This document shows, in pieces, positions 1-64,000 of a stretch of DNA of 64,000 bases (positions are counted from its first letter, which is position 1; every line of letters begins with the position of its first letter). The stretch is from contig JAPYSB010000001.1 of assembly GCA_029936675.1 (NCBI GenBank), positions 238,669 through 302,668 on the forward strand, in the 5' to 3' direction. The notes under the pieces are model-generated. The model was not told where the DNA came from, did not search any database, and saw nothing but the letters and a program-made list of their open reading frames with translations. This DNA is from Dehalococcoidia bacterium (GTDB taxonomy: Bacteria; Chloroflexota; Dehalococcoidia; Lucifugimonadales; UBA826). The position numbers were made by a program, and so were the translations under genes.

Positions 1-724
1 AACCGGCATATATGCTGGAAAAATACCAAAAGCGCGCAAAGAGGAACATTGCCCAAACTTTTTTCTTTCTGGCCTGCCATAGAGACAAGAAAGCCTGTCT
101 TAAGGCCCTTAACAAAACTGATCGGAACTCAGTAATTTCGGTATTTCCTATAAAATAGCGCCCAGATAAAAACAGCGGTAAGACTAAAAGAAACATCAAT
201 AGGGCCATTAATTTAAATAAAAAAACAGGCCCTTCAGAATCATAAAACAACAATCCACAAACTACAGCTAATATAGCACCGATATAACCAATCCCAACCC
301 CTAATCCTCCAATATATCCGACATTTGATTCGGTAGTTATGTCTGCCAACAGCGCGTTATAAAAAATATTGGCTAAATGAATCAAAATGACGGCAGCACA
401 AAAAAGAACTATGGAAGCTTCATAGTTGAATACACCAATTAACGCTGTGGCAAAAATAGCGACCAAAGTAGTGAAAAGTAAAAATGGCATTTTACGTTTA
501 GTAACATCAGAAATTGTGCCGGCAACTGGGGAAAGGATAAACACAATGACCATCGATATAGAAAGTGAAAACCCAAATGTGCCGTCATTCCCTGCCATAT
601 CTCTGGTCAACCATAGTGGGAAAATCAACCCAACGATACCAGCCGAAAACAACGTGTTCCCCATGTCATAAACGACCCATGATACGATGCCTAGTTTGGA
701 TCGAGAGAGCTCACTTTTTGGCAT
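1..724 (-). CDS. MFS transporter, UMF1/Atg22-like (partial, C-terminus off the edge)
   Basis: The reading frame opens with ATG at 724 and runs off the left edge without a stop, giving the first 241 residues of a polytopic membrane protein. The stretch SWVVYDMGNT near residue 15 and the loop SPVAGTISDVTKRK near residue 65 (an MFS loop 2-3 type motif) match the UMF1 branch of the major facilitator superfamily, related to Atg22 effluxers. About six hydrophobic helices are visible. The substrate cannot be told from sequence; family members are usually annotated as exporters of amino acids or unknown solutes. It is transcribed away from ctaA, with a tRNA gene immediately upstream. Confidence 0.8.
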   Translation of the reverse strand, partial: MPKSELSRSKLGIVSWVVYDMGNTLFSAGIVGLIFPLWLTRDMAGNDGTFGFSLSISMVIVFILSPVAGTISDVTKRKMPFLLFTTLVAIFATALIGVFNYEASIVLFCAAVILIHLANIFYNALLADITTESNVGYIGGLGVGIGYIGAILAVVCGLLFYDSEGPVFLFKLMALLMFLLVLPLFLSGRYFIGNTEITEFRSVLLRALRQAFLSLWQARKKKVWAMFLFARFWYFSSIYAG

Positions 725-771
725 TATAGGAATTACTCATATGTTCCAAGTTTATAGAATTTCTAATGAAT

Positions 772-847
772 TGGTCGGGGCGACTGGACTCGAACCAGCG
801 ACCTCCACGTCCCGAACGTGGCGCGCTACCAACTGCGCTACGCCCCG
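772..847 (-). tRNA. tRNA-Pro (anticodon CGG), CCA encoded
   Basis: The minus strand folds as a cloverleaf. The acceptor stem CGGGGCG pairs with CGCCCCG, followed by discriminator A and a genome-encoded CCA. The D arm carries AGCGCAG..GGTAGCGC. The anticodon arm is CCACG-TTCGGGA-CGTGG with anticodon CGG, and the T arm contains GGTTCGAGTCC. The initial C is usual for bacterial tRNA-Pro. It reads CCG codons. No integrase or attachment-site duplication is visible beside it. Confidence 0.95.
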
Positions 848-1030
848 ATATTCATATCAATTTTAGAAGCCTTTTACGAAATTAGACAATATACATTGGA
901 TATAGTAATTAACAAATAGCATTAGGATGGTTGGATTTTTTTGACCCCTCAAAATTGATGTGCTACGGTTAATAAGTGAAGAAAAGCACATAGTGTTAAT
1001 CCGGTTACCATAGCCGTGGATTAAGAGAGG

Positions 1031-1981
1031 TTGACCTCCTTATTGAAAAGGACATCTACACCTGAATCTAAACCTAGGAACACCCTTAAATGGCTAGCAA
1101 TTATCACATTGATATCTGCTTTCAGCCAGGTGACCTTGGGGGGGTATGTGAGATCCAGTGAGTCAGGGTTGGGATGTCCAGATTGGCCTCTATGTCATGG
1201 ACAAATAATACCTCCTTTTGAATTTCATACCCTTGTCGAATATTCCCACCGCCTAAATGCATCTTTGTTAATGGTTTTTGTAGGAACACTTTCTCTATTA
1301 TGCTGGTTTCGGTTTAGAGAAGAAAAAATTGTTATTCGCCTTGCTGGGGCTGCCTTAGGACTTGTCTTATGTGTTGCCGTACTTGGAGGAATAACAGTCT
1401 TAACTGAATTGGCGTGGTGGATAAGATTAATTCATCTTTCACTTGCTGAATTATTGATAGGATCCGTCACTGCTATAGTCGGGTTGGCTTTTTACAACAA
1501 CAAATCATCTAGCTTGGTTACTAAAGGAATCGCAACGCCAAATTGGAGAAGAAAACTATGGATAATTTCTGCAGGCCTTTTCCTATTGATAATCTCGGGA
1601 TCTTACATGATTGGCGCTGGAGCAGGTTCTGCCTGCTCAACATGGCCGTTATGTAGAGGTGATTTGTTTCCCGACGGAGCAATATATGCGATCCATATGG
1701 GGCACAGGTATATAGCAGGCTTAATGGTTTTAATAGTAGCTTTTATTGTTTGGTCTTTCATCAAAAACGATGGACATGTCCCCGCTGTGAAACGTGTCTC
1801 CATGACCTTGATGCACAGTCTGCTTCTACAAATATTGGTCGGGGCAGTTTTGGTATGGGTCGGTTTTAATCCTGCACTGAAGACTATTCATCTGGCCTTG
1901 GCCACTTTATTATGGATAGCTACGATATATATGGTCAGTTGCGTAACCCAATATGAATCTGCGTATTCAAAAGATGAATGA
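1031..1981 (+). CDS. ctaA: Heme A synthase (COX15/CtaA family)
   Basis: Converts heme O to heme A in the membrane, supplying the a-type hemes of the oxidase encoded just downstream. The 316-residue protein has eight predicted helices in two homologous halves. The four expected heme-ligand histidines are present: EYSHRLNAS (H73), LIHLSLAE, HMGHRYIAG and TIHLALATL. Each half has a cysteine pair, GLGCPDWPLC (C49/C55) and SACSTWPLC, as in the Bacillus-type enzyme. The start is uncertain. TTG at 1031 directly abuts an AGAGAGG ribosome site, so the in-frame TTG at 1043 is at least as likely. The stop abuts the ATG of ctaB, so the two are co-transcribed. Confidence 0.92.
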   Translation: MTSLLKRTSTPESKPRNTLKWLAIITLISAFSQVTLGGYVRSSESGLGCPDWPLCHGQIIPPFEFHTLVEYSHRLNASLLMVFVGTLSLLCWFRFREEKIVIRLAGAALGLVLCVAVLGGITVLTELAWWIRLIHLSLAELLIGSVTAIVGLAFYNNKSSSLVTKGIATPNWRRKLWIISAGLFLLIISGSYMIGAGAGSACSTWPLCRGDLFPDGAIYAIHMGHRYIAGLMVLIVAFIVWSFIKNDGHVPAVKRVSMTLMHSLLLQILVGAVLVWVGFNPALKTIHLALATLLWIATIYMVSCVTQYESAYSKDE

Positions 1982-2845
1982 ATGATTTCTTCTTATATAG
2001 CTTTAACAAAACCAAAAATTATTGTCCTGCTACTAATAACCGCTTTAGGTGGGTTGTTTCTAGCTTCAGACGGGTTTCCTGATCTTATGATTACAACAGC
2101 AGTGTTGGTAGGTGGTAGCCTAGCTGCCGGTGGTGCCAATTCTCTAAATCATTTCTGGGATCGAGACATAGATGTAAAGATGAAAAGGACAACCAACAGA
2201 CCTGTGGCATCGGGTTCAGTGGCACCTGCAAATGCGTTGATTTTTGGCATTGTACTAAACTTGATAGCTTTCGGCCTTTTGTATTATTACGCCAATTTGT
2301 TGAGCGCCTTGCTTACACTATCAGCCACAATGTTCTATTTTTTTGTTTATACCATGATGCTAAAAAGAATCACCCCTCAAAACATTGTAATAGGAGGAGT
2401 GGCGGGATCCATACCTCCAGTGGTCGGATGGGCAGCGGTGACAGGCAATATTTTTGAGCCTGCTCCACTTTTCTTATTTCTAATAGTGTTTTTTTGGACA
2501 CCTCCTCATTTTTGGGCACTTTCCCTTATATTGAAAGATGATTACGCTAACGCAGGGGTACCTATGCTCCCGGTGGTAGCAGGAGTGCCCGCAACCAAGA
2601 CACAAATATTTGTTTACACATGGATATTGCTAGCCCTGCTGATTGCGGCGGCCTATTTCGTAGAGGAATTAGGAATTATTTTTGGGATTTCTGCTATTGT
2701 GCTATCAGCAGGTTTCATAGGGGCAACTTGGTTGCTAAAACGCAGGGACTCGATCGAATTAGCCATGCCGATATATTTATATTCCATGGCTTACCTCGCA
2801 TTGCTTTTCGTGGTTGTGGTAGTCGAAAGTTTTATTTTCGGATAA
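1982..2845 (+). CDS. ctaB: Protoheme IX farnesyltransferase (heme O synthase)
   Basis: UbiA-family prenyltransferase that adds a farnesyl group to heme b to give heme O, the substrate of CtaA. The 287-residue protein has about nine membrane helices. The first Asp-rich motif, NHFWDRDID followed by TNRPVASG (residues about 57-77), and the second loop LKDDYANAGVPMLPVV (about 185-200) are the family's Mg-diphosphate-binding signatures. ATG starts on the base after the ctaA stop, with its ribosome site inside ctaA, implying translational coupling. Confidence 0.95.
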   Translation: MISSYIALTKPKIIVLLLITALGGLFLASDGFPDLMITTAVLVGGSLAAGGANSLNHFWDRDIDVKMKRTTNRPVASGSVAPANALIFGIVLNLIAFGLLYYYANLLSALLTLSATMFYFFVYTMMLKRITPQNIVIGGVAGSIPPVVGWAAVTGNIFEPAPLFLFLIVFFWTPPHFWALSLILKDDYANAGVPMLPVVAGVPATKTQIFVYTWILLALLIAAAYFVEELGIIFGISAIVLSAGFIGATWLLKRRDSIELAMPIYLYSMAYLALLFVVVVVESFIFG

Positions 2846-2964
2846 CGCATTTTATTATGAAAATGAATAAACAGTATTTTCATACGTCAATCAGCTTGAC
2901 GACGGTGCCCGTAGTTTGATAAATTTCCCAATTGGTTTGGAATGAGATTAACATAAGGTTTTAA

Positions 2965-4092
2965 ATGCACTCTAGCAACACAAAATTAATACGATTTAAC
3001 AAAATTCCCAAGACTGCTTTCCTTCTTTCCCTAGCCCTTCTGACTTTATTGCTGACAGCTTGCTATCCTGACCACAATCAATCAACTTTTGATCCAAGAG
3101 GCCCGGTTGCTGCAAAACAACTCGAAGTTTTTTGGTGGATATGGTGGGGTGGATTTATAGTCTTTGTATTAGTTGAAGCCGCACTGATATACGCTATTTT
3201 TAAATTTAGGGTTAAAAACGAATCAGATATACCAGTCCAAACACATGGAAGCCATAAATTAGAAATTATATGGACAGCTATACCTGCCTTGTTGCTCATA
3301 ATTCTCATGGTCCCAACAATTCAGACACTTTTTTATATGTATGAAGCCCCCAAAACCACTAAACCCGAACACACCTTAGAAGCGATAGGACATCAATGGT
3401 GGTTTGAATTTAGATATCCAGATCCAACTAACTCAGAGAAAGAAATAGTTACTGCAAATGAAGTCTATATACCTGTGGGATACCCAGTTGCAATAAACTT
3501 AGAATCAGTAGATGTCATTCACAGCTTCTGGGTACCTAAATTAGCAGGCAAAACTGACATGGTTCCATCAGAGGGAAATTTCATGTGGTTTGAAGCCGAT
3601 GAACCGGGAGAATATTACGGGCAGTGCGCGGAATACTGTGGCACCTCACACGCAAACATGAAATTTAAAGTGGTTGCCGTACCTGAACCAGACTTCAAGT
3701 CTTGGCTACAAGCACAGTCTAACCCCGCATTAGAATCATCTGACCCGCTTGTACAGGAAGGTACCGGAGTGTTCAAGAGTGCAGGATGCACTGGATGTCA
3801 TTCTACAAAAACCGTAGTAAATAAAGGCTCAAAAGGAAGGGTTGGTCCTAATTTGGCCCATGTAGGATCAAGAAGAGATCTTGCAGCCGGAATGTTGAAA
3901 AATTCTGATGAAAATGGCTCAGTTAATGATGCTCTTTTACAGAAAAACCTCAGGACTTGGTTGGAAAATCCTGCTGAGGTAAAACCAGGAAACCTGATGT
4001 CAAGTGGGGCTCAGGTATACACAGACCCAGACAAAAAGTTGACAGAGGAACAGATATCTCAACTAGTCCACTATTTGTCGTCATTGAAATAA
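2965..4092 (+). CDS. coxB: Cytochrome c oxidase subunit II with fused cytochrome c (caa3-type)
   Basis: Electron-entry subunit of a caa3 terminal oxidase. A lipoprotein signal ends at C33 (LLLTAC). Two transmembrane helices (about 45-70 and 90-115) precede a cupredoxin domain. The CuA ligands are visible: H186 (DVIHSFW), C221 and C225 (GQCAEYC), H229 and M232. A C-terminal cytochrome c domain follows, with heme site CTGCH (275-279) and likely axial M345 (GNLMSSG). The fused heme domain means electrons can enter from a soluble or membrane cytochrome without a separate docking subunit. At 375 residues it is of normal length for the caa3 type. It lies 119 nt after ctaB. Confidence 0.96.
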   Translation: MHSSNTKLIRFNKIPKTAFLLSLALLTLLLTACYPDHNQSTFDPRGPVAAKQLEVFWWIWWGGFIVFVLVEAALIYAIFKFRVKNESDIPVQTHGSHKLEIIWTAIPALLLIILMVPTIQTLFYMYEAPKTTKPEHTLEAIGHQWWFEFRYPDPTNSEKEIVTANEVYIPVGYPVAINLESVDVIHSFWVPKLAGKTDMVPSEGNFMWFEADEPGEYYGQCAEYCGTSHANMKFKVVAVPEPDFKSWLQAQSNPALESSDPLVQEGTGVFKSAGCTGCHSTKTVVNKGSKGRVGPNLAHVGSRRDLAAGMLKNSDENGSVNDALLQKNLRTWLENPAEVKPGNLMSSGAQVYTDPDKKLTEEQISQLVHYLSSLK

Positions 4093-4138
4093 CCATGAAT
4101 AGCAAATTATGCTGCCGAATCGAGCTGGAGGCCACCAA

Positions 4139-5995
4139 GTGAGTACATTCCCAATATCAATACCGAGGCCAGTCCACCCAACTGGTATTTGGGGTTGGTT
4201 CACAACGATCGATCACAAGAGAATCGGTATTTTATATGGAGTAACCGCCTTCATAATGTTTCTTTCCGGAGGCATAGAAGCCACCTTGATGCGGCTACAA
4301 TTAGCTGGCCCAGAGTTAGACATAGTGAGTGCAGCTGTCTATAACCAGCTGTTCACGATGCATGGTACTACAATGATATTCCTCGCCATTATGCCGCTCT
4401 CAGCGGCCTTCTTTAACTTCATTATACCGCTGCAAATAGGAGCCCGTGATGTCGCCTTCCCTAGACTAAATGCTTTTAGCTATTGGACTTTCCTTGCGGG
4501 AGCCTTGATGCTAAAGCTTAGTTGGATTGGTGGTGCTACAGATGCCGGTTGGTTTGGATATGCACCGCTTACTTCGGTTGCCCAAAATCCTGGCACTGGC
4601 ATCGATTTTTGGATAATCAGCTTACAAATACTAGGTATAGCTTCTCTAGCGGCTTCATTTAACTTTATTGTGACTATAATTAACATGAGAGCTCCGGGGA
4701 TGACGATGATGCGGCTACCTTTATTCACTTGGATGAGCTTCATCACTGCAATTCTTTTAGTATTGGCTTTCCCAGTTATCACAGTTGCATTAATTGAACT
4801 TACATTTGACAGGTATTTCATGTTCAATTTCTTTAATGTAGCCAACGGAGGGAGTGTTGTTTTATGGCAGCACCTTTTCTGGGTATTTGGGCATCCGGAA
4901 GTGTACATTCTTATCCTGCCAGCGATGGGCATTGTCTCTGAAGTGCTTCCTGTATTCTCCAAAAAGCCTTTGTTTGGATACAAAACAGTAGTTTTGGCAG
5001 GAGCAATCATAGCCTTCATGGGTTGGATGGTATGGAGCCACCATATGTTTACGGTGGGACTTGGCGCTGTTGCAAATGCAGTTTTCACTGTGACAACTAT
5101 GTTGATTGCCGTCCCCACAGGAATAAAAGTTTTCAATTGGATCGGAACCATATGGGGTGGCTCAATCAGGTTCAACACCCCAATGCTTTACTCTTTGGGT
5201 TTTATTGCCATGTTCCTATTGGGTGGTATTAGTGGGGTTATGCACGCCGTATCGGCGCATGACGCCCAACAACAAGACACATATTTCGTACCCGCTCACA
5301 TACACTACGTTTTGTTTGGTGGGGCAATAATGGCCATTCTGTCCGGCATCTTCTACTGGTTTCCCAAATATTCGGGGAAAATGTTCAACGAACGACAAGG
5401 GAAAATCTCTTTCTGGCTGATCATGATAGGCCAGAACGTGACCTTCTTCCCAATGCATTTCGTCGGATTAGATGGCATGCCGCGAAGAATTTATACCTAT
5501 GCAGACAACATGGGATGGAACTTTTGGAACGGTGTGGCCACCGCAGGTGTGTTTATTCTTATAATCGGGTTCCTTTTGGTAATGGATAATATTGGGAGGC
5601 ACTGGAAAAACGGTGAGCCAGCTCCAGCAGATCCATGGGACGCAAGAACCTTGGAGTGGTCCATACCGTCGCCGCCACCAGAATATAACTTTGAAGAAAT
5701 TCCAATCGTTCGATCGCTTGACGATTGGTGGGAAACTAAGCAAGGTGGAGCCTATAAAGAAGTGCCAGCAAGTGGCGGTTTAGGAGATGAAGGCCATGAA
5801 ATTCACCTGCCCCAACCTTCCTATTGGCCTATAGTTACAGCAGTTGGACTATTTATTGCAGCATACGGGGTCGTCTTCAACGATCTATTAATTCCTTGGG
5901 CCTTGGCTGCAGTCGGATTAACAATAGGATTTATCGGGGTCTATTCGTGGTCTCTTGAACCCGTAAATGATCCTGAAGAAGACTCTACTCATTAA
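4139..5995 (+). CDS. coxA: Cytochrome c oxidase subunit I (heme-copper, A-type)
   Basis: Catalytic subunit reducing O2 to water and pumping protons. Heme and CuB ligands are all seen: H75 (TMHGTTM), H252 with cross-linked Y256 (GHPEVY, with proton-channel E254), H301/H302 (WSHHMF), and H387/H389 (HIHYVLFGG). GTG at 4139 is preferred over the upstream ATG at 4109 because GGAGG sits 7 nt before it; this gives 618 residues. The C-terminus carries a soluble stretch (PADPWDARTLEW onward) and then two extra hydrophobic helices after about residue 555, longer than the 12-helix core. It is followed with no gap by coxC. Confidence 0.96.
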   Translation: MSTFPISIPRPVHPTGIWGWFTTIDHKRIGILYGVTAFIMFLSGGIEATLMRLQLAGPELDIVSAAVYNQLFTMHGTTMIFLAIMPLSAAFFNFIIPLQIGARDVAFPRLNAFSYWTFLAGALMLKLSWIGGATDAGWFGYAPLTSVAQNPGTGIDFWIISLQILGIASLAASFNFIVTIINMRAPGMTMMRLPLFTWMSFITAILLVLAFPVITVALIELTFDRYFMFNFFNVANGGSVVLWQHLFWVFGHPEVYILILPAMGIVSEVLPVFSKKPLFGYKTVVLAGAIIAFMGWMVWSHHMFTVGLGAVANAVFTVTTMLIAVPTGIKVFNWIGTIWGGSIRFNTPMLYSLGFIAMFLLGGISGVMHAVSAHDAQQQDTYFVPAHIHYVLFGGAIMAILSGIFYWFPKYSGKMFNERQGKISFWLIMIGQNVTFFPMHFVGLDGMPRRIYTYADNMGWNFWNGVATAGVFILIIGFLLVMDNIGRHWKNGEPAPADPWDARTLEWSIPSPPPEYNFEEIPIVRSLDDWWETKQGGAYKEVPASGGLGDEGHEIHLPQPSYWPIVTAVGLFIAAYGVVFNDLLIPWALAAVGLTIGFIGVYSWSLEPVNDPEEDSTH

Positions 5996-6008
5996 GGAAG
6001 GTTCTCAA

Positions 6009-6734
6009 TTGGCACAGGAACACGCAGCTCCAATACACGGGGAAGATGAAGGTACCACAACCGGTCTTAATCACCGAAAAATGCTCATGTGGGCATTTCT
6101 TGGTTCAGACTGCATGTTTTTTGGTTCCCTGATCGCAACATATTTGGTATACCAAGGTAAAAGTTTAGAGGGCCCCTTACCTATAGATGTGTTTGATATA
6201 CCCGTTACTTCCATTAGTACTTTTGTGCTTCTAATGAGTAGCATGAGTATGGTGCTTGCTTACTCGGCCTTAACAAAAAACAACATGAAGGGTTTCAGAA
6301 TATGGATGATATCCACCGCAATAATGGGTGCAACCTTTATCGGATTTCAGGTTTATGAGTTCAGCAGTTTTGCGAACCACCATGTAGAGATTGACTGTGT
6401 TAGTCCAGGAGAATTGACCAAATACGAACAACATATCTTTGATGACGGTTGTTCCTCCGGTGAAGCCCATGCCGAAAGTCATGAAGGGTTAAAACCCCAA
6501 ACAAATCTATTTGGAACAACTTTCTATACTCTAACGGGCTTTCACGGTGCCCACGTTACTTTGGGAATAGTCTGGCTCCTTTCGCTATTACTTTTATCAT
6601 TTAAGAAAGGTGTCATTACCCCAGAGAAGAATTTAGACGTGGACCTAGCAGCACTATATTGGCACTTCGTCGACGTTGTATGGATAGTCATATTCACAGT
6701 CGTATACTTATTTGGCGTATTTCCGGGATTCTAA
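6009..6734 (+). CDS. coxC: Cytochrome c oxidase subunit III
   Basis: Core membrane subunit that stabilises proton uptake by subunit I. TTG at 6009 is chosen because AAGGAAGG (5994-6001) lies 7 nt upstream; the longer frame from 5967 would overlap coxA and lacks a ribosome site. The resulting 241-residue protein has helices typical of the family, including GFHGAHVTLG and the C-terminal YWHFVDVVWIVIF. Between the two halves (about residues 120-165) is an acidic, His/Cys-containing insertion (HHVEIDCVSPGE to AHAESHEG) not typical of short subunit III proteins. It is probably exposed outside the membrane; its role is unknown. Confidence 0.94.
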   Translation: MAQEHAAPIHGEDEGTTTGLNHRKMLMWAFLGSDCMFFGSLIATYLVYQGKSLEGPLPIDVFDIPVTSISTFVLLMSSMSMVLAYSALTKNNMKGFRIWMISTAIMGATFIGFQVYEFSSFANHHVEIDCVSPGELTKYEQHIFDDGCSSGEAHAESHEGLKPQTNLFGTTFYTLTGFHGAHVTLGIVWLLSLLLLSFKKGVITPEKNLDVDLAALYWHFVDVVWIVIFTVVYLFGVFPGF

Positions 6735-6753
6735 TGGTACATTGGGAGATAAT

Positions 6754-7059
6754 ATGAGTCAGGAACTTTCTGCAAAGGAACACACAGGACACCCAACAGC
6801 TGGGCAATATTTTCGCATAGCAGTAATTTTATGTGCTATAACAGCCGTAGAAGTTGGCATTTTCTATCTTGAGTTCATAGGACACTGGATGATTCCAATA
6901 TTGTTCACATTGTCGGCCTGTAAGTTCGCCTTGGTTGCTATGTATTACATGCATTTGAAATTCGATCACAAACTTTTTACATACATGTTTGTCGCCGGCT
7001 TCATACTAGCTGCATTTGTCATTAGTTTGCTACTACTGCTTTTTGGGGTGTATTCCTAA
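6754..7059 (+). CDS. coxD: Cytochrome c oxidase subunit IV (prokaryotic type)
   Basis: Small accessory subunit of caa3 oxidases. ATG at 6754 follows GGGAG with suitable spacing; the frame open from 6712 would overlap coxC. The 101-residue protein has an N-terminal polar tail and three helices, with the family signature CKFALVAMYYMHLKFDH around residues 58-74. It completes the B-A-C-D order usual for caa3 operons. Confidence 0.92.
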   Translation: MSQELSAKEHTGHPTAGQYFRIAVILCAITAVEVGIFYLEFIGHWMIPILFTLSACKFALVAMYYMHLKFDHKLFTYMFVAGFILAAFVISLLLLLFGVYS

Positions 7060-7095
7060 CCTCGTTAAACCGAAACCAAACACCAAATTATACAC

Positions 7096-7944
7096 ATGTC
7101 GCCTTTAGGTTTTTCTGACTCAATATGGTTGCACTGGCACCCTCATTTAGAGGTTGTACTCGGTCTGATATTGGTTCAATGCGCCTACCTGTATGGAATC
7201 GGGCCATACCGAAGAAGACAAACTGATTCCCCCGAAATAAATCCTCGTCAGACTATTATGTTTACCCTGGGCACCTTCGTTATCTTCCTTTCGCTGACCT
7301 CGCCTCTACACATATTAAGCGATCATTACTTGTTTAGTGCCCACATGTTGCAACATGTCCTTATAACACTTATATGTCCTCCTCTTCTGATTTTGGGGAC
7401 GCCTGGCTGGCTGGTCTCAAAACTCTTCCAACACAGACGGTCTAAATCCGTCTTCAAGAGAGTTTTTCACCCAATCGGGGCCATTGTGATATTCAACATA
7501 ATTTTTTCAATGTGGCATTTACCAGTTCTTTATGGCCTTTCCGTCACCTATCACTGGGTACATATCCTAGAGCATTCACTCTTCATATCCGCCTCTATCG
7601 TAATGTGGTGGCCTATTTGCAGTCAGGTGCAGTCTATCCCAAAGCTGCCCTACCCAATCCAAATGTTATATCTTTTCGTTATGTCATTAGCTCAAGTTAT
7701 GGTATTTGGGATAATAACGTTTGCTAGAGAACCAATTTATCAACACTATATTGATGCTCCACGAATTTGGAATATAAGTCCACTTGTAGATCAGCAACTT
7801 GGGGGAATCATAATGAAAGTGGGAAGTGGATTCCTCTTCCTCTTCCTGATCATAATCGCTTTCTTCAAATGGTTCGACGAAGATTCCAATTCCCAGGAAA
7901 CAGCGTATAATAAGCAGGATTCTACAGAACGGGAGTTGCAATGA
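7096..7944 (+). CDS. ctaG: Cytochrome c oxidase assembly protein CtaG (caa3 type)
   Basis: Polytopic membrane protein of the CtaG/Caa3_CtaG family needed for assembly of the CuB site of caa3 oxidases in Bacillus. The 282 residues contain about seven helices and recurrent His-containing segments: WLHWHPHLE near the N-terminus, SAHMLQHVLITLICPPLL (about 87-105), SMWHLPVLYGL and WVHILEHSLFI. These histidines are the candidate metal ligands. Its last four bases overlap the next gene (ATGA), indicating translational coupling. Confidence 0.9.
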   Translation: MSPLGFSDSIWLHWHPHLEVVLGLILVQCAYLYGIGPYRRRQTDSPEINPRQTIMFTLGTFVIFLSLTSPLHILSDHYLFSAHMLQHVLITLICPPLLILGTPGWLVSKLFQHRRSKSVFKRVFHPIGAIVIFNIIFSMWHLPVLYGLSVTYHWVHILEHSLFISASIVMWWPICSQVQSIPKLPYPIQMLYLFVMSLAQVMVFGIITFAREPIYQHYIDAPRIWNISPLVDQQLGGIIMKVGSGFLFLFLIIIAFFKWFDEDSNSQETAYNKQDSTERELQ

Positions 7945-8144
7945 ACAAAGTTACCTTAGCTCTAGTGGTACCCTTAGCCTCTTTCGCCATGATAGCGGTA
8001 TTTGCCATAACCCTTGGCTTCACTTTCTACCAAATCCATCACCACACCAGTTTGGGCATTATTGGAGTTATCGCTATTGGGCTAGCACTGTTGATTCTTA
8101 CTCCTTTAGTGGCCTTTCTTCTCGAAAAAAAGACATCTCCATAA
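7941..8144 (+). CDS. Small two-helix membrane protein in the oxidase cluster
   Basis: A 67-residue protein of no family I recognise. It is almost entirely two hydrophobic helices (about residues 5-29 and 38-61) joined by a short loop with QIHHHTS, and ends with a charged EKKTSP tail. It overlaps ctaG by ATGA and is followed 5 nt later by the sco gene, so it is translated with the oxidase assembly genes. The His cluster in the loop could bind copper or heme, but that is only a guess. A minor oxidase subunit or assembly helper is the likeliest role. Confidence 0.7.
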   Translation: MNKVTLALVVPLASFAMIAVFAITLGFTFYQIHHHTSLGIIGVIAIGLALLILTPLVAFLLEKKTSP

Positions 8145-8149
8145 AAGCT

Positions 8150-8797
8150 TTGTTGCTCAGGGATCGATATTCCCCTCGCAATGGCAAAGGTTTTCAGTTT
8201 CTCACTCTACTATTATTAATGGTTTTCTCATTTCCTAATCTCCTTGGATGCAACTTTCCAAATAAGTCTGATTTATACGGAACAGTTCTCAACAATCATG
8301 GCGGGTCAAGATTCTCCCTACTTGATGAGAACGATTTTGAAGTAACAGACCAGACCCACATAGGCCAAGTGCATTTGATCACTTTTTTATTTGCAAATTG
8401 CACCAGCCTTTGTCCATTGGTAACATCAAGCATTAAACAATCCTTGGAAAGGTCCGAAGACACGCGAAACACTCCGGTCTTAATAATTTCGGTTGACCCA
8501 AAAGGAGATACCATTGAATCCAGAATTGCCTTCAAAAACAGGTGGGGGCTTTCGTCAAATTGGCGTTATCTCAATGGGAATGAAAAAGAATTAGGAATTA
8601 TTTGGAAGAATTTTTACCTAAATCCGCAAGAATCTGCCATTGAATCTCTCAGCAGTCAAATGGACCGCAAGTACGACACTGTACATTCATCCCCCGTTTA
8701 TATAGTAAATGAGGCAGGTCGACCTGCAGTGGTACACACGAACCCAATAGACCCTGACCATTTATACGAGGATCTTATCCAAATTTCAAAACGTTGA
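8150..8797 (+). CDS. SCO1/SenC family copper chaperone
   Basis: Membrane-anchored thioredoxin-fold protein that delivers copper to, or reduces, the CuA site of subunit II. The Cu ligands are the CxxxC pair C84/C88 (NCTSLCPL) and H179 (DTVHSSP). The N-terminus has a hydrophobic segment ending GCNF, probably a lipoprotein or signal anchor. At 215 residues the length is normal. TTG at 8150 is the first start after the upstream gene; the ribosome site is weak. It closes the oxidase cluster and converges with rplT. Confidence 0.92.
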   Translation: MLLRDRYSPRNGKGFQFLTLLLLMVFSFPNLLGCNFPNKSDLYGTVLNNHGGSRFSLLDENDFEVTDQTHIGQVHLITFLFANCTSLCPLVTSSIKQSLERSEDTRNTPVLIISVDPKGDTIESRIAFKNRWGLSSNWRYLNGNEKELGIIWKNFYLNPQESAIESLSSQMDRKYDTVHSSPVYIVNEAGRPAVVHTNPIDPDHLYEDLIQISKR

Positions 8798-8821
8798 AGC
8801 TAGGCTTACCAACTTAATTAC

Positions 8822-9184
8822 CTAGGCAGCCTCGAGGGCAATTTTAGCGCTTTCTACGACGCCAGTGAACGATTCCGGATTACTGACGGCCATTTCGGCC
8901 AGCATTTTACGATTGATATCGATACCGGCCAATCTTAGTCCGTGTATCAATTTACTATATGTGATTTCATTCGATCGAGCTGCTGCGTTTATTCGGATAT
9001 TCCATAAACGCCGCATATCTCCTTTTTTCTTCTTTCTATGGTCATATGAATACTGCAAGGCGTGTATCATCGATTCATGTGCACGCCTATAAAGCCTATG
9101 ACGAACACCCTGATGCCCTTTAGTCATGTTCAACATTTTTTTATGTCTACGGCGTCTCGTTACACCGGTTCTAACTCTAGTCAC
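8822..9184 (-). CDS. rplT: 50S ribosomal protein L20
   Basis: Early-assembly 23S rRNA-binding protein. The 120 residues open with the basic stretch VTRRRRHKK, and the core SRLWNIRINAAAR-like segment reads RRLWNIRINAAAR here. GTG is the start codon, preceded by GGAG. It is the last gene of thrS-infC-rpmI-rplT, an order widely conserved in bacteria. In other bacteria L20 represses this operon. Confidence 0.97.
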   Translation of the reverse strand: MTRVRTGVTRRRRHKKMLNMTKGHQGVRHRLYRRAHESMIHALQYSYDHRKKKKGDMRRLWNIRINAAARSNEITYSKLIHGLRLAGIDINRKMLAEMAVSNPESFTGVVESAKIALEAA

Positions 9185-9211
9185 CTAAAGATCTCCTGTC
9201 TGAAATTACGA

Positions 9212-9412
9212 TTATTTACTGTACGGAAGTAGCTTCTTAATTCGAGGCACATCGGATTCGCTAACAGGCAATGTCCCAGAGTATAATCTTTTTACACTTT
9301 TGGGCTTTTTCCTGCGCAGGTGGCTTCTTAGACCTTTCATCCTCATCAACTTTCCTGACCCCGTCACTTTGAAACGCCTCTTTGCACCTTTATGGGTTTT
9401 AAGTTTTGGCAC
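9212..9412 (-). CDS. rpmI: 50S ribosomal protein L35
   Basis: A 66-residue, highly basic protein with the family opening MPKLKTHKGAKRRFKVTGSG and later HLRRKKPKSVKR. Its start lies inside the end of infC (14-nt overlap), so translation is likely coupled to IF-3. The length is typical for L35. Confidence 0.97.
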   Translation of the reverse strand: MPKLKTHKGAKRRFKVTGSGKLMRMKGLRSHLRRKKPKSVKRLYSGTLPVSESDVPRIKKLLPYSK

Positions 9413-9965
9413 TTTCTGGTTCCCTATTAATTGTATTCTTTTTTAAAGATGGACCAGGGGCCAAAATCATAGCCAAAAATCTGCCTTCAAAAGAAGGGGC
9501 TTTTTCCAATAATGCATCTTCTTGTAGATCTTCTGCCACGTGTTTGAGCAAAGCCATACCTATTTGAGGGTGTTGTACCTCTCGCCCTCTAAACATGACC
9601 GAAACTCGCACCTTGGAGCCCTCAGTTAGCAGTCTTTTCACTAATCTAGTTTTGGCTTCCCTGTCATGATCTCCAATTCGTGTCTTCATCCGCACTTCTC
9701 GCACGGAGTTATTAGATTTGGTTTTGGAGGCTTTTCTGGCTTCACGTTCTTTACGAGTAGCTTCATACCTGAATTTCCCATAATTCAACAATCGACAAAC
9801 TGGAGGATTGGCTGATTCTGCTACCTCCACGAGGTCCAGGCCTTTCTCTACCGCCAATTCTAATGCCTTGTCGGTAGTCAACTCACCCAACTGATTCCCT
9901 TCGTCATCAACAACCAGCACAGATTGGGCAGTTATTTGATCGTTAACCCGATAATTTTTAGGTAT
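9399..9965 (-). CDS. infC: Translation initiation factor IF-3 (probable AUA start)
   Basis: Binds the 30S subunit, checks the start codon and keeps subunits apart. The N-domain (NYRVNDQI onward), the linker rich in Lys/Arg (KEREARKASKTKS) and the C-domain (RMKTRIGDHD, VMFRGREVQH) are all present. The frame is open to an ATG at 10031. However, similarity to other IF-3 proteins begins at PKNYRVNDQI, directly after an ATA codon (9965-9963) that has AGGGGAAG about 4-7 nt upstream. IF-3 genes commonly start on AUU, AUC or AUA, which allows the factor to repress its own translation. The ATA start gives 188 residues; the long version would add 22 residues derived from the leader hairpin. Confidence 0.93.
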   Translation of the reverse strand: MPKNYRVNDQITAQSVLVVDDEGNQLGELTTDKALELAVEKGLDLVEVAESANPPVCRLLNYGKFRYEATRKEREARKASKTKSNNSVREVRMKTRIGDHDREAKTRLVKRLLTEGSKVRVSVMFRGREVQHPQIGMALLKHVAEDLQEDALLEKAPSFEGRFLAMILAPGPSLKKNTINREPESAKT

Positions 9966-9992
9966 GTTGCTTCCCCTTTTACAAAATAAATA

Positions 9993-10012
9993 GTCCAGTG
10001 GATACACTGGAC
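9993..10012 (-). terminator. Hairpin with U-rich tail between thrS and infC (candidate attenuator)
   Basis: A perfect 8-bp inverted repeat, GTCCAGTG-TATC-CACTGGAC on the minus strand, is followed directly by TATTTATTTTG and then the infC ribosome site. This looks like an intrinsic terminator or attenuator that could reduce read-through from thrS into infC-rpmI-rplT. Other bacteria control this operon at the same place through an L20-responsive leader. No anti-terminator is obvious by eye. Confidence 0.55.
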
Positions 10013-10069
10013 CATAATGAATATAGCACACCTAGAGTAGGTGATCAACAAAATTAGATAGTAGATCTG

Positions 10070-11806
10070 TTAGGTGATTTTACCCTCCACCTCAGAAGAA
10101 ATCCTTTTTTTCATTTCATTTAAGGAAAGGGCCCCTAAATCCTCTCCTGATCTCAACCTTACACCAACAGTTTCCGATTCCACCTCCCTATCACCCACTA
10201 TAAACATATACGGTATTTTATTGATTTGGGCATCGCGAACCTTAGCATTCATTCGTTCACTTCGAGTATCTATGCCGGATCTTATTCCGCTTTCTGACAA
10301 TTCATTGTGAAGGGAGGTAGCATACTTAATATGTCTATCAGCGATTGGGATGATTTGAACTTGTGTTGGCGCTAGCCAAGTAGGGAAAGCTCCGCCGTAA
10401 TGTTCGATCAATATTCCCATAAATCTTTCCAGGGAGCCAAAAATCACTCTATGAACCATAAAAGGCTGATGGGAACCACCATCATCTCCGATGTAAGTTA
10501 GTCCAAATCGCTCAGGTAAATTAAAATCAAATTGGACTGTAGTGCACTGCCATGACCTGCCTATCGCATCTCTAATATTCACATCGATTTTAGGTCCATA
10601 GAAAGCTCCGCCGCCCTCTTCGATTTGGTAATCTAATCCCCTAGAATCCAAAGTGTTCATAAGAGATTTTTCTGCCAATTGCCATTGTTCGTCTGACCCC
10701 ACTGCTTTATCAGGTCTGGTGGACAAGTTCATGGTGAAATCATCAAATCCAAAGGCTTCCATTAAATCGAATGTGAGATCCAAAACACCGTCTATTTCTT
10801 TTTCGATCTGATCTGGGGTACAGAATATATGTGCATCGTCTTGGGTAAATCCTCTAACGCGAAGCATCCCATGAAGCGTACCTCCTCTTTCGTAGCGATA
10901 AACCGTACCTAGCTCACCTATTTTCATTGGTAAATCACGATAACTACGTAAAGAGGATTTGTAATACATAATATGGAAAGGGCAATTCATTGGTTTTAAA
11001 TAGTAATTTTGCCCATCTGTTTCAGCAGGAGGGAACATGTTTTCTTGAAAAAAATCTAGGTGGCCGCTCGTTTGCCACAAATTTTCCCGTCCAATATTTG
11101 GCGTATATACAAGATCGTAGCCTCGCTTATAATGTTCTTTGCGCCAGAAATCTTCAAGAATACTTCTTACTCTTGCTCCCTTTGGATGCCAAATTATCAA
11201 GCCAGGTCCTGTTTCCTCGTGGATGGAAAATAAATCTAATTCCTTTCCTAACGACCTATGATCTCTACGCTGAGCTTCCTCAAGCCTCTCAAGATGCTCA
11301 TCCAAAGTAGCCTGACTTTCAAATGCTGTCCCATATATCCTTTGCAGCATCTGCCGATTTTCATCACCCCTCCAGTATGCTCCGGCGACAGTCAAGAGCT
11401 TAAAAGCAGGTATCTTACCCGTAGATTCCACATGAGGCCCTGCACATAAATCTTCAAATTCTCCGTGGCTATATGTGCTAATTACCTCATGTTCTGGAAT
11501 ACCGGATATCACCTCTAGTTTGAGAGGTTCTAACTGATTCATAACCGATATCTCCTCCCTGGTATATTCGGCATAAATGAAAGGTAAATCCTGAGATATG
11601 ACTTTTCCCATAGCGGTTTCTATTTTTGCTAGATCTTCATCAGAAAAAGGGGTGTCAACCATAAAGTCATAGTAGAACCCATCCTGAGTAGGAGGCCCTA
11701 TAGCAAGTTTTGCCTCAGGGTAAAGTTGTGTGACAACATCTGCCATCACATGGGCAGTGGAATGCCTAATCCTTTCTCTCAAATTTTTCAGTTCTTCAGA
11801 ATTCAT
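10070..11806 (-). CDS. thrS: Threonyl-tRNA synthetase (no TGS domain)
   Basis: Class II synthetase charging tRNA-Thr. The protein starts directly with the second (editing) domain, RIRHSTAHVMADVV; the N-terminal TGS domain of the 640-residue E. coli type is missing. The catalytic core has motif 2 (VYRYERGGTLHGMLRVRGF), the Zn ligands Cys (MNCPFH), His (DDAHIF) and His (FMVHRVIFGS), and a C-terminal anticodon-binding domain (QVQIIPIADRH onward). ATG at 11806 is preferred over GTG at 11812 because AGGTG lies 5 nt before it, giving 578 residues. It is first in the thrS-infC-rpmI-rplT order. Confidence 0.96.
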   Translation of the reverse strand: MNSEELKNLRERIRHSTAHVMADVVTQLYPEAKLAIGPPTQDGFYYDFMVDTPFSDEDLAKIETAMGKVISQDLPFIYAEYTREEISVMNQLEPLKLEVISGIPEHEVISTYSHGEFEDLCAGPHVESTGKIPAFKLLTVAGAYWRGDENRQMLQRIYGTAFESQATLDEHLERLEEAQRRDHRSLGKELDLFSIHEETGPGLIIWHPKGARVRSILEDFWRKEHYKRGYDLVYTPNIGRENLWQTSGHLDFFQENMFPPAETDGQNYYLKPMNCPFHIMYYKSSLRSYRDLPMKIGELGTVYRYERGGTLHGMLRVRGFTQDDAHIFCTPDQIEKEIDGVLDLTFDLMEAFGFDDFTMNLSTRPDKAVGSDEQWQLAEKSLMNTLDSRGLDYQIEEGGGAFYGPKIDVNIRDAIGRSWQCTTVQFDFNLPERFGLTYIGDDGGSHQPFMVHRVIFGSLERFMGILIEHYGGAFPTWLAPTQVQIIPIADRHIKYATSLHNELSESGIRSGIDTRSERMNAKVRDAQINKIPYMFIVGDREVESETVGVRLRSGEDLGALSLNEMKKRISSEVEGKIT

Positions 11807-11851
11807 GCACACACCTAATCAAATTTCATCTAGTGCCACTGTTAGGTTTTA

Positions 11852-12592
11852 TCAAATAAAAACTTCTTTGCCTAAAATACCAATACCAGCACACATAACT
11901 ATACCTAGGATCAATCTTCGATAGTAGCTTTGATTGATTTTTTTCACAAGCATAGAAGCAATCAAAAAACCCAGTAAGGCAGGAAATATACTTACCCCAG
12001 TCAGTATCAGCCGCTCAGAATCAAACATACCGGTTATAAAATAACCAATTACCGCGGTTGTCTCGATGAATAAATAATAATATGGAAGCGAACCTCGAAT
12101 TGAATCCCTATCCCATTCTCGTGACAAAGCCGCAATTGCCATGATGGGGCCTCCGATCCCTGTAGACGTAATCATCACGCTCACCAAAAAAGCAGCTCCC
12201 CACAGGGTGAATTTATGTCTAATAACCGCTATAGTCGGATTTAGGGCCATAACAAACCCCAAGAAAATGATTAAAAGAGCAATCGAAACTCTCAGGGCCG
12301 AAGGATTTGAATTGGAAAGAATGTAGAGCCCTACAGGTACCCCCATCATTCCGAAAATAACTGGAACAGTCATTTCCCGATAATTTATATGCCGCCTATT
12401 TTGATAAATCATTAAAACAAAGATCAACAGTGAAACTGTATTGATGATGATAACGGTGGATTGCGGATCCACGGTAAGCAACATGATAGGAGACGACCCA
12501 ATAGCTATACCAAATCCTGCTATCACCAACACCAGGCTCCCCACAAATATGGCCAAAAGCGTTAGTAATATGTCCACAAATAAAGGATCCAT
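11852..12592 (-). CDS. TauE/SafE family membrane transporter
   Basis: A 246-residue polytopic protein with two repeat halves, as in the TauE/SafE (DUF81) family of sulfite, sulfonate or organic-acid exporters. Family-like glycine-rich segments occur at the start of each half: IAGFGIAIGSSPIMLL (about 25-40) and ITSTGIGGPIMAIAAL (about 140-156). About eight helices are predicted. The substrate is not determinable here. It lies between thrS and the glycosyltransferase, 5 nt after the latter's start side, and may share a transcript with it. Confidence 0.88.
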   Translation of the reverse strand: MDPLFVDILLTLLAIFVGSLVLVIAGFGIAIGSSPIMLLTVDPQSTVIIINTVSLLIFVLMIYQNRRHINYREMTVPVIFGMMGVPVGLYILSNSNPSALRVSIALLIIFLGFVMALNPTIAVIRHKFTLWGAAFLVSVMITSTGIGGPIMAIAALSREWDRDSIRGSLPYYYLFIETTAVIGYFITGMFDSERLILTGVSIFPALLGFLIASMLVKKINQSYYRRLILGIVMCAGIGILGKEVFI

Positions 12593-12597
12593 TTATA

Positions 12598-15384
12598 TTA
12601 TGGAACTCTCATGAACTCTGGGTCGGGTTTAATTAGGCTAACAGGAATCACGTTTTCACCATTTTCTCCCACCTGCCAAAGTATTTCGAATTGAGGTGAA
12701 CCAGTCGATGATAGGTACCGCAATTCGATCCTGGCTTTCCCACTGCGGATATTTATTTCTTCTGATTGACTGAATTCGCTATCCCAAGTGGTCTCAGTGA
12801 TCAAAACGTCATTCACAAACAGTTTCATAGCACCGTTTCCTGTTAAAGAAAACTTGTATGCTGCAGATAATGGTATTTCCAAAAATCCCGCCCATACGGC
12901 TTCATAAGGACCTTCAATTGGCGGGTCGTAGTAAAAGGTATCAGCAGTGAGTCCTACATGTGACACTAGGGGTTGAGATTCCTGATAAAACACTCCAGCC
13001 AATCCCATTGGGGGTCTCTCATCTGAGAAAAGCAATGTCGAAGATATAGTTTCCATTACACTTCCGTCCCGGCTCCATAATAACTCCGTAAAACCTGATT
13101 CAGAATGCGCAACCCCTTCAAGTCTTACTGAGTGCAACCCTATACCTAATTTAATACCCTCCCCATTTTTCTGAATTGAAATGTCATCCAGAAATAACTG
13201 TCCATCACCGGACACTTTGAATTGGTAAAGTCCCGGTTGGCGCACATGTAAATTACTTTGAAGTACAAAATCTGCCGGAAAATCTATTCCTGGTAAATCT
13301 TTAGACCACGAGGATGAAAAATTGTTGAATATAGCGGTTTTTATGAGGTCACCTTCTCTATTAAACGTGGCCCTCACTCCGAGACTATCGATTAACTGCT
13401 GCTTATTTATTAAGACCTCGTACAAAATAGGATCTACACCATCAGGGGCCATAATTTCCCTAAATTTAGCAGACGGGTAGTACTCACCCAGAAGATCATA
13501 AATACCAGCCTCACGAGGTTCCAAATAAATGGCCGCCCCATGTAGAACTCTATTGGGGGAAATAGGTAAATCTCTTGGAGCAAATAATGGCTCATAATGA
13601 ACATTTCCAGAAACTACAGAAGCGGTAAGGCTATAAAGAAATTGCCTAGATGAATACAGGGTATAACCATTCTGAGATTGTTTAACCATTTCTTTTGCCA
13701 TCAGGGTCTCGGAGGTAGAAAAATCGGCAAACACGTCAGGATGTGATGCTTGTTTTCCGAAATATGTACTCACATTGAAATAGCCTATAGCCCCAAACAA
13801 TATAACAATAGAAACCAGACCTACTTTACGAAAAATACACCTAGGGTTTAAGTTAAAAAGGCGCGACAAATGTACTAACGGCACAATGCTTATAATCAAA
13901 ACCGCAGGTATAACTCCTATTGATCGCAATGATTGAGGTGATTCCCAAGGGACTGAAAATATCCCTGGCGCCAGCATTACAACAACCCAGCAAGGAAATA
14001 ATAAGAACAGGGGCCGCCTCCACTGGGCCAAAATAAGAATTAGCCCGGCTATAAACAATGTGCCTGTCACATCATCCAACATAGGCTCAAAAGGTAAGTT
14101 ATGTCTCGGGTTTGGGTCTCCTGAAATGTGAAACATAAATAGATGCTCGACAATATTTTCCCATATGACTTTAACCGCATTCACGTCTGAAAGGTGATTT
14201 AGTATGAATGTCTCTTTAGTACGCTCAAAAAATATGTTTGGATTTCTAAAGGAATACTGTATTAGGGGGACTGTACTGATAATTGAGGCAAAGGCCATAC
14301 TCATTAAACAGTCAAATAATTTTCTCCAGCCTGGAAATCCCGAGCAAATCCTCAATCCTAAACCAATCAGGATAACTACCGGAAACAACCGAAACGGAGC
14401 GTAAAACCACATTCCTATCCCAAGGGCCAGTCCCGTCCAAAAGAACCAAAAAGGGCTCCATCTAACTAAGGACCTCCATAGTAAGAATCCTGTTAGTGCA
14501 GCAAAAACTGCAGCAGTTATTCCGTGCATACCAATTCGACCCCAATTCAGACTCCATCTCATAATGGAAACCAAAAAAGCCCCTCCGAGTCCCCAAAAAA
14601 CACCGAATATATCTTTAGCAAAATAGAACATAGCCAATATGAGAATTACAGAAAACCCAGCCGATACAAGTCGGCCATTCAACCAGAGAACACCTGTCAA
14701 TTCCTGCAACATCGCGACAGGAACCAAAAAGGCTGATGGGAGGTGTGTCGAAGGAACAAACACCGGGGTATTCAGAGGTGAGGCATGTATCTGTCCAGCT
14801 CTGACGATGTTATCTGCCTCGTCATACCAAAGACCGGCTGGCAATTCATTTATGTTATAGACACGTAGGACAAACCCAAAAATTACTATGCCTATAACTA
14901 ACAAGGTCGCGAGAATAGGAATTGTTAACCTGGAACTCATAAGGTGTTTAGAAGTCGATACCCTTGACCCTCTAAACAAGAAAGGTACGGCCACCATTGC
15001 CAACACCGAAGACATGTAACATATCCACCCAGCTTCAAGCGCCGACCTATCAAATAGCATGAATCCAAATATTGATGAAGTACCCGAAGCCACAACTAGG
15101 AACCACCCGACCGCTTTCTCGGTCAATCTCAACCACATTATCTTTGACGATTCACTACCTAAACTGACACCGGGAGTTTGAGGGCTGTTACCCTTTTCAC
15201 GAATGGAAATCGGATAGTTATTAGCGCTAATTAGAATAGCTATTATTCCGACAAAGAGCGTTGGAAGGGATATCAAATAAAACTCATAATCCCAAAGCTT
15301 AACGCTGACGAAGATAAATGCGAGACCACTTACTATGGACAAAAGACGAACATTGCTCTCGTTTATTCTGTCGATATGATACAT
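12598..15384 (-). CDS. GT-C fold glycosyltransferase with C-terminal PA14-like domains
   Basis: A 928-residue membrane protein. Residues about 1-125 hold several helices. From about 145 a dolichyl-phosphate-mannose transferase (GT39/ArnT-like) core follows, with the extracytoplasmic acidic motif GLWYDEADNI after the first helix of the core. About ten more helices run to near residue 525. The soluble C-terminal part has two similar beta-rich modules: QPGLYQFKVSGDGQLFLDD, and SAAYKFSLTGNGAMKLFVND. Both resemble PA14 carbohydrate-binding domains. It likely transfers a lipid-linked sugar to an extracytoplasmic acceptor, the PA14 modules binding glycan. Acceptor and sugar are unknown. Confidence 0.8.
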   Translation of the reverse strand: MYHIDRINESNVRLLSIVSGLAFIFVSVKLWDYEFYLISLPTLFVGIIAILISANNYPISIREKGNSPQTPGVSLGSESSKIMWLRLTEKAVGWFLVVASGTSSIFGFMLFDRSALEAGWICYMSSVLAMVAVPFLFRGSRVSTSKHLMSSRLTIPILATLLVIGIVIFGFVLRVYNINELPAGLWYDEADNIVRAGQIHASPLNTPVFVPSTHLPSAFLVPVAMLQELTGVLWLNGRLVSAGFSVILILAMFYFAKDIFGVFWGLGGAFLVSIMRWSLNWGRIGMHGITAAVFAALTGFLLWRSLVRWSPFWFFWTGLALGIGMWFYAPFRLFPVVILIGLGLRICSGFPGWRKLFDCLMSMAFASIISTVPLIQYSFRNPNIFFERTKETFILNHLSDVNAVKVIWENIVEHLFMFHISGDPNPRHNLPFEPMLDDVTGTLFIAGLILILAQWRRPLFLLFPCWVVVMLAPGIFSVPWESPQSLRSIGVIPAVLIISIVPLVHLSRLFNLNPRCIFRKVGLVSIVILFGAIGYFNVSTYFGKQASHPDVFADFSTSETLMAKEMVKQSQNGYTLYSSRQFLYSLTASVVSGNVHYEPLFAPRDLPISPNRVLHGAAIYLEPREAGIYDLLGEYYPSAKFREIMAPDGVDPILYEVLINKQQLIDSLGVRATFNREGDLIKTAIFNNFSSSWSKDLPGIDFPADFVLQSNLHVRQPGLYQFKVSGDGQLFLDDISIQKNGEGIKLGIGLHSVRLEGVAHSESGFTELLWSRDGSVMETISSTLLFSDERPPMGLAGVFYQESQPLVSHVGLTADTFYYDPPIEGPYEAVWAGFLEIPLSAAYKFSLTGNGAMKLFVNDVLITETTWDSEFSQSEEINIRSGKARIELRYLSSTGSPQFEILWQVGENGENVIPVSLIKPDPEFMRVP

Positions 15385-15393
15385 GCCTTTATA

Positions 15394-17682
15394 TTACGAT
15401 GTTACTAAAGATCCGTTTTGGGAGATAGCATCAATCACAGACTCATCTATTCCGAATTCTCTAAGAATTTCAAGGCTATGTTCCCCTAAAAGAGGGGTTG
15501 GTTTGACTTGGGCTATGGGCAAATCTGGAAATTGAATGAGGTTATGAGAAAAAGCATACTCACTTCCATCATGAAGCACACTTTTTGATATCATATCGTT
15601 TTGAATCGCCTGCTTATCCTTAAAAAAATCCACTTCATAGTCAGTTATTGATTCTGCACAAGGTATATTGTTAGAACGCATCAGCTCCAGCCAGTATCTA
15701 GAATTATGGAGCTTTATAGCTTTTTCTAGCTGGGAGCCTAATTTTGAGTGTTCATGACGAGGATTTTTCCGACCAAGGCCTGTCAATCCCACGGCATCAA
15801 GCAGGGCATCCCCTGATACTGAATCCTCAGCACTAACATAAATCCAACCGTCACTAGTTTGATATAACCTGTGAAAATCACTTAGCCCATTCTGTGATTT
15901 ATCGGATATTCGTCTTTGTATCTTATTTTTATAACGAGAAAAATCGCCTTCCAAAAGCAAACACCCAGCATTAAGTAAATTAGTGTTAACCACTTGACCA
16001 AGGCCACTCTTCTCTTTTGCATAAAGAGCCATAACTGCCCCCAAGGCTCCCATGCACCCGGCAGTATAGTCGGTCGGGGCCACAGGCGCGAGAAAAGATG
16101 GAGAATTACCTTGTCCGCCTTGCGCAACTTGGAGACCCATCCAGGCCTGAGCCAGAGGATCGACCCCAGGTCTATTGGCAAAAGGGCCATCCCAACCAAA
16201 TGCAGTTACATGTACCTCTATCATTTTTGGATTGAATTTTCTTAAGGTCTCCGTATCCAATCCCATTCTACCCGTGGCACCAGGCCTTAGGTTCGCAACC
16301 ATAACGTCGCATGAACCGACAATTTTCTGAAGGGCTTTCTGCGCAACTTCATTTTTAGCATCAATAGATAACGACTTTTTGTTCGCGTTTAAGGCATGAA
16401 AATATCTTCCACTAGAGGGTCGTGAGATATCTCCGTAGGGAGGTTCTATCTTAAGTACATCAGCTCCCAAATCAGCAAGGAGTCGCCCCATTGTGGGGCC
16501 AGCTATTACGTTCGTGATGTCAGCCACTTTGATTCCATTTAAAGGTAGCTTATTAAAGGTTTGGTTCTCAAGATTGTTTTCAATTTGCAGTGATTGTTTT
16601 ATCGTAATCTCACTACTGGAATCCAGCACACGCGGCCCTTTGATCGAACCTGGTGTATTGGAAAATTTTATAGGCAACCCATATTGAATCATTGGGCCAT
16701 AAATTGGATCAATTAATTCATGAACCATTTGGTTATGTACAACTTGTTGATTTTCAATCGCCGCATCTGCTGTGCCAGCATGAGCAAATGGGACGTCTAC
16801 TGATTCGAATAGTTCGGCCCATTCATGAGATGGCCTTGTTTTCATAACGTTTTTCACTATCCCAAAAAGCTCGACCCTCGCTTCTTCATCCACCGGGTTG
16901 CGGCCGTCTCCATATCTTGGATTAGTCATAACCTCTGTTATACCCATAACAGTGGCAGCAATATCTACAAACCCCGCGTGAATGCAGCCCAGCTGAATCC
17001 ACTCCCCATCTTGGCATTCGTAGACACTATAAAATGGCCCGCCTCCAACTGGGGTAACCTTGACAGGTCGTGGGCGAACTCTGTCTCCGATAGCTTTCGG
17101 CATATATAAAAGACCAGCGGCCATCAATGATGTGTTTATCTTCAGGCCAGCGCCACTCTCAAGGCGGCGAAGTAGCCCGCTCGTGAGCCCCAAAGCTGCC
17201 AAAAGGCCAGCCCCTACGTCTATGACAGGATGCGCGACATGAGTTGAACCTTCCTCAAACCCTGGCATGCTATCTAAAATACCTGTTCTAGCTTTGATCA
17301 AATCAGATATGGGTGATTCATTCTTTAAAGATCCATTTTGACCATAAGGGGTAATCGAACAATGTAATAATCCAGGATTCACTTTTCTCAAAGTTTGAAA
17401 CCCGATCTTTTTTTGCAATGGATCTAGAGGGAGTAAATCCTCGATTAAAGCATCAGACTTATGAACAAGTTTTTCAAACAATGAGTACTGGGTCTTTAGA
17501 TCCAAATTATGGAGCTCTTTCCCTCGGTGTAAAGTGGCAAATTCCGGATCATCTCGGTTGATATTTTGCTTTACGGGAACCCTCAAAACCCTAGCTCCAT
17601 TATCACTCAAAAACATTGAGCAAATAGATCCAGCCTTGCCAGATGTGGTGTCAATAACATTAATGCCGTCGAATACTTCCAT
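15394..17682 (-). CDS. Tandem CaiB/BaiF CoA-transferase (two family III domains fused)
   Basis: Family III CoA-transferases move CoA between carboxylic acids through an aspartyl-CoA intermediate. This 762-residue protein is two copies in one chain. The first (about 1-360) is more divergent, but its likely catalytic Asp lies in HPVIDVGAG. The second (about 380-750) is canonical, opening GIKVADITNVIAGPTMGRLLADLGADV in two parts around residues 383-410, with catalytic Asp in PTDYTAG. Usual family members are 380-420 residues and dimerise as interlocked rings, so the fusion may encode a pseudo-dimer. Substrate unknown; the context suggests carboxylic-acid catabolism. Confidence 0.87.
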   Translation of the reverse strand: MEVFDGINVIDTTSGKAGSICSMFLSDNGARVLRVPVKQNINRDDPEFATLHRGKELHNLDLKTQYSLFEKLVHKSDALIEDLLPLDPLQKKIGFQTLRKVNPGLLHCSITPYGQNGSLKNESPISDLIKARTGILDSMPGFEEGSTHVAHPVIDVGAGLLAALGLTSGLLRRLESGAGLKINTSLMAAGLLYMPKAIGDRVRPRPVKVTPVGGGPFYSVYECQDGEWIQLGCIHAGFVDIAATVMGITEVMTNPRYGDGRNPVDEEARVELFGIVKNVMKTRPSHEWAELFESVDVPFAHAGTADAAIENQQVVHNQMVHELIDPIYGPMIQYGLPIKFSNTPGSIKGPRVLDSSSEITIKQSLQIENNLENQTFNKLPLNGIKVADITNVIAGPTMGRLLADLGADVLKIEPPYGDISRPSSGRYFHALNANKKSLSIDAKNEVAQKALQKIVGSCDVMVANLRPGATGRMGLDTETLRKFNPKMIEVHVTAFGWDGPFANRPGVDPLAQAWMGLQVAQGGQGNSPSFLAPVAPTDYTAGCMGALGAVMALYAKEKSGLGQVVNTNLLNAGCLLLEGDFSRYKNKIQRRISDKSQNGLSDFHRLYQTSDGWIYVSAEDSVSGDALLDAVGLTGLGRKNPRHEHSKLGSQLEKAIKLHNSRYWLELMRSNNIPCAESITDYEVDFFKDKQAIQNDMISKSVLHDGSEYAFSHNLIQFPDLPIAQVKPTPLLGEHSLEILREFGIDESVIDAISQNGSLVTS

Positions 17683-17735
17683 AACTTACTAAATTTCTCC
17701 GCAATTAAGAGGTGTCTGACAAACAATTTAAACAA

Positions 17736-17775
17736 AAAACCCCTGGGTTGGATCGAAATCTAACCCAGGGGTTTT
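17736..17775 (-). terminator. Intrinsic terminator after the selenoprotein gene
   Basis: A long inverted repeat, AAAACCCCTGGGTT..GAT with a 4-nt loop, contains one mismatch (wobble on the other strand). On the minus strand the 3' arm ends in GGGG followed by TTTTTT, a classic rho-independent terminator 23 nt after the selenoprotein stop. The A-tract at the other side could make it act in both directions. Confidence 0.88.
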
Positions 17776-17798
17776 CTCAAATTCAAACTTATTAAAGT

Positions 17799-18074
17799 CT
17801 AGGCAACAGGGGCTGCTAATTTTTCCCTAATAACTGCCCTCAGTTCTTTTACTCTCGGTAAATTCGGGAACACACCATCTTCCTCTGCCTTATCAAATAT
17901 CTTCTCTCCATCAGCAAATACCTGATAGATCCCACCTATTCCTGGTGTGATTCTTATAGCAATATCTTTCCCTGCTTCAGCAAAAAACTCGTTGGCCATC
18001 CAGGCCGCCATTCCGTGATGCGCTCAAGGCACACAATAGATTATTTCTACCTCGAATTTTCCTTCACCTGCCAT
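17799..18074 (-). CDS. SelW/Rdx-like selenoprotein (in-frame UGA = Sec17)
   Basis: Thioredoxin-like redox protein of the SelT/SelW/SelH (Rdx) family. The ORF as normally called starts at Met22, but the frame extends upstream through a TGA (18026-18024) to ATG at 18074, which has AGGAGG 5 nt before it. The 91-residue product begins MAGEGKFEVEIIYCVPU, so the TGA falls exactly at the second position of the family's CxxU/CxxC redox motif (C14-V-P-U17), after a beta strand. The rest (TPGIGGIYQVFADGEKIFDK, FPNLPRVKELRAVI) fits the family. A SECIS-like hairpin follows the TGA and selB lies 5 kb away. A terminator ends it. Its target is unknown; general thiol redox is likely. Confidence 0.9.
17994..18026 (-). 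promoter_or_regulatory. UGA codon and candidate bacterial SECIS hairpin
   Basis: After the UGA at 18026-18024, 17 nt of spacer lead to GGCC-TGGAT-GGCC (18006-17994), a 4-bp G+C stem with a 5-nt loop carrying G in its second position. About 21 nt separate the UGA from the loop, within the range usual for bacterial SECIS elements bound by SelB. The stem is short, so this is a candidate only. Confidence 0.55.
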
Positions 18075-18185
18075 GTTATCCTCCTTCTAGAAGTCACGGT
18101 ATTTTATTAACTAGCTGTGCCTAAATTATCACAAATTCAAACCATGGGTCAACAAACTTGGTGGCACCAGAATGAGCAACAAAAA

Positions 18186-19493
18186 TTAAAATCCCATATC
18201 CATTCCCATGTCAACTACCTCGCCGTTCCTAGTTTCTGATGAATTTAATGCATTTGTAAATTCTAAATATAGCTCATACTCACTCTGTTTATCCAAATTT
18301 TTCATATTGGCCAGATTATCCCTAAATTCTTCCACCAAGTTATGTTCTATCCTCCCTTCAGGCATGTCGAAGAAGTCTCGATCAAATATCGGCACTTTCC
18401 CGCTTCTAAAATATCCTTTATTTTCGAGTTCATACGATTCAAGATCATCCGTTCCTTTTCCTAGCACCTCCCCAGTTTCTACATAATGTTCCATTACGGG
18501 TTGCATTCCATATTTTTGAATTGGACAAACTTTCATACATATTCCACAACCTGAATAACGAGCCATTACGGGGCGACAACGCTTGGCAATCAATTTATTT
18601 TTCTCAACCCCCCGAAACCAAACCCTTTGTGATTGAATTGCTTTGCCGGGACACCGCATAAAGCAAACTTGGCAAAGCTCACAAAATTTATACATGCCAT
18701 AATCAATTGGTGAATCATAATCAAGATATGCATCAGTAATGATCAACTGTAATCTGGCGCGAGACCCGAAGTGTGGAGAAAGCAGCTGGCCGTTTACCCC
18801 CAACTGGCCCAACCCAGCCTCTACAAACATAGGAATCATGGGCCCAAAATGCCACGCAGGTCCAGATATTTGTGCACTGAAACCTAATTCATTAATAAAA
18901 TCCGCAAGTTTTAGAGAAAGATCAGCTTGGGTTAAGTACGCATCACCTTGTGCAATCTCCGAGGAGTAGGAAGGTATATTTTGAGTTTCAATATATTCTT
19001 GCTCATATGCTAAACATATAACATTGGGAAGGTCATTCCGAACAAAACTCTTCCGGCTCTGATAAATATATCTTCGGTCAAACTTGGTAAACCCTATCTC
19101 GCTATATCCGAGTTCTTTTGCCTTATTACGAATAATCTCAGTAGGGTTTTCTGTCTGTGAAGAAACATTAGGAACCCGCTCTCCTGACCTCTTGATTTTG
19201 TTTATCCAGGGGGTGATCTTCTTTTGGTATTCTCTGTAAAGTTCCTCAGTCTCAGGGGTATGCTCGGCTCTCTCTTTTTGGGCCCATACTGCCGAAGCGC
19301 TTTGAGCTATTGAAAAGCTCTCCAAGGGAAATTCTCTACTGTAATAAGACACCTCAGTATCTCTCTGGGGCACTCCTTCTACCTTAAGAAGATCTACTGC
19401 AATAGGAATCTCAATATCAGGATCCCCAAATTTAAGACCTGCTCGCCTTATGATTTTCCCAACCTTGCGTTTTGCCAAACTGTAAAACCTCAA
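18186..19493 (-). CDS. Reductive-dehalogenase-like corrinoid/Fe-S protein, cytosolic
   Basis: The 435-residue protein resembles the RdhA superfamily (also related to QueG). It has FVEAGLGQLGVNGQLLSPHFG and a TDAYLDYDSPIDYG segment before the first ferredoxin motif, CELCQVCFMRCP (CX2CX2CX3CP). A second cluster motif follows about 45 residues later, RCRPVMARYSGCGICMKVCP. These residues bind two 4Fe-4S clusters, and the preceding domain would bind a corrinoid. There is no twin-arginine signal and no RdhB anchor gene nearby, unlike respiratory dehalogenases, so a cytosolic catabolic role is likelier. TTG at 19493 is the apparent start with a weak ribosome site. Halogenated substrates are not proven. 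Confidence 0.72.
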   Translation of the reverse strand: MRFYSLAKRKVGKIIRRAGLKFGDPDIEIPIAVDLLKVEGVPQRDTEVSYYSREFPLESFSIAQSASAVWAQKERAEHTPETEELYREYQKKITPWINKIKRSGERVPNVSSQTENPTEIIRNKAKELGYSEIGFTKFDRRYIYQSRKSFVRNDLPNVICLAYEQEYIETQNIPSYSSEIAQGDAYLTQADLSLKLADFINELGFSAQISGPAWHFGPMIPMFVEAGLGQLGVNGQLLSPHFGSRARLQLIITDAYLDYDSPIDYGMYKFCELCQVCFMRCPGKAIQSQRVWFRGVEKNKLIAKRCRPVMARYSGCGICMKVCPIQKYGMQPVMEHYVETGEVLGKGTDDLESYELENKGYFRSGKVPIFDRDFFDMPEGRIEHNLVEEFRDNLANMKNLDKQSEYELYLEFTNALNSSETRNGEVVDMGMDMGF

Positions 19494-19616
19494 CTTTGAA
19501 TATTCCTAATCTTGATGTGAGAAAGATTATAAAACAAGTTTTCTTTCATACATTCTGTGTTGTGGTAAAAAAGCAAATGGGATTATCCTAATACGAATAC
19601 AAAAACGGGGTGAAGC

Positions 19617-19928
19617 TTGACTCAAGGCCTGAAGATAGAAAAAGTCGGGGTATACGGGGACAAAATTTTGATCAGATGGACAGACGGCCACGAAAGCACG
19701 TATGGTGCCAAAGAAATAAGAATCAGCTGCCAGTGTGCGGAATGTGTTGAAGAGTGGAGTAAAAGGCAACTGTTAGACCCAGCCACCATACCTTCAGACC
19801 TGACAGCAGAGGACCATTTAATGATCGGTAATTATGCAATCCAGTTTTTGTGGAGCGACGCCCACTATACCGGTATTTTCCCTTTTGACACTTTAAGAAA
19901 AATGTGCCCTTGTACTAGCTGCGCCTAA
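19617..19928 (+). CDS. DUF971 family protein
   Basis: A 103-residue protein of the DUF971 (gamma-butyrobetaine hydroxylase N-terminal-like) family. It has the WTDGHESTYGAKEIR start and two Cys clusters, CQCAEC (about 39-44) and a terminal CPCTSC. The family is often found near Fe-S cluster carriers and may bind a metal or cluster, but no reaction is established. TTG start with GGGGTGA upstream. It stands alone on the plus strand between minus-strand genes and ends at a bidirectional terminator. Confidence 0.8.
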   Translation: MTQGLKIEKVGVYGDKILIRWTDGHESTYGAKEIRISCQCAECVEEWSKRQLLDPATIPSDLTAEDHLMIGNYAIQFLWSDAHYTGIFPFDTLRKMCPCTSCA

Positions 19929-19988
19929 CTATCCCTTAGATAGAAAACTGGAGAACCCTTGCTGCCAGCAAGGGGTTATGTTCTAAGC

Positions 19989-20029
19989 AAAGAAAAAGGC
20001 GGGTTATAAATAAGCCCGTCTTTTTCTTT
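19989..20029. terminator. Bidirectional intrinsic terminator
   Basis: AAAGAAAAAGGCGGG and CCCGTCTTTTTCTTT form a 15-bp stem with one G-T wobble around a short A/T loop. The symmetrical A/T tails suit termination on both strands, between the convergent DUF971 gene and the Zn-ribbon gene. Confidence 0.85.
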
Positions 20030-20037
20030 GTCACCCC

Positions 20038-20448
20038 TTACACTGGTTTGAATTTAGGAAGGGCTAGTTCGTCTGTTATGTCTTCAAACACAACTTCCAA
20101 AGCCATACCAATTTGTAAATTCTCTGGTGTGGGATCTTCGATGACAATATTAGTAGCCATCTTGGGTCCTTCTTCCAATTCAACTACTGCCGTCACGAAA
20201 GGAACATCGTCAACAAACCCTGGGTGAGGAGCTCTTTGAACTATTCCGTAAGTAAACAAAGTAGCTTTACCTGAAGCTTGTATCCAGTCTGTATCCTTCG
20301 AGAAGCAGCAAGGAGAAATATCTCGTGGATAGAAATAAGCATTCCCGCAAGATTTACAGTTCCTCAACCATAATTCGCCTTGTTTTGCCTTTTGCCAATA
20401 AACATCCGATTCCCCTTGAGGTACCGGTAATGGTTTGTTATAAGCCAT
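20038..20448 (-). CDS. Zn-ribbon/OB-fold protein (DUF35) partner of thiolase
   Basis: A 136-residue protein with a rubredoxin-like zinc ribbon, CKSCGNAYFYPRDISPCC (about 31-48), then an OB fold that in this family is thought to bind CoA esters. Such proteins form complexes with the neighbouring SCP2-like thiolases and stimulate acyl-CoA condensation or cleavage in steroid-like and other degradations. The gene follows the thiolase by 16 nt on the same strand, which fits an obligate pair. Confidence 0.9.
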   Translation of the reverse strand: MAYNKPLPVPQGESDVYWQKAKQGELWLRNCKSCGNAYFYPRDISPCCFSKDTDWIQASGKATLFTYGIVQRAPHPGFVDDVPFVTAVVELEEGPKMATNIVIEDPTPENLQIGMALEVVFEDITDELALPKFKPV

Positions 20449-20464
20449 GTGAATACTCCTTAAA

Positions 20465-21607
20465 TTAATCTACTGCCAGAACAGTAGTGCCGGTGGAAGA
20501 CAGTGACCCTCCGGTTCCGTTGATCAGACACAATTTTGGATCGTCCAACTGTCTATCCCCACACTCCCCTCTTAGCTGTCTAACCGCCTCCAAAACTAGG
20601 AACATTCCATACATTCCAGAGTGGGTGTAGGATAGTCCACCTCCCGATGTGTTCATAGCAAAATCCCCGCCTGGGGCTGTTCTTTGGTTAGCCACAAAAT
20701 CAGGGGCTTCCCCAGGTCCGCAAAACCCTAGGCTTTCCAAAGTAGCCAGTACAGTATAAGTAAAAGAGTCATAAATCATCGCGAGATCAATATCATCGTG
20801 AGTAACACCCGACCTTTCTAATGCTAGTGGTCCAGTGTTTTTTGCCACCGTACGGGTGAGATCCGGCATCTGGCTGATCAGGTTGTGGTCATGCGACTCT
20901 GCTGCACCCAAAACCCATACAGGCTTCTTCTTGGCATCGCGAGCCCGCTCAGCTGATGTGATCACATATGCCCCTCCGGCGTCTGTCACTAAACAACAAT
21001 CCAAAAGATGGAATGGCCAAGATATCCATCGTGAATTATGGTAATCATCAAAAGACATATCATCTTGCATATAAGCCTTTGGGTTTAACTGGGCCCACTT
21101 ACGGGTAGCCACTGCAACTTCTGCCATGGCCTGACGGGTTTTATCTTCCCCATACTCATGCATGTATCTCCTGGCAGCCATAGCATAATTGATGGGTGCT
21201 CCCAGAAATCCGTATGGTGTTTCAAACTGTGAACCAGGATCAGCAGCGTCACCACCTGGGCGACTCCTTCTACTTCGACCTGCCTCACCGTGGGTAACGA
21301 GTGCCACATCGCAATATCCAGCATTAATGGCAGCCATAGCATGCGCAATATGAATTATAAATGACGAGCCCCCAACAGCGGTGGTATCTGTAAAACTCGG
21401 CTCAATACCCAAATATTCAGCCAAATTCAACGTAGATGTACCAGCAGTAAAAAGGCCGTTCACATCTTTCATAGACATGCCTGCGTCTTCCAAAGCGTTG
21501 TACGCTGCCTCAGCATGGTGAGTTAGATTCGATTTATCGGGAACTTTCCCAATTTCATCGGACTCATCCACTCCGACTATAGCAACAGTCTTTCTTAAAT
21601 CGGTCAT
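20465..21607 (-). CDS. SCP2-like thiolase-family protein, nucleophile Cys replaced
   Basis: A 380-residue thiolase-fold protein of the type called acetyl-CoA acetyltransferase in many degraders. It starts KTVAIVGVDESDEIG. At the position where thiolases have their nucleophilic Cys (VGGxS-type motif) it has VGGSSFIIH, with no cysteine. The conserved C-terminal His is kept in GLSYTHSGMYG. Such proteins work with a DUF35 partner, encoded directly downstream, and some act as retro-aldolases rather than thiolases. The substrate is unknown; an acyl-CoA from carboxylic-acid or sterol-like catabolism is plausible. Confidence 0.85.
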   Translation of the reverse strand: MTDLRKTVAIVGVDESDEIGKVPDKSNLTHHAEAAYNALEDAGMSMKDVNGLFTAGTSTLNLAEYLGIEPSFTDTTAVGGSSFIIHIAHAMAAINAGYCDVALVTHGEAGRSRRSRPGGDAADPGSQFETPYGFLGAPINYAMAARRYMHEYGEDKTRQAMAEVAVATRKWAQLNPKAYMQDDMSFDDYHNSRWISWPFHLLDCCLVTDAGGAYVITSAERARDAKKKPVWVLGAAESHDHNLISQMPDLTRTVAKNTGPLALERSGVTHDDIDLAMIYDSFTYTVLATLESLGFCGPGEAPDFVANQRTAPGGDFAMNTSGGGLSYTHSGMYGMFLVLEAVRQLRGECGDRQLDDPKLCLINGTGGSLSSTGTTVLAVD

Positions 21608-21736
21608 TAATTTCGTACCTCCCTAATTAGATACAATTTAGCGAACGGTACTTAGCAATCAAATAGCTGATTTGCAAAGTCCACGGGGAAGAATACATGT
21701 AATTCCCTATATACACAAACTCACCAAAAACCAAAA

Positions 21737-22903
21737 TTACCAATTAGTGAAAGACCCATCATTTCTCCTGAGTTGTGGCGGCCATCCTGTAGGATCTACT
21801 ATGCGATCCAAAGCTAATTCTTCGTTGAAGTCCACACCCATACCCGGCTCATCAGGGCACCAGGCGTAGCCGTTTTCCCATTCAATTTGTTTCGGAAACA
21901 AATCAGTCGCATAAGAGCCAGGTCTCCTAGGCATTTCTTGTACGCCTACGTTGGTTGAGGCCATGCATAAAGCAACACAAGCCGCTGCACTCACGGGTCC
22001 CAGGGGATTATGAGGCACAATGTCAATGTAGTGTGTTTCAGCCCAGTGAGTTATCTTGAGGGCTTCAGTTATGCCGCCGACGATGCACAGGTCTATCCGA
22101 GCATAATTTATCAACTCCTCCTCAATCACTTCCATGAATGGCCATTTAGTGGCCCATTGCTCTCCAGCAGCGATCGGTAAAGATGTATGTCGTGCCAAAG
22201 TCCGATAGCTAGATGGGTTTTCTGACCTCAAAGGGTCTTCTATGAAAAATGGCCTATAAGGCTCCACTGCTTTGCAAAATGCAACTGCATGGGCTGTATC
22301 CAATCTAGTGTGGACGTCAAAACATATCTGTATTTCAGGGCCAACCGCCTCCCTTATCGTAGCGATTTGTTGTTCAGCTATGCGTATCGAATCCACCGGT
22401 TCCAAAGTATTTAAATTGTCTACATAAACAGCTGACGGTCCGGTCTCAGGTTGGTGCCAACGTACAAATTTCCACCCAGCATCAATGTGCCTTTTGCAGT
22501 TTTCCAATAACTCTGACATTGTGTCACCTTGAGTATGTGGATAGCAGATCACTTTATCCCTCACGGGGCCTCCAAGCAGTTTGTACAATGGCATATCAAG
22601 AGCCTTGGCCTTGATGTCCCACAATCCAATATCAATCGCACTTATTGCACACGAATATACTTTATCGGCAGGAAAAAATCCTCCACGAAACATTTGTTGC
22701 CACATCTTTTCGGTACTGAACGGATCTTCCCCTATGACCACTTGAGATAGATGCTCAATGGCCTTACCAATCGCCCCTCCCCAATTTCGTATGCCAACTT
22801 CTCCAAGACCATAAATCCCAGAGTCTGTCTCAACTTTTACTATGTAATACACCCTGCCGTCTTCATCAGCTATGGGGAAACTTTTTATCTTAGTCACCTT
22901 CAT
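21737..22903 (-). CDS. Enolase-superfamily dehydratase (mandelate racemase subgroup, DgoD-like)
   Basis: A 388-residue protein with the capping domain (MKVTKIKSFPIADEDG) and TIM barrel of the mandelate-racemase group. Metal ligands and catalytic residues are seen as FDVHTR (Asp plus His), FIEDPL (Glu), AAGEQWATK (Glu) and VPHNPLGP (His). The Asp-His on one strand and His late in the barrel match the D-galactonate dehydratase family of sugar-acid dehydratases. The exact sugar acid is not predictable. ATG with GAGGT upstream. Marine SAR202 bacteria are known for expanded sets of these enzymes, which supports the lineage guess. Confidence 0.88.
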   Translation of the reverse strand: MKVTKIKSFPIADEDGRVYYIVKVETDSGIYGLGEVGIRNWGGAIGKAIEHLSQVVIGEDPFSTEKMWQQMFRGGFFPADKVYSCAISAIDIGLWDIKAKALDMPLYKLLGGPVRDKVICYPHTQGDTMSELLENCKRHIDAGWKFVRWHQPETGPSAVYVDNLNTLEPVDSIRIAEQQIATIREAVGPEIQICFDVHTRLDTAHAVAFCKAVEPYRPFFIEDPLRSENPSSYRTLARHTSLPIAAGEQWATKWPFMEVIEEELINYARIDLCIVGGITEALKITHWAETHYIDIVPHNPLGPVSAAACVALCMASTNVGVQEMPRRPGSYATDLFPKQIEWENGYAWCPDEPGMGVDFNEELALDRIVDPTGWPPQLRRNDGSFTNW

Positions 22904-23051
22904 TTAATTACCTCACAGATTCCAATAATAGATTCCAATAACTGTTCCAAGTTTTCCATATTCTAGAGAAACATAGCGAGTACGATATAACAGGGCAAAA
23001 TTTGGGTCAATTGCATGTAGATATTTGTCAAAACAATGCTAGTATTTTTAG

Positions 23052-23393
23052 ATGATCTCGATATCAGAAAGAAAATTCCAATCAGCCCTCGACATGGCTG
23101 TGGCCGGTCTGCCCGGTGAGTTGAAAACGTGTCTTAAGGAAATAGATATTATTGTTTCCGAAATAGCCGAAAAATCTGATCTTCTAGGTACCAACCTTGA
23201 AGAAGAGCTAGATCTGCTGAGCCTTCACGAGGCCGTTCCAATATCCAATGCCTACCACAATGACATGAATTTGAGGGGCCAGCTAACTCTATTTAAAAAG
23301 GCTCTAGAGAAAATTTGCGAGGAAGAGTCCGAACTCGTACATCAATTAACAATCATCCTGGAAGAAGAATTAAGCTATCACCCCACTCCTTAG
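23052..23393 (+). CDS. Zincin-like (PF06262-type) small protein lacking HExxH
   Basis: A 113-residue acidic protein that follows the layout of the minimal zincin family: an ISERKFQSALDMAVAGLPGEL opening split around residues 3-23, a central strand IDIIVSEIAEKSDLLG, and a C-terminal helix. In the family that helix carries the HExxH zinc motif. Here the aligned segment reads TIILEEELSYH, so both metal-binding histidines are missing. It may be a non-catalytic relative, or the resemblance may be superficial. It is a lone plus-strand gene converging on selB, with no clear terminator. Confidence 0.55.
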   Translation: MISISERKFQSALDMAVAGLPGELKTCLKEIDIIVSEIAEKSDLLGTNLEEELDLLSLHEAVPISNAYHNDMNLRGQLTLFKKALEKICEEESELVHQLTIILEEELSYHPTP

Positions 23394-23433
23394 TGAGTCA
23401 CTGTTTAAGAACCCCACCTCCCACAATCCGACT

Positions 23434-25293
23434 TCATTCTCTCAAAATTCTAGCGTCGCCGACCCGTCTAGTAATTTGTTGCTGGTCCAGGTAATCCATA
23501 AACCCCAAAGCATATTTTCTGCTTGTCTGAAAAAGATCTCGAAAATCACCGACCGTGATTTCCCCATTCCTTGATATGTAGGAACGAACCCCATCCAACA
23601 TCTCTTTAAACGCCTCAGATGAGAAAACTATTCCATCACTAACTCTAACCAATCGTCCCTTATCAATCAGGAAATTCAGAACATCATCATCTACTTCTAA
23701 ATCCGTTCTCGGCGAAAATTTGCCTTTAGATATATTTTCCATGTAAGTCTCTGAAATTCGCTTCTGTTCTTCCGTCAAGTGTGATTCGTGGTCTGTAAGG
23801 GCGATTAGAGAGGTAAAATCTCTCAACACCTTGATTTTTTCCAAAACATTCACAACAGCATTAAAACTTTCTGGAGACAAAGTCAGTTTGTTCCTTAATT
23901 CTTCTCTGGGCATACCTTGCCTTAGAGGAAACTGTGTATGAAACAAATTAAGGCTCCTCTTAGTCAAATCACAGATATCTTCCCACCGTTTATTGGTGAA
24001 AAAATATGATTTCTCAATACTGGGAGATGTAGACATTAGAGCTTTCTCTGCTATCAATATTTCTATGGTAGGAATTATCTCTTCTTCCTGCATTGTCGAG
24101 GATGAAAGCAGTGAACCTAAAGTAGATGGGACAGCAGATTCAATAATATTAAGGATAATTTCAGAGGGGGTGCCGGATTCTAAGGATTCGAGTTTTTGCA
24201 AGGTGGGAAAGTGTCTTCTCCTATGTCGTTTCGCTCGGGTATCGACAATACTACCGCCACCAAGTGTAGTCATATTTGATCGAATAATGTAATGATCACC
24301 TCTGAGTACTGGTAATAACTTCTCAGGCTTAAGTTGTGCCCATGTACTGTTACCAGGTTGTACTTCTCCTTCCTCCAGCAACCTCAAACGGGCTACAACT
24401 TCTGAGCTTCCTGTATGCAGGGTAACGAACATGTTGTGGCGCAGTGGATTAGGCGCATCCTCAACAACATTAAGTCGAACATCAAAAGCCTCAGAGAGAT
24501 CTATGCAATTTGGGAAACTCAAAACGTCCCCTCTGGCAATTTGTGCAGATTCTATTCCTGATAGGTTCGCAGCGACTCGTGTGCCGGGGCCAAAGCTGGC
24601 TTCAGATTTACCATGGGACTGAAGACCTCTTATACGAGCCTTTAACCCAACGGGAATTATTTCTACTTCTTGGCCTACCGACAAATACCCGTCGATTAAA
24701 GTTCCGGTTACTACAGTGCCAAACCCACTAATCGAGAAAGCTCTATCAATAGGTAGTCTAGGTCTATTAAAGTCCTTTTTAGCAGTAGTTTTATCCAAGG
24801 CGGAATCTATAGAATCCATAAGATTGGAGATACCTGAACCGGTAGTTGCCGAAACAGATATTGTTTCAACCCCTTCCAATGTCGTGCCAGTCAACAATTC
24901 TTCTACCTCAGCATAGACCAGTTCCAGCCAATCTTCATCAACCAAATCTTCCTTAGTTACAACTACCACCCCATTAGTGACGCCCAACAAATCTAGAATT
25001 GCGAGATGTTCTCTAGTTTGTGGCATTACCGATTCATCTGCTGCTACAACCAGGAGAGCCATGTCAATACCACCAACCCCTGCCAACATGTTACTGACAA
25101 ATTTTTCATGGCCTGGAACATCAACTATACTAACCTCTCGTCCGGAAGGAAGTGTGATCCAAGCAAAGCCAATATCAATGGTCATGCCGCGGTCTTTCTC
25201 CTCTTGAAATCTGTCAGGATCGATACCTGTCAGACGTTCAACAAGTGTAGATTTTCCATGATCAACATGACCAGCAGTACCTATAACATACAC
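23434..25293 (-). CDS. selB: Selenocysteine-specific elongation factor SelB
   Basis: GTPase that delivers Sec-tRNA to UGA codons marked by a SECIS hairpin. The 619-residue protein opens with G1 GTAGHVDHGKS; switch II is VDVPGHEKF and G4 is VTKED. Two beta-barrel domains follow (about 175-345, with ISGFGTVVTGTL). The C-terminal 200 residues are winged-helix repeats that bind SECIS RNA and are absent from EF-Tu. GTG start after GAGG. selA, selC and selD are not adjacent. Its presence makes the UGA-containing gene at 17.8-18.1 kb decodable. Confidence 0.95.
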   Translation of the reverse strand: MYVIGTAGHVDHGKSTLVERLTGIDPDRFQEEKDRGMTIDIGFAWITLPSGREVSIVDVPGHEKFVSNMLAGVGGIDMALLVVAADESVMPQTREHLAILDLLGVTNGVVVVTKEDLVDEDWLELVYAEVEELLTGTTLEGVETISVSATTGSGISNLMDSIDSALDKTTAKKDFNRPRLPIDRAFSISGFGTVVTGTLIDGYLSVGQEVEIIPVGLKARIRGLQSHGKSEASFGPGTRVAANLSGIESAQIARGDVLSFPNCIDLSEAFDVRLNVVEDAPNPLRHNMFVTLHTGSSEVVARLRLLEEGEVQPGNSTWAQLKPEKLLPVLRGDHYIIRSNMTTLGGGSIVDTRAKRHRRRHFPTLQKLESLESGTPSEIILNIIESAVPSTLGSLLSSSTMQEEEIIPTIEILIAEKALMSTSPSIEKSYFFTNKRWEDICDLTKRSLNLFHTQFPLRQGMPREELRNKLTLSPESFNAVVNVLEKIKVLRDFTSLIALTDHESHLTEEQKRISETYMENISKGKFSPRTDLEVDDDVLNFLIDKGRLVRVSDGIVFSSEAFKEMLDGVRSYISRNGEITVGDFRDLFQTSRKYALGFMDYLDQQQITRRVGDARILRE

Positions 25294-25434
25294 AAGAAGT
25301 CCTCAATTTACTATCAAATACAATACATGAATATTACAATAGAATCGTATATATAAATGATGCTAAATTGATACAGGCATTCGGCTCTGCTAAGGTAGGC
25401 TTTGATATGTATTTAAGAAGTGGGAGGAACAATC

Positions 25435-26622
25435 ATGAATGATGCGGTCATCGTTTCTGGAGCAAGAACTCCAGTTGGTAGATTCGGAGGAGCTTTCAAA
25501 GATGTTGGGGCAACAGATCTAGGATCCTTTGCAATCAAGGCTGCCCTTGAGAGAGCAGGCATATCTCCTGATATGGTGGATGAAGTCGTATTGGGAAACG
25601 CAATCCAAGCCGCTGAGGCCGGCTATGCTGCCCGCTTAGCTTCCTTAAAAGCAGGTATTCCTCATGATACACCCACTATTGCAATTAATAGGCAATGCTC
25701 ATCTGGACTCGAAGCAATAAACATGGCAGCACAACTAGTGCGAACGGGGGAGGCGGACATTATCGTAGCCGGTGGGATAGAAAACATGAGCCAGGTGCCT
25801 TACTTTATAGATTACAAAGCACGGTTCGACGGTTTAAGAATGGGAAATTCTCAACTAGTAGATGGGCTTACTGAAGGGTTAGGATGTCCAGTGAATCGAT
25901 ATCACATGGGTGTCACAGCCGAAAACGTCGCAGAGCGATTTTCCGTGTCTCGCCACGACCAGGATGAACTTGCTGTTATAAGCCACCAGCGTGCAAGCAC
26001 CGCCATATCTCAAGGAAGATTCACTAATCAGATAACTACTGTATCCGTGCCTCAGAGAAAAGGAGACCCCGTAGTTGTAATGGAAGATGAGGGTCCTAGG
26101 GCAGATACAACCATAGAAGGTTTATCTAATTTGAGGCCTGTTTTCAAAAAAGATGGCACAGTCACCGCAGGTAATGCTTCTAGCATAAATGACGGGTCTG
26201 CCGCTGTAGTAATGATGTCAGCTCAAAAAGCCGCAGATTTAGGGGTAAAACCAAGGATGAAATGGCACACCAGGGGAATTGCCGGCGTAGAACCGGCAGT
26301 GATGGGTATCGGACCCGTCCCTGCCGTCCAAAAAGCGATGGATAAATCAGGCATGGGAATAAATGACATTGATGTGATTGAACTTAATGAGGCCTTTGCA
26401 TCTCAAGCTCTCTACTGCATCCGGGAATTAAACCTGGACATAGAAAAAACCAATGTGAATGGCAGTGGAATTAGCCTGGGACACCCAGTTGGGGCCACTG
26501 GTGCCATCATGACGGTAAAACTAATGGAAGAAATGGAAAGATCCGACTCCAACACCGGCCTTGTGACAATGTGTGTCGGAGGTGGTCAAGGAGTGGCCAC
26601 TATTTTTGAAAGATTGAATTAG
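25435..26622 (+). CDS. Acetyl-CoA C-acetyltransferase (thiolase)
   Basis: Condenses or cleaves acetoacetyl-CoA and longer 3-ketoacyl-CoA. The 395-residue protein carries the nucleophile in NRQCSSGLEAI (about Cys88), NEAFASQ, the catalytic His in GHPVGATGA and the second Cys in MCVGGGQG. ATG at 25435 follows GGGAGG; the frame open from 25420 has no better site. In contrast to the other thiolase-like gene at 20.5-21.6 kb it has a full active site. Separated by 15 nt from a NifU-like gene. Confidence 0.94.
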   Translation: MNDAVIVSGARTPVGRFGGAFKDVGATDLGSFAIKAALERAGISPDMVDEVVLGNAIQAAEAGYAARLASLKAGIPHDTPTIAINRQCSSGLEAINMAAQLVRTGEADIIVAGGIENMSQVPYFIDYKARFDGLRMGNSQLVDGLTEGLGCPVNRYHMGVTAENVAERFSVSRHDQDELAVISHQRASTAISQGRFTNQITTVSVPQRKGDPVVVMEDEGPRADTTIEGLSNLRPVFKKDGTVTAGNASSINDGSAAVVMMSAQKAADLGVKPRMKWHTRGIAGVEPAVMGIGPVPAVQKAMDKSGMGINDIDVIELNEAFASQALYCIRELNLDIEKTNVNGSGISLGHPVGATGAIMTVKLMEEMERSDSNTGLVTMCVGGGQGVATIFERLN

Positions 26623-26637
26623 AGGAGGATTTATTTG

Positions 26638-26883
26638 ATGCCGATAAACACGGATGATCCTGGCGTAAAGACAGTTTTAGATAACATGGAGACTATCGTC
26701 GCTTCCGAAGGAGGGTCTCTAGATTTAATATCATTTAGTGAAAATCAACTTACAGTCAAATATAACAAGGGTACGAATGAGGAATGTCCGGAATGCGTAC
26801 CGGATCACGATATGGTCAAAATGATGATCGAAAACTCTCTCACCATTTATGCTCCTCATATATCTCTTACGGATTTGGTATAG
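26638..26883 (+). CDS. NifU-like C-terminal domain protein
   Basis: An 81-residue protein resembling the NifU C-terminal (NFU) domain, which carries a transient Fe-S cluster between two subunits using a CxxC motif. The motif here is ECPECVPDHDMV. ATG at 26638 lies 9 nt after GAGGAGG (a TTG one codon earlier is also possible). It probably shares a transcript with the thiolase. Sulfur-cluster delivery to the nearby Fe-S enzymes is a reasonable but unproven role. Confidence 0.75.
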   Translation: MPINTDDPGVKTVLDNMETIVASEGGSLDLISFSENQLTVKYNKGTNEECPECVPDHDMVKMMIENSLTIYAPHISLTDLV

Positions 26884-26887
26884 GGTT

Positions 26888-28057
26888 TTAAGGCAACATA
26901 TCCAAATATTTCAACCCTGACCCTGTATTTAATAAAAGGGTTTTTTCAGATGGGTCGATGGAACCATTCCCTATCAATTTTTTCGCTCCGCATGCAGTAG
27001 CAGCTCCCTCGGGGCAGACAAAAAAACCTTCAAGTTTACCGACAAGATTAGTCATCTCAGTCATTTCATCATCTGAGACTGTGATAGCCGATCCTCCACT
27101 ATCCCTGATTGCCTTTAAAATAAGGTAATCCCCTATAGCACTTGGCACCCTTATACCCGCTGCTAGAGTATTAGCGTTTTCCCAAGGCTGTGCAAACTCC
27201 TCCCCATTCTCAAATGCCCTAACTATTGGGGCACAATTTTCAGCCTGCACAGCAAACATTTTTGGTCGTTTCGACGAGATCCATTCCAATTCCTCCATTT
27301 CTTGAAAAGCCTTCCACATTCCAACGATGCCTGTTCCCCCTCCTGTAGGGTAAATAATGTTATCTGGTAGTTCCCACCCCAACTGTTCAGCAATTTCATA
27401 TCCCATAGTTTTCTTTCCTTCCACTCTGTAAGGTTCCTGTAGTGTGGAAACATCAAACAGGCCAATTTCTGCGGCTTTTTCTCTTGAAATAACACCAGCA
27501 TCACTTATCAAACCATCGATTAAAAATAAATTGCCGCCTGAAACAGAAACTTCTTTTTGGTTTGCTTTAGGAGCATCTTGTGGCATAAACACAAAAGCCT
27601 CCATCCCCGCCCTTGCAGCATATGAAGCCATTGCGCCAGCAGCATTTCCCGCTGATGGCATTGTTAATTTTCTTAACCCTAATTCTTTAGCTTTAGAAAC
27701 AGCAGCTGACAATCCTCTTGCTTTAAATGAAGCTGTCGGATTTAGTCCTTCATCCTTCAGCATTAGTGATCTGGATCCCAATTCTGACCCCAATTTTCTT
27801 GTTTCAAAAATCGGAGTGAATCCTTCCCCTAAAGTCACAATATTAGATTCGTCACGTATTGGCAACATCTCAAAATATCTCCACATATTAGGAGCTCTTG
27901 CAGAAAGGGTCTCTTTAGTAAAATATTTGGAAGCCTCCTTTATGTCGTATCTTGGATAAAGCACTTTCCCGCATTTCTCACAAAGCCTCCTAGGTTGATC
28001 GGCCGAGAATATTGCACTGCAATATGTACATTCTAAATTTTTAAGGTAGCTGCGCAT
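26888..28057 (-). CDS. thrC: Threonine synthase
   Basis: PLP enzyme converting O-phosphohomoserine to threonine. The 389-residue protein starts with a zinc-ribbon-like segment (CTYCSAIF, then CEKCGKVL; four Cys), as in the class with an N-terminal ribbon. The PLP lysine lies in NPTASFKARG, the phosphate loop in PSAGNAAGAMA and the glycine loop in YPTGGGTGIVG. Length fits. A related 2-aminobutanoate/threonine dehydratase is less likely because of the ribbon and the SFKARG motif. Divergent from trxB. Confidence 0.9.
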   Translation of the reverse strand: MRSYLKNLECTYCSAIFSADQPRRLCEKCGKVLYPRYDIKEASKYFTKETLSARAPNMWRYFEMLPIRDESNIVTLGEGFTPIFETRKLGSELGSRSLMLKDEGLNPTASFKARGLSAAVSKAKELGLRKLTMPSAGNAAGAMASYAARAGMEAFVFMPQDAPKANQKEVSVSGGNLFLIDGLISDAGVISREKAAEIGLFDVSTLQEPYRVEGKKTMGYEIAEQLGWELPDNIIYPTGGGTGIVGMWKAFQEMEELEWISSKRPKMFAVQAENCAPIVRAFENGEEFAQPWENANTLAAGIRVPSAIGDYLILKAIRDSGGSAITVSDDEMTEMTNLVGKLEGFFVCPEGAATACGAKKLIGNGSIDPSEKTLLLNTGSGLKYLDMLP

Positions 28058-28199
28058 TTTTGATAACCTCTTGGAAACAATTCATGTTCAATTCACTTAA
28101 TAACAAGACGAAAGTATGATACAACGATGAAGGAAACCGGTGAACCATTCAAAAGATATCGATATGTAGAATATTTCAGGTTTCTAGGAGACTCGAAAA

Positions 28200-29162
28200 A
28201 TGGCTGATTACGACGTAATAATAATTGGCGGAGGCACTGCTGGATTTAGTGCAGGAATGTATTCATCTAGATTAGGTATGAAAACGTTATTGGTTGAAAG
28301 GTTAATTCCTGGTGGGCAAATCATTAATGTGGAGCGAATAGAGGATTACCCTGGATTACCTGATGGAGTAAGCGGAGCCGAATTTTCGAGTAAAATTCAA
28401 GAACAGGCCATTGCCTCAGGGACTGAATTTGCCATGTCTGAAGTAACTGGGATTAGGAAATCCGGGCAGGAATGGATCGTAAAAACCTATGAAGGGGACA
28501 AATCCTCAAAATCAATAATAGTAGCGGGTGGATCAACACTAAATAAACTAAACGTGCCTGGTGAAAGCGAGCTTGCCGGGGCTGGTGTCTCATACTGTGC
28601 CACATGTGACGGAGCATTTTTTATTGATCAAAAGGTGTGCGTGGTTGGTGGGGGGGATTCAGCCCTGCAGGAGGCCATAACACTGACAGAGTTTGCTTCA
28701 AAGATAGATGTGTTTTGCCGATCTAGCTCTCTTCACGCCCAGCAGACGCTGCAAGATAGAATTACGGATCATGAGAAAATACAGGTTCATCTAAACGTTG
28801 AAGTACAAGAAATACACGGAGACGGTATGGTTGAAGGAATTTCTCTACTGAAAACCCTCTCAGGCGAATCCACAAGAGTGAATATTGACGGAGTTTTTAT
28901 ATTCGTTGGGCTCGCTCCCAACACAGACTATCTCCAAAATATTCTGGAAACTGATGAAAATGGGCATATTAAGACCGATATAAATCTTCAGACATCTGAA
29001 AAGGGGATTTTTGCAGCAGGAGACATAAGAGCTAACTCTTCTTCCCAGCTGATAAGCTCTGCCGGTGATGGAGCGACAGCGGCCGTAAACTCCAAAAAGT
29101 ATATCTCGAAGGAGAGAAAAACTAATTCCAATGGACCAAACATTTCAGGAATCACTATCTAA
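28200..29162 (+). CDS. trxB: Thioredoxin-disulfide reductase
   Basis: FAD/NADPH flavoprotein that reduces thioredoxin. The 320 residues show the FAD Rossmann motif GGGTAGFSAGMYSSR, the redox-active CATC (C133/C136) followed by DGAFF, the NADPH motif VGGGDSALQEA and the C-terminal FAD motif FAAGDI. This is the low-molecular-weight bacterial type. It may supply electrons to thiol-redox partners such as the selenoprotein, though no link is visible. Followed by crcB 33 nt later. Confidence 0.95.
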   Translation: MADYDVIIIGGGTAGFSAGMYSSRLGMKTLLVERLIPGGQIINVERIEDYPGLPDGVSGAEFSSKIQEQAIASGTEFAMSEVTGIRKSGQEWIVKTYEGDKSSKSIIVAGGSTLNKLNVPGESELAGAGVSYCATCDGAFFIDQKVCVVGGGDSALQEAITLTEFASKIDVFCRSSSLHAQQTLQDRITDHEKIQVHLNVEVQEIHGDGMVEGISLLKTLSGESTRVNIDGVFIFVGLAPNTDYLQNILETDENGHIKTDINLQTSEKGIFAAGDIRANSSSQLISSAGDGATAAVNSKKYISKERKTNSNGPNISGITI

Positions 29163-29195
29163 ACCCAGTCTCCCTGACGGTAAGACAGGTTTCGT

Positions 29196-29567
29196 ATGAA
29201 CTGGCTCCTAGTGATAATAGGAGGGAGTGTTGGTGCTGCCTGCCGGTACGGAGCGGATCGTCTAGCGAATACCTACCTAGGATCCAGTCTAACAGGAACT
29301 GTTTCGGTCAACATTTTAGGGTCTTTAGTACTAGGTTTTCTGGTCGGCTACGCGTTAGGTAAACCTAACTGGAATCAAGATTATTCATTGTTACTAGGGG
29401 TTGGGTTTTGTGGCTCGTTCACCACCTTTTCGGCTGTTACTGTTTCTGGTATACAACTCATTTCTGATGGTAATTATGGTAAAGCTATAACTTATTTAAC
29501 ATTTAGTGTAGTCGCCGGGTTGTTGGCAGCATTCTTAGGGATATGGATTGCAAAACAAACTATTTAG
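29196..29567 (+). CDS. crcB: Fluoride channel CrcB/Fluc
   Basis: Small four-helix dual-topology channel exporting fluoride. The 123-residue protein has GGSVGAACRYGADR at the start, NILGSLVLGF (conserved pore Asn) and the sodium-site segment GFCGSFTTFSAV (about 71-82). ATG start. Only one copy is present, so a homodimer is expected. No fluoride riboswitch is visible in the 33-nt gap to trxB. The 3' end overlaps the convergent DUF4129 gene by 4 bases. Confidence 0.93.
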   Translation: MNWLLVIIGGSVGAACRYGADRLANTYLGSSLTGTVSVNILGSLVLGFLVGYALGKPNWNQDYSLLLGVGFCGSFTTFSAVTVSGIQLISDGNYGKAITYLTFSVVAGLLAAFLGIWIAKQTI

Positions 29568-30979
29568 TAACGTTCCTTGCCTAAGTTCTCTATCAAGGCC
29601 CTAACTTCGGCTACTCGAGATGAGATTGGTGTGACTCTCCCGTAGCAAACATCCATGAAAGCCTCTGTAATTCTTCGAACAGAATCAATATCAAAAGACC
29701 TGTACAAGGCTGGTTCAAACTCCTTTGGAGTGGAATTATGGGATCTATTCACGCCTTTTTGAGACCCTAAATACAACAGTCCATAATAGGATTCCAAAAC
29801 GGTCTTGCTTCCTGAATCCAGATGCCTTGGAATCACGAACATATTTTCCTCTTTGGCTAACCCTCGTTTCCAGAGCAACCTCTTAGCAATTTCGAGCAAA
29901 TCCGTCATGGAATCTTCGGATCCCTCAATCTTCGATTTGATACCATCATCGACTACATTTTTTGACCTACTGATCCTTCTGAAAGCAATTCCTAGGCCGA
30001 ATAACAGGCCGGTTACCAAAATAAAGATGGCAAAATATTCAAAATATTGCATGAATGCTGAAGGTTCTTCTGATACGGGAGCGTTAATCAACTCTTCTAG
30101 CACATTACCCAAGCCGTTAAATGATTCTTGTTCTTGCACTGATCGATCGGGAGTAAGTGCATCTCCGAAAACCCAACTAAAAAATCGGATAATAAACTGA
30201 ATTGCGTAAATAATAGGTATCGCAAAAAGATAGACTATTGCCATGGTAATCCAACTTATCAGTGTCGTTATGGGTGAGGAAATAGCCCCGAGAAAATCTT
30301 TACTGAAAGAAGCAAAAAGTACCCCCGACAAGACGACCATTCCCACAAGGATTGACACCACTCGGAGCCACCGTAAAGTGACAACTCCACTATTAGAAGA
30401 AGGTTTTAGGCGTCCTATGGCGAGGCCCGATAAAGCCGAGGCGAAAAACAGGTACATTAGTGTTGACATGTACAAATCAGCCCCATTAAAAATATCAATG
30501 GTGACAGTAAACGCCATTACTATAATTCCAATTCTAAAGGTGGAGGATAATGCTTCCAGAGGAAAGTCGGTTGAGCCGGTAAGCCCGCCTTTTACCCACA
30601 TGAACACGCTCATAAAAGCGGCCAAAACTATAGCTAGGCCAACCTCTCCTTCCTCATAGACCCAATGCTCCAGGTCAAAAACCCAGTACAATGAAAAAGT
30701 TTCTTGTGAAGGTAAATTGGTATATCCGACAATGAAATAGCAGAGAATCGCTCCAACAAACGTTTGAAGGCATATGGCGAGGGTGACTTTTAAGTTCCAA
30801 GCATTAAATAACCTGGATAAATATAGGGATACTGCATATAAAACAACACATCCTCCGTACGATAGAGGGCTCCGTCCAAGGGAAATTATTATCCCCACAA
30901 CGGCATAGATCGAATAAAGCCACACTGTTTCAGATAATATTAAGCACAGTGCAATAATTTTAGATTGGTATGAATTCAC
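29564..30979 (-). CDS. DUF4129 membrane protein
   Basis: A 471-residue protein: about ten helices (residues 1-330), then a cytosolic or periplasmic C-terminal DUF4129 domain of about 110 residues containing LESYYGLLYLGSQKG and the TPKEFEPALY motif. This family is found with MoxR ATPases, DUF58 and transglutaminase-like genes and is of unknown function. It is the last gene of a three-gene minus-strand set and overlaps the DUF58 gene by 20 nt. No transglutaminase gene is present here, which is unusual for such clusters. Confidence 0.85.
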   Translation of the reverse strand: MNSYQSKIIALCLILSETVWLYSIYAVVGIIISLGRSPLSYGGCVVLYAVSLYLSRLFNAWNLKVTLAICLQTFVGAILCYFIVGYTNLPSQETFSLYWVFDLEHWVYEEGEVGLAIVLAAFMSVFMWVKGGLTGSTDFPLEALSSTFRIGIIVMAFTVTIDIFNGADLYMSTLMYLFFASALSGLAIGRLKPSSNSGVVTLRWLRVVSILVGMVVLSGVLFASFSKDFLGAISSPITTLISWITMAIVYLFAIPIIYAIQFIIRFFSWVFGDALTPDRSVQEQESFNGLGNVLEELINAPVSEEPSAFMQYFEYFAIFILVTGLLFGLGIAFRRISRSKNVVDDGIKSKIEGSEDSMTDLLEIAKRLLWKRGLAKEENMFVIPRHLDSGSKTVLESYYGLLYLGSQKGVNRSHNSTPKEFEPALYRSFDIDSVRRITEAFMDVCYGRVTPISSRVAEVRALIENLGKERY

Positions 30980-32195
30980 CTTTCGACTCCATCCGACTAA
31001 AATGGGCTCCTAGCTCATATTTCAGAATATTGTCCCATGTACCATATGACGGCTCATCAGCAACGTTAATTAACACTATCCTGCATCCAAATTTTGTTAT
31101 ATTTCTTAGCGAATCCAATAATTGATCAGTAATGAAGGATGTGACGACAACTACGGTAGATCCAAAAGGGAATTTTTTATACCACTTATTAAGATTTTCC
31201 GACATAGGTCCAGATGAAATAGGACCTATGGTAGCCAAGGTTTCCAATATTACCCTTAGCTGATCTTTCGATTGTGAAGTAGGTATTCTCATTGGCAAGT
31301 CAGACAATACAGGGGTGCCGTTTGAAAAAAACCCGAGATTGAATCCTTCCTCACTGCAATAGCTTGCTATGGAAGCAGAAGCAGCCACAACCCTCTCTAA
31401 ATTTACTGCTGAGTACCCTTCCCATACCTTTGAAGATGTTTCTACAGAAACAGCCAAAATCACGTCACTTTTGCTGGTTGATTCAAATGTTTTAATCATT
31501 AGTTCGGATTTTTTTGCTGTGTATTTCCAATCGACTGTGTTCAGGGGATCTCCCTTTTCATAAGTTCTGATTCCTCTATTCCAAGATATGTCTTGGTGAA
31601 TATTTAAGTCAGTGATTTTCTCGCCTAAAGGTCTAGATTCTGGCATCCCTAGGTCTGGCAGCTTTAAAACTTGCGGGTAAACTAATATGTAATCTCGACT
31701 CGAGATTGTTTTCTTACTATTGAATAATCCAAAAATATCGCCACCAGAAATATTCACTGATCCAAGCCTATGAAACCCTCTTTTTTTTGCCTGCACAGAG
31801 TATTCCCAAGTGGTTTTTTGATAGGCGGATACAGAAGCAGAATGCATCATCGACACAGCATCATGGCTTGAACTTGGCTTGATATCAGGTCCGTTAAGAT
31901 TCAAAGCGATTGGGATGTCATCAACTGTATCGATTCTTGGTAAAGGTATCGGCTTTTTGTTGTGAAGTTCTACAGAGAAGGGAACCGTCTCTCCAATAAA
32001 AACTCTCTTTTGGGGTATCACACGAATATATTCGACATTTTCCAACGATACCTTGTTCCAGAGCCATGCGGTAAAAACGACAATTAAGCTCATGACAGAT
32101 AGGCCTAAAATTAAACCTTGACCTGAAAATATGCCGATAATTGCCAAAGCGATAATTATTAATACCCAGCAATCATTCCAAAAAGTTTTTACCAT
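30960..32195 (-). CDS. DUF58 domain protein
   Basis: A 411-residue protein with two N-terminal helices (about 8-43) and then a DUF58 domain with a von Willebrand A-like fold. The family signature is RTYEKGDPLNTVDWKYTAKK (about residues 209-228), followed by ILAVSVETSS. DUF58 proteins usually act with MoxR AAA ATPases in metal insertion or envelope maturation. Overlaps DUF4129 and follows moxR by 8 nt. Confidence 0.9.
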   Translation of the reverse strand: MVKTFWNDCWVLIIIALAIIGIFSGQGLILGLSVMSLIVVFTAWLWNKVSLENVEYIRVIPQKRVFIGETVPFSVELHNKKPIPLPRIDTVDDIPIALNLNGPDIKPSSSHDAVSMMHSASVSAYQKTTWEYSVQAKKRGFHRLGSVNISGGDIFGLFNSKKTISSRDYILVYPQVLKLPDLGMPESRPLGEKITDLNIHQDISWNRGIRTYEKGDPLNTVDWKYTAKKSELMIKTFESTSKSDVILAVSVETSSKVWEGYSAVNLERVVAASASIASYCSEEGFNLGFFSNGTPVLSDLPMRIPTSQSKDQLRVILETLATIGPISSGPMSENLNKWYKKFPFGSTVVVVTSFITDQLLDSLRNITKFGCRIVLINVADEPSYGTWDNILKYELGAHFSRMESKGEFIPI

Positions 32196-32203
32196 AATTA
32201 TGC

Positions 32204-33160
32204 CTAGATGGCTTCTATTGGGACACTAATTTCAGACATTATTTCTTCAAGTATTTCATCTGCCCCGAATCCTCTCAATCTAGCATTAGATGTCGGTATA
32301 ATTCGATGCGATAAAACTGGATTTATAAGACTTTTTACATCATCCGGAGTCACATATCCCCTTCCGCTTAAAGCCGCTTTAGCCTGGCTGCAGCGGTACA
32401 GGCCCAAAGAGCCTCTGGGGCTTGATCCTAAATCCAATTTGTCATTTTCTCGCGTAGAACGCACAATCGAAATAATGTAATCGCATATACCCTGTTCCAC
32501 TTTTATTTCTGAAGAAAAGCTTTGGAGATTTTTTATCATCTCAGAATTCACCACAGAAGCTAGTTCTTTATGGGAATCTTCCTTCCGAAAGCGTCCTATG
32601 ATGTCTGCTTCTTCCTGCTCCGTGGGGTACCCGAGAGATATTTTCATCAAGAATCTGTCCAGTTGAGCCTCAGGAAGTGGAAAGGTACCTTCCATGTCCA
32701 GAGGGTTTTGGGTAGCCATCACAATAAAAGGGGTTGGTAATAAACGAGTCTCCCCGTCTATCGTTACCTGCGATTCTTGCATAGATTCTAGAAGGGCCGA
32801 CTGCGTGCGAGGGGTGGCCCTATTTATTTCATCAGCTAATATGATTTGGTTGAAAATTGGACCACTTTGAAATTCGAATTCACTAGATTTTTGGTTGAAC
32901 CAATTGACCCCAAGAACATCGGACGGCATCAAGTCGGGAGTAAATTGAATTCTTCCGAAAGTGCAATCCAAAGACGAAGATACTGCCCTTGCAAGGGTGG
33001 TTTTACCCGAACCTGGCACGTCCTCAAGAAGGATATGCCCGTGACACAATATAGAAATTAACACCAAGTCTATAGCGTCTGACTTACCGACAATGACTTT
33101 TTGGACATTGTCCTTTATTTTCTCAATGATGCTTTTAAATTCATTACTTTCAGTTACCAA
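32204..33160 (-). CDS. MoxR family AAA+ ATPase
   Basis: A 318-residue chaperone-like ATPase. Walker A is VPGSGKTTLAR (about 41-51), Walker B LADEINRA (about 107-114), sensor 1 IVMATQNP, and the arginine finger region is PLPEAQLDRFLMK. It probably works with the DUF58 protein as its VWA-like partner. First gene of the moxR-DUF58-DUF4129 set; tRNA-Gln and the crotonases are upstream. Confidence 0.95.
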   Translation of the reverse strand: MVTESNEFKSIIEKIKDNVQKVIVGKSDAIDLVLISILCHGHILLEDVPGSGKTTLARAVSSSLDCTFGRIQFTPDLMPSDVLGVNWFNQKSSEFEFQSGPIFNQIILADEINRATPRTQSALLESMQESQVTIDGETRLLPTPFIVMATQNPLDMEGTFPLPEAQLDRFLMKISLGYPTEQEEADIIGRFRKEDSHKELASVVNSEMIKNLQSFSSEIKVEQGICDYIISIVRSTRENDKLDLGSSPRGSLGLYRCSQAKAALSGRGYVTPDDVKSLINPVLSHRIIPTSNARLRGFGADEILEEIMSEISVPIEAI

Positions 33161-33335
33161 AAAAGCCTCCCCTTTTCCATTAGGAATTGTTCCAATAAAA
33201 ATGTTGCAATCGCACTATCAATTGAATCGAGAATGACGACTTGAAAGCAGACAGTAAGTATATACGAGGGGAAATTTTACTCGAGCTATATTTATTGGGA
33301 TATACTTAATATTTGTGAGTGCCTCGATCTGTCGT

Positions 33336-33409
33336 TGCCCGGTGGTGTAGTGGTAGCACTAAGGACTTTGACTCCTTCGACCCAGGTTCGAATCCTGGCC
33401 GGGCAGCCA
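33336..33409 (+). tRNA. tRNA-Gln (anticodon TTG), CCA encoded
   Basis: Acceptor TGCCCGG pairs with CCGGGCA; discriminator G and CCA are encoded. D arm TGTAGTGGTAGCAC, anticodon arm AAGGA-CTTTGAC-TCCTT with anticodon TTG, T arm CCAGG-TTCGAAT-CCTGG. The initial T and TTG anticodon fit tRNA-Gln. Its 3' two thirds lie antisense to the end of a crotonase reading frame. Confidence 0.96.
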
Positions 33410-34156
33410 GGAATCAATTTTTTTTGCAATGTGATACGAGTTGCGTTTCTCATGTTGAATTCCACGCTCTAGACCAAGATCCAATCCTCTCATAACAGAG
33501 GATTTTATAGAAGCTAACAGTTCAGGCTTTATTTTAGTTAATCCCCCGGCAATTACCTCTGCAGAGCTATCGAGCATCTCCCTTGAAACAACTCGGTCAA
33601 CAAGACGAATCTTTATTGCTTCCCTAGCATCCACTAGCCTATTGGTCATTATCATTTCCAGGGCCCTATCAGGCCCAACAAGATTACGTAAAGTTTGAGT
33701 GCCCCCAGCAGCAGGAATCATCCCTAATGCCACTTCAGGCATCCTAAAAATTGAGCTATCAGCTGCTATCCTAATATCGCATAAAGCCGCAATTTCAACA
33801 CCAGACCCTATAACGTATCCATGGAGTTTGGCAATTAGCGGTTTTTGAATAGACAGAAATAAGCCCCACAAGTCTCTCTCCCATCTTACCGTTCGTGCAA
33901 TTATTTGAGATGGAGCAGTACCAAATTCCGTCAAGTCAGCACCAGCACAGAATCCCCTTTGACCTGCTCCACTCATAATTGCAACTTTGGATTCCGTATC
34001 ATCCCGAAATAATTCTAGCGTTTGAAAAAGCGAATCGCGCATGTCTATATTAAAGGCGTTGATTTGATCAGGTCTGTTCAAAGTTATGTGGGCGACACCG
34101 TTGATAGAGTGGTACATAACTGTCTCATGTTCACTATTCCCACCGATTTGATTCAT
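33359..34156 (-). CDS. Enoyl-CoA hydratase/isomerase family protein, ends inside antisense tRNA-Gln
   Basis: Crotonase-fold protein acting on acyl-CoA substrates. The 265-residue frame has the oxyanion-hole motif GFCAGADL (about 68-75) and the second hole segment YVIGSGVEIAALCDIR. The usual catalytic Glu of hydratases is replaced in part (MIPAAGGTQTL), so the reaction is uncertain. Similarity ends near HIAKKIDSW. The remaining residues, LPGQDSNLGRRSQSP, are the translation of the reverse strand of tRNA-Gln, with the TAG stop in the anticodon arm. Follows the second crotonase gene by 2 nt. Confidence 0.85.
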   Translation of the reverse strand: MNQIGGNSEHETVMYHSINGVAHITLNRPDQINAFNIDMRDSLFQTLELFRDDTESKVAIMSGAGQRGFCAGADLTEFGTAPSQIIARTVRWERDLWGLFLSIQKPLIAKLHGYVIGSGVEIAALCDIRIAADSSIFRMPEVALGMIPAAGGTQTLRNLVGPDRALEMIMTNRLVDAREAIKIRLVDRVVSREMLDSSAEVIAGGLTKIKPELLASIKSSVMRGLDLGLERGIQHEKRNSYHIAKKIDSWLPGQDSNLGRRSQSP

Positions 34157-34158
34157 CT

Positions 34159-34890
34159 TCAGCGGCCTTCGTACCTAGGTTCTTTTTTCTCCAAAAATGA
34201 ATCTATACCTTCTTTTCTATCAAAAGTACTTTGCAAAATCACATTAAGGTCAGTCTCCAGCCTTAATCCTTGATCCAAGGTCATATCAGATCCCTCCACT
34301 ATTGCCTCTTTCAGATACTTAGCCGCGATCGGGCCATGAGATGCTATCTTAGAGGCTAGCTCGACTGCATTATCTAGTACATCTTTCGCGTGAATATATT
34401 GCACCACTCCAATTTCAAGAGCCTCAGCGGCAGAGAAAACTCGCCCTGTCAATAATAAATCCATTGCCCTACCTACACCGACTATCCTTGGCAATCTTTG
34501 TGTCCCACCTTCCACAGGGGTGTGGCCCGCTAACACGTGAGACATTGAAAATTTACTCGTTTTGTCGGCGACTCTAATATCGCAACATAAAAATAATTCA
34601 AGAGCTGTGCCATGAGCTTCCGATTCAACAATTCCAATGGTGGGAAATTTTATGTTAGATATAAAACCACTAAGAGATTTGGTCCCGTCATTCCGAGGGT
34701 GGCAATCACACCCCAGTTTAATATCAGGTATATTGATCAAGACCACGGTCACAGAGTGTTTGGCATTTAGTTCGTTAATAGCATCTTCCAATGACCACAT
34801 GAGCTCACGGCACGGGCCATCATTCTTATCCGCCGACTTCAGATTGATAAGTTGTATCTTTTCTTCATTGAAAGATTGTAGATTCACCAT
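34159..34890 (-). CDS. Enoyl-CoA hydratase/isomerase family protein
   Basis: A 243-residue crotonase-fold protein. The acyl-CoA oxyanion segment AHGTALELFLCCDIRVAD (about 89-106) is clear, and HTPVEGGTQRLPRIVG carries the region with a catalytic acid (VEGG). The N-terminus (residues 1-60) is more divergent and the first oxyanion loop is altered (GCDCHPRNDGTKSL). Paired with the next crotonase gene by only 2 nt, suggesting they act together on one CoA ester pathway. Exact reaction unknown. Confidence 0.82.
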   Translation of the reverse strand: MVNLQSFNEEKIQLINLKSADKNDGPCRELMWSLEDAINELNAKHSVTVVLINIPDIKLGCDCHPRNDGTKSLSGFISNIKFPTIGIVESEAHGTALELFLCCDIRVADKTSKFSMSHVLAGHTPVEGGTQRLPRIVGVGRAMDLLLTGRVFSAAEALEIGVVQYIHAKDVLDNAVELASKIASHGPIAAKYLKEAIVEGSDMTLDQGLRLETDLNVILQSTFDRKEGIDSFLEKKEPRYEGR

Positions 34891-34927
34891 ATGGCTCTAC
34901 TATGAAAGTCCTCCGCTAAAGACAAAT

Positions 34928-36064
34928 TTAATTCTGTATTCCCTTTTCTAATTCTAAAACCTCATCGTCTTCCATCGAAATACCGTACCTTGGTGGATTA
35001 TTAAAGTATATTAATAACTCCTTTATGGAAGCGGCAATCGGTGGACCTAATACCACCCCCCAAAGACCTGCTATTTCGCTACCAACCACAATAGATACCA
35101 ATATCATCAGAGGATGCAATCTCATGGCAAAACTATGAACTCGGGGAACTATAATCGCCCCCTGGAAAAGCTGCACACCCAAATATAATAGCAACACCCA
35201 AACGATTTGTTCTGGGGAAGTGGATAGAACCACAATTATAGTAGGGATAACAGCGAGCCAAGCTCCTACAATTGGGACTAACTCAAATATCCCGGCCACA
35301 GCTCCTAAAAGAATTGCATATTTCACCCCCATAAGCATTAAGCCAATTGAGATACAGGCCCATACCACGGCTGCTAAAGTGAATTGTGCTCTGACATACG
35401 CACCGATAATCCGGTTCAGAATTCTTAATACATACACGACATGGATCTGCGTATCTGTAGGAAATACCTCAACAAACGATTCTCGGACTTTCTCTCTATC
35501 CCTCAAAAAATAAAAAACAAATAAGGGCAACACGACGAGTCCTACTACCAAAGTCAAAGCATGAACTGCAGCCACTGCGGTTCTACCAACAAGTCCGCGA
35601 AAGGCCCCTAGTAATATCTCTCCCCCATTTTCCAATAACCGATCGATTTCCACCCGTACCTCTTCCGGAATATTCGAGGCATATTCCTCATTCCAACTCT
35701 CCACTGTGGTTCTCGCGTCGGTAATAAGATTAGGTATATTAGTAATCAGCTCACTTGATTGCTTAAACATTGGAGGGATCACTAGCACCAGGCACCCAGC
35801 AATTATTAAGAATGCAGTAAGGGTCACTATTGTTATCGATAAGCCTCGGGCTAATTTAGGCTTGGTATTTTTTAATGGAACAAACTGTTCTATAAAATTG
35901 ACAAAAGGGTGAAGTATATAAGTTAAGATTATTCCCAATACAAGGGGAAATAGAGCCCCTCTGACAAGATATAATCCAAAACACACAACCACCCCGATGA
36001 AAACATAAAATGACACTTTGGCCACTTTTTCCAATGAGGCATTAAAATTGCCGGGCTGCTGCAT
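34928..36064 (-). CDS. AI-2E family transporter (PerM/UPF0118)
   Basis: A 378-residue membrane protein with an N-terminal helix pair, a large loop (about 95-165) and five further helices. Family features include the GAVAGIFELVPIVG segment (about 252-265) and the GLWGVVLGPPIAA end. Family members have been linked to AI-2 export, ion/proton antiport and permease functions; the substrate is not clear. It stands upstream of the crotonases with a 37-nt gap. Confidence 0.9.
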   Translation of the reverse strand: MQQPGNFNASLEKVAKVSFYVFIGVVVCFGLYLVRGALFPLVLGIILTYILHPFVNFIEQFVPLKNTKPKLARGLSITIVTLTAFLIIAGCLVLVIPPMFKQSSELITNIPNLITDARTTVESWNEEYASNIPEEVRVEIDRLLENGGEILLGAFRGLVGRTAVAAVHALTLVVGLVVLPLFVFYFLRDREKVRESFVEVFPTDTQIHVVYVLRILNRIIGAYVRAQFTLAAVVWACISIGLMLMGVKYAILLGAVAGIFELVPIVGAWLAVIPTIIVVLSTSPEQIVWVLLLYLGVQLFQGAIIVPRVHSFAMRLHPLMILVSIVVGSEIAGLWGVVLGPPIAASIKELLIYFNNPPRYGISMEDDEVLELEKGIQN

Positions 36065-36199
36065 AGTATCGGATCCAAGTATTGACTGTCTGACCCATTA
36101 TGTTACTAGAAAGTTTCACAGGCAAGCGACAATATGCTAGGGAAGTTCAAGATTGTTTATCTAGAAATGTACCTGGATTTAAATCCTAGATTCTGAGTA

Positions 36200-36835
36200 T
36201 TATGATGGTATAACTACCACTCTCCTATCACGCCCTTCGCCTGAGCTCTCAGTATACACCTCTGAATTTTCAGCTAGCGCAATGTGAACCAATCTTCTCT
36301 CCCTAGCCGACATAGGCTCTAATTCAATCGATCTGCCAGTCTTCACAACTCGTTGAGCCACCCTGCTGGCTAGATTAGCCAAAGATTGCTTTCGTCTCTC
36401 ATCATAACCTTCAACATCAAGAGAGATGTTCGCCCTTTCCCCGGTTTGCCTTCCCACAATGAATCTTGTCAGAAATTGAAGGGATCTAAGGGTCTCGCCT
36501 TTGCGGCCAATAAGTAATCCGGAATCATCCCCTTCTATCTCAAAGACCGGTCCTCCGGTCTCTTCATTGTCAGCCTCTTTCAAATTGACCACGACATCCA
36601 CATCCATGTGAGACACAAGGTTTTTTATGACTTCATTAGCCGAATCTAAAACATCTGAAGTCCCATCAACTCTGGTAACTCTAACGGAGGCCAATTCACT
36701 ACCAATTCCTAGAATACCGGGTTTACCTCTGCTAATGACGTCTATTTCTACCTCTACGCGGTCTGCGTCTAGTTCTTTTAGGGCGATTTCTATCGCCTCT
36801 TCCACTGTCTTCGCTTTCATTTCTATCGACTTCAT
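36200..36835 (-). CDS. khpB: RNA-binding protein KhpB/Jag (Jag_N-KH-R3H)
   Basis: KH/R3H RNA-binding protein that in Gram-positives works with KhpA in post-transcriptional control and cell-envelope growth. Residues 1-50 form the Jag_N domain (AKTVEEAIEIAL, GILGIG). A KH domain follows with GLLIGRKGETLRSLQFL (about 110-126), and a C-terminal R3H domain has LEPMSARERRLVHIAL. ATG at 36835 follows GGAGGAGG; the longer frame to 36913 is not needed. The first 104 nt overlap the end of yidC in another frame, so its ribosome site encodes EEE in YidC. Confidence 0.93.
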   Translation of the reverse strand: MKSIEMKAKTVEEAIEIALKELDADRVEVEIDVISRGKPGILGIGSELASVRVTRVDGTSDVLDSANEVIKNLVSHMDVDVVVNLKEADNEETGGPVFEIEGDDSGLLIGRKGETLRSLQFLTRFIVGRQTGERANISLDVEGYDERRKQSLANLASRVAQRVVKTGRSIELEPMSARERRLVHIALAENSEVYTESSGEGRDRRVVVIPS

Positions 36836-37652
36836 TTGTTTGTTCCTCCTCCAGAACCGGTGGTGCCCCACCTGCAATAGCTGCAGCGGGCTGAGATGCC
36901 CGGCTGCTGGCAAAACTAAGTAAATTTTTCATTGGATCCCAACCTGTGATAAACCCTTGGATTACTATGCCAACGATATTTGACACCACCCAATATAGAG
37001 CCAACCCACTAGGGAACGACATTGTAAAAAAGCCAAACATTATAGGCATCATCCACAGCATCATTTTGTTGGTGGAAGCCTGCCTATCGTCCATAGCCGG
37101 CATGGTGGTCATTTTTTGCATTAGAAACATGGAAATTCCGACCAATATTGGCATCACTACTGGGGAAGGATCAGGATTAGCTAAATCCATCCAAATAAAT
37201 TGGCTATTGATAGGAACCACATCATGAACCAACGGTAACCATCCATACATATGGCCTGACAGTTTAACCAAACTTTCAGGAGTGTTGGGCACCGTCTGTA
37301 ATATTGCTTGATACAAACCAATCCAAATGGGAAATTGAATGAACATAGGTCCCAAGCAACCGATAGGGTTAACTCCTTGTTCCTTGTAAAGCTTCATCGT
37401 CTCCTGAGACTGTTTTTGTTTGTCATTTTTAAATTTATTTTGTATTTCTTTAATCTTCGGTTGCAGTGCTGTCATAGATTTCATCTGTTTGCTTTGTTTT
37501 ACCGTTAAAGGCATCATGACAGCGCGAATAAGTACCGTGAAAAGTATTATCGCCAACCCGAAGTTACTGATGGCTATGCTGTAGAGGACTAGCAAACTAT
37601 TAATCATCGGCTGGATGATTATGCTATTCCATAATTGAGAAAATATTTCCAA
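36732..37652 (-). CDS. yidC: Membrane protein insertase YidC (Oxa1 family)
   Basis: Inserts and folds inner-membrane proteins. The 306-residue protein has the short Gram-positive-like architecture: an N-terminal helix without the large periplasmic domain, then FGLAIILFTVLIRAVMMPLT (about 31-50) with the conserved hydrophilic-groove Arg, a coiled cytosolic loop (KQMKSMTALQPKIKE), NPIGCLGPMFIQFPIWIGLY and the remaining helices. The C-terminal tail is acidic and then strongly basic (KRTRRRPRRGRNRRH), typical of ribosome-contacting tails. The last 34 residues are encoded in the overlap with khpB. Confidence 0.96.
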   Translation of the reverse strand: MEIFSQLWNSIIIQPMINSLLVLYSIAISNFGLAIILFTVLIRAVMMPLTVKQSKQMKSMTALQPKIKEIQNKFKNDKQKQSQETMKLYKEQGVNPIGCLGPMFIQFPIWIGLYQAILQTVPNTPESLVKLSGHMYGWLPLVHDVVPINSQFIWMDLANPDPSPVVMPILVGISMFLMQKMTTMPAMDDRQASTNKMMLWMMPIMFGFFTMSFPSGLALYWVVSNIVGIVIQGFITGWDPMKNLLSFASSRASQPAAAIAGGAPPVLEEEQTNEVDRNESEDSGRGDRNRPKRTRRRPRRGRNRRH

Positions 37653-37674
37653 GTCTATTGTCCTCTGTTTTTAG

Positions 37675-38838
37675 TTAGCAATCCGGAGACCAGTCACTAG
37701 GTTGTGGATTTTTATCGTCTTTCAGCAAATTAGAAAAATATGGTGCATCCCACTTTTCATCGGGGTTTCCGTTTGCTTTGACGGTCAAGGCTCTCACTGA
37801 ATGATCTCGCACACTGAAGTAAATCTCAAATCCATCCGATGTAATCGGGGACTGTATGCTATCGCCCACATCACAGCTAGCCAACACTTCTCCTGAACTT
37901 GTCTCGGCTATACGAATTTCCCCATCGGTGGAGCCCACAACTATCATGTCAGAAACGATAGCAGGGGATCCGACGATTGCACCATTCGTTTCTAGTTCCC
38001 ATTTCTTTTTACCGGATCTGACATCCAAAGCATATAGTTTTCCATCTAATGACGGAATGTAAATAGTCTGGCCCTCAATTACAGCACCACCCCAATACCA
38101 GTTAGACGCTTTCTCGAAAACCCACTCTTCAACGCCTGTGTGCAAATCAAATGCGTAAAAAACACCGTCAAAGGACCCTACAAAAACGGTATCTTCCTCA
38201 ATCACTGGAGTTGCTGCAACAGCACCCCCAGTCTCGGTTTTCCAAAGGAGTTCACCTGTATCTTTATTCAGAGCATATACATAATGATCGAGTGAAGTAA
38301 TTATAAGCGTGTCGTCGTGAATTACTGGGGTAGACCATATTTCTCCATCGACCTTATATGACCAGTCATCAACAAAAGTAACTTGTTGATTTGAGAAATC
38401 TAAATCGTAAGATCTCAATATGCCATCGCTGGATCCTATGTAAAGATTATTTTCATGAATTAATGGTCCTCCAACTATTTCAAAATCGTCACTAACTACT
38501 TCAGTTTCGACGATTCTCCCAGTATCGACTTCTATAGCCTGAATCTTTCCGTCGTACACCCCCACAAAAACGATTCCATTAGATACTGCAGGCAAGCCGT
38601 ATGCGGCTCTCTTATTTTCATCTTCTTCATTCACCCTCATCAAATCTGGTTTCCATATATGTTTCCCTGTATTCTTATCGAGAACCATGATATGACCATC
38701 CATGCTAGCAAGAACGAGGCGGTTGTCATCCACCAAAACACCTGACCAACCCTGAGCGCTACTAATTCTCGAGCAACCCACAATAGTAATCAGTAGCAAA
38801 AGTAGACAAACCGATATTTTTTTGTTTTTAGAAAACAT
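37675..38838 (-). CDS. PQQ-like beta-propeller lipoprotein (BamB-like)
   Basis: A 387-residue protein with a lipoprotein signal (lipobox TIVGC, Cys22) and about seven PQQ-like propeller blades. Repeats of the form ALNKDTGELLWKTETGG, ALDVRSGKKKWELETNG and VLDKNTGKHIWKPD are spread through the chain. The fold scaffolds protein contacts rather than binding PQQ. It sits between yidD and yidC, 22 nt before yidC, replacing nothing known there. An envelope-assembly role with YidC is suggested by position only. Confidence 0.88.
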   Translation of the reverse strand: MFSKNKKISVCLLLLLITIVGCSRISSAQGWSGVLVDDNRLVLASMDGHIMVLDKNTGKHIWKPDLMRVNEEDENKRAAYGLPAVSNGIVFVGVYDGKIQAIEVDTGRIVETEVVSDDFEIVGGPLIHENNLYIGSSDGILRSYDLDFSNQQVTFVDDWSYKVDGEIWSTPVIHDDTLIITSLDHYVYALNKDTGELLWKTETGGAVAATPVIEEDTVFVGSFDGVFYAFDLHTGVEEWVFEKASNWYWGGAVIEGQTIYIPSLDGKLYALDVRSGKKKWELETNGAIVGSPAIVSDMIVVGSTDGEIRIAETSSGEVLASCDVGDSIQSPITSDGFEIYFSVRDHSVRALTVKANGNPDEKWDAPYFSNLLKDDKNPQPSDWSPDC

Positions 38839-38882
38839 CTTTCAGTTAAATTTAGCCTTTGTCACTTGATATAGTTTTTGAG

Positions 38883-39116
38883 TTATGGGACAGGATCGTA
38901 CCCTCTAGTTCCAAATGGCCTACATCTAAGTAGCCGTTTGAAGGTGATTCCAGTACCCGTAGCTAGACCGTATCGGTCTATGGCCGCATAAGCGTAATCT
39001 GAGCATGTCGGTAAATGTCGGCATCCCACAGGTAAGAAAGGTGAAATCAATTTTTTATAGGATTTTATTAGCCCTAATACTGTCGATTTAACAAAGTTCT
39101 CTTTTCGTAGTTTCAA
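38883..39116 (-). CDS. yidD: Membrane protein insertion efficiency factor YidD
   Basis: A 77-residue member of the YidD family, which helps YidC-dependent insertion. The signature SYKKLISPFLPVGCRHLPTCS (in two parts, about 19-39) and the end RLLRCRPFGTRGYDPVP are typical. The start 6 nt after the rnpA stop suggests coupling. Cys-rich and basic, probably membrane-peripheral. Confidence 0.95.
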   Translation of the reverse strand: MKLRKENFVKSTVLGLIKSYKKLISPFLPVGCRHLPTCSDYAYAAIDRYGLATGTGITFKRLLRCRPFGTRGYDPVP

Positions 39117-39122
39117 TCTATT

Positions 39123-39476
39123 TCACATTTTCTCGGTCGATATTAGGCTAGCGTTATTCAAAAGTTTGTACATTGAAGACGATATTCCATTGTAATCAGA
39201 GTTTAATATCCCATTTCTAGCGATAAAAACTATATCCATTCCGTCAATTATTCGAATGGAACTAGCGGATTCCTTCAACCTTCTTTTATATTTGTTCCTA
39301 ACAGTGGCTCCTCCAATTCTCTTTGAAACAATAAACCCCAATCGAGACCCTTTATATTTCCCTACTGTTTCTTGATCCATAGCAAGCATGACCAGGTTAA
39401 AGTCAGCAGATCCAGCACCATTTTTTTTTACAGAATCAAAGTCGGAGGAGTTACGTAGCTTTTGGTATTTTTGCAT
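39123..39476 (-). CDS. rnpA: Ribonuclease P protein component
   Basis: Protein subunit that helps RNase P RNA bind pre-tRNA. The 117-residue sequence has LRNSSDFDSVKKNG near the start, GFIVSKRIGGATVRNKYKRRLKE (RNR-type motif, about 48-70) and a C-terminal helix. Gene order rpmH-rnpA-yidD-yidC-khpB is the standard bacterial block, apart from the inserted propeller gene. Confidence 0.95.
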   Translation of the reverse strand: MQKYQKLRNSSDFDSVKKNGAGSADFNLVMLAMDQETVGKYKGSRLGFIVSKRIGGATVRNKYKRRLKESASSIRIIDGMDIVFIARNGILNSDYNGISSSMYKLLNNASLISTEKM

Positions 39477-39559
39477 GTAGCCACTCTAATTCGATCAGTC
39501 GACCATAAAATATGTACATTGATACAGTGGCGAATTTGCCAAAACTGACAACAATAAAA

Positions 39560-39697
39560 CTATACAGTCAGCCTCTGACGCCCTTTGAACATTCGCCTCT
39601 TAAGGACATTCCGACCGCCTTTAGTGCTCATACGGGATCTGAACCCATGTACTCGCATGCGGCGTCTGTTTTTTGGTTGATAGGTTCTTTTTGGCAT
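39560..39697 (-). CDS. rpmH: 50S ribosomal protein L34
   Basis: A 45-residue, arginine-rich protein, [20 protein letters not shown] followed by [15 protein letters not shown] and a short tail, matching L34 end to end. The ATG at 39697 is 16 nt after the nearest A/T-rich upstream region; GGAATATC before it is a weak ribosome site. Too short for a 60-residue ORF cut-off. It begins the rpmH-rnpA block; dnaA is not next to it in this window. Confidence 0.97.
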
Positions 39698-39793
39698 TGA
39701 TATTCCTTAAATTAACCTACAAATTTTACTTACATCAGTAGAACAGTGTCAATTTGTTTAGCAGCCGAATCTCGCCCCTCTTCTAAATCGTTA

Positions 39794-40531
39794 TTATTTC
39801 GGATGCTCCATCAGGACCGTGACACCCATATCTATGAACTTATTCCTCAGCTTATGATCATAGCTTCTAAAGCTAATCTTTGTCTTAGAGTCTTGCAGCT
39901 GGTCTAAGGCATGCTTCACGCAATCATCAACTGTTTGAATCAGATGTTTGGGATGGGCCTCAATATCATAAAGTAAATCATTAGGCCCCCATGTAAGACA
40001 GTCAACACCATCGATGGCAAGTTCACTCACTGTCGTCACCGCTCTAAGAGATTCCATTTGCATCGACAAAAATCCGGTTTGATTCCACCAGCTGCCATAC
40101 TCGGTTCTATCAGGCTTCTCTCCTACCTTGTACCGAGCAGCCCCCCCAACGCTCCTTCCTCCCATCTGAGGATAATAAAAATAGTGGACGGCTTCTTTCA
40201 CTGTTTCAAGGGTTTCAACTTGAGGTACCTCAATACCTACAGGGCCCAGATCAAGAATGTTACCTATCAAATAGGCATGCCTAGTGTGTTTAATCCTAAA
40301 TTGGGAAGGAATACCTAAATTACTAGCCGACTCACAAAATTTTACCAATGTATCCTCGTTGAAAGCGGCATGCTGACTGTCAGTAAAAACAAATGCATAA
40401 TCATCCTTACTGAGGATGGTTTCCATTTCTGATTCAGATGCATCTAAAGGCACTGAAACTCCGATTAAGATCTCTCCTGATTGGATTCTTTGTTTGAGAT
40501 TCAAATCACTCCTTTTTTCTCCCCGAAACAT
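39794..40531 (-). CDS. HpcH/HpaI aldolase family protein
   Basis: TIM-barrel metal-dependent aldolase/lyase family including 4-hydroxy-2-oxoheptanedioate aldolase. The 245-residue protein begins NLKQRIQSGEILIGVSVPL. The key features are DSQHAAFNEDTL (catalytic His region, about 52-63), the metal-ligand Glu in GIEVPQVE (about 118-125) and YYPQMGGRSVGGAARY. The second ligand region VDCLTWGPNDLLYDI is slightly altered. It probably cleaves or forms a 2-oxoacid; substrate unknown. Independent gene, separated from the Nudix gene by 31 nt. Confidence 0.88.
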   Translation of the reverse strand: MFRGEKRSDLNLKQRIQSGEILIGVSVPLDASESEMETILSKDDYAFVFTDSQHAAFNEDTLVKFCESASNLGIPSQFRIKHTRHAYLIGNILDLGPVGIEVPQVETLETVKEAVHYFYYPQMGGRSVGGAARYKVGEKPDRTEYGSWWNQTGFLSMQMESLRAVTTVSELAIDGVDCLTWGPNDLLYDIEAHPKHLIQTVDDCVKHALDQLQDSKTKISFRSYDHKLRNKFIDMGVTVLMEHPK

Positions 40532-40562
40532 TTAAACCACTTAGGTCAGGTAGCCTAAATAA

Positions 40563-41315
40563 TTATTTTTGCATAAAGAACTCGAATTTTTCTGCCGGTC
40601 CGTATCCGTCAATGGACATTACTTTCAGGCCTTCATTTTCTGTTGCCGACCTGACAATAGTTTTATTAAACAAATGAACAGACTCTTCATTCAAAAATCG
40701 ATCGACTGGCATCCATAAGCATTCGGCTATTTCTTCTTCCTGCATTGTTATTTCATTGTCTAATGGAGATAACCTGGCCACAAAATAAATATCTGATTTA
40801 CCATACCTATAACCATGCCAATGTCTAAAAAAGGTGAGTGCCTGGAAGGTGGTAGAAATTCCTGTTTCCTCAAATACCTCTCTAACAGCAGCCTCCGCCA
40901 GATGTTCTCCTGGTTGCAAAGCACCCCCTGGCAATTTATATCCAGGGCCTCTTCCAGATGCTCTATACCTCTCTGAAACAACCAAAATCTCATTATTCTT
41001 GTTTATTACAACGCCTCCAATACCTATGTAATGAGTTGCATAGGGGGGCACAAAGGCATTTTCCTCAACTTGAAGTGTCATCATTGCGTATTCCTCGGTG
41101 GCGTGGTGAAATAAAAACCCCTCCTCCGATGCCCTAGGAATAGCCTTGAAGGCTAATTTAGGAATCTCCAGCCAGGCAACTTTAATATCCTTTGTACGCC
41201 ATGTTTGGATAGCATGCATTAACCCGGTTTCAAATTCTGAAACCAGGGATGGCACCGATTTTGGATCAATAACTGCCCCACCAAAAGGGTTCACAGACCA
41301 AACTAAATCACTCAT
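40563..41315 (-). CDS. Nudix hydrolase, NUDT6-like
   Basis: A 250-residue hydrolase of nucleoside diphosphates linked to another group. The Nudix box GGALQPGEHLAEAAVREV continuing FEETGI (about 124-147) has all the required residues. The N-terminal 95 residues (VAWLEIPKLAFKAIPRAS, FLFHHA) resemble the pre-Nudix domain of NUDT6/antisense-FGF-like proteins, less common in bacteria. Substrate unknown. Same strand as the aldolase gene. Confidence 0.87.
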   Translation of the reverse strand: MSDLVWSVNPFGGAVIDPKSVPSLVSEFETGLMHAIQTWRTKDIKVAWLEIPKLAFKAIPRASEEGFLFHHATEEYAMMTLQVEENAFVPPYATHYIGIGGVVINKNNEILVVSERYRASGRGPGYKLPGGALQPGEHLAEAAVREVFEETGISTTFQALTFFRHWHGYRYGKSDIYFVARLSPLDNEITMQEEEIAECLWMPVDRFLNEESVHLFNKTIVRSATENEGLKVMSIDGYGPAEKFEFFMQK

Positions 41316-41444
41316 ATCGCCTCCATTTACTTAAGCACAGGGAAGTATATTGTTGTGCCTCACTCACGGCAACCAACAGAAAATATTTGCCCAGAAATTG
41401 TTGCTATATAATGCCTTCAAGCTTAATCGAAATGGGACTTACAA

Positions 41445-42677
41445 ATGAAATACATTATTCAATCAGACAGATTAATTGACGGCTCAGGTTCTATCCCCTT
41501 ACAAAAGGGAGCAATAGTTATTGAAGGGGACAAAATTTCCAAAATTTGTACCAGTAACAGATTGACTGAAACAGATAAAAATCAGGCTGAAATTCTATCA
41601 GTCCCAGGAGGATCTATCCTTCCTGGATTTATAGAAATGCATTCTCATATACATTGCAGTTCGGAGGCCGACGCCTACGAACATATTACTACTGAAAGTA
41701 ATGAAACTTTTTTATTACGCGGCACCCAGGCAGTAAGGGCAGCACTCTCTTCCGGAGTCACCACCATGAGGGATCTTGGGAGTAGAAACGAAGTTGTTTT
41801 CCCGCTTAGGGAAGGTATAAATCGCGGTATAATTCCAGGCCCTAGGCTCCTTGTTGCAGGAACTCCCGTGACCACAACCGGTGGGCACTGCAACATGTTT
41901 GGAACTGAAGCTAATACTTCAGAAGAGGTCGTCAAGGCAATTAGACAACAATTCAAGCTTGGAGCCGATTGTATAAAAATAATGTCCACAGGTGGCGGAT
42001 TTACTCCTGGAACCAATGTCAGGGCTCCTCAGTATAGTTCCGAGATACTGAAAAACGCTGTGAATGACGCAGAGAGACTTGGGCTTAAAGTAGCGGCACA
42101 CTGTCATGCAGCTGAAGGGGTTAAGAATTGTATGGAGGCTGGTATACACAACCTGATACATTGCTCCTGGTTATCTAGTAACCCGTCAGAACTCTATGAC
42201 TATGACGGAGAGGTTGCAGATCAGATCGCCGAAAAAGGTATTTATGTGGATCCCACGCTTGCTCTTTCTCACCTCAACAAATTAAGAGGCAGAGCTATCC
42301 GACCGGATTCTGGGGCAATGAGAGACCCTGAAAAAAGGTTTGAAATTCTCAGAGACATGTGGGACCGAGGTGTCAAATTCGTCACTGGGATGGATTCTGG
42401 AATGACAAACGCACGTTTTGACGATTTTGCCTACATTCCAGAGGTAATGGTGAAAAACATGTACATATCTCCGCTAGAAGCAATAACTTGCGCAACGAAG
42501 ACATCAGCCGAATGTCTGGGAATGGAAGAGGAAATCGGCACATTAGAGGCTGGCAAATCTGCCGATGTCATCGTTGTGAACGGAGACCCATCGGAGGATA
42601 TAACCAGACTCCACGATGTAAATACGATTGTTTCTCAAGGCACGCTTGTAAAGAGGGAAAATACTTTGCTCATATAG
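41445..42677 (+). CDS. Amidohydrolase (imidazolonepropionase/prolidase-like)
   Basis: A 410-residue metal-dependent hydrolase. Metal and catalytic residues: HSHIH (about 66-70), the lysine in CIKIMSTGGG (about 180), HCHAAEG (about 219), a later His in IHNLIHCSW and the Asp in TGMDSGMTN (about 318). The C-terminal GTLEAGKSADVIVVNG closes the beta-sandwich. Such enzymes hydrolyse cyclic amides or dipeptides; no more specific call is possible. Lone plus-strand gene converging with modC, with a weak hairpin between the two ends. Confidence 0.9.
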   Translation: MKYIIQSDRLIDGSGSIPLQKGAIVIEGDKISKICTSNRLTETDKNQAEILSVPGGSILPGFIEMHSHIHCSSEADAYEHITTESNETFLLRGTQAVRAALSSGVTTMRDLGSRNEVVFPLREGINRGIIPGPRLLVAGTPVTTTGGHCNMFGTEANTSEEVVKAIRQQFKLGADCIKIMSTGGGFTPGTNVRAPQYSSEILKNAVNDAERLGLKVAAHCHAAEGVKNCMEAGIHNLIHCSWLSSNPSELYDYDGEVADQIAEKGIYVDPTLALSHLNKLRGRAIRPDSGAMRDPEKRFEILRDMWDRGVKFVTGMDSGMTNARFDDFAYIPEVMVKNMYISPLEAITCATKTSAECLGMEEEIGTLEAGKSADVIVVNGDPSEDITRLHDVNTIVSQGTLVKRENTLLI

Positions 42678-42702
42678 CCTTAAACGAACGCATTTTTAGG
42701 CT
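42676..42702. terminator. Short hairpin between convergent genes (weak terminator)
   Basis: AGCCT/AGGCT with an inner AAA/TTT, one mismatch and a loop of about 9-11 nt spans the stops of the amidohydrolase and modC genes. The A/T-rich inner stem makes it weak; listed as a possible shared terminator only. Confidence 0.35.
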
Positions 42703-43787
42703 TAATACACTTCCATTGGTGTGACACTGGTAGCTTTTATGATCAAATACACCTCGTCAAATGTCCTTAATCCTAGGTCCAAGACCGATTGTTTAGTAAG
42801 GGCTGCTGTAAGACTGCACCCTCCAATTTCACAATCTATGAACGTTGGATTCTCAGAGTGATTGATACTTGAAATATTGGCCCTCAATATGTTCCGGGCA
42901 CTTATTGCAGCAGGCGGGTATTTACTGACGATAATATCAGAGGCTTTAATCGAAACAGTGGCTTGCTTACCTTTTTCTGATGCAAGTTTTGGAGTGATCA
43001 ACCTAACATCCCCTATTTTTAGGGACGATAAGTTCTCATCTACTGGACCTTCAACAACACCTTGGAGAATATTTTCAAAGGATCCATAATCCACATAATC
43101 GGCCACAGAGCTATTATTCAACAGCAGAGACGACTCTCCTTCCACTACCTTCATCCCATTTCTAATTACGATGACAGAATCAGCCAAAGCGATCATCTCA
43201 GAAACAGAATGGGACACGTAGATCATGTCTAAATTCCATTCCCTAGATACTTCGCGAAGTTTTTCTAATATGAATCCCCTGAAAGGCAGGTCCAAAGAGG
43301 CTAATGGTTCGTCTAAAAGTAATAAATCTGGAGAAGCTGCCAAGCTTCTGCCCAAAGCAACTCGCTGGCGCTCCCCTCCAGACAAATTCGTGACTCCTCG
43401 TTCCATGATTTGTTCTAGTTGTAGCAAATACACAATGTCTTCCAAACTTCCTATTCTTCTATATTTTTCGGTGAGATTATAACCAAATTCCAAGTTTTCC
43501 CTTACCGTTAAATGCGGGAATAATGCAGAATGCTGATGAACGTACCCTACCCTTCTTTTTTCCGGGGATATGTTGATTTTAGGTCTTGAAGAAAACACAG
43601 TTTTAGAATTTAGGGTTATCAGTCCACCATCAGGATCTTCAAAGCCAGCAATACAATTTAATAAGGTTGACTTACCACTGGCCGATGGACCAAAAATGCC
43701 AGTTATTCCATTTCCTATGGCCGATTGTATCGACAACTCAAAATCACCGTATCTTTTTGTAACATTTAATTCAATAGACACTGTCAA
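42702..43787 (-). CDS. modC: Molybdate ABC transporter ATP-binding protein
   Basis: A 361-residue ABC ATPase. Walker A GPSASGKSTLLN, signature LSGGERQRVALGR, Walker B LLLLDEPLASLD. The C-terminal third (about 235-360) has two regulatory TOBE-type domains (ENILQGVVEG, SARNILRANISSI) that bind molybdate in ModC proteins. Starts on the base after the modB stop. Supplies molybdate for molybdenum cofactor; moeB lies at 56.4 kb. Confidence 0.93.
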   Translation of the reverse strand: MTVSIELNVTKRYGDFELSIQSAIGNGITGIFGPSASGKSTLLNCIAGFEDPDGGLITLNSKTVFSSRPKINISPEKRRVGYVHQHSALFPHLTVRENLEFGYNLTEKYRRIGSLEDIVYLLQLEQIMERGVTNLSGGERQRVALGRSLAASPDLLLLDEPLASLDLPFRGFILEKLREVSREWNLDMIYVSHSVSEMIALADSVIVIRNGMKVVEGESSLLLNNSSVADYVDYGSFENILQGVVEGPVDENLSSLKIGDVRLITPKLASEKGKQATVSIKASDIIVSKYPPAAISARNILRANISSINHSENPTFIDCEIGGCSLTAALTKQSVLDLGLRTFDEVYLIIKATSVTPMEVY

Positions 43788-44477
43788 TTACCGAGTCCTT
43801 TTCTTTGATCCTCTAATGATCAACCAATGATGAACTATCAAAGTCATTATCGCCATTAAGGTGGAGATAAATATTAAATTTAATGCTTCGGAATCTCTTC
43901 CAAGTTGAACCTTGCTGTATATCGCCAAAGGAATAGTTTGAGTCCTCCCAGGAATGTTCCCCGCCACCACAATAGTCGCCCCAAATTCTCCGATTGCCCT
44001 AACAAAGCCTAACAAAACCCCTGCCACCAACCCGTTGTAGCACAGTGGCATTGTAATTTTAAAAAAAGTTCTTAAGGGTCCGGCACCCAGAGATCGTGCA
44101 GACCTTTCTAAAGTAGTATCAACGCCTTGCATGGCAACTATTATGGCTCGCACCATAAGGGGGAAGGACACAACGGAAGCTGCTATGGCTGATGCTACCC
44201 AAGTGAACACGATATCTGCACCAAATATAAATCGGGACAACTGTCCCAAGGGAGTCTCTCTTCCCACCAAAATGAGCAAAAAATACCCTGTAACTACCGG
44301 AGGTAAAGCCAACGGTAGGGAAATTAAAGTTTCTAAGATTAATTTCCCTTTTATGTTCTTTCGACCGATAAGCCAACCGACATAGATCGCTATAGGAATA
44401 TTGATCAAAGTCGCAGTCACCGCGACTTGTAGAGATAGCAGAATCAAATTAAACAAATTTTGTTCACCTAAATCCAT
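43788..44477 (-). CDS. modB: Molybdate ABC transporter permease
   Basis: A 229-residue permease with five to six helices. The cytoplasmic EAA-like loop (RSARSLGAGPLRTFFKITMP) contacts ModC, and IGEFGATIVVAGNIPG is the ModB-type signature near residue 155. The frame overlaps modA by 14 nt, so translation is coupled. Confidence 0.94.
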   Translation of the reverse strand: MDLGEQNLFNLILLSLQVAVTATLINIPIAIYVGWLIGRKNIKGKLILETLISLPLALPPVVTGYFLLILVGRETPLGQLSRFIFGADIVFTWVASAIAASVVSFPLMVRAIIVAMQGVDTTLERSARSLGAGPLRTFFKITMPLCYNGLVAGVLLGFVRAIGEFGATIVVAGNIPGRTQTIPLAIYSKVQLGRDSEALNLIFISTLMAIMTLIVHHWLIIRGSKKRTR

Positions 44478-45249
44478 AGGAATGAAAAATATCTACAATT
44501 TCAGGAGATACTAAAAATTCCGCAAACATATTGGCATCTCGGTGCCTATCTCCGTCTCCATCTACAATGACAGCTGCTGGATATGAAATGGGAGAATATG
44601 AATCTGCCGGTACTATGTCCCATATCAGTAAGTCCGGTTCGGTCAAACCGTCAGTCATATAGACAATAGCTGCATCAACGTTACCAGACCTGACATAATT
44701 GAGAGCGGCCCTAACATCTGCGGCAAAAACAAACCTGCTTTCCAAAGAAGACCACAGACCAGTGCTCACCAAAAACTCCCTAGAGTACACTCCCGCCGGT
44801 GCAAGATTTGGATCTGCTAAAGCGATTAAATCCAAATCTGCCAGGCTGGAATGATCCAGCAAATCGACAGTTTGTGTCTTAGTTACAATCACTAACGAAT
44901 TAGTTGCTATGCTAATAACTTCTGAAATCTTGGGTTCCATCTCGTTGTAAAGAAATTCCATTGGTGGTTTCCCGGCAGAAATAAAAATATGCCCCGGTGA
45001 TCCTTTTGATAATTCCACCGCCAAACTTTGAGAACCTCCAAAATTGTATCGAACTCTAGTCGTATTTAGAAACTCATATTTTTCTTTCACTTCAGCCAAA
45101 ACATCTGTGAGGCTAGCTGCGGCAAAAACCACCAATTCCTCCTCGCTGGAGGTCTTGCAGGAAGAAAACAACATCAAAGCAAAAGCCGCCATAAAATACG
45201 TCGTTAAGATTTTGATTTTCCTCATAGTGATAAAGGGTCGTTTGCCCAT
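44464..45249 (-). CDS. modA: Molybdate-binding lipoprotein
   Basis: A 261-residue substrate-binding protein. A lipoprotein signal ends FSSC (about Cys31), then LVVFAAASLTDVLAEV, the family motif whose Ser contacts molybdate. FNFGGSQSLA-like binding segment reads YNFGGSQSLA here, and YVRSGNVDAAIVYMTDG contributes later. An internal ATG at 45225 also gives an acceptable signal peptide, so the start is unsettled. First gene of modABC. Confidence 0.92.
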   Translation of the reverse strand: MGKRPFITMRKIKILTTYFMAAFALMLFSSCKTSSEEELVVFAAASLTDVLAEVKEKYEFLNTTRVRYNFGGSQSLAVELSKGSPGHIFISAGKPPMEFLYNEMEPKISEVISIATNSLVIVTKTQTVDLLDHSSLADLDLIALADPNLAPAGVYSREFLVSTGLWSSLESRFVFAADVRAALNYVRSGNVDAAIVYMTDGLTEPDLLIWDIVPADSYSPISYPAAVIVDGDGDRHRDANMFAEFLVSPEIVDIFHSYGFR

Positions 45250-45326
45250 CCTTAATTAACTTTTATTCTGTAATTTTGTGCAAATTATCGCTTGGTTGGA
45301 CAACCTTTAACCGCAAGTATCTAAGG

Positions 45327-45356
45327 TTGTTCCATCAGGCGTCGCAATGCTATAAT
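45327..45356 (+). promoter_or_regulatory. Sigma-70-like promoter upstream of nusA
   Basis: TTGTTC (45327-45332), an 18-nt spacer and a perfect TATAAT (45351-45356) precede the nusA leader by about 85 nt. This is the only strong -10 in the 192-nt gap between modA and nusA, and it points toward nusA. Confidence 0.65.
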
Positions 45357-45383
45357 GTTTGCCTATTTAAAGAGTAGCAAATT

Positions 45384-45406
45384 GAAAGTGGGCGAGTCCC
45401 ACTTTC
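45384..45406 (+). promoter_or_regulatory. Leader hairpin of the nusA operon
   Basis: A perfect 9-bp inverted repeat, GAAAGTGGG-CGAGT-CCCACTTTC, is followed by TTTCGTATT and then GGAGG and nusA. Hairpins with a GTGGG..CCCAC core are common just upstream of rimP-nusA operons and may act as an attenuator under NusA control. Here rimP is absent, but the hairpin is kept. Confidence 0.6.
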
Positions 45407-45441
45407 TTTCGTATTAGAGGAAAAAAAGGAGGCAGTTTAAT

Positions 45442-47028
45442 ATGAAAAGTGATTTCCTTATCGCTTTAACCCAACTGGCTGCTGAAAGAAACCTTCCTCG
45501 AGACAAAGTTATGTCAGCAATAGAAGCAGCTCTCGTATCCGCCTTCAAAAAAGATAGCGTAACCGAGGGCCATAATATTTCTGTACGGCTGGACCCTGGA
45601 TCAGGAGATATTGAAGTCGACATAGTAAAGACTGTGGTGGATACGGTTGAAGACCCCCTTCAGGAATTGACCCTTGAAGAGGCCAGAGAAAATTACAATC
45701 CGAACGCCAATGTTGGGGATGTAATAAAAACTCAAAATATCCCAAATAGTGCTGGAAGGATAGCTGCTCAGACAGCCAAACAAGTCGTTCTTCAAAGACT
45801 TCGAGAGGCAGAGAGAGAAATCGTATTAGCCGAATACGAAGGCAGAGAAGGCGAGATTATTACTGTAACTGTCCAAAGAATAGAGCCAAATAAAATCATT
45901 GTGGACACCGGTAGGACGGAGGCAATATTGCCGATAAGCCAGCAGGTTTCGTCCGAAAGATACCGGCAAGGCTCTAAACTGAAGGTGTTGCTGCAAGCTA
46001 TCGACAAAGAATCGATCAGAGGGCCAGAGTTAATAGTTTCTAGGACAGATGAGATCTTATTGAGGAGATTATTCGAACAGGAAGTCCCAGAGATATACAA
46101 CGGAGCGGTTGAAATTGTTGGAATAGCCAGAGAAAGTGGCTCTAGAAGCAAGGTCGCTGTCAGAGCAAAACAAGATGGCGTAGACCCGGTTGGCTCTTGT
46201 GTAGGTCTGAGAGGGGTGAGAATTCAAAGTATAGTCAACGAGTTACAAGGAGAAAAAATTGACATACTTGAATGGAGCAAAGATTCCAATCGGTATATCC
46301 AAAATGCGTTAAGTCCTTCCGAGGTACTCAGAGTAGATATAAACAAGGACAACAACACTGCAGTTGCAATAGTGCCTAATAGACATCTATCACTCGCCAT
46401 TGGCAAAGAAGGGCAGAATGCCAGACTTGCAGCGAAGCTCTGCGGGTGGGCTGTCGATATAAAAAGCGATATGGATGTCGATCTTAAAGCGTATGAAAAG
46501 CAAGAAAAACAACCATCAACCGAAATCCCCGAGGCTCAAGAAGCAACACTAACAGACGAAGAACTATATGAGCTCGTGTCAAGCAATCTTGTGAAAAGTA
46601 ACTCTGGTTCTGAACAAGAATCTCCAGTAGACGCTGAACCTCAAGAGGTGGTTGCTGAAAGAGTAGAGATAGCCGTTGTAGCAGCGGAAGAATTTAACGA
46701 GATTCTACAAACAGAAGCCCAAAACACAGAAGACAACAGTGAAGATGCGTTGACTCCAGAGGAAGAATTGCTGCTGCAAGAATTGAAAGAAGAAGAAGAA
46801 ATTCAAAAAACTCAACCAAAAGAAACTGCAGCTGCCATATCGGAACTCCCAGAAGACATATGGTCCGTCCATAGGTCTGGAGCTGGATCTGCCAAAGCAG
46901 GGGCTATCAGATTTGCCGAAGACATAGACGAATTAAACAGTGGGGTTACTGGGCGAAGGGAAAGGCGTGGGGGAGGAAGAAACCAAAATAAAAAAAGAGG
47001 CCAAGGAAATAACAAGAGAAGGCGTTAA
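45442..47028 (+). CDS. nusA: Transcription termination/antitermination protein NusA
   Basis: RNA polymerase-bound elongation factor affecting pausing, termination and antitermination. The N-domain (LTQLAAERNLPRDKVMSAIE) is followed by S1 (REGEIITVTVQRIEPN), KH1 (DPVGSCVGLRGVRIQSIVNE) and KH2 (SLAIGKEGQNARLAAKL). The 528-residue chain then has an acidic stretch (about 355-470) in place of structured AR repeats and a very basic end (RRERRGGGRNQNKKRGQG). The start has AAGGAGG 8 nt upstream. It opens the operon; rimP is not in front of it. Confidence 0.96.
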   Translation: MKSDFLIALTQLAAERNLPRDKVMSAIEAALVSAFKKDSVTEGHNISVRLDPGSGDIEVDIVKTVVDTVEDPLQELTLEEARENYNPNANVGDVIKTQNIPNSAGRIAAQTAKQVVLQRLREAEREIVLAEYEGREGEIITVTVQRIEPNKIIVDTGRTEAILPISQQVSSERYRQGSKLKVLLQAIDKESIRGPELIVSRTDEILLRRLFEQEVPEIYNGAVEIVGIARESGSRSKVAVRAKQDGVDPVGSCVGLRGVRIQSIVNELQGEKIDILEWSKDSNRYIQNALSPSEVLRVDINKDNNTAVAIVPNRHLSLAIGKEGQNARLAAKLCGWAVDIKSDMDVDLKAYEKQEKQPSTEIPEAQEATLTDEELYELVSSNLVKSNSGSEQESPVDAEPQEVVAERVEIAVVAAEEFNEILQTEAQNTEDNSEDALTPEEELLLQELKEEEEIQKTQPKETAAAISELPEDIWSVHRSGAGSAKAGAIRFAEDIDELNSGVTGRRERRGGGRNQNKKRGQGNNKRRR

Positions 47029-47067
47029 TCAGTCTCGTAATACCTAGCCATACCGACAACTTGAAAA

Positions 47068-47107
47068 GTTCCAATACTAAAGAAATCGATTATTTATTAA
47101 TTGGAAC
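47068..47107 (+). repeat. Inverted repeat in the nusA-infB gap
   Basis: GTTCCAAT (47068-47075) and ATTGGAAC (47100-47107) form a perfect 8-bp inverted repeat with a 24-nt A/T-rich loop in the 185-nt gap between nusA and infB. There is no T-run after it. It may be an RNA processing site or simply chance. Confidence 0.35.
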
Positions 47108-47213
47108 CAGCCGAAAAAAGTAAATGTTACTACTATGAGAATATAAGTAACCAGGCGGAGTTGGCAAAATATCACAGTTAAAGTGAGTCTGAAATCTGCC
47201 CTAGAGGAAATGA

Positions 47214-48986
47214 ATGAGCAGCCAAATAAATCAAGCTGAAAATAATGAAGATGTAGTTGCAGTTATAGACATACCAGCTGCGATAATGGTCAGCGACTTA
47301 GCTGACCAATTGGATGTAGGGGCGGTAGAAGTTGTAAAGGCCTTGATGAGGGGTGGGTACATGTTTTCTGTCAATGATGTGATAGAGCATGAAATTGCCT
47401 CTGTGGTCTGCCAGTTGTTTGGGTTTCAAGCCGCTTCAATGTCAGAATCTGGAACAGAAACTAATTCCATTGTCATTGACAACAAGGATGAAGATCCTAA
47501 ACAACTAGCCACCCGGCCGCCTATAGTTACCATTTTGGGACACGTTGACCATGGAAAAACCACCTTATTGGACAATATCAGAAAAACTAACGTTGTCGAT
47601 GGGGAATCAGGAGGAATTACCCAACATATAGCCGCTTACCAAATAAAACACAATGAATCCCGGATAACATTTTTGGACACCCCCGGCCATGAGGCATTCA
47701 CAGCAATGAGAGCAAGGGGAGCCCAGGTAACCGATATTGCAATACTGGTAGTAGCCTCGGATGATGGTGTAATGCCACAAACGATCGAAGCCATAGATCA
47801 CGTGAGGGCGGCAGATGTACCGATAATTGTAGCTGTGACAAAAAAGGATCTACCTAACGCGGACCTTGATAAGGTATACAGACAGTTATCAGAAAGGGAC
47901 CTGTTAATAGAAGATTGGGGAGGAGAGGTAATCTCAATACCAATCTCAGGCATAACCGGTGATGGAGTTCCGGAATTGCTGGAGAATATCCAGTTGGTTG
48001 CCGAAATTAGCGAATTAAAGGCTAATCCGAACAGAACAGCACAAGGTGTGGTTGTAGAAGCACGAAAAGATAAGAGCAAAGGAAATATAGCAACTCTATT
48101 GGTCCAAACTGGAACGCTTAGTCAAGGTGACATATTGGTCATCGGAAATACCTACGGAAAGATTAGAGCCATGTTTGATGATCAAGGAGATCGCATTAAA
48201 TCAGCCCATCCATCCACGCCCGTGGAGGTGATGGGGCTCCATGACATTCCAGAAGCAGGCTCGATTTTCAAGGTAGCTGAGAGTGATAAATTCGCCAAGG
48301 AAATGGTTGATAAATACGAGAGGCAAATCAGAGCGGAGGCAACCAAACTCCAAGACGCCCACGCCCGAAATATATCAGGCGATTTAAGACAGGTAGACCT
48401 GATTATAAAGACAGATGTACAAGGGACTATTGAACCGGTTAAAGTAGCGCTGGAAAATCTCAACAGCGACGATTGTCGGGTGAACGTTATCCACATTGCC
48501 AGCGGTGGTATTACCGAACGAGATGTTCTATTGGCGGTGGCATCAGACGCGGTGGTAATTGGATTTAGGAGTCTTCCTGAAGGTGGTGCCGGCCCTTTAG
48601 CAAAAAAAGAGGGTGTAGAAATAAGAGAATATGATGTCATTTACCACCTCGTAGAAGATGTTAGTAAAGCATTGGAAGGAATGCTCGAACCCACCTATGG
48701 AGACGTATATGTTGGACGTGCTTCTGTAAGAGCTGTGTTCAACGTGGGGAGACGAGTTAAAGTTGCTGGAATATTCGTCAGTGACGGAAAGATATCGCGT
48801 GACTCAAATATTCGTGTTTTCAGGGGGGGGTCTGAAATCTTTGTGGGGTCTGTATCCAGCCTCAAGCATTTCAAAGACGACGTAAGAGAGGTAGCGAATG
48901 GGTTTGAAGGTGGGGTAAGTATGGACGGGTTCAATGATTTTGAAGAAGACGACGTACTAGAAGCATACAATACCGAAACGCTCTAA
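47214..48986 (+). CDS. infB: Translation initiation factor IF-2 (short form)
   Basis: GTPase that recruits initiator tRNA. The 590-residue protein has an N-terminal IF2_N module ([20 protein letters not shown]), then G1 [21 protein letters not shown] and VTKKD, domain II, and C-terminal fMet-tRNA-binding domains with the end [12 protein letters not shown]. The long N-terminal extension of Gram-negative IF-2 is absent. The ribosome site AGAGGA is 5 nt from ATG. ylxR, usually between nusA and infB, is missing. Confidence 0.97.
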
Positions 48987-49025
48987 AGTCCTTTAGCCCC
49001 CTATCGTTTAGATTCTGGAGTGATT

Positions 49026-49385
49026 ATGTATCACCGTATGGATAGTATCAATTCACTTTTCAAAAAAGAAATAAGCCGAGTCATCCTGGAAGAAGTCAAG
49101 GATCACAGGTTAGCGCAAGTAGTATCCATTGTATCGGTATCAACTTCTAGGAATATGCAAAATGCGACCGCTCACGTGACTGTGATGGGGGATATCAAAG
49201 CAAAACAAGACACTATTTCTGGGCTCAACTCAGCCTCTAAATTTATACAAAGAATGCTGAGAAAGGACCTAAGCATAAAGTACATCCCTAGTATCAGATT
49301 TGTATTGGACGAATCATTGGATGAGGCCGACAAGATCAGGAATATCATGGATTCAATATCCATAGAAACCCGTGACAATAAATAG
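49026..49385 (+). CDS. rbfA: Ribosome-binding factor A
   Basis: KH-like factor for 30S maturation. The 119-residue protein shows RMDSINSLFKKEISRVI, an internal KHxx-type segment FIQRMLRKDLSIKYIPSIRF and the DESLDEADKIRNIMD end. ATG at 49026, 5 nt after GGAG, is preferred to GTG at 49020, which directly abuts it. Ends just before truB, so translation is coupled. Confidence 0.94.
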   Translation: MYHRMDSINSLFKKEISRVILEEVKDHRLAQVVSIVSVSTSRNMQNATAHVTVMGDIKAKQDTISGLNSASKFIQRMLRKDLSIKYIPSIRFVLDESLDEADKIRNIMDSISIETRDNK

Positions 49386-49392
49386 GTCGCCA

Positions 49393-50316
49393 ATGTCTCA
49401 GTCTATCACCGGGATTATAAATGTGAATAAGCCTCCTGGAATCACCTCTATGGACGTTATTCGGCGAATACGCCGGGCAAGTGGACTAAGAAGAGTAGGA
49501 CACAGTGGAACTTTAGATCCCCTAGCAAGTGGCGTCATGGTGGTAGCCCTAGGAGTAGCGACACGATTACTGGAATATGTAACAGAATTCAATAAAAGCT
49601 ATGCCGCCAAAATAGAATTAGGCAAAAGTACAGATACTTATGATGGCGAAGGGAAAATCCTCAATTCCGAATTAGAGATCAGCGTAAGTGATTCAGATGT
49701 ACGATCTGCCATTCAAACCCTCACAGGTGCTCAATCGCAGATCCCCCCAATGCACAGCGCTATCAAAGTGAATGGGGTCAAACTGTACGACCTTGCAAGA
49801 AAGGGAATTACAATTGACAGGGCCCCTAGGCTCGTCAATCTATACGACGCGTACATTTCTGATTTCAAATCTCCTGATCTAGAATTGCAAATTACCTGTA
49901 GCAAAGGTTTCTACGTTAGGGCTTTTGCCAATGACCTAGGAATCCAACTCGGTTGCGGGGCATACCTCAAGGAATTGGTTAGAACATCTGTGGGCAAATT
50001 CAACATTGAAAACTCTTTAAACTTGGATTTTATAGAAACTAATTTACAAAAAAACAAATCGAGAATTCTTTTGCACACACTAGAAACCGTTCTTGATCCA
50101 ATACCTAAATTACAATTGGATTTTGATGAGGCCGAAAAAGTTCAAACTGGTATCTCAATACCAGCAGAAGGCAACCATAGAGCCGTGACAAACAGCCCTA
50201 TTTCCATGGCTCTTACAGAAAAAGGGAAGCTCGTAGCTATCATGAGGTTGAATGAAGAGGAACTGATCTGGAAACCGGAAAAAGTATTTCACGATCAGAT
50301 GCAGAAAATTAATTGA
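49393..50316 (+). CDS. truB: tRNA pseudouridine(55) synthase
   Basis: Makes pseudouridine 55 in the T loop of tRNA. The 307-residue protein has NVNKPPGITSMDVIR, the catalytic Asp in GTLDPLASGVM (about residue 44) and the RNA-contact segment ARKGITIDRAPR. The ATG at 49393 follows AGGT; the upstream ATG at 49372 overlaps rbfA and is less likely. A C-terminal PUA-like part is shortened. Confidence 0.94.
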   Translation: MSQSITGIINVNKPPGITSMDVIRRIRRASGLRRVGHSGTLDPLASGVMVVALGVATRLLEYVTEFNKSYAAKIELGKSTDTYDGEGKILNSELEISVSDSDVRSAIQTLTGAQSQIPPMHSAIKVNGVKLYDLARKGITIDRAPRLVNLYDAYISDFKSPDLELQITCSKGFYVRAFANDLGIQLGCGAYLKELVRTSVGKFNIENSLNLDFIETNLQKNKSRILLHTLETVLDPIPKLQLDFDEAEKVQTGISIPAEGNHRAVTNSPISMALTEKGKLVAIMRLNEEELIWKPEKVFHDQMQKIN

Positions 50317-50365
50317 CGTTAACCATAAAGCATAGATACAATTATTAATCGTGAAGGTGATATAA

Positions 50366-50686
50366 GTGAACAGTTTTGCAATAGTAGAGACCGGTGGAAA
50401 ACAATATAGAGTCCATGAAGGAGATACCATCCGAGTGGAATCGCTAGACGGTGACGAGGGTGACACAATCGACTTAGAATCAGTAAAACTGATATCTCTT
50501 GATGGTGAAACATCCGTGGGAACCCCCAATGTGGAAGGAGCTAAAGTTCAAGCAGAGGTGGTCAACAAGGGTAAAGGGAAGAAGATTGTGGTATTCAAAT
50601 ACAAAGCAAAAACTCGTTACAGAAGGAAAAATGGTCACCGCCAAAATTTCACTGATTTAAGAATTACTGACATATCAGTCAGTTAA
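50366..50686 (+). CDS. rplU: 50S ribosomal protein L21
   Basis: 106-residue L21 with MNSFAIVETGGKQYRV and the end KTRYRRKNGHRQNFT. GTG start after GAAGGTGA. Followed by rpmA at 24 nt, the usual rplU-rpmA pair. Confidence 0.96.
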   Translation: MNSFAIVETGGKQYRVHEGDTIRVESLDGDEGDTIDLESVKLISLDGETSVGTPNVEGAKVQAEVVNKGKGKKIVVFKYKAKTRYRRKNGHRQNFTDLRITDISVS

Positions 50687-50710
50687 GGAACAACTGCAGG
50701 AGTAATACCC

Positions 50711-50965
50711 ATGGCCCACAAGAAAGGTGGCGGAAGTACTCGAAATGGAAGAGATAGTAAATCTAAACGATTGGGCGTTAAAAAATACGATACTCAGGTG
50801 GTCACCGCAGGATCTATATTGGTCAGGCAAAGAGGCACCAGAATACATCCCGGACATAATGTGGGACTAGGTAAGGATCACACTTTGTTCTCATTAATTA
50901 ATGGTTCGGTGAAATTTGAATATTTTCCGAATGGTAAGAAATGCGCTAGCGTTTACCCAGCCTAG
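50711..50965 (+). CDS. rpmA: 50S ribosomal protein L27
   Basis: 84-residue L27 beginning [16 protein letters not shown]. Its N-terminus reaches the peptidyl-transferase centre. There is no removable N-terminal extension of the Firmicutes kind, so no prepeptide protease is expected. The core [15 protein letters not shown] is typical. Confidence 0.97.
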
Positions 50966-50977
50966 GAACTAACCAGA

Positions 50978-51181
50978 ATGAAATCGAAAATACACCCAGA
51001 ATATTACAATGAAGCTACAGTGGTTTGCTCTTGTGGTGAAACCTTTGTTACGGGAGCGACTCAACCTGAACTAAGGGTAGAAATATGCTCCTCCTGTCAC
51101 CCATTTTTCACCGGTGAGCAACGAATAGTAGACACAGAAGGTCGAGTTGAGCGGTTGAGGCGTCGGTACAACTTACAATGA
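50978..51181 (+). CDS. rpmE: 50S ribosomal protein L31 (zinc type)
   Basis: 67-residue L31 of the C+ type, keeping zinc-binding cysteines (VVCSCGETF, then [15 protein letters not shown]). Its presence after rpmA and before a DUF1385 gene is unusual only in the added neighbour. ATG start with weak upstream purines. Confidence 0.96.
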
Positions 51182-51191
51182 GAGGTAACTC

Positions 51192-52115
51192 TTGATTAGC
51201 GGCAGGGTGAGAAATATCTCACCCTTTTTTTTTGGCACGGGCAAGGTTGCACCCAGATATGGTGGTCAAGCCGTCCTTGAAGGAATAATGATACGTGGTC
51301 AGAATAACGTTGCAATTGCTGTAAGATCTCCTTCAGGTGAAATCGTAACGAAAGTCAAAAAAATCAATACTCTTTTCACGGGAAAATTAAGATCCATACC
51401 GATCATTAGAGGTATTCTAGCCTTGGCAGAAACTTTATCGCTAGGAATGGATGCATTAAATTACTCGTCACAGGTTGCCAACCAGGAAGAGGATGCACCC
51501 CCGAGTAAACTCTCATCCGTATTGATGATTTTGGTTTCTTTGGGTATTGCTGTAGGAATTTTCTTCATATTGCCACTAATGGTGAGTAAACCATTTGAAG
51601 GCATATTAGGATCTGACATCATCAGCAACGTAGCCGAAGGAATAATAAGGCTAGTCATTTTCCTTGCATATGTGACTGCTATTAGCCTAATGCCAGATAT
51701 CAGAAGAGTTTATATGTATCATGGTGCCGAACATATGGCGGTCCATGCGCAAGAAAAAGGCGACCCTTTAACTATTGAGGCGATACGAAAATATCCCACA
51801 GCACACCCAAGATGTGGTACAGCATTCCTGCTCACTATTATGGTGATAGCCATAGTGGTTTTCACTTTTATACCAAGGAACCCTTTGTGGATGGTGATTA
51901 GCTCGCGAATCGTTTTGATTCCCCTAATAGCAAGTTTAAGTTATGAATTTATCCGATTTAACAGTAAGTACGAAACCAACAAATGGATCTCAAAATTATC
52001 TATACCCAATTTACTACTACAATCCCTGACAACAAAAACCCCAAACGATGATCAGATTGAAGTTGCCATCAGTGCTATGGAATTAGCCATATCCACAGAT
52101 GCCAAGGCTATATAG
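51192..52115 (+). CDS. DUF1385 family membrane protein (YqhQ-like)
   Basis: A 307-residue protein with an N-terminal basic stretch, YGGQAVLEGIMIRG (the family's signature, about 24-37), two central helices (about 110-135 and 150-170), YHGAEHMAVHAQEK and PTAHPRCGTAFLLT, the latter two probably metal- or membrane-contact motifs. Function unknown. TTG start with GAGAGGT upstream. It ends the rplU-rpmA-rpmE run and converges with hisIE by 3 nt. Confidence 0.9.
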   Translation: MISGRVRNISPFFFGTGKVAPRYGGQAVLEGIMIRGQNNVAIAVRSPSGEIVTKVKKINTLFTGKLRSIPIIRGILALAETLSLGMDALNYSSQVANQEEDAPPSKLSSVLMILVSLGIAVGIFFILPLMVSKPFEGILGSDIISNVAEGIIRLVIFLAYVTAISLMPDIRRVYMYHGAEHMAVHAQEKGDPLTIEAIRKYPTAHPRCGTAFLLTIMVIAIVVFTFIPRNPLWMVISSRIVLIPLIASLSYEFIRFNSKYETNKWISKLSIPNLLLQSLTTKTPNDDQIEVAISAMELAISTDAKAI

Positions 52116-52118
52116 GTT

Positions 52119-52754
52119 TTAATTTCCAGATTCCCTTCTCTGTGACAATTCAGCGAACACTTGTGTAAGCGACATATCGTTGGCTGAGATAAGGACAAAG
52201 ACGTGGTAGATGAGATCAGATATTTCTGATGCTAGTTCTTCCTTTTGGCCAGTCACTCCTGCAATAGCTGTTTCTCCTGCCTCTTCTACCACTTTTTGGG
52301 CAATACGGCTAACCCCTTCATCGAACAATTTATTAGTATAGCTACCATTTTTTGGATTTAACTTACGATCCTCGATAATTGAAAATAGGTCCATAAAAAC
52401 ATTCAAATCGGTATTAGCACTTTTGAAATTATAATTGTCTAGATCTGATAAATCGGTATTGAAGCAACTGTCCTGACCCGTATGGCAGGCCGGGCCCTTA
52501 GGATCAACTTCTAGCAATAAAGTATCTCCATCGCAATCAAGTTTTATTGACTTCACGATCAAAAAATTCCCTGACGTTTCGCCCTTATGCCACAGGTTTT
52601 CCCTGCTTCTACTATAAAACCAAGCCTCCCTACTTTCTAATGTCTTAGTAAGTGATTCTCGATTCATATAAGCAACCATCAACAGCTTACGTGTTTGATG
52701 GTCTTGAATGACAGCCGGAATTAAACCTTTTTCATCAAACTGTATAGTATTCAT
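52119..52754 (-). CDS. hisI: Bifunctional phosphoribosyl-AMP cyclohydrolase / phosphoribosyl-ATP diphosphatase
   Basis: Steps 2 and 3 of histidine synthesis. The N-terminal HisI domain has [27 protein letters not shown] and [17 protein letters not shown] with its Zn Cys/His. The C-terminal HisE domain (from about 115) has [22 protein letters not shown] at 52754 follows AAGGGTGA; an upstream frame to 52784 adds a short unneeded tail. Last of the his genes here. Confidence 0.93.
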
Positions 52755-52787
52755 GTAATCACCCTTACTATTTTCAATCCGCACTAT

Positions 52788-53615
52788 TTAGCGTATGGGT
52801 CTTACAGCAATATTACGTTCTGACAAGTATTTTTTTGCCTGCGATATAGAAAAGGTTCCAAAATGGAATATACTAGCAGCCAAAACCGCATCGGCTCGAC
52901 CCACTTCAATAGCCTCTCGCAAATGTTCTAGATTCCCTGCGCCACCACTCGCGATCACAGGTATAGAAACAGCGGTGCTAACTAATTGTAGCAGTTCCAA
53001 ATCATACCCAGACTCATGCCCATCCGTGTCCATACTGGTTAGAAGTATCTCCCCTGCCCCCAATTTTGCCACTTCCCTCGACCACTTTATAACATCCACT
53101 CCGGTAGGTTCTCTTCCACCATGCGTATAGACTTCCCAAACCGAATTTTCGTCCATTTTTAAAGTCTCGTTCACACTCGCGTTTAGATATGAATCAAAGC
53201 TGAATGGATCGGAAATTCTTTTTGCATCTATCGCCACTACGATGCATTGCGAGCCAAAAAAATTCGCCGATTCCCTAACTAAGTCAGGATTTTTTAGTGC
53301 CGCGGTATTTAATGAGACTTTGTCTGCACCTGCTTCTAACATCTTCCTTACATCTGATATTTGTCGGATACCACCCCCGACAGTCAATGGAATAAATACT
53401 TCTTCTGACACATCCCTCACAACTTCAACCATCGTGTTCCTATTATCTGAAGATGCAGTTATGTCCAAGAATATCAGTTCATCTGCCCCTTCTCTATCGT
53501 AAAACTTCGCCAATTCAGATGGATCGCCAGCATCTCTCAAGTTTATAAAACTGACACCTTTTACCACTCTACCATTATCAACATCCAGACAGGGGATTAT
53601 CCTTTTTGTAAGCAT
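52788..53615 (-). CDS. hisF: Imidazole glycerol phosphate synthase subunit HisF
   Basis: TIM-barrel cyclase that joins with HisH to make IGP and AICAR. It begins [20 protein letters not shown], with catalytic Asp11 (LDVDNG) and Asp near [14 protein letters not shown]. The 275-residue length is longer than the usual 250-258; the extra 15-20 residues lie near [15 protein letters not shown] (about 130-150), a surface loop. hisH is two genes upstream. Confidence 0.96.
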
Positions 53616-53631
53616 CTAATTGACCTATCGG

Positions 53632-54186
53632 TTATTTGGAAAAAATCATCATATAAGCCATATCTGACAGATTGTGCCTAATGTAGAATTTGAACCCTGC
53701 TTTTTCTATTTTCTCTCTCAGGGCAGCGGGCTGAACCCGGTACTTACTTACCGGCCCGTACTCGAGAAATTCTGGCTGCCATTCTATAACTGCCAACCAG
53801 CCACCTTTCTTCACACACCTGTTAGCGTCTTTTAGGGTTTGTTCGGGCTTCTTGAAAAACTGGAAGGGAAATGCTGACATTGCACCATCCAAGGTTTCAT
53901 CTTTAAGGGGTAAGATAGGCTCATCCGGTATAAGAGTCGCCTTCACATTTGTCAGTCTGGCTTTTTTTAACTCACGCCGTGTCGTTGTAAGGTTTTTCTT
54001 AACGGGGTCCAGTGATACAACATTTCCCCTATAAACCAGTTTGCCCAGAGGAACTGAAAGTGCCCCCTCAGCACAACCTATATCCGCAATTTCATGGTAG
54101 GGCATAGCTGGAAGAAGCGAAATAATTTGGTATATATCAAGTTTTTTCGCTGCTATAAAAGAGTCTTTATTTATTCTTGTCGGCAT
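53632..54186 (-). CDS. Class I SAM-dependent methyltransferase
   Basis: A 184-residue protein with the SAM-binding motif ADIGCAEGALSVPLG (about 34-48), an acidic strand end VSLDPVKKN and the motif II region DGAMSAFPFQFF. The GCAEG replaces the common GCGxG. It lies between hisA and hisF on the same strand with small gaps, so it is likely co-transcribed, but no his-pathway methylation is known. Target unknown. The start may be the ATG used here or TTG at 54198. Confidence 0.78.
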   Translation of the reverse strand: MPTRINKDSFIAAKKLDIYQIISLLPAMPYHEIADIGCAEGALSVPLGKLVYRGNVVSLDPVKKNLTTTRRELKKARLTNVKATLIPDEPILPLKDETLDGAMSAFPFQFFKKPEQTLKDANRCVKKGGWLAVIEWQPEFLEYGPVSKYRVQPAALREKIEKAGFKFYIRHNLSDMAYMMIFSK

Positions 54187-54208
54187 ATATTGCACCAATT
54201 ATTTTTTT

Positions 54209-54937
54209 CTATCTATCAAAATATTTTAACTCATCAATTGCCTCTCGCAATTTGATATCTCCAGTGTACAAGGCTCGACCAACTATAGATGCTTCTACAC
54301 CTGATAACGCCATCTGTTTAAGATGATGAAGGTTAGCTATACCACCCGCCGCTATTATTTTCATTTTCGTGAATGCCAAAACATCCTTAACTCCTTCATA
54401 ATTCGGCTCACTAAGAGTCCCATCCTTTAATATGTCGGTATACATACACCTTTTAACGCCAATTGATTCCATATCTCCTATTACGTCCTCTACTGTCAAT
54501 TGACTATCTCTGGTCCAACCATCCAACGCGACCAGCCCGTTTCTAGAATCTACACTGACTATCAAAGATTCGTCGCCTAACGCATTTAGTATCCGCTCTA
54601 GTTCGCCGGTTCTATCTACAGCTGAGGTTCCCATAATGACTCGTGAAACTCCAATGTCAATATATCGTGCAGCAGTCTCATAATCTCGAATACCTCCCCC
54701 AACTTGAATTCGCACCTCAGATTCTGAGCATATTCTTGAGATAACTTCCATGTTTGCCGCGGAGCCTTCACGTGCTCCGTCTAAGTCAACAACATGTAGA
54801 TAGTCAGCCCCCTGCTGTATCCATTTGATAGCCATTTCCAAGGGGTCATCAGCAAAAACTGTCTCTTGAGAGTAGTCCCCTTGAAATAATCTAACACAAC
54901 GGCCTGCCCGAATATCAATTGCAGGTATCACTTTCAT
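54209..54937 (-). CDS. hisA: ProFAR isomerase HisA
   Basis: Step 4 of histidine synthesis. The 242-residue barrel has VIPAIDIRAGRCVRLFQGDY (Asp8, the general base) and the second catalytic Asp in MYTDILKDGTLSEPN. It overlaps hisH by 4 nt. Both phosphate-binding loops (GGGIRDYETAARY, AAGGIANLHHL) are visible. Confidence 0.96.
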   Translation of the reverse strand: MKVIPAIDIRAGRCVRLFQGDYSQETVFADDPLEMAIKWIQQGADYLHVVDLDGAREGSAANMEVISRICSESEVRIQVGGGIRDYETAARYIDIGVSRVIMGTSAVDRTGELERILNALGDESLIVSVDSRNGLVALDGWTRDSQLTVEDVIGDMESIGVKRCMYTDILKDGTLSEPNYEGVKDVLAFTKMKIIAAGGIANLHHLKQMALSGVEASIVGRALYTGDIKLREAIDELKYFDR

Positions 54938-55587
54938 TGAAACGAAACACTCATTGACTCTTTAGTGAATTCAACAAAATTTTTATATATTTTAAGTCCG
55001 ATATCACCGCTTTTTTCAGGGTGGAATTGAACAGCCACTACATTTTGAAATGCAACGGCACTACAGAACTCCACACCATATTTTGTAGTGGCAGCAATTA
55101 TATTTTTATCAGTAGGGTCTGCATAATAGCTATGGACAAAATAAAAATAAGAATTGTTTGGGAGAGCCGCTAATACTGGGTGATCCGATTTTATATTTAC
55201 TTCGTTCCATCCCATATGTGGGATTTTGTTTCCTTCAGGAAAACGTTTTACAGTGCCTGCAATCAGACCTAGGCATTTTTCTTTGCCTTCCTCTGAAGTT
55301 TGCAAAAGGAGTTGCAATCCCAAGCAAACGCCCATAAAAGGCTTTTTCGCTGCAATCAATTGTAATATCAAATTATCAAGAGACCGATTCTTCAAATTAA
55401 CCATGGAACTATCGCATGCGCCTTGCCCAGGAAAAACGATTCCATCACAAGACTCAATAGTACTTGGATTTGAAGTTACTAAAGCATCAGCGCCAGTTCG
55501 AACCAATGCCTTTTCAACGCTTCTTAAATTCCCTGCCTGGTAATCAATAACTGCGATTTTAGGCCTGACCGAATTGGATTCATTCAT
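54934..55587 (-). CDS. hisH: Imidazole glycerol phosphate synthase subunit HisH
   Basis: Glutaminase subunit that feeds ammonia to HisF. The 217-residue protein has the nucleophile motif GVCLGLQLLL (about Cys86) and the His/Glu of the triad in VQFHPEKSG. It begins 8 nt inside the pduO-like gene and ends 4 nt inside hisA. The lack of a hisF neighbour (two genes away) is compensated by operon co-transcription. Confidence 0.95.
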   Translation of the reverse strand: MNESNSVRPKIAVIDYQAGNLRSVEKALVRTGADALVTSNPSTIESCDGIVFPGQGACDSSMVNLKNRSLDNLILQLIAAKKPFMGVCLGLQLLLQTSEEGKEKCLGLIAGTVKRFPEGNKIPHMGWNEVNIKSDHPVLAALPNNSYFYFVHSYYADPTDKNIIAATTKYGVEFCSAVAFQNVVAVQFHPEKSGDIGLKIYKNFVEFTKESMSVSFQ

Positions 55588-56143
55588 TTATTTTTTGGCC
55601 CGTTATTAATTCATCCGGTAAATTTTTATCCTCATATCTTGCCAGCATAAATAGGAGGTCTGAAAGCCTGTTGACATAAGGTAGTATCTGTTTATTCACC
55701 AGCTGACCCAATTCTTCCAAGTCAAGGATTCTCCTTTCAGCCTCACGCAACGTAGTTCTAGCCAAATCTAAGACCGCGGAACCGGATGAAGCCCCAGGTA
55801 AAATGAAACTCGGTGGCAATTTTACTTCTGCGTCCAACTCATCAATTAATTGCTCAAGTTCAGTTACCATTTCAGGAACGATAATTTTGTATGATTCCTT
55901 CATAATGTTGTAGTTCTCGGGAAGGGTAGCCAATTCCGCTCCGACTATGAACAACTGATTCTGTATATCAATGATTATTCTCTTGACTTTCTCATCCTTG
56001 CAAAAAGCCCGGGCTGCTCCCATAGCAGATACAACATGATCGACAGATCCGTAAGCTTCACACCGTAGGTCATTTTTGGGAACCCTGCCACCAAAAAATA
56101 GCCCCGTCTCTCCTTCATCGCCTGCTCTGGTATATATTTTCAC
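55580..56143 (-). CDS. Cob(I)yrinic acid a,c-diamide/cobalamin adenosyltransferase (PduO type)
   Basis: Transfers the adenosyl group of ATP to cob(I)alamin. The 187-residue helical protein has the ATP motif TRAGDEGETGLFFGGRVPKN (about 5-24) and the corrinoid-side ATTRxxERR-like segment DLARTTLREAERRI (about 131-144). Uses adenosylcobalamin-dependent enzymes or a corrinoid salvage route elsewhere. Overlaps hisH by 8 nt, so it is the promoter-proximal gene of the his set. Confidence 0.93.
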   Translation of the reverse strand: MKIYTRAGDEGETGLFFGGRVPKNDLRCEAYGSVDHVVSAMGAARAFCKDEKVKRIIIDIQNQLFIVGAELATLPENYNIMKESYKIIVPEMVTELEQLIDELDAEVKLPPSFILPGASSGSAVLDLARTTLREAERRILDLEELGQLVNKQILPYVNRLSDLLFMLARYEDKNLPDELITGQKINE

Positions 56144-56375
56144 GATATCGAATTCCTAAATATGTCTTAAGGTAACACTGCATATGTGTGAATATAATAT
56201 CCCCTCACTTGGTAAACAGTAAACGGAATATATGACCCAAGGAGGCACATCAGTAGCAATCCACCTACCCATATCATCTCCACAGCCTGTTTCATTCAAT
56301 TCCGTAGAGAAATTGGAAGGCCCGGTCATTAATTACATAATCTAGCCTGTCCCAAAATTACTATCAAATCAGAAA

Positions 56376-57206
56376 TCATCCTGTCAGTGGGGCACCACCA
56401 CAAAAAGCTATGTAGTCAATCAACTCTGTAACGGTCGGATTGTCTCCACATAGCGGGCAATCTGGGTTTCTCCTAAGTTTTACAGTTCTGAACTCCATAC
56501 TTAAGGCATCTACAAGCAAAAGACGGCCGCTTAAGGAGTCGCCGACTCCAAGAATCAATTTCACCACCTCAGTGGCCTGTATAGTTCCTATCATGCCTGG
56601 AAGCATCCCCAAAACCCCGGCTTCAGCACAACTAGGAACTTCACCAGGAGGGGGAGGCGTGGGAAATAAGCATCGATAGCAGCCATTACCCGGTAAATAC
56701 GTCGTTGCCTGTCCATCAAATAACAAAATACTACCGTCAACCAGAGGTTTCCCCAGAAGATAGGCTGCGTCGTTAACCAAATATCTAGTAGGAAAGTTAT
56801 CTGCACCATTCACAATGATGTCATAATCTTTCATTATTTCCATAGCGTTTATCGAGGAAATAGGCTCTTCATGAACATTCACATTGGTGTCAGGGTTATA
56901 GGCTTTAAGGGTCTCAACAGCCGAATCGACTTTGGGTCTACCAATGTCATCATTAAAATGAAGTATCTGCCGCTGCAAGTTAGTGACATCAACATCATCG
57001 AAATCAACCAACCCGATAGTACCAACCCCAGCCAGCGTTAGGTATATTGAAATGGGAGATCCTAATCCACCCGCACCGACCATGAGTACTTTTGCGTCAA
57101 TCAATTTCCTCTGACCAACACTTCCCACTTGTGGCATTATGATATGCCTGCTGTATCTATTGACCTGATATGGGGTCAATGCTAGTGATGGTGTTTTTGT
57201 AGCCAA
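56376..57206 (-). CDS. moeB: MoeB/ThiF/HesA-family adenylyltransferase
   Basis: Activates the C-terminus of a MoaD- or ThiS-like sulfur carrier with ATP. The 276-residue protein has the nucleotide-binding VGAGGLGSPISIYL (about 43-56), NLQRQILHFNDDIG, and two Zn cysteine pairs (CYRCLFPTPP near residue 176; CPLCGDNP near 254). There is no C-terminal rhodanese domain. The Cys-pair pattern and size fit MoeB or ThiF; which one cannot be separated here, though modABC favours molybdopterin synthesis. TTG start after GGAGGA, immediately downstream of a terminator-bearing leader. Confidence 0.87.
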   Translation of the reverse strand: MATKTPSLALTPYQVNRYSRHIIMPQVGSVGQRKLIDAKVLMVGAGGLGSPISIYLTLAGVGTIGLVDFDDVDVTNLQRQILHFNDDIGRPKVDSAVETLKAYNPDTNVNVHEEPISSINAMEIMKDYDIIVNGADNFPTRYLVNDAAYLLGKPLVDGSILLFDGQATTYLPGNGCYRCLFPTPPPPGEVPSCAEAGVLGMLPGMIGTIQATEVVKLILGVGDSLSGRLLLVDALSMEFRTVKLRRNPDCPLCGDNPTVTELIDYIAFCGGAPLTG

Positions 57207-57235
57207 AACTATCCTCCGTAAACTTTCTTTTTAAT

Positions 57236-57383
57236 ATAAAAAGCCCCGCTAACAGCGCTTGAAAGCTTTGGGCGGGGCTCTATATACACCTGCGGCCTAG
57301 TTTTACAGCGTTGACAGCCTTAAATCTAGTTCCTACAGGAACAGGTTATTTTCAACACCTTTTTGTACATCAAATTCATCATT
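57236..57383 (-). ncRNA. Structured leader or small RNA before moeB, ends in a terminator
   Basis: About 148 nt from the likely start point to the terminator. It contains a GTTCC-TGTA-GGAAC hairpin (57342-57329), then CTAG-A-TTTA pairing with TAAA-A-CTAG (about 57330-57297), and finally AGCCCCGC/GCGGGGCT (57279-57272 with 57249-57242) followed by TTTTTATATT. Alternative long-range pairings exist: GTGTTGA (57358-57352) with TCAACGC (57314-57308), and ACCTG (57346-57342) with CAGGT (57292-57288). Together these could form a pseudoknot. No riboswitch class that I know matches. It could be an attenuator of moeB or an independent RNA. Confidence 0.5.
57242..57279 (-). terminator. Intrinsic terminator in the moeB leader
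   Basis: An 8-bp G+C-rich stem (AGCCCCGC/GCGGGGCT) with a 22-nt loop is followed on the minus strand by TTTTTATATTAA. It stands 30 nt before the moeB TTG, so transcription from the promoter at 57390-57418 should stop here unless antiterminated. Confidence 0.82.
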
Positions 57384-57389
57384 TTCAGA

Positions 57390-57418
57390 ATTATAGCATC
57401 ACGTAATTTAGGCATCAA
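57390..57418 (-). promoter_or_regulatory. Sigma-70 promoter for the moeB leader
   Basis: TTGATG, exactly 17 nt of spacer, and a perfect TATAAT on the minus strand. This is the best promoter match seen in the window. The 338-nt gap 57207-57544 holds this promoter, the leader, and a separate plus-strand extended -10 for the NYN gene. Confidence 0.75.
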
Positions 57419-57485
57419 CTAACGGCAATATACATAAACATAGCGTTTAAATTATGATTTAACAAAAATTAAGAGTATCGTCGAA

Positions 57486-57494
57486 TGGTATAAT
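57486..57494 (+). promoter_or_regulatory. Extended -10 promoter for the NYN-LOTUS gene
   Basis: TGG followed by TATAAT is an extended -10 element 50 nt upstream of the NYN-domain start. There is no good -35 at normal distance, which extended -10 promoters can do without. Confidence 0.5.
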
Positions 57495-57544
57495 TGAAGA
57501 CGCTTTTTAACTTTTCTTACACTTAGCCGAGCGGCAGGATTCCA

Positions 57545-58639
57545 TTGACTGATTCAAACATTGCCTTATTAGTAGATTATGAAAACGTAGGAGTTGATTC
57601 TCTTCAATATCTGGTTGAACAAGTATCTGGTATGGGGCGCATCATCATAAAACGTGCCTACGCCGATTGGTCATCACAGAGAAAAGGTCAAGAAAGATTG
57701 ATTGAACTGGGGATAGAGGCTGTACATAACTACAGATCAGCGAAATCAGGCAAGAACTCCTGCGACATAAAACTTACCATCGATGCCGTAGAGATTCTTC
57801 ATAGTGGGCAAGTCGATTCTTTTGTCATTGTGTCCTCAGATAGTGACTTCGTGCCTTTGGTTACTCATTTGCGGGGTTCTGGTAAAAGTGTAATAGGTGC
57901 AGGTAGAAAAGCCGTAACATCAACCACCATGGTGAAATCATGCGACAGGTACATATTTTTGGATCTTCAATCTGCCCCTGCCCTGGTTCAAAAATCATCA
58001 CCGCAAACAAAAAACAATTACAGAAAAGCCGGGCCATATCGAGAACGAAAGCCAGTTGTTCCTGTACCAGATGGATTAGATAATGAGAAATCTGTGAGTC
58101 AATTACTGGTGAAGGCTGTGGAAGCCACAGCAGAAAACGATGGCAACTCATTGGGTACAAAATTGGCTCAAACCATGACCCGTATAGACCCAGGGTTTGA
58201 CTATAAAGAACTCGGCTTTAGATCATTTCGAGATTTCTTAGCATCAAGAGATGAAATAGAAGTCACTTTTCGTGAAGGCACCGATTTCACTGTCTCTATA
58301 CGAGCTAATGAGCCACAAACGGCCGACAACTACGACAATTCCGATCATCCTCGAATACCTTCAGTGAGTCCCAGAATTATTAGTTTTCAACCAGAGGTGT
58401 CGAATCAGGATTCTAATCAATTGCCGGATGGCTGGGAATCAGAAGTTGATACAGCTTGGAAAAGTAAAGAAAAAGACCAATTGTCGGGCCAATCCGCGGC
58501 CACTCAAGCAGCAAAAGTTTTGGGTTTCCAAAGACTGAGGGATTCTCTGTACCCGACTATTGATAAATTACTTGAGGCAAGTAATCTTTTAAAGTCAAAT
58601 TGGGCTAGAAACAAAAATTACGTGACCCGCAAAAAATAA
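57545..58639 (+). CDS. NYN-domain ribonuclease with OST-HTH/LOTUS domain
   Basis: The N-terminal PIN-like NYN domain has IALLVDYENVG (first catalytic Asp, about residue 11), KNSCDIKLTIDA (about 72-84) and IVSSDSDFVPLV (about 98-110), the acidic residues expected to hold Mg. Residues about 178-255 form an OST-HTH/LOTUS domain (SVSQLLVKAVEAT, FDYKELGFRSFRDFL), an RNA-binding winged helix. The rest is low-complexity with a terminal alpha helix. Bacterial LabA-like/Limkain-type proteins of this shape are presumed RNA regulators or nucleases; targets unknown. TTG start with AGCGGCAGG upstream. coaX follows 19 nt later. Confidence 0.88.
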   Translation: MTDSNIALLVDYENVGVDSLQYLVEQVSGMGRIIIKRAYADWSSQRKGQERLIELGIEAVHNYRSAKSGKNSCDIKLTIDAVEILHSGQVDSFVIVSSDSDFVPLVTHLRGSGKSVIGAGRKAVTSTTMVKSCDRYIFLDLQSAPALVQKSSPQTKNNYRKAGPYRERKPVVPVPDGLDNEKSVSQLLVKAVEATAENDGNSLGTKLAQTMTRIDPGFDYKELGFRSFRDFLASRDEIEVTFREGTDFTVSIRANEPQTADNYDNSDHPRIPSVSPRIISFQPEVSNQDSNQLPDGWESEVDTAWKSKEKDQLSGQSAATQAAKVLGFQRLRDSLYPTIDKLLEASNLLKSNWARNKNYVTRKK

Positions 58640-58658
58640 CTGGGATCATGCTGACACC

Positions 58659-59426
58659 ATGCTGATTGCTATTGATATTGGTAATACCAACATAACGATA
58701 GGCCTATTTCGGGAATCTGAACTTGTCTCTACATGGAGATTCTCAACTGACTCGCAAAAGACCTCGGACGAATATGGTTTACTGCTGAAGCAAGTTATGT
58801 CATATAACAACATAGAAGTTGCTCAAATTGAGGCAGCAGCCATCTGCAGCGTAGTGCCTCCTCTGACACCTACTTTCGAATCCCTGTGTAGAATATATAT
58901 GGATGTTAATCCATTGACAGTCGTAGCGGAAACCAAAACCGGGATAAAGGTCCTCTATGATAGTCCTAGAGATGTGGGTACCGATCGAATAGTCGATGCA
59001 GCGGCGGCGCACCATTTGTATGGTGGACCATGCATCATAGTTGATTTGGGCACCGCCACAGTTTTTGATGCAGTCAACGAACGAGCAGAGTATCTCGGAG
59101 GCGCGATAGCCCCAGGAATGATTGTTTCTGCCGATTCTCTTTATAGATCCACTTCTCAACTTAGAAGAGTGGAACTAAATGCCCCAGATCAAGCAATCGG
59201 AAAGAATACGACCCACTCGATACAATCTGGTCTTGTGTTTGGTTATTCAGAACTTATAAAAGGTATGATAGCCAGATTTAAAAAAGAAATTGGTACTGAT
59301 GCAACTGTAATTGCTACAGGAGGTCAAGCAATCATAGTAAAAGACCAAGTAGGTGAATTCGATTACATTGATCCTGATCTCACCCTTAAAGGTTTGCGCA
59401 TAGTTCATTCTCTTAACATTAACTAA
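58659..59426 (+). CDS. coaX: Type III pantothenate kinase
   Basis: First step of CoA synthesis, phosphorylating pantothenate. The 255-residue ASKHA-fold protein begins MLIAIDIGNTNITIGLF, with GTDRIVDAAAA (about 106-116) and IVDLGTATVFDAV (about 126-138) completing the active site. Type III enzymes are not inhibited by CoA. Next to coaBC, the next pathway gene. Confidence 0.96.
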   Translation: MLIAIDIGNTNITIGLFRESELVSTWRFSTDSQKTSDEYGLLLKQVMSYNNIEVAQIEAAAICSVVPPLTPTFESLCRIYMDVNPLTVVAETKTGIKVLYDSPRDVGTDRIVDAAAAHHLYGGPCIIVDLGTATVFDAVNERAEYLGGAIAPGMIVSADSLYRSTSQLRRVELNAPDQAIGKNTTHSIQSGLVFGYSELIKGMIARFKKEIGTDATVIATGGQAIIVKDQVGEFDYIDPDLTLKGLRIVHSLNIN

Positions 59427-59436
59427 AGGTAGCGAA

Positions 59437-60633
59437 ATGGCATCTCCTCTTAACAACAAAAGAATCGTATTAGGAGTAACAGGTAGTATAGCGTGTTATA
59501 AAGCGGCTGACCTCGCGAGCAAACTCGTTCAAACCGGGGCCTTAGTAGACGTGATACTGACAAGTGCCGCAACCCAGTTCGTATCAGAATTGACTTTCAG
59601 AAGCATAACCCACAGACCGGTATTCACCAATTTATACTCACCTGAATCTGACCTCTCTATAAACCATGTGGCACTAGCAGAAACCGCTGATGTCATAATA
59701 GTTGCCCCTGCAACAGCCAACACAATAGCCAAAATTGCCAATGGTATTTCTGATGATGTTCTGACCACCACGATTCTAGCAACTAAGGCTCCAATTATTA
59801 TGGCCCCTGCAATGGATGCCAACATGTTTGACAACCCAGCTACCCAAACAAATGTAACCACACTTATAACCAGAGGAATTTTTGTCGCAGGCCCAGCCGA
59901 TGGTAGGCTTGCCTCAGGCCTTATTGGAAAGGGAAGGATGCTTGAACCCTCTGACATAATTAGTTCAGCGAACATGATATTAGGCAAAGATGGAGACTTG
60001 TCAGGTAAAAAGATTGTCGTAAGCGCTGGAGGGACTGAGGAAGCCATAGACCCAGTAAGGAATATCACCAACCGTTCGTCAGGAAAAATGGGCTTTGCGA
60101 TTGCAGAGGCAGCGAGAGATCGGGGTGCTACAGTTAGCCTAGTTGCAGCTCCTAACGCTTTACCAAAACCTGTGGGAATTTTAGTCACTAACATTCAAAG
60201 TGCAGAGGAAATGAAAAAAGTGGTCGAAACCGAGTGCGATGGAGCCGACGCTCTGATAATGGCGGCGGCCGTCGCTGATTGGAGACCTTTGAAACAATTA
60301 GATTCCAAAGCAAAAAAAAGCGCTTCTGATACTTGGTCACTAAAATTAGTAAAAAACCCTGACATTATTGGTAGTATAAAATCTGACAATCTTATTAAAG
60401 TTGGCTTCGCCGCCGAGAGTGAAAATCTCATAGAAAATGGGAAGTCAAAAGTTCAATCTAAAAACCTAGACTTTATTGTTGCAAACGACATTACTGCAAA
60501 GGACAGCGGGTTCTCAGTAGACACCAATAAGGTAACCATAATCCATGCAAACGGGAAAATCGAATCTCTCCCGTTAATGTCTAAGTATGATGTAGCCCAT
60601 TCCATATTGGACAGGGTGAAGTCAGGCTTTTAG
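59437..60633 (+). CDS. coaBC: Bifunctional phosphopantothenoylcysteine decarboxylase/ligase
   Basis: Steps 2 and 3 of CoA synthesis. The N-terminal flavin decarboxylase (about 1-185) has [18 protein letters not shown], the catalytic His in SINHVALAE (about 72), [13 protein letters not shown] and [14 protein letters not shown]. The C-terminal CTP-dependent ligase (about 190-398) has [26 protein letters not shown] (in pieces) and LVKNPDI. The 398-residue length is complete. ATG after AAGGTAG. Confidence 0.96.
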
Positions 60634-60656
60634 GCGAATTCACGAGATGATAAAAC

Positions 60657-61163
60657 ATGCCTATTAAAATAGCGGTCATATCAGACACGCATTGTTATGA
60701 ATGGGAAGAGGTTCACCCAGATATGCGTGCTTTAGTGGCTGAATGTGACATAGCGATTCATTGCGGGGATATAGTCCGCCAACCAGTAGTGGAAGGGTTT
60801 TTGAAATCAGCAAAGAAAGGGCTAATAGTACATGGGAACTCTGATCCTGTAGATTTGCGGGAAAGCCTCCCATACACCCAAATTATAGAGGTCGAGGAAA
60901 CAAAGATAGGAATCACTCATCCCGCTTGGGGGGGGGCTGAATTTCCACCTTCGGAGCTATTTAAGGATTTTGAAGAACACCTAGATGTAATTTTATTTGG
61001 GCACACTCATGAGCCTCTTATACAAAATATTAACGGCACATTGTTTGTAAATCCTGGCCAAGGATATAAATCGTTTATGGTGGACGGAACTATGGCTGTT
61101 ATTACGATTGACAACGGTGTGGCGGATGCAGAAATACTAATAATAGAATCAGGACGTTCGTAA
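60657..61163 (+). CDS. YfcE/MJ0936-type metallophosphoesterase
   Basis: A 168-residue binuclear metal phosphodiesterase. Metal ligands: VISDTHCYEW (Asp, His), HCGDIV (Asp), VHGNSDP (Asn), GITHPAWGG (His) and FGHTHEP (His-His). This small class cleaves phosphodiesters of unknown physiological substrate. ATG start. Converges with the YqeK-like gene. Confidence 0.93.
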   Translation: MPIKIAVISDTHCYEWEEVHPDMRALVAECDIAIHCGDIVRQPVVEGFLKSAKKGLIVHGNSDPVDLRESLPYTQIIEVEETKIGITHPAWGGAEFPPSELFKDFEEHLDVILFGHTHEPLIQNINGTLFVNPGQGYKSFMVDGTMAVITIDNGVADAEILIIESGRS

Positions 61164-61170
61164 AAACATC

Positions 61171-61764
61171 TCACTCTTTTTGTATTAGGTAGTTCCAGGT
61201 CTCAAGGGCAAGTGGATGAACAACCCTTTTTTGTTGCATTAAAGACTTGACTCTCAATTTCAAATATTCGAGGATGCTCTCGTCAAGATCAACTTCCATT
61301 TTATCTGCGACCAGCATCAGTTCTGGATTTCCTGTCAATTTTTCTGATTCTACCTTGTCAGCAATAAAAACTATTTTCTCGATATGCGTCATACAGGGTC
61401 GGCCGGTTGTGTGGTATCTAACCGAATTTACCACTTCCTCGTCATAACAGCCTAGCTCTGATTCCAACCAAACAGCTGCCAGGGGCCCATGCAGAAGCAC
61501 AGGATTATCAAGTTCATAGGAATTTAAGGGGATATTTTTTTCTTTAGATTGTATTAAAAGTTGTGGTCCCTCAAGGTGCCTTGCCAGATCATGGGAAAGT
61601 GCACCTAGTGCACATCTTTTGTCATCAACTCCATGAATTTCGCCAAGCCTACTGGCTAAATCACGAGTCCGATTAATATGTTCCTGTAGGGGTAAGGGGA
61701 GAGAAGCGACCATCCTCTCGACCCGATCATAAAGTTCGTCAATTTGATGAGTCACATTTATCAA
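61171..61764 (-). CDS. HD-domain hydrolase, YqeK-like
   Basis: A 197-residue HD protein. Metal ligands appear as LSHDLARHL (HD, about 58-66), NSVRYHTTGRP (His, about 119) and FIADKVE (Asp, about 135). YqeK proteins hydrolyse symmetrical dinucleoside tetraphosphates such as Ap4A. The overlap of 4 nt with the HIT gene fits a nucleotide-clearance pair. The C-terminal HPLALETWNYLIQKE is a typical end. Confidence 0.85.
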   Translation of the reverse strand: MINVTHQIDELYDRVERMVASLPLPLQEHINRTRDLASRLGEIHGVDDKRCALGALSHDLARHLEGPQLLIQSKEKNIPLNSYELDNPVLLHGPLAAVWLESELGCYDEEVVNSVRYHTTGRPCMTHIEKIVFIADKVESEKLTGNPELMLVADKMEVDLDESILEYLKLRVKSLMQQKRVVHPLALETWNYLIQKE

Positions 61765-62102
61765 CCAATACCTGCCAGTTTGTGTCCACCAATCAGGTGC
61801 AAATGCAAGTGTGGAACCTGTTGCCCAGAATCTTTTTTCTGGTTAATCACGAGCCTATAACCACTTTTCGATATTCCATTCGTAACAGCTAATTCAGTTG
61901 CAATCCTGTACATGGAGTTCAATACTCTAAAATCTTCGATTTCAAACGATTGCAGATATGTCACATGAACACTAGGAATGATCAGCAAATGAACAGGTGA
62001 AACAGGGTTAATGTCCTTAATGGCAAAACAATGGTCATCTTTATATAAAATTTCGGAAGGTATTTCCCCTCGGTAGATTTTACAAAAAAGGCAGTCATCC
62101 AT
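61761..62102 (-). CDS. HIT family nucleotide hydrolase
   Basis: A 113-residue HINT-type protein: zinc-like Cys pair CLFCKI at the start (Cys4, Cys7), SPVHLLIIPSVHV and the histidine triad HLHLHLIGG (about 98-106). Cleaves nucleoside phosphoramidates or dinucleotides. Overlaps the YqeK-like gene. Confidence 0.95.
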   Translation of the reverse strand: MDDCLFCKIYRGEIPSEILYKDDHCFAIKDINPVSPVHLLIIPSVHVTYLQSFEIEDFRVLNSMYRIATELAVTNGISKSGYRLVINQKKDSGQQVPHLHLHLIGGHKLAGIG

Positions 62103-62108
62103 GTTTCT

Positions 62109-62492
62109 CTATTCCAGAACAGCAATCGCCTCTATTTCAATGAGGAATTTTGGATTAACTAACCCACTAATAAATACAGTGCTGCTAGCCGGGCCATCTT
62201 CCGGAAACAGTTCTAGTCTCCGTGTTGCATATTTTGAATAATCTTCAGGCCTGACGATAAATGCTGTTATTTTAACTAGATCTTCCTTGGTAGCTCCCAC
62301 CGATTTCAAAGCGCTCTCAATATTAAAGAAGCATTCCTTGGTTTGTAGGTAGCAGTCATCTTCCCCGACAAGATCTCCTTTCGCATTTACAGGTACTTGA
62401 CCGGACACGAAGAGGAGATTCCCGGATTTGGTGATTGGAGAAAATCCGGATGGTTTATTATCTGGATTAGGGAAAAAAGTTTGTCTTGGCAT
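62109..62492 (-). CDS. RidA family protein
   Basis: A 127-residue YjgF/RidA-fold protein: GFSPITKSGNLLFVSGQVPV (split, about 17-36), VKITAFIV (about 68-75) and the catalytic Arg in FISGLVNPKFLIEIEAIAV. The usual Arg (R105 of RidA) position is occupied by Asn-Pro-Lys, so imine deaminase activity is doubtful. Follows the VOC gene and precedes the HIT gene by 6 nt. Confidence 0.88.
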   Translation of the reverse strand: MPRQTFFPNPDNKPSGFSPITKSGNLLFVSGQVPVNAKGDLVGEDDCYLQTKECFFNIESALKSVGATKEDLVKITAFIVRPEDYSKYATRRLELFPEDGPASSTVFISGLVNPKFLIEIEAIAVLE

Positions 62493-62511
62493 TGTTTCTA
62501 ACCTAGTCCCA

Positions 62512-62904
62512 TTAAGATAGCTGCATCACTTCTATGCGAACGTCATCAGGTGCTTGTATAAATCCTATAATTAGGCCGGTTGGTGTCTTGGTTGGCCCAT
62601 CTAATATTTTTGCACCCAACCCTTCCAATCTTTTAAATTCGGCATCAATGTCATCCACTTCGATCCCGAAGTGTTCCAATCCCCAATGAGCTGAGGCGTC
62701 TCCCCCTCCCATTGTTTCACCAGTTCGATCACTAGATATATTCACAGCTATACCATCTTTAGTTCGGCACCTAATGAACCTGTCCCCTTGAGGGCGGGGG
62801 TTTTCATCATTAATAATTTCAAACTCAAAAGCTTTCACGTACCAATCTGCAGTTGCGCCGGGATCTGGGGCTTTAAGGTGAACATGATTAAAAGAATACG
62901 ACAT
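62512..62904 (-). CDS. VOC/glyoxalase family protein
   Basis: A 130-residue beta-alpha-beta-beta-beta dioxygenase/glyoxalase fold. It begins YSFNHVHLKAPDPGATADWY (His7 as one metal ligand) and has HWGLEHFGIEVDDID (about 71-85) and a final VRIEVMQLS Glu. A divalent-metal enzyme of unknown substrate; methylmalonyl-CoA epimerase-like proteins share the fold. Twenty nt before ridA. Confidence 0.88.
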   Translation of the reverse strand: MSYSFNHVHLKAPDPGATADWYVKAFEFEIINDENPRPQGDRFIRCRTKDGIAVNISSDRTGETMGGGDASAHWGLEHFGIEVDDIDAEFKRLEGLGAKILDGPTKTPTGLIIGFIQAPDDVRIEVMQLS

Positions 62905-62972
62905 TCTAAATTCCTCCGATTATATTAAAAGAGCAGGTTAAATTAGGTGGTAATCTCTGTCAACACTCGACT

Positions 62973-63620
62973 TCATGATTTGGTGGAATTTACAGCCGCA
63001 GCAAAGGCAAATATCTTCCCTGCATCTTTAACACCGTCAGTTTCGACGCCCGTCGATACATCTACGGCCCATGGTTGCGAAACTCTTATAGCTTGAAGGA
63101 CGTTTTCCGGAGTCAGTCCTCCGGCTAATAAAAACCTGCCTGGCAAGTTGAATTGTTCAATCGCATTCCAATCAAAAGTTTTACCTGTGCCACCCAAAGT
63201 CCCCTTCTCATATTTATCCAACAATGGTATGTATCCCGCACCAAATATGTTATCCAAATCCGAATTGATTAATTTACTCTTCACACCTAACCCTACTTTA
63301 ACTTGTTTGATCACCTCAGCATCAACTTCATCCCAATAAAATTTATCTTCATCCCCACATAGTTGAGCATAATCTAATTGACATTTACTTATAATTTCAT
63401 TTACTTCTTCTATTGGTTGGTTCGCAAACAAGCCAACCAAAGCTGGCCCACTGCTACCTGATTCAGATCTGTACTCATTTATAATTTGAATTGCAAAATC
63501 TAAACTTACTTCACGCCGAACGCCATGAACAAATACAAAACCCAGAAAAGAAGCCCCGTTTTCTCGGGCAACCAGGGCATTTTGAGAATCCTTTAACCCA
63601 CATATTTTGAACAAGGTCAC
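62973..63620 (-). CDS. trpF: Phosphoribosylanthranilate isomerase
   Basis: Tryptophan pathway step 3. The 215-residue barrel opens LFKICGLKDSQNA (Cys7 general base), with catalytic Asp in GTGKTFDWNAIEQ (about 136) and AGGLTPENV / AVDVSTGVETDGVKDAGKI phosphate loops. Overlaps trpC by 4 nt (ATGA). Confidence 0.95.
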   Translation of the reverse strand: MTLFKICGLKDSQNALVARENGASFLGFVFVHGVRREVSLDFAIQIINEYRSESGSSGPALVGLFANQPIEEVNEIISKCQLDYAQLCGDEDKFYWDEVDAEVIKQVKVGLGVKSKLINSDLDNIFGAGYIPLLDKYEKGTLGGTGKTFDWNAIEQFNLPGRFLLAGGLTPENVLQAIRVSQPWAVDVSTGVETDGVKDAGKIFAFAAAVNSTKS

Positions 63621-64000
63621 AGTAAATTCCTAAGCGCAATGGCAGGATCATCTGCTGTTACCAAAGATTCTCCCACCAAAACCGCCCCCACTCCTGCTTT
63701 CATAACCTTTTCAATGTCGGCCTTGCTCGATATACCGCTTTCACTAACCAGTATTTTTCCAAATGGCACCTTTGGGGCCAGAATTTCGGTCGTTTCGAGT
63801 GTGGTATTGAAGGTTCTCAAATCTCTATTGTTGATCCCAATGATTTCAGCCCCAGATTCCACAGCCAAATCAAGTTCTTTTTCGTCATGCACCTCAACCA
63901 AACATTGCATCCATAATGAGGTTGCTATGTTTGTAAAATCTATCAATTGATCTTTGTCCAACATAGACACAATAAGCAAAATTGCGTCAGCCCCATAAGC
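63617..64000 (-). CDS. trpC: Indole-3-glycerol phosphate synthase (partial, N-terminus off the edge)
   Basis: Tryptophan pathway step 4. The frame continues upstream of the internal Met to the right edge (AYGADAILLIVSML), so 127 residues of the C-terminal half are visible. Catalytic region: CLVEVHDEKEL, IIGINNRDLRTF (Asn-Asn-Arg), LVSESGI and AVLVGESLV. Followed by trpF with a 4-nt overlap. The trp operon presumably continues beyond the window. Confidence 0.95.
   Translation of the reverse strand, partial: AYGADAILLIVSMLDKDQLIDFTNIATSLWMQCLVEVHDEKELDLAVESGAEIIGINNRDLRTFNTTLETTEILAPKVPFGKILVSESGISSKADIEKVMKAGVGAVLVGESLVTADDPAIALRNLL

Follow-up and report, generated by a model that had tools for sequence, protein, structure and literature searches.

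We identified a gene for a predicted SelW-like selenoprotein of the bacterial Rdx family in the 64,000-nucleotide stretch of DNA, from a marine SAR202 bacterium, analyzed here (the window). We put the probability of this reading, in which UGA codon 17 would specify selenocysteine (Sec) by means of SelB and a hairpin in the mRNA, at roughly 95%. The gene lies at positions 17799-18074 on the minus strand and consists of 91 codons, running from ATG to TAG with a single in-frame TGA. A first-pass annotation of the window had given the correct coordinates but left the minus strand unstated; the plus strand of this interval is nonsense with in-frame stops. The minus-strand translation is MAGEGKFEVEIIYCVPUAHHGMAAWMANEFFAEAGKDIAIRITPGIGGIYQVFADGEKIFDKAEEDGVFPNLPRVKELRAVIREKLAAPVA*. 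As the annotation had described, the TGA at codon 17 (18024-18026, minus strand) falls at the second redox position of a CVPU motif (C14-V-P-U17), and it is the only TGA in the frame. The expression signals were also found where they had been placed. The Shine-Dalgarno sequence AGGAGG (18080-18085, minus strand) is 5 nt upstream of the ATG at 18074, and the family sequence continues toward an intrinsic terminator with a 16-bp stem followed by a T run (17734-17777, minus strand; -28.2 kcal/mol). Translation under table 11 yields a truncated ORF of 70 amino acids (17799-18011, minus strand) that starts at Met22 and lacks the redox motif, an outcome the annotation had anticipated. Ordinary gene callers shorten this SelW-like gene, though the gene is real.

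The protein was assigned to the Rdx family by profile searches and structural modeling. The Pfam Rdx profile (PF10262) matched residues 8-83 at 51 bits (cut-off 22.6), and the match extends across the TGA. This score and the retention of the TGA in 71 homologous genes argue that the gene is not a product of chance. The NCBIfam profile TIGR02174 scored 32.4 bits, slightly below its cut-off of 34.2. We generated an AlphaFold2 model in which Cys replaces the UGA-encoded residue, using the window protein together with 36 homologues as input. The model has a mean pLDDT of 91.8 and contains a strand, a helix, three strands, and further helices in that order; the CxxU motif is placed after the first strand (strand 7-14, helix 20-37). 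When the model was compared to the PDB with Foldseek, the top 22 matches were all SelW-like, including mouse SelW, and ranked ahead of ordinary thioredoxins. The predicted thioredoxin-like SelW fold thus matches bacterial and mouse SelW structures. Six solved bacterial Rdx proteins (2oka, 2obk, 2fa8, 2ojl, 2p0g, and 3dex) resemble the window protein in both fold and sequence, with sequence matches at E values of 4e-9 to 5e-7. In the two alignments we inspected, 2oka and 2ojl carry Cys at the Sec position of the window protein and therefore need no Sec insertion. Mouse SelW (PDB 2npb) shares the fold (TMq 0.78) at 18% identity and also carries a CxxU motif. The mouse gene has a eukaryotic SECIS in its 3' UTR, whereas the hairpin of the window gene is located within the coding region.

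We examined the UGA position in homologues from the same order. A search of 147 genomes found a match in 106, and the close relatives that carry names are SAR202, Chloroflexi, and Dehalococcoidia genomes from metagenomes. We read 92 copies, counting the window's own, which represent a part of the search matches. Among these 92, aligned codon 17 is TGA in 71, TGC in 14, and TGT in 7, with no other codon present, and Cys14 is invariant (92/92). Every copy read thus has Cys or UGA at this position, which supports the proposed assignment. The 21 Cys copies were selected because they lacked a stop in the search, so their share should not be taken as a frequency. The UGA form is present in at least 94 of the 147 sampled genomes of this order, which includes SAR202. 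A sequencing or assembly error that turned TGC or TGT into TGA might be suspected in a fragmented assembly of 53 contigs. The identical TGA, however, is found in 71 genes from many genera and assemblies, nearly all of them other than the assembly studied here, and it is retained in relatives from 98% to about 40% identical. We regard the chance of such an error as negligible. At L082 and L091, two Rdx genes lie in tandem, a UGA form beside a Cys form, which suggests duplication followed by Sec/Cys divergence.

The pattern of selection around the TGA bears on whether it is a true stop. A true stop would leave either a pseudogene or, with a start at Met22, a 70-residue Rdx fragment without the redox pair, and table 11 does yield exactly the Met22 ORF. 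In 22 close UGA forms, however, constraint is tighter in codons 6-16, ahead of the UGA, than in the rest of the gene: pN/pS is 0.105 there and 0.252 in codons 18-85. These ratios show purifying selection on the reading frame both upstream and downstream of the UGA, and strong selection upstream. Met22 is present in just 7 of the 71 UGA forms and is therefore not a conserved start, and 70 of the 71 have an upstream start with a Shine-Dalgarno-like site. The TGA is also conserved over large distances and is replaced by Cys only. Termination at this codon is very unlikely in light of these observations, which favor translation through the TGA.

The predicted decoding of UGA as Sec requires a dedicated machinery, and the genome encodes one. 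The first-pass annotation had attributed the decoding to selB from the window and proposed a search for selA, selC, and selD. All three were present in the genome. The window's selB (23434-25293, minus strand) codes for a selenocysteine-specific elongation factor with GTP_EFTU and SelB wing domains, and it matched TIGR00475 at 351.8 bits (cut-off 242). The tRNA-Sec gene (selC) scored 65.5 bits, above its cut-off, and has the anticodon UCA, while selA and selD scored 530 and 384 bits. selD is located at C10:144035-144958 in the same genome (G000; locus L012), and selA lies on that contig too, at a distance of about 40 kb. The selD gene encodes a selenoprotein as well, its in-frame TGA falling within a CAGU motif (ELASCAGUASKL). 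The single in-frame TGA in the conserved SelW-like gene and another in selD could also be expected if UGA were reassigned in this lineage, to Trp for example, or were read by a general suppressor. This explanation is even less probable than a true stop. TGA terminates 7 of the 38 open frames of at least 250 codons in the window, which indicates that the code is not reassigned; moreover, the aligned residues are Cys and never Trp, and dedicated Sec machinery is encoded.

We compared the distribution of this machinery to that of the Sec and Cys forms across the order. Of the 147 genomes, 127 yielded selA and 134 yielded SelB. Eight genomes lack both selA and selB, and the copies found there comprise three Cys forms and one UGA form; elsewhere, 7 genomes have Cys forms only and 93 have UGA. 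Cys forms are thus commoner where both genes are absent (Fisher p=0.0025, in a test compiled from the listed copies that ignores relatedness). The exception is a 74% complete genome (G026) that has the UGA form, yet neither selA nor selB was found in it.

A hairpin downstream of the UGA shows the features expected of a bacterial SECIS, and we regard it as a putative SECIS element. Its core, GGCC-UGGAU-GGCC (17994-18006, minus strand), has its loop 21 nt past the UGA and G as the second loop base. With the UGA numbered 1-3, bases 21-24 pair with bases 30-33 around the loop UGGAU. The four stem pairs covary among 58 distinct UGA forms, with 29 changes on both sides compared to 11.6 in shuffles. 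None of 500 shuffles reached this count, and the signal falls away when the register is slid. The same search in the 21 Cys forms found no signal. Both bases of the outer pair, 21/33 (18006/17994), are third codon positions at which wobble changes are synonymous, and we tested this pair in sequences with four-fold degenerate codons at both sites. Watson-Crick pairing holds in 48 of 57 UGA forms (19.1 expected), with G-C, C-G, U-A, and A-U all represented, and still in 12 of 14 (4.4 expected) after thinning to less than 75% identity. Among the Cys forms, the pair is Watson-Crick in 4 of 21 (4.2 expected). The excess at 21/33 is the largest among 78 third-position column pairs. This synonymous covariation is, in our view, the strongest single piece of evidence, because protein function cannot explain a silent-site pair that is kept only with UGA. 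Synonymous divergence is also about halved near the hairpin, with a pS of 0.43 in codons 18-33 versus 0.80 in codons 34-85.

Folding analyses gave a more varied picture of the hairpin. A simple bSECIS loop-and-distance rule applied to minimum free energy structures was satisfied by 45 of the 71 UGA forms and less often by the Cys forms (6 of 21). Shuffling synonymous codons gave mild support, with mean folding energy z scores of about -0.9 to -1.2 for Sec forms versus about -0.3 to -0.6 for Cys forms. Folding of the single sequence over 45 nt from the UGA showed no excess stability over shuffles (z 0.20), and RNAalifold returned zero consensus pairs for the 58-sequence alignment of UGA forms. 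The RNAalifold result is probably due to differences in register among subclades and to some broken pairs. The full four-pair stem is present in 37 of the 58 distinct UGA forms; the third or so that are without it may use another register. A second register (18-22 with 29-33) occurs in about 20 UGA forms, but we did not count it as evidence because 11 of the 21 Cys forms share it. The UGA could be read as Sec while this particular hairpin is a by-product of codon usage and protein conservation rather than a SelB-binding element. The loop and stem include Trp, Met, and Ala codons, which limit the sequence, and single-sequence folding is unremarkable; both points would suit such an origin. It is nevertheless improbable, given that the closing pair joins two synonymous positions that covary in UGA forms only and that the covariation is lost in slid registers. 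A SECIS function for the hairpin is the interpretation we favor. All 71 UGA forms have TGG (Trp25) as the loop codon, which is kept in 15 of the 21 Cys forms, with Tyr, Ser, or Asn replacing Trp in the other 6. This pattern suggests a constraint on the protein sequence at Trp25 imposed by the RNA hairpin.

The homologues, the machinery genes, and the silent-site covariation of the hairpin support, at the level of sequence, the annotation's proposal that the UGA is decoded as Sec with the window's selB. We propose a model based on established bacterial Sec insertion. SelB carrying GTP and Sec-tRNA would bind the hairpin downstream of the UGA and deliver selenocysteine at codon 17. The product would be thioredoxin-like, and the loop joining its first strand to its first helix would carry a Cys14-x-x-Sec17 redox pair. 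This pair is expected to undergo reversible selenenylsulphide chemistry. The protein may act as a small thiol/selenol redox carrier, and it might conceivably do so with low-molecular-weight thiols.

The family to which the window gene belongs was already recognized as a common group of ocean selenoproteins. A Sargasso Sea survey reported in 2005 that SelW-like proteins were the largest selenoprotein family, with 48 genes containing a CXXU motif, and showed bacterial SECIS elements for this family (PMC1088965). The same study called SelW-like function unclear and mentioned an interaction with glutathione (PMC1088965). In a later survey, SelW-like genes made up 11.3% of 4324 marine selenoprotein genes (PMC9402790). 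The Sargasso Sea family (PMC1088965) and the gene described here share the Rdx assignment, the CXXU motif, a marine source, known Cys homologues, and a SECIS-like stem-loop that closely follows the UGA and has G in its apical loop. Our analysis differs from the earlier description in its SAR202 placement, full Sec machinery, and covariation test, none of which is a difference of kind. The novelty may be limited to the firm SAR202 placement and the synonymous-site covariation test. Our literature search, which had incomplete coverage, found no paper combining 'SAR202' and 'selenoprotein', and the SAR202 host assignment may therefore be unrecorded. The frequency of the UGA form within one order provides a named host group for a common ocean selenoprotein. 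We tentatively suggest, as a possibility that we rate below even odds, that SAR202 and its relatives are a main source, as yet unrecorded, for the SelW-like selenoprotein genes dominating marine metagenomes and that the Sec hairpin constrains their protein at Trp25. Gene catalogues of these genomes likely miss the redox half of the SelW-like protein.

We also examined the surroundings of the gene. A scan of the window for further selenoprotein frames revealed no other convincing candidate. Gene neighborhood was uninformative as a functional clue, with a CaiB-type CoA-transferase as the only recurring neighbor. In the window, this gene contains two CoA_transf_3 stretches and lies directly downstream of selW (15394-17682, minus strand). 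A CaiB-type homologue is found beside selW in 14 compared loci, some of which are the same place counted twice, and these include loci from other families of the order. Two additional TGA-joined frames (1031-2845 and 38883-39476) were rejected as selenoprotein genes; by eye, they look like adjacent ordinary genes. The frame at 38883-39476 (minus strand) contains what we take by eye to be rnpA and yidD, with a single TGA between them. This TGA is likely a true stop, and the two genes are perhaps translationally coupled. The frame at 1031-2845 (plus strand) consists of two membrane-protein frames, again separated by a single TGA, that by eye resemble the haem synthesis genes ctaA and ctaB.
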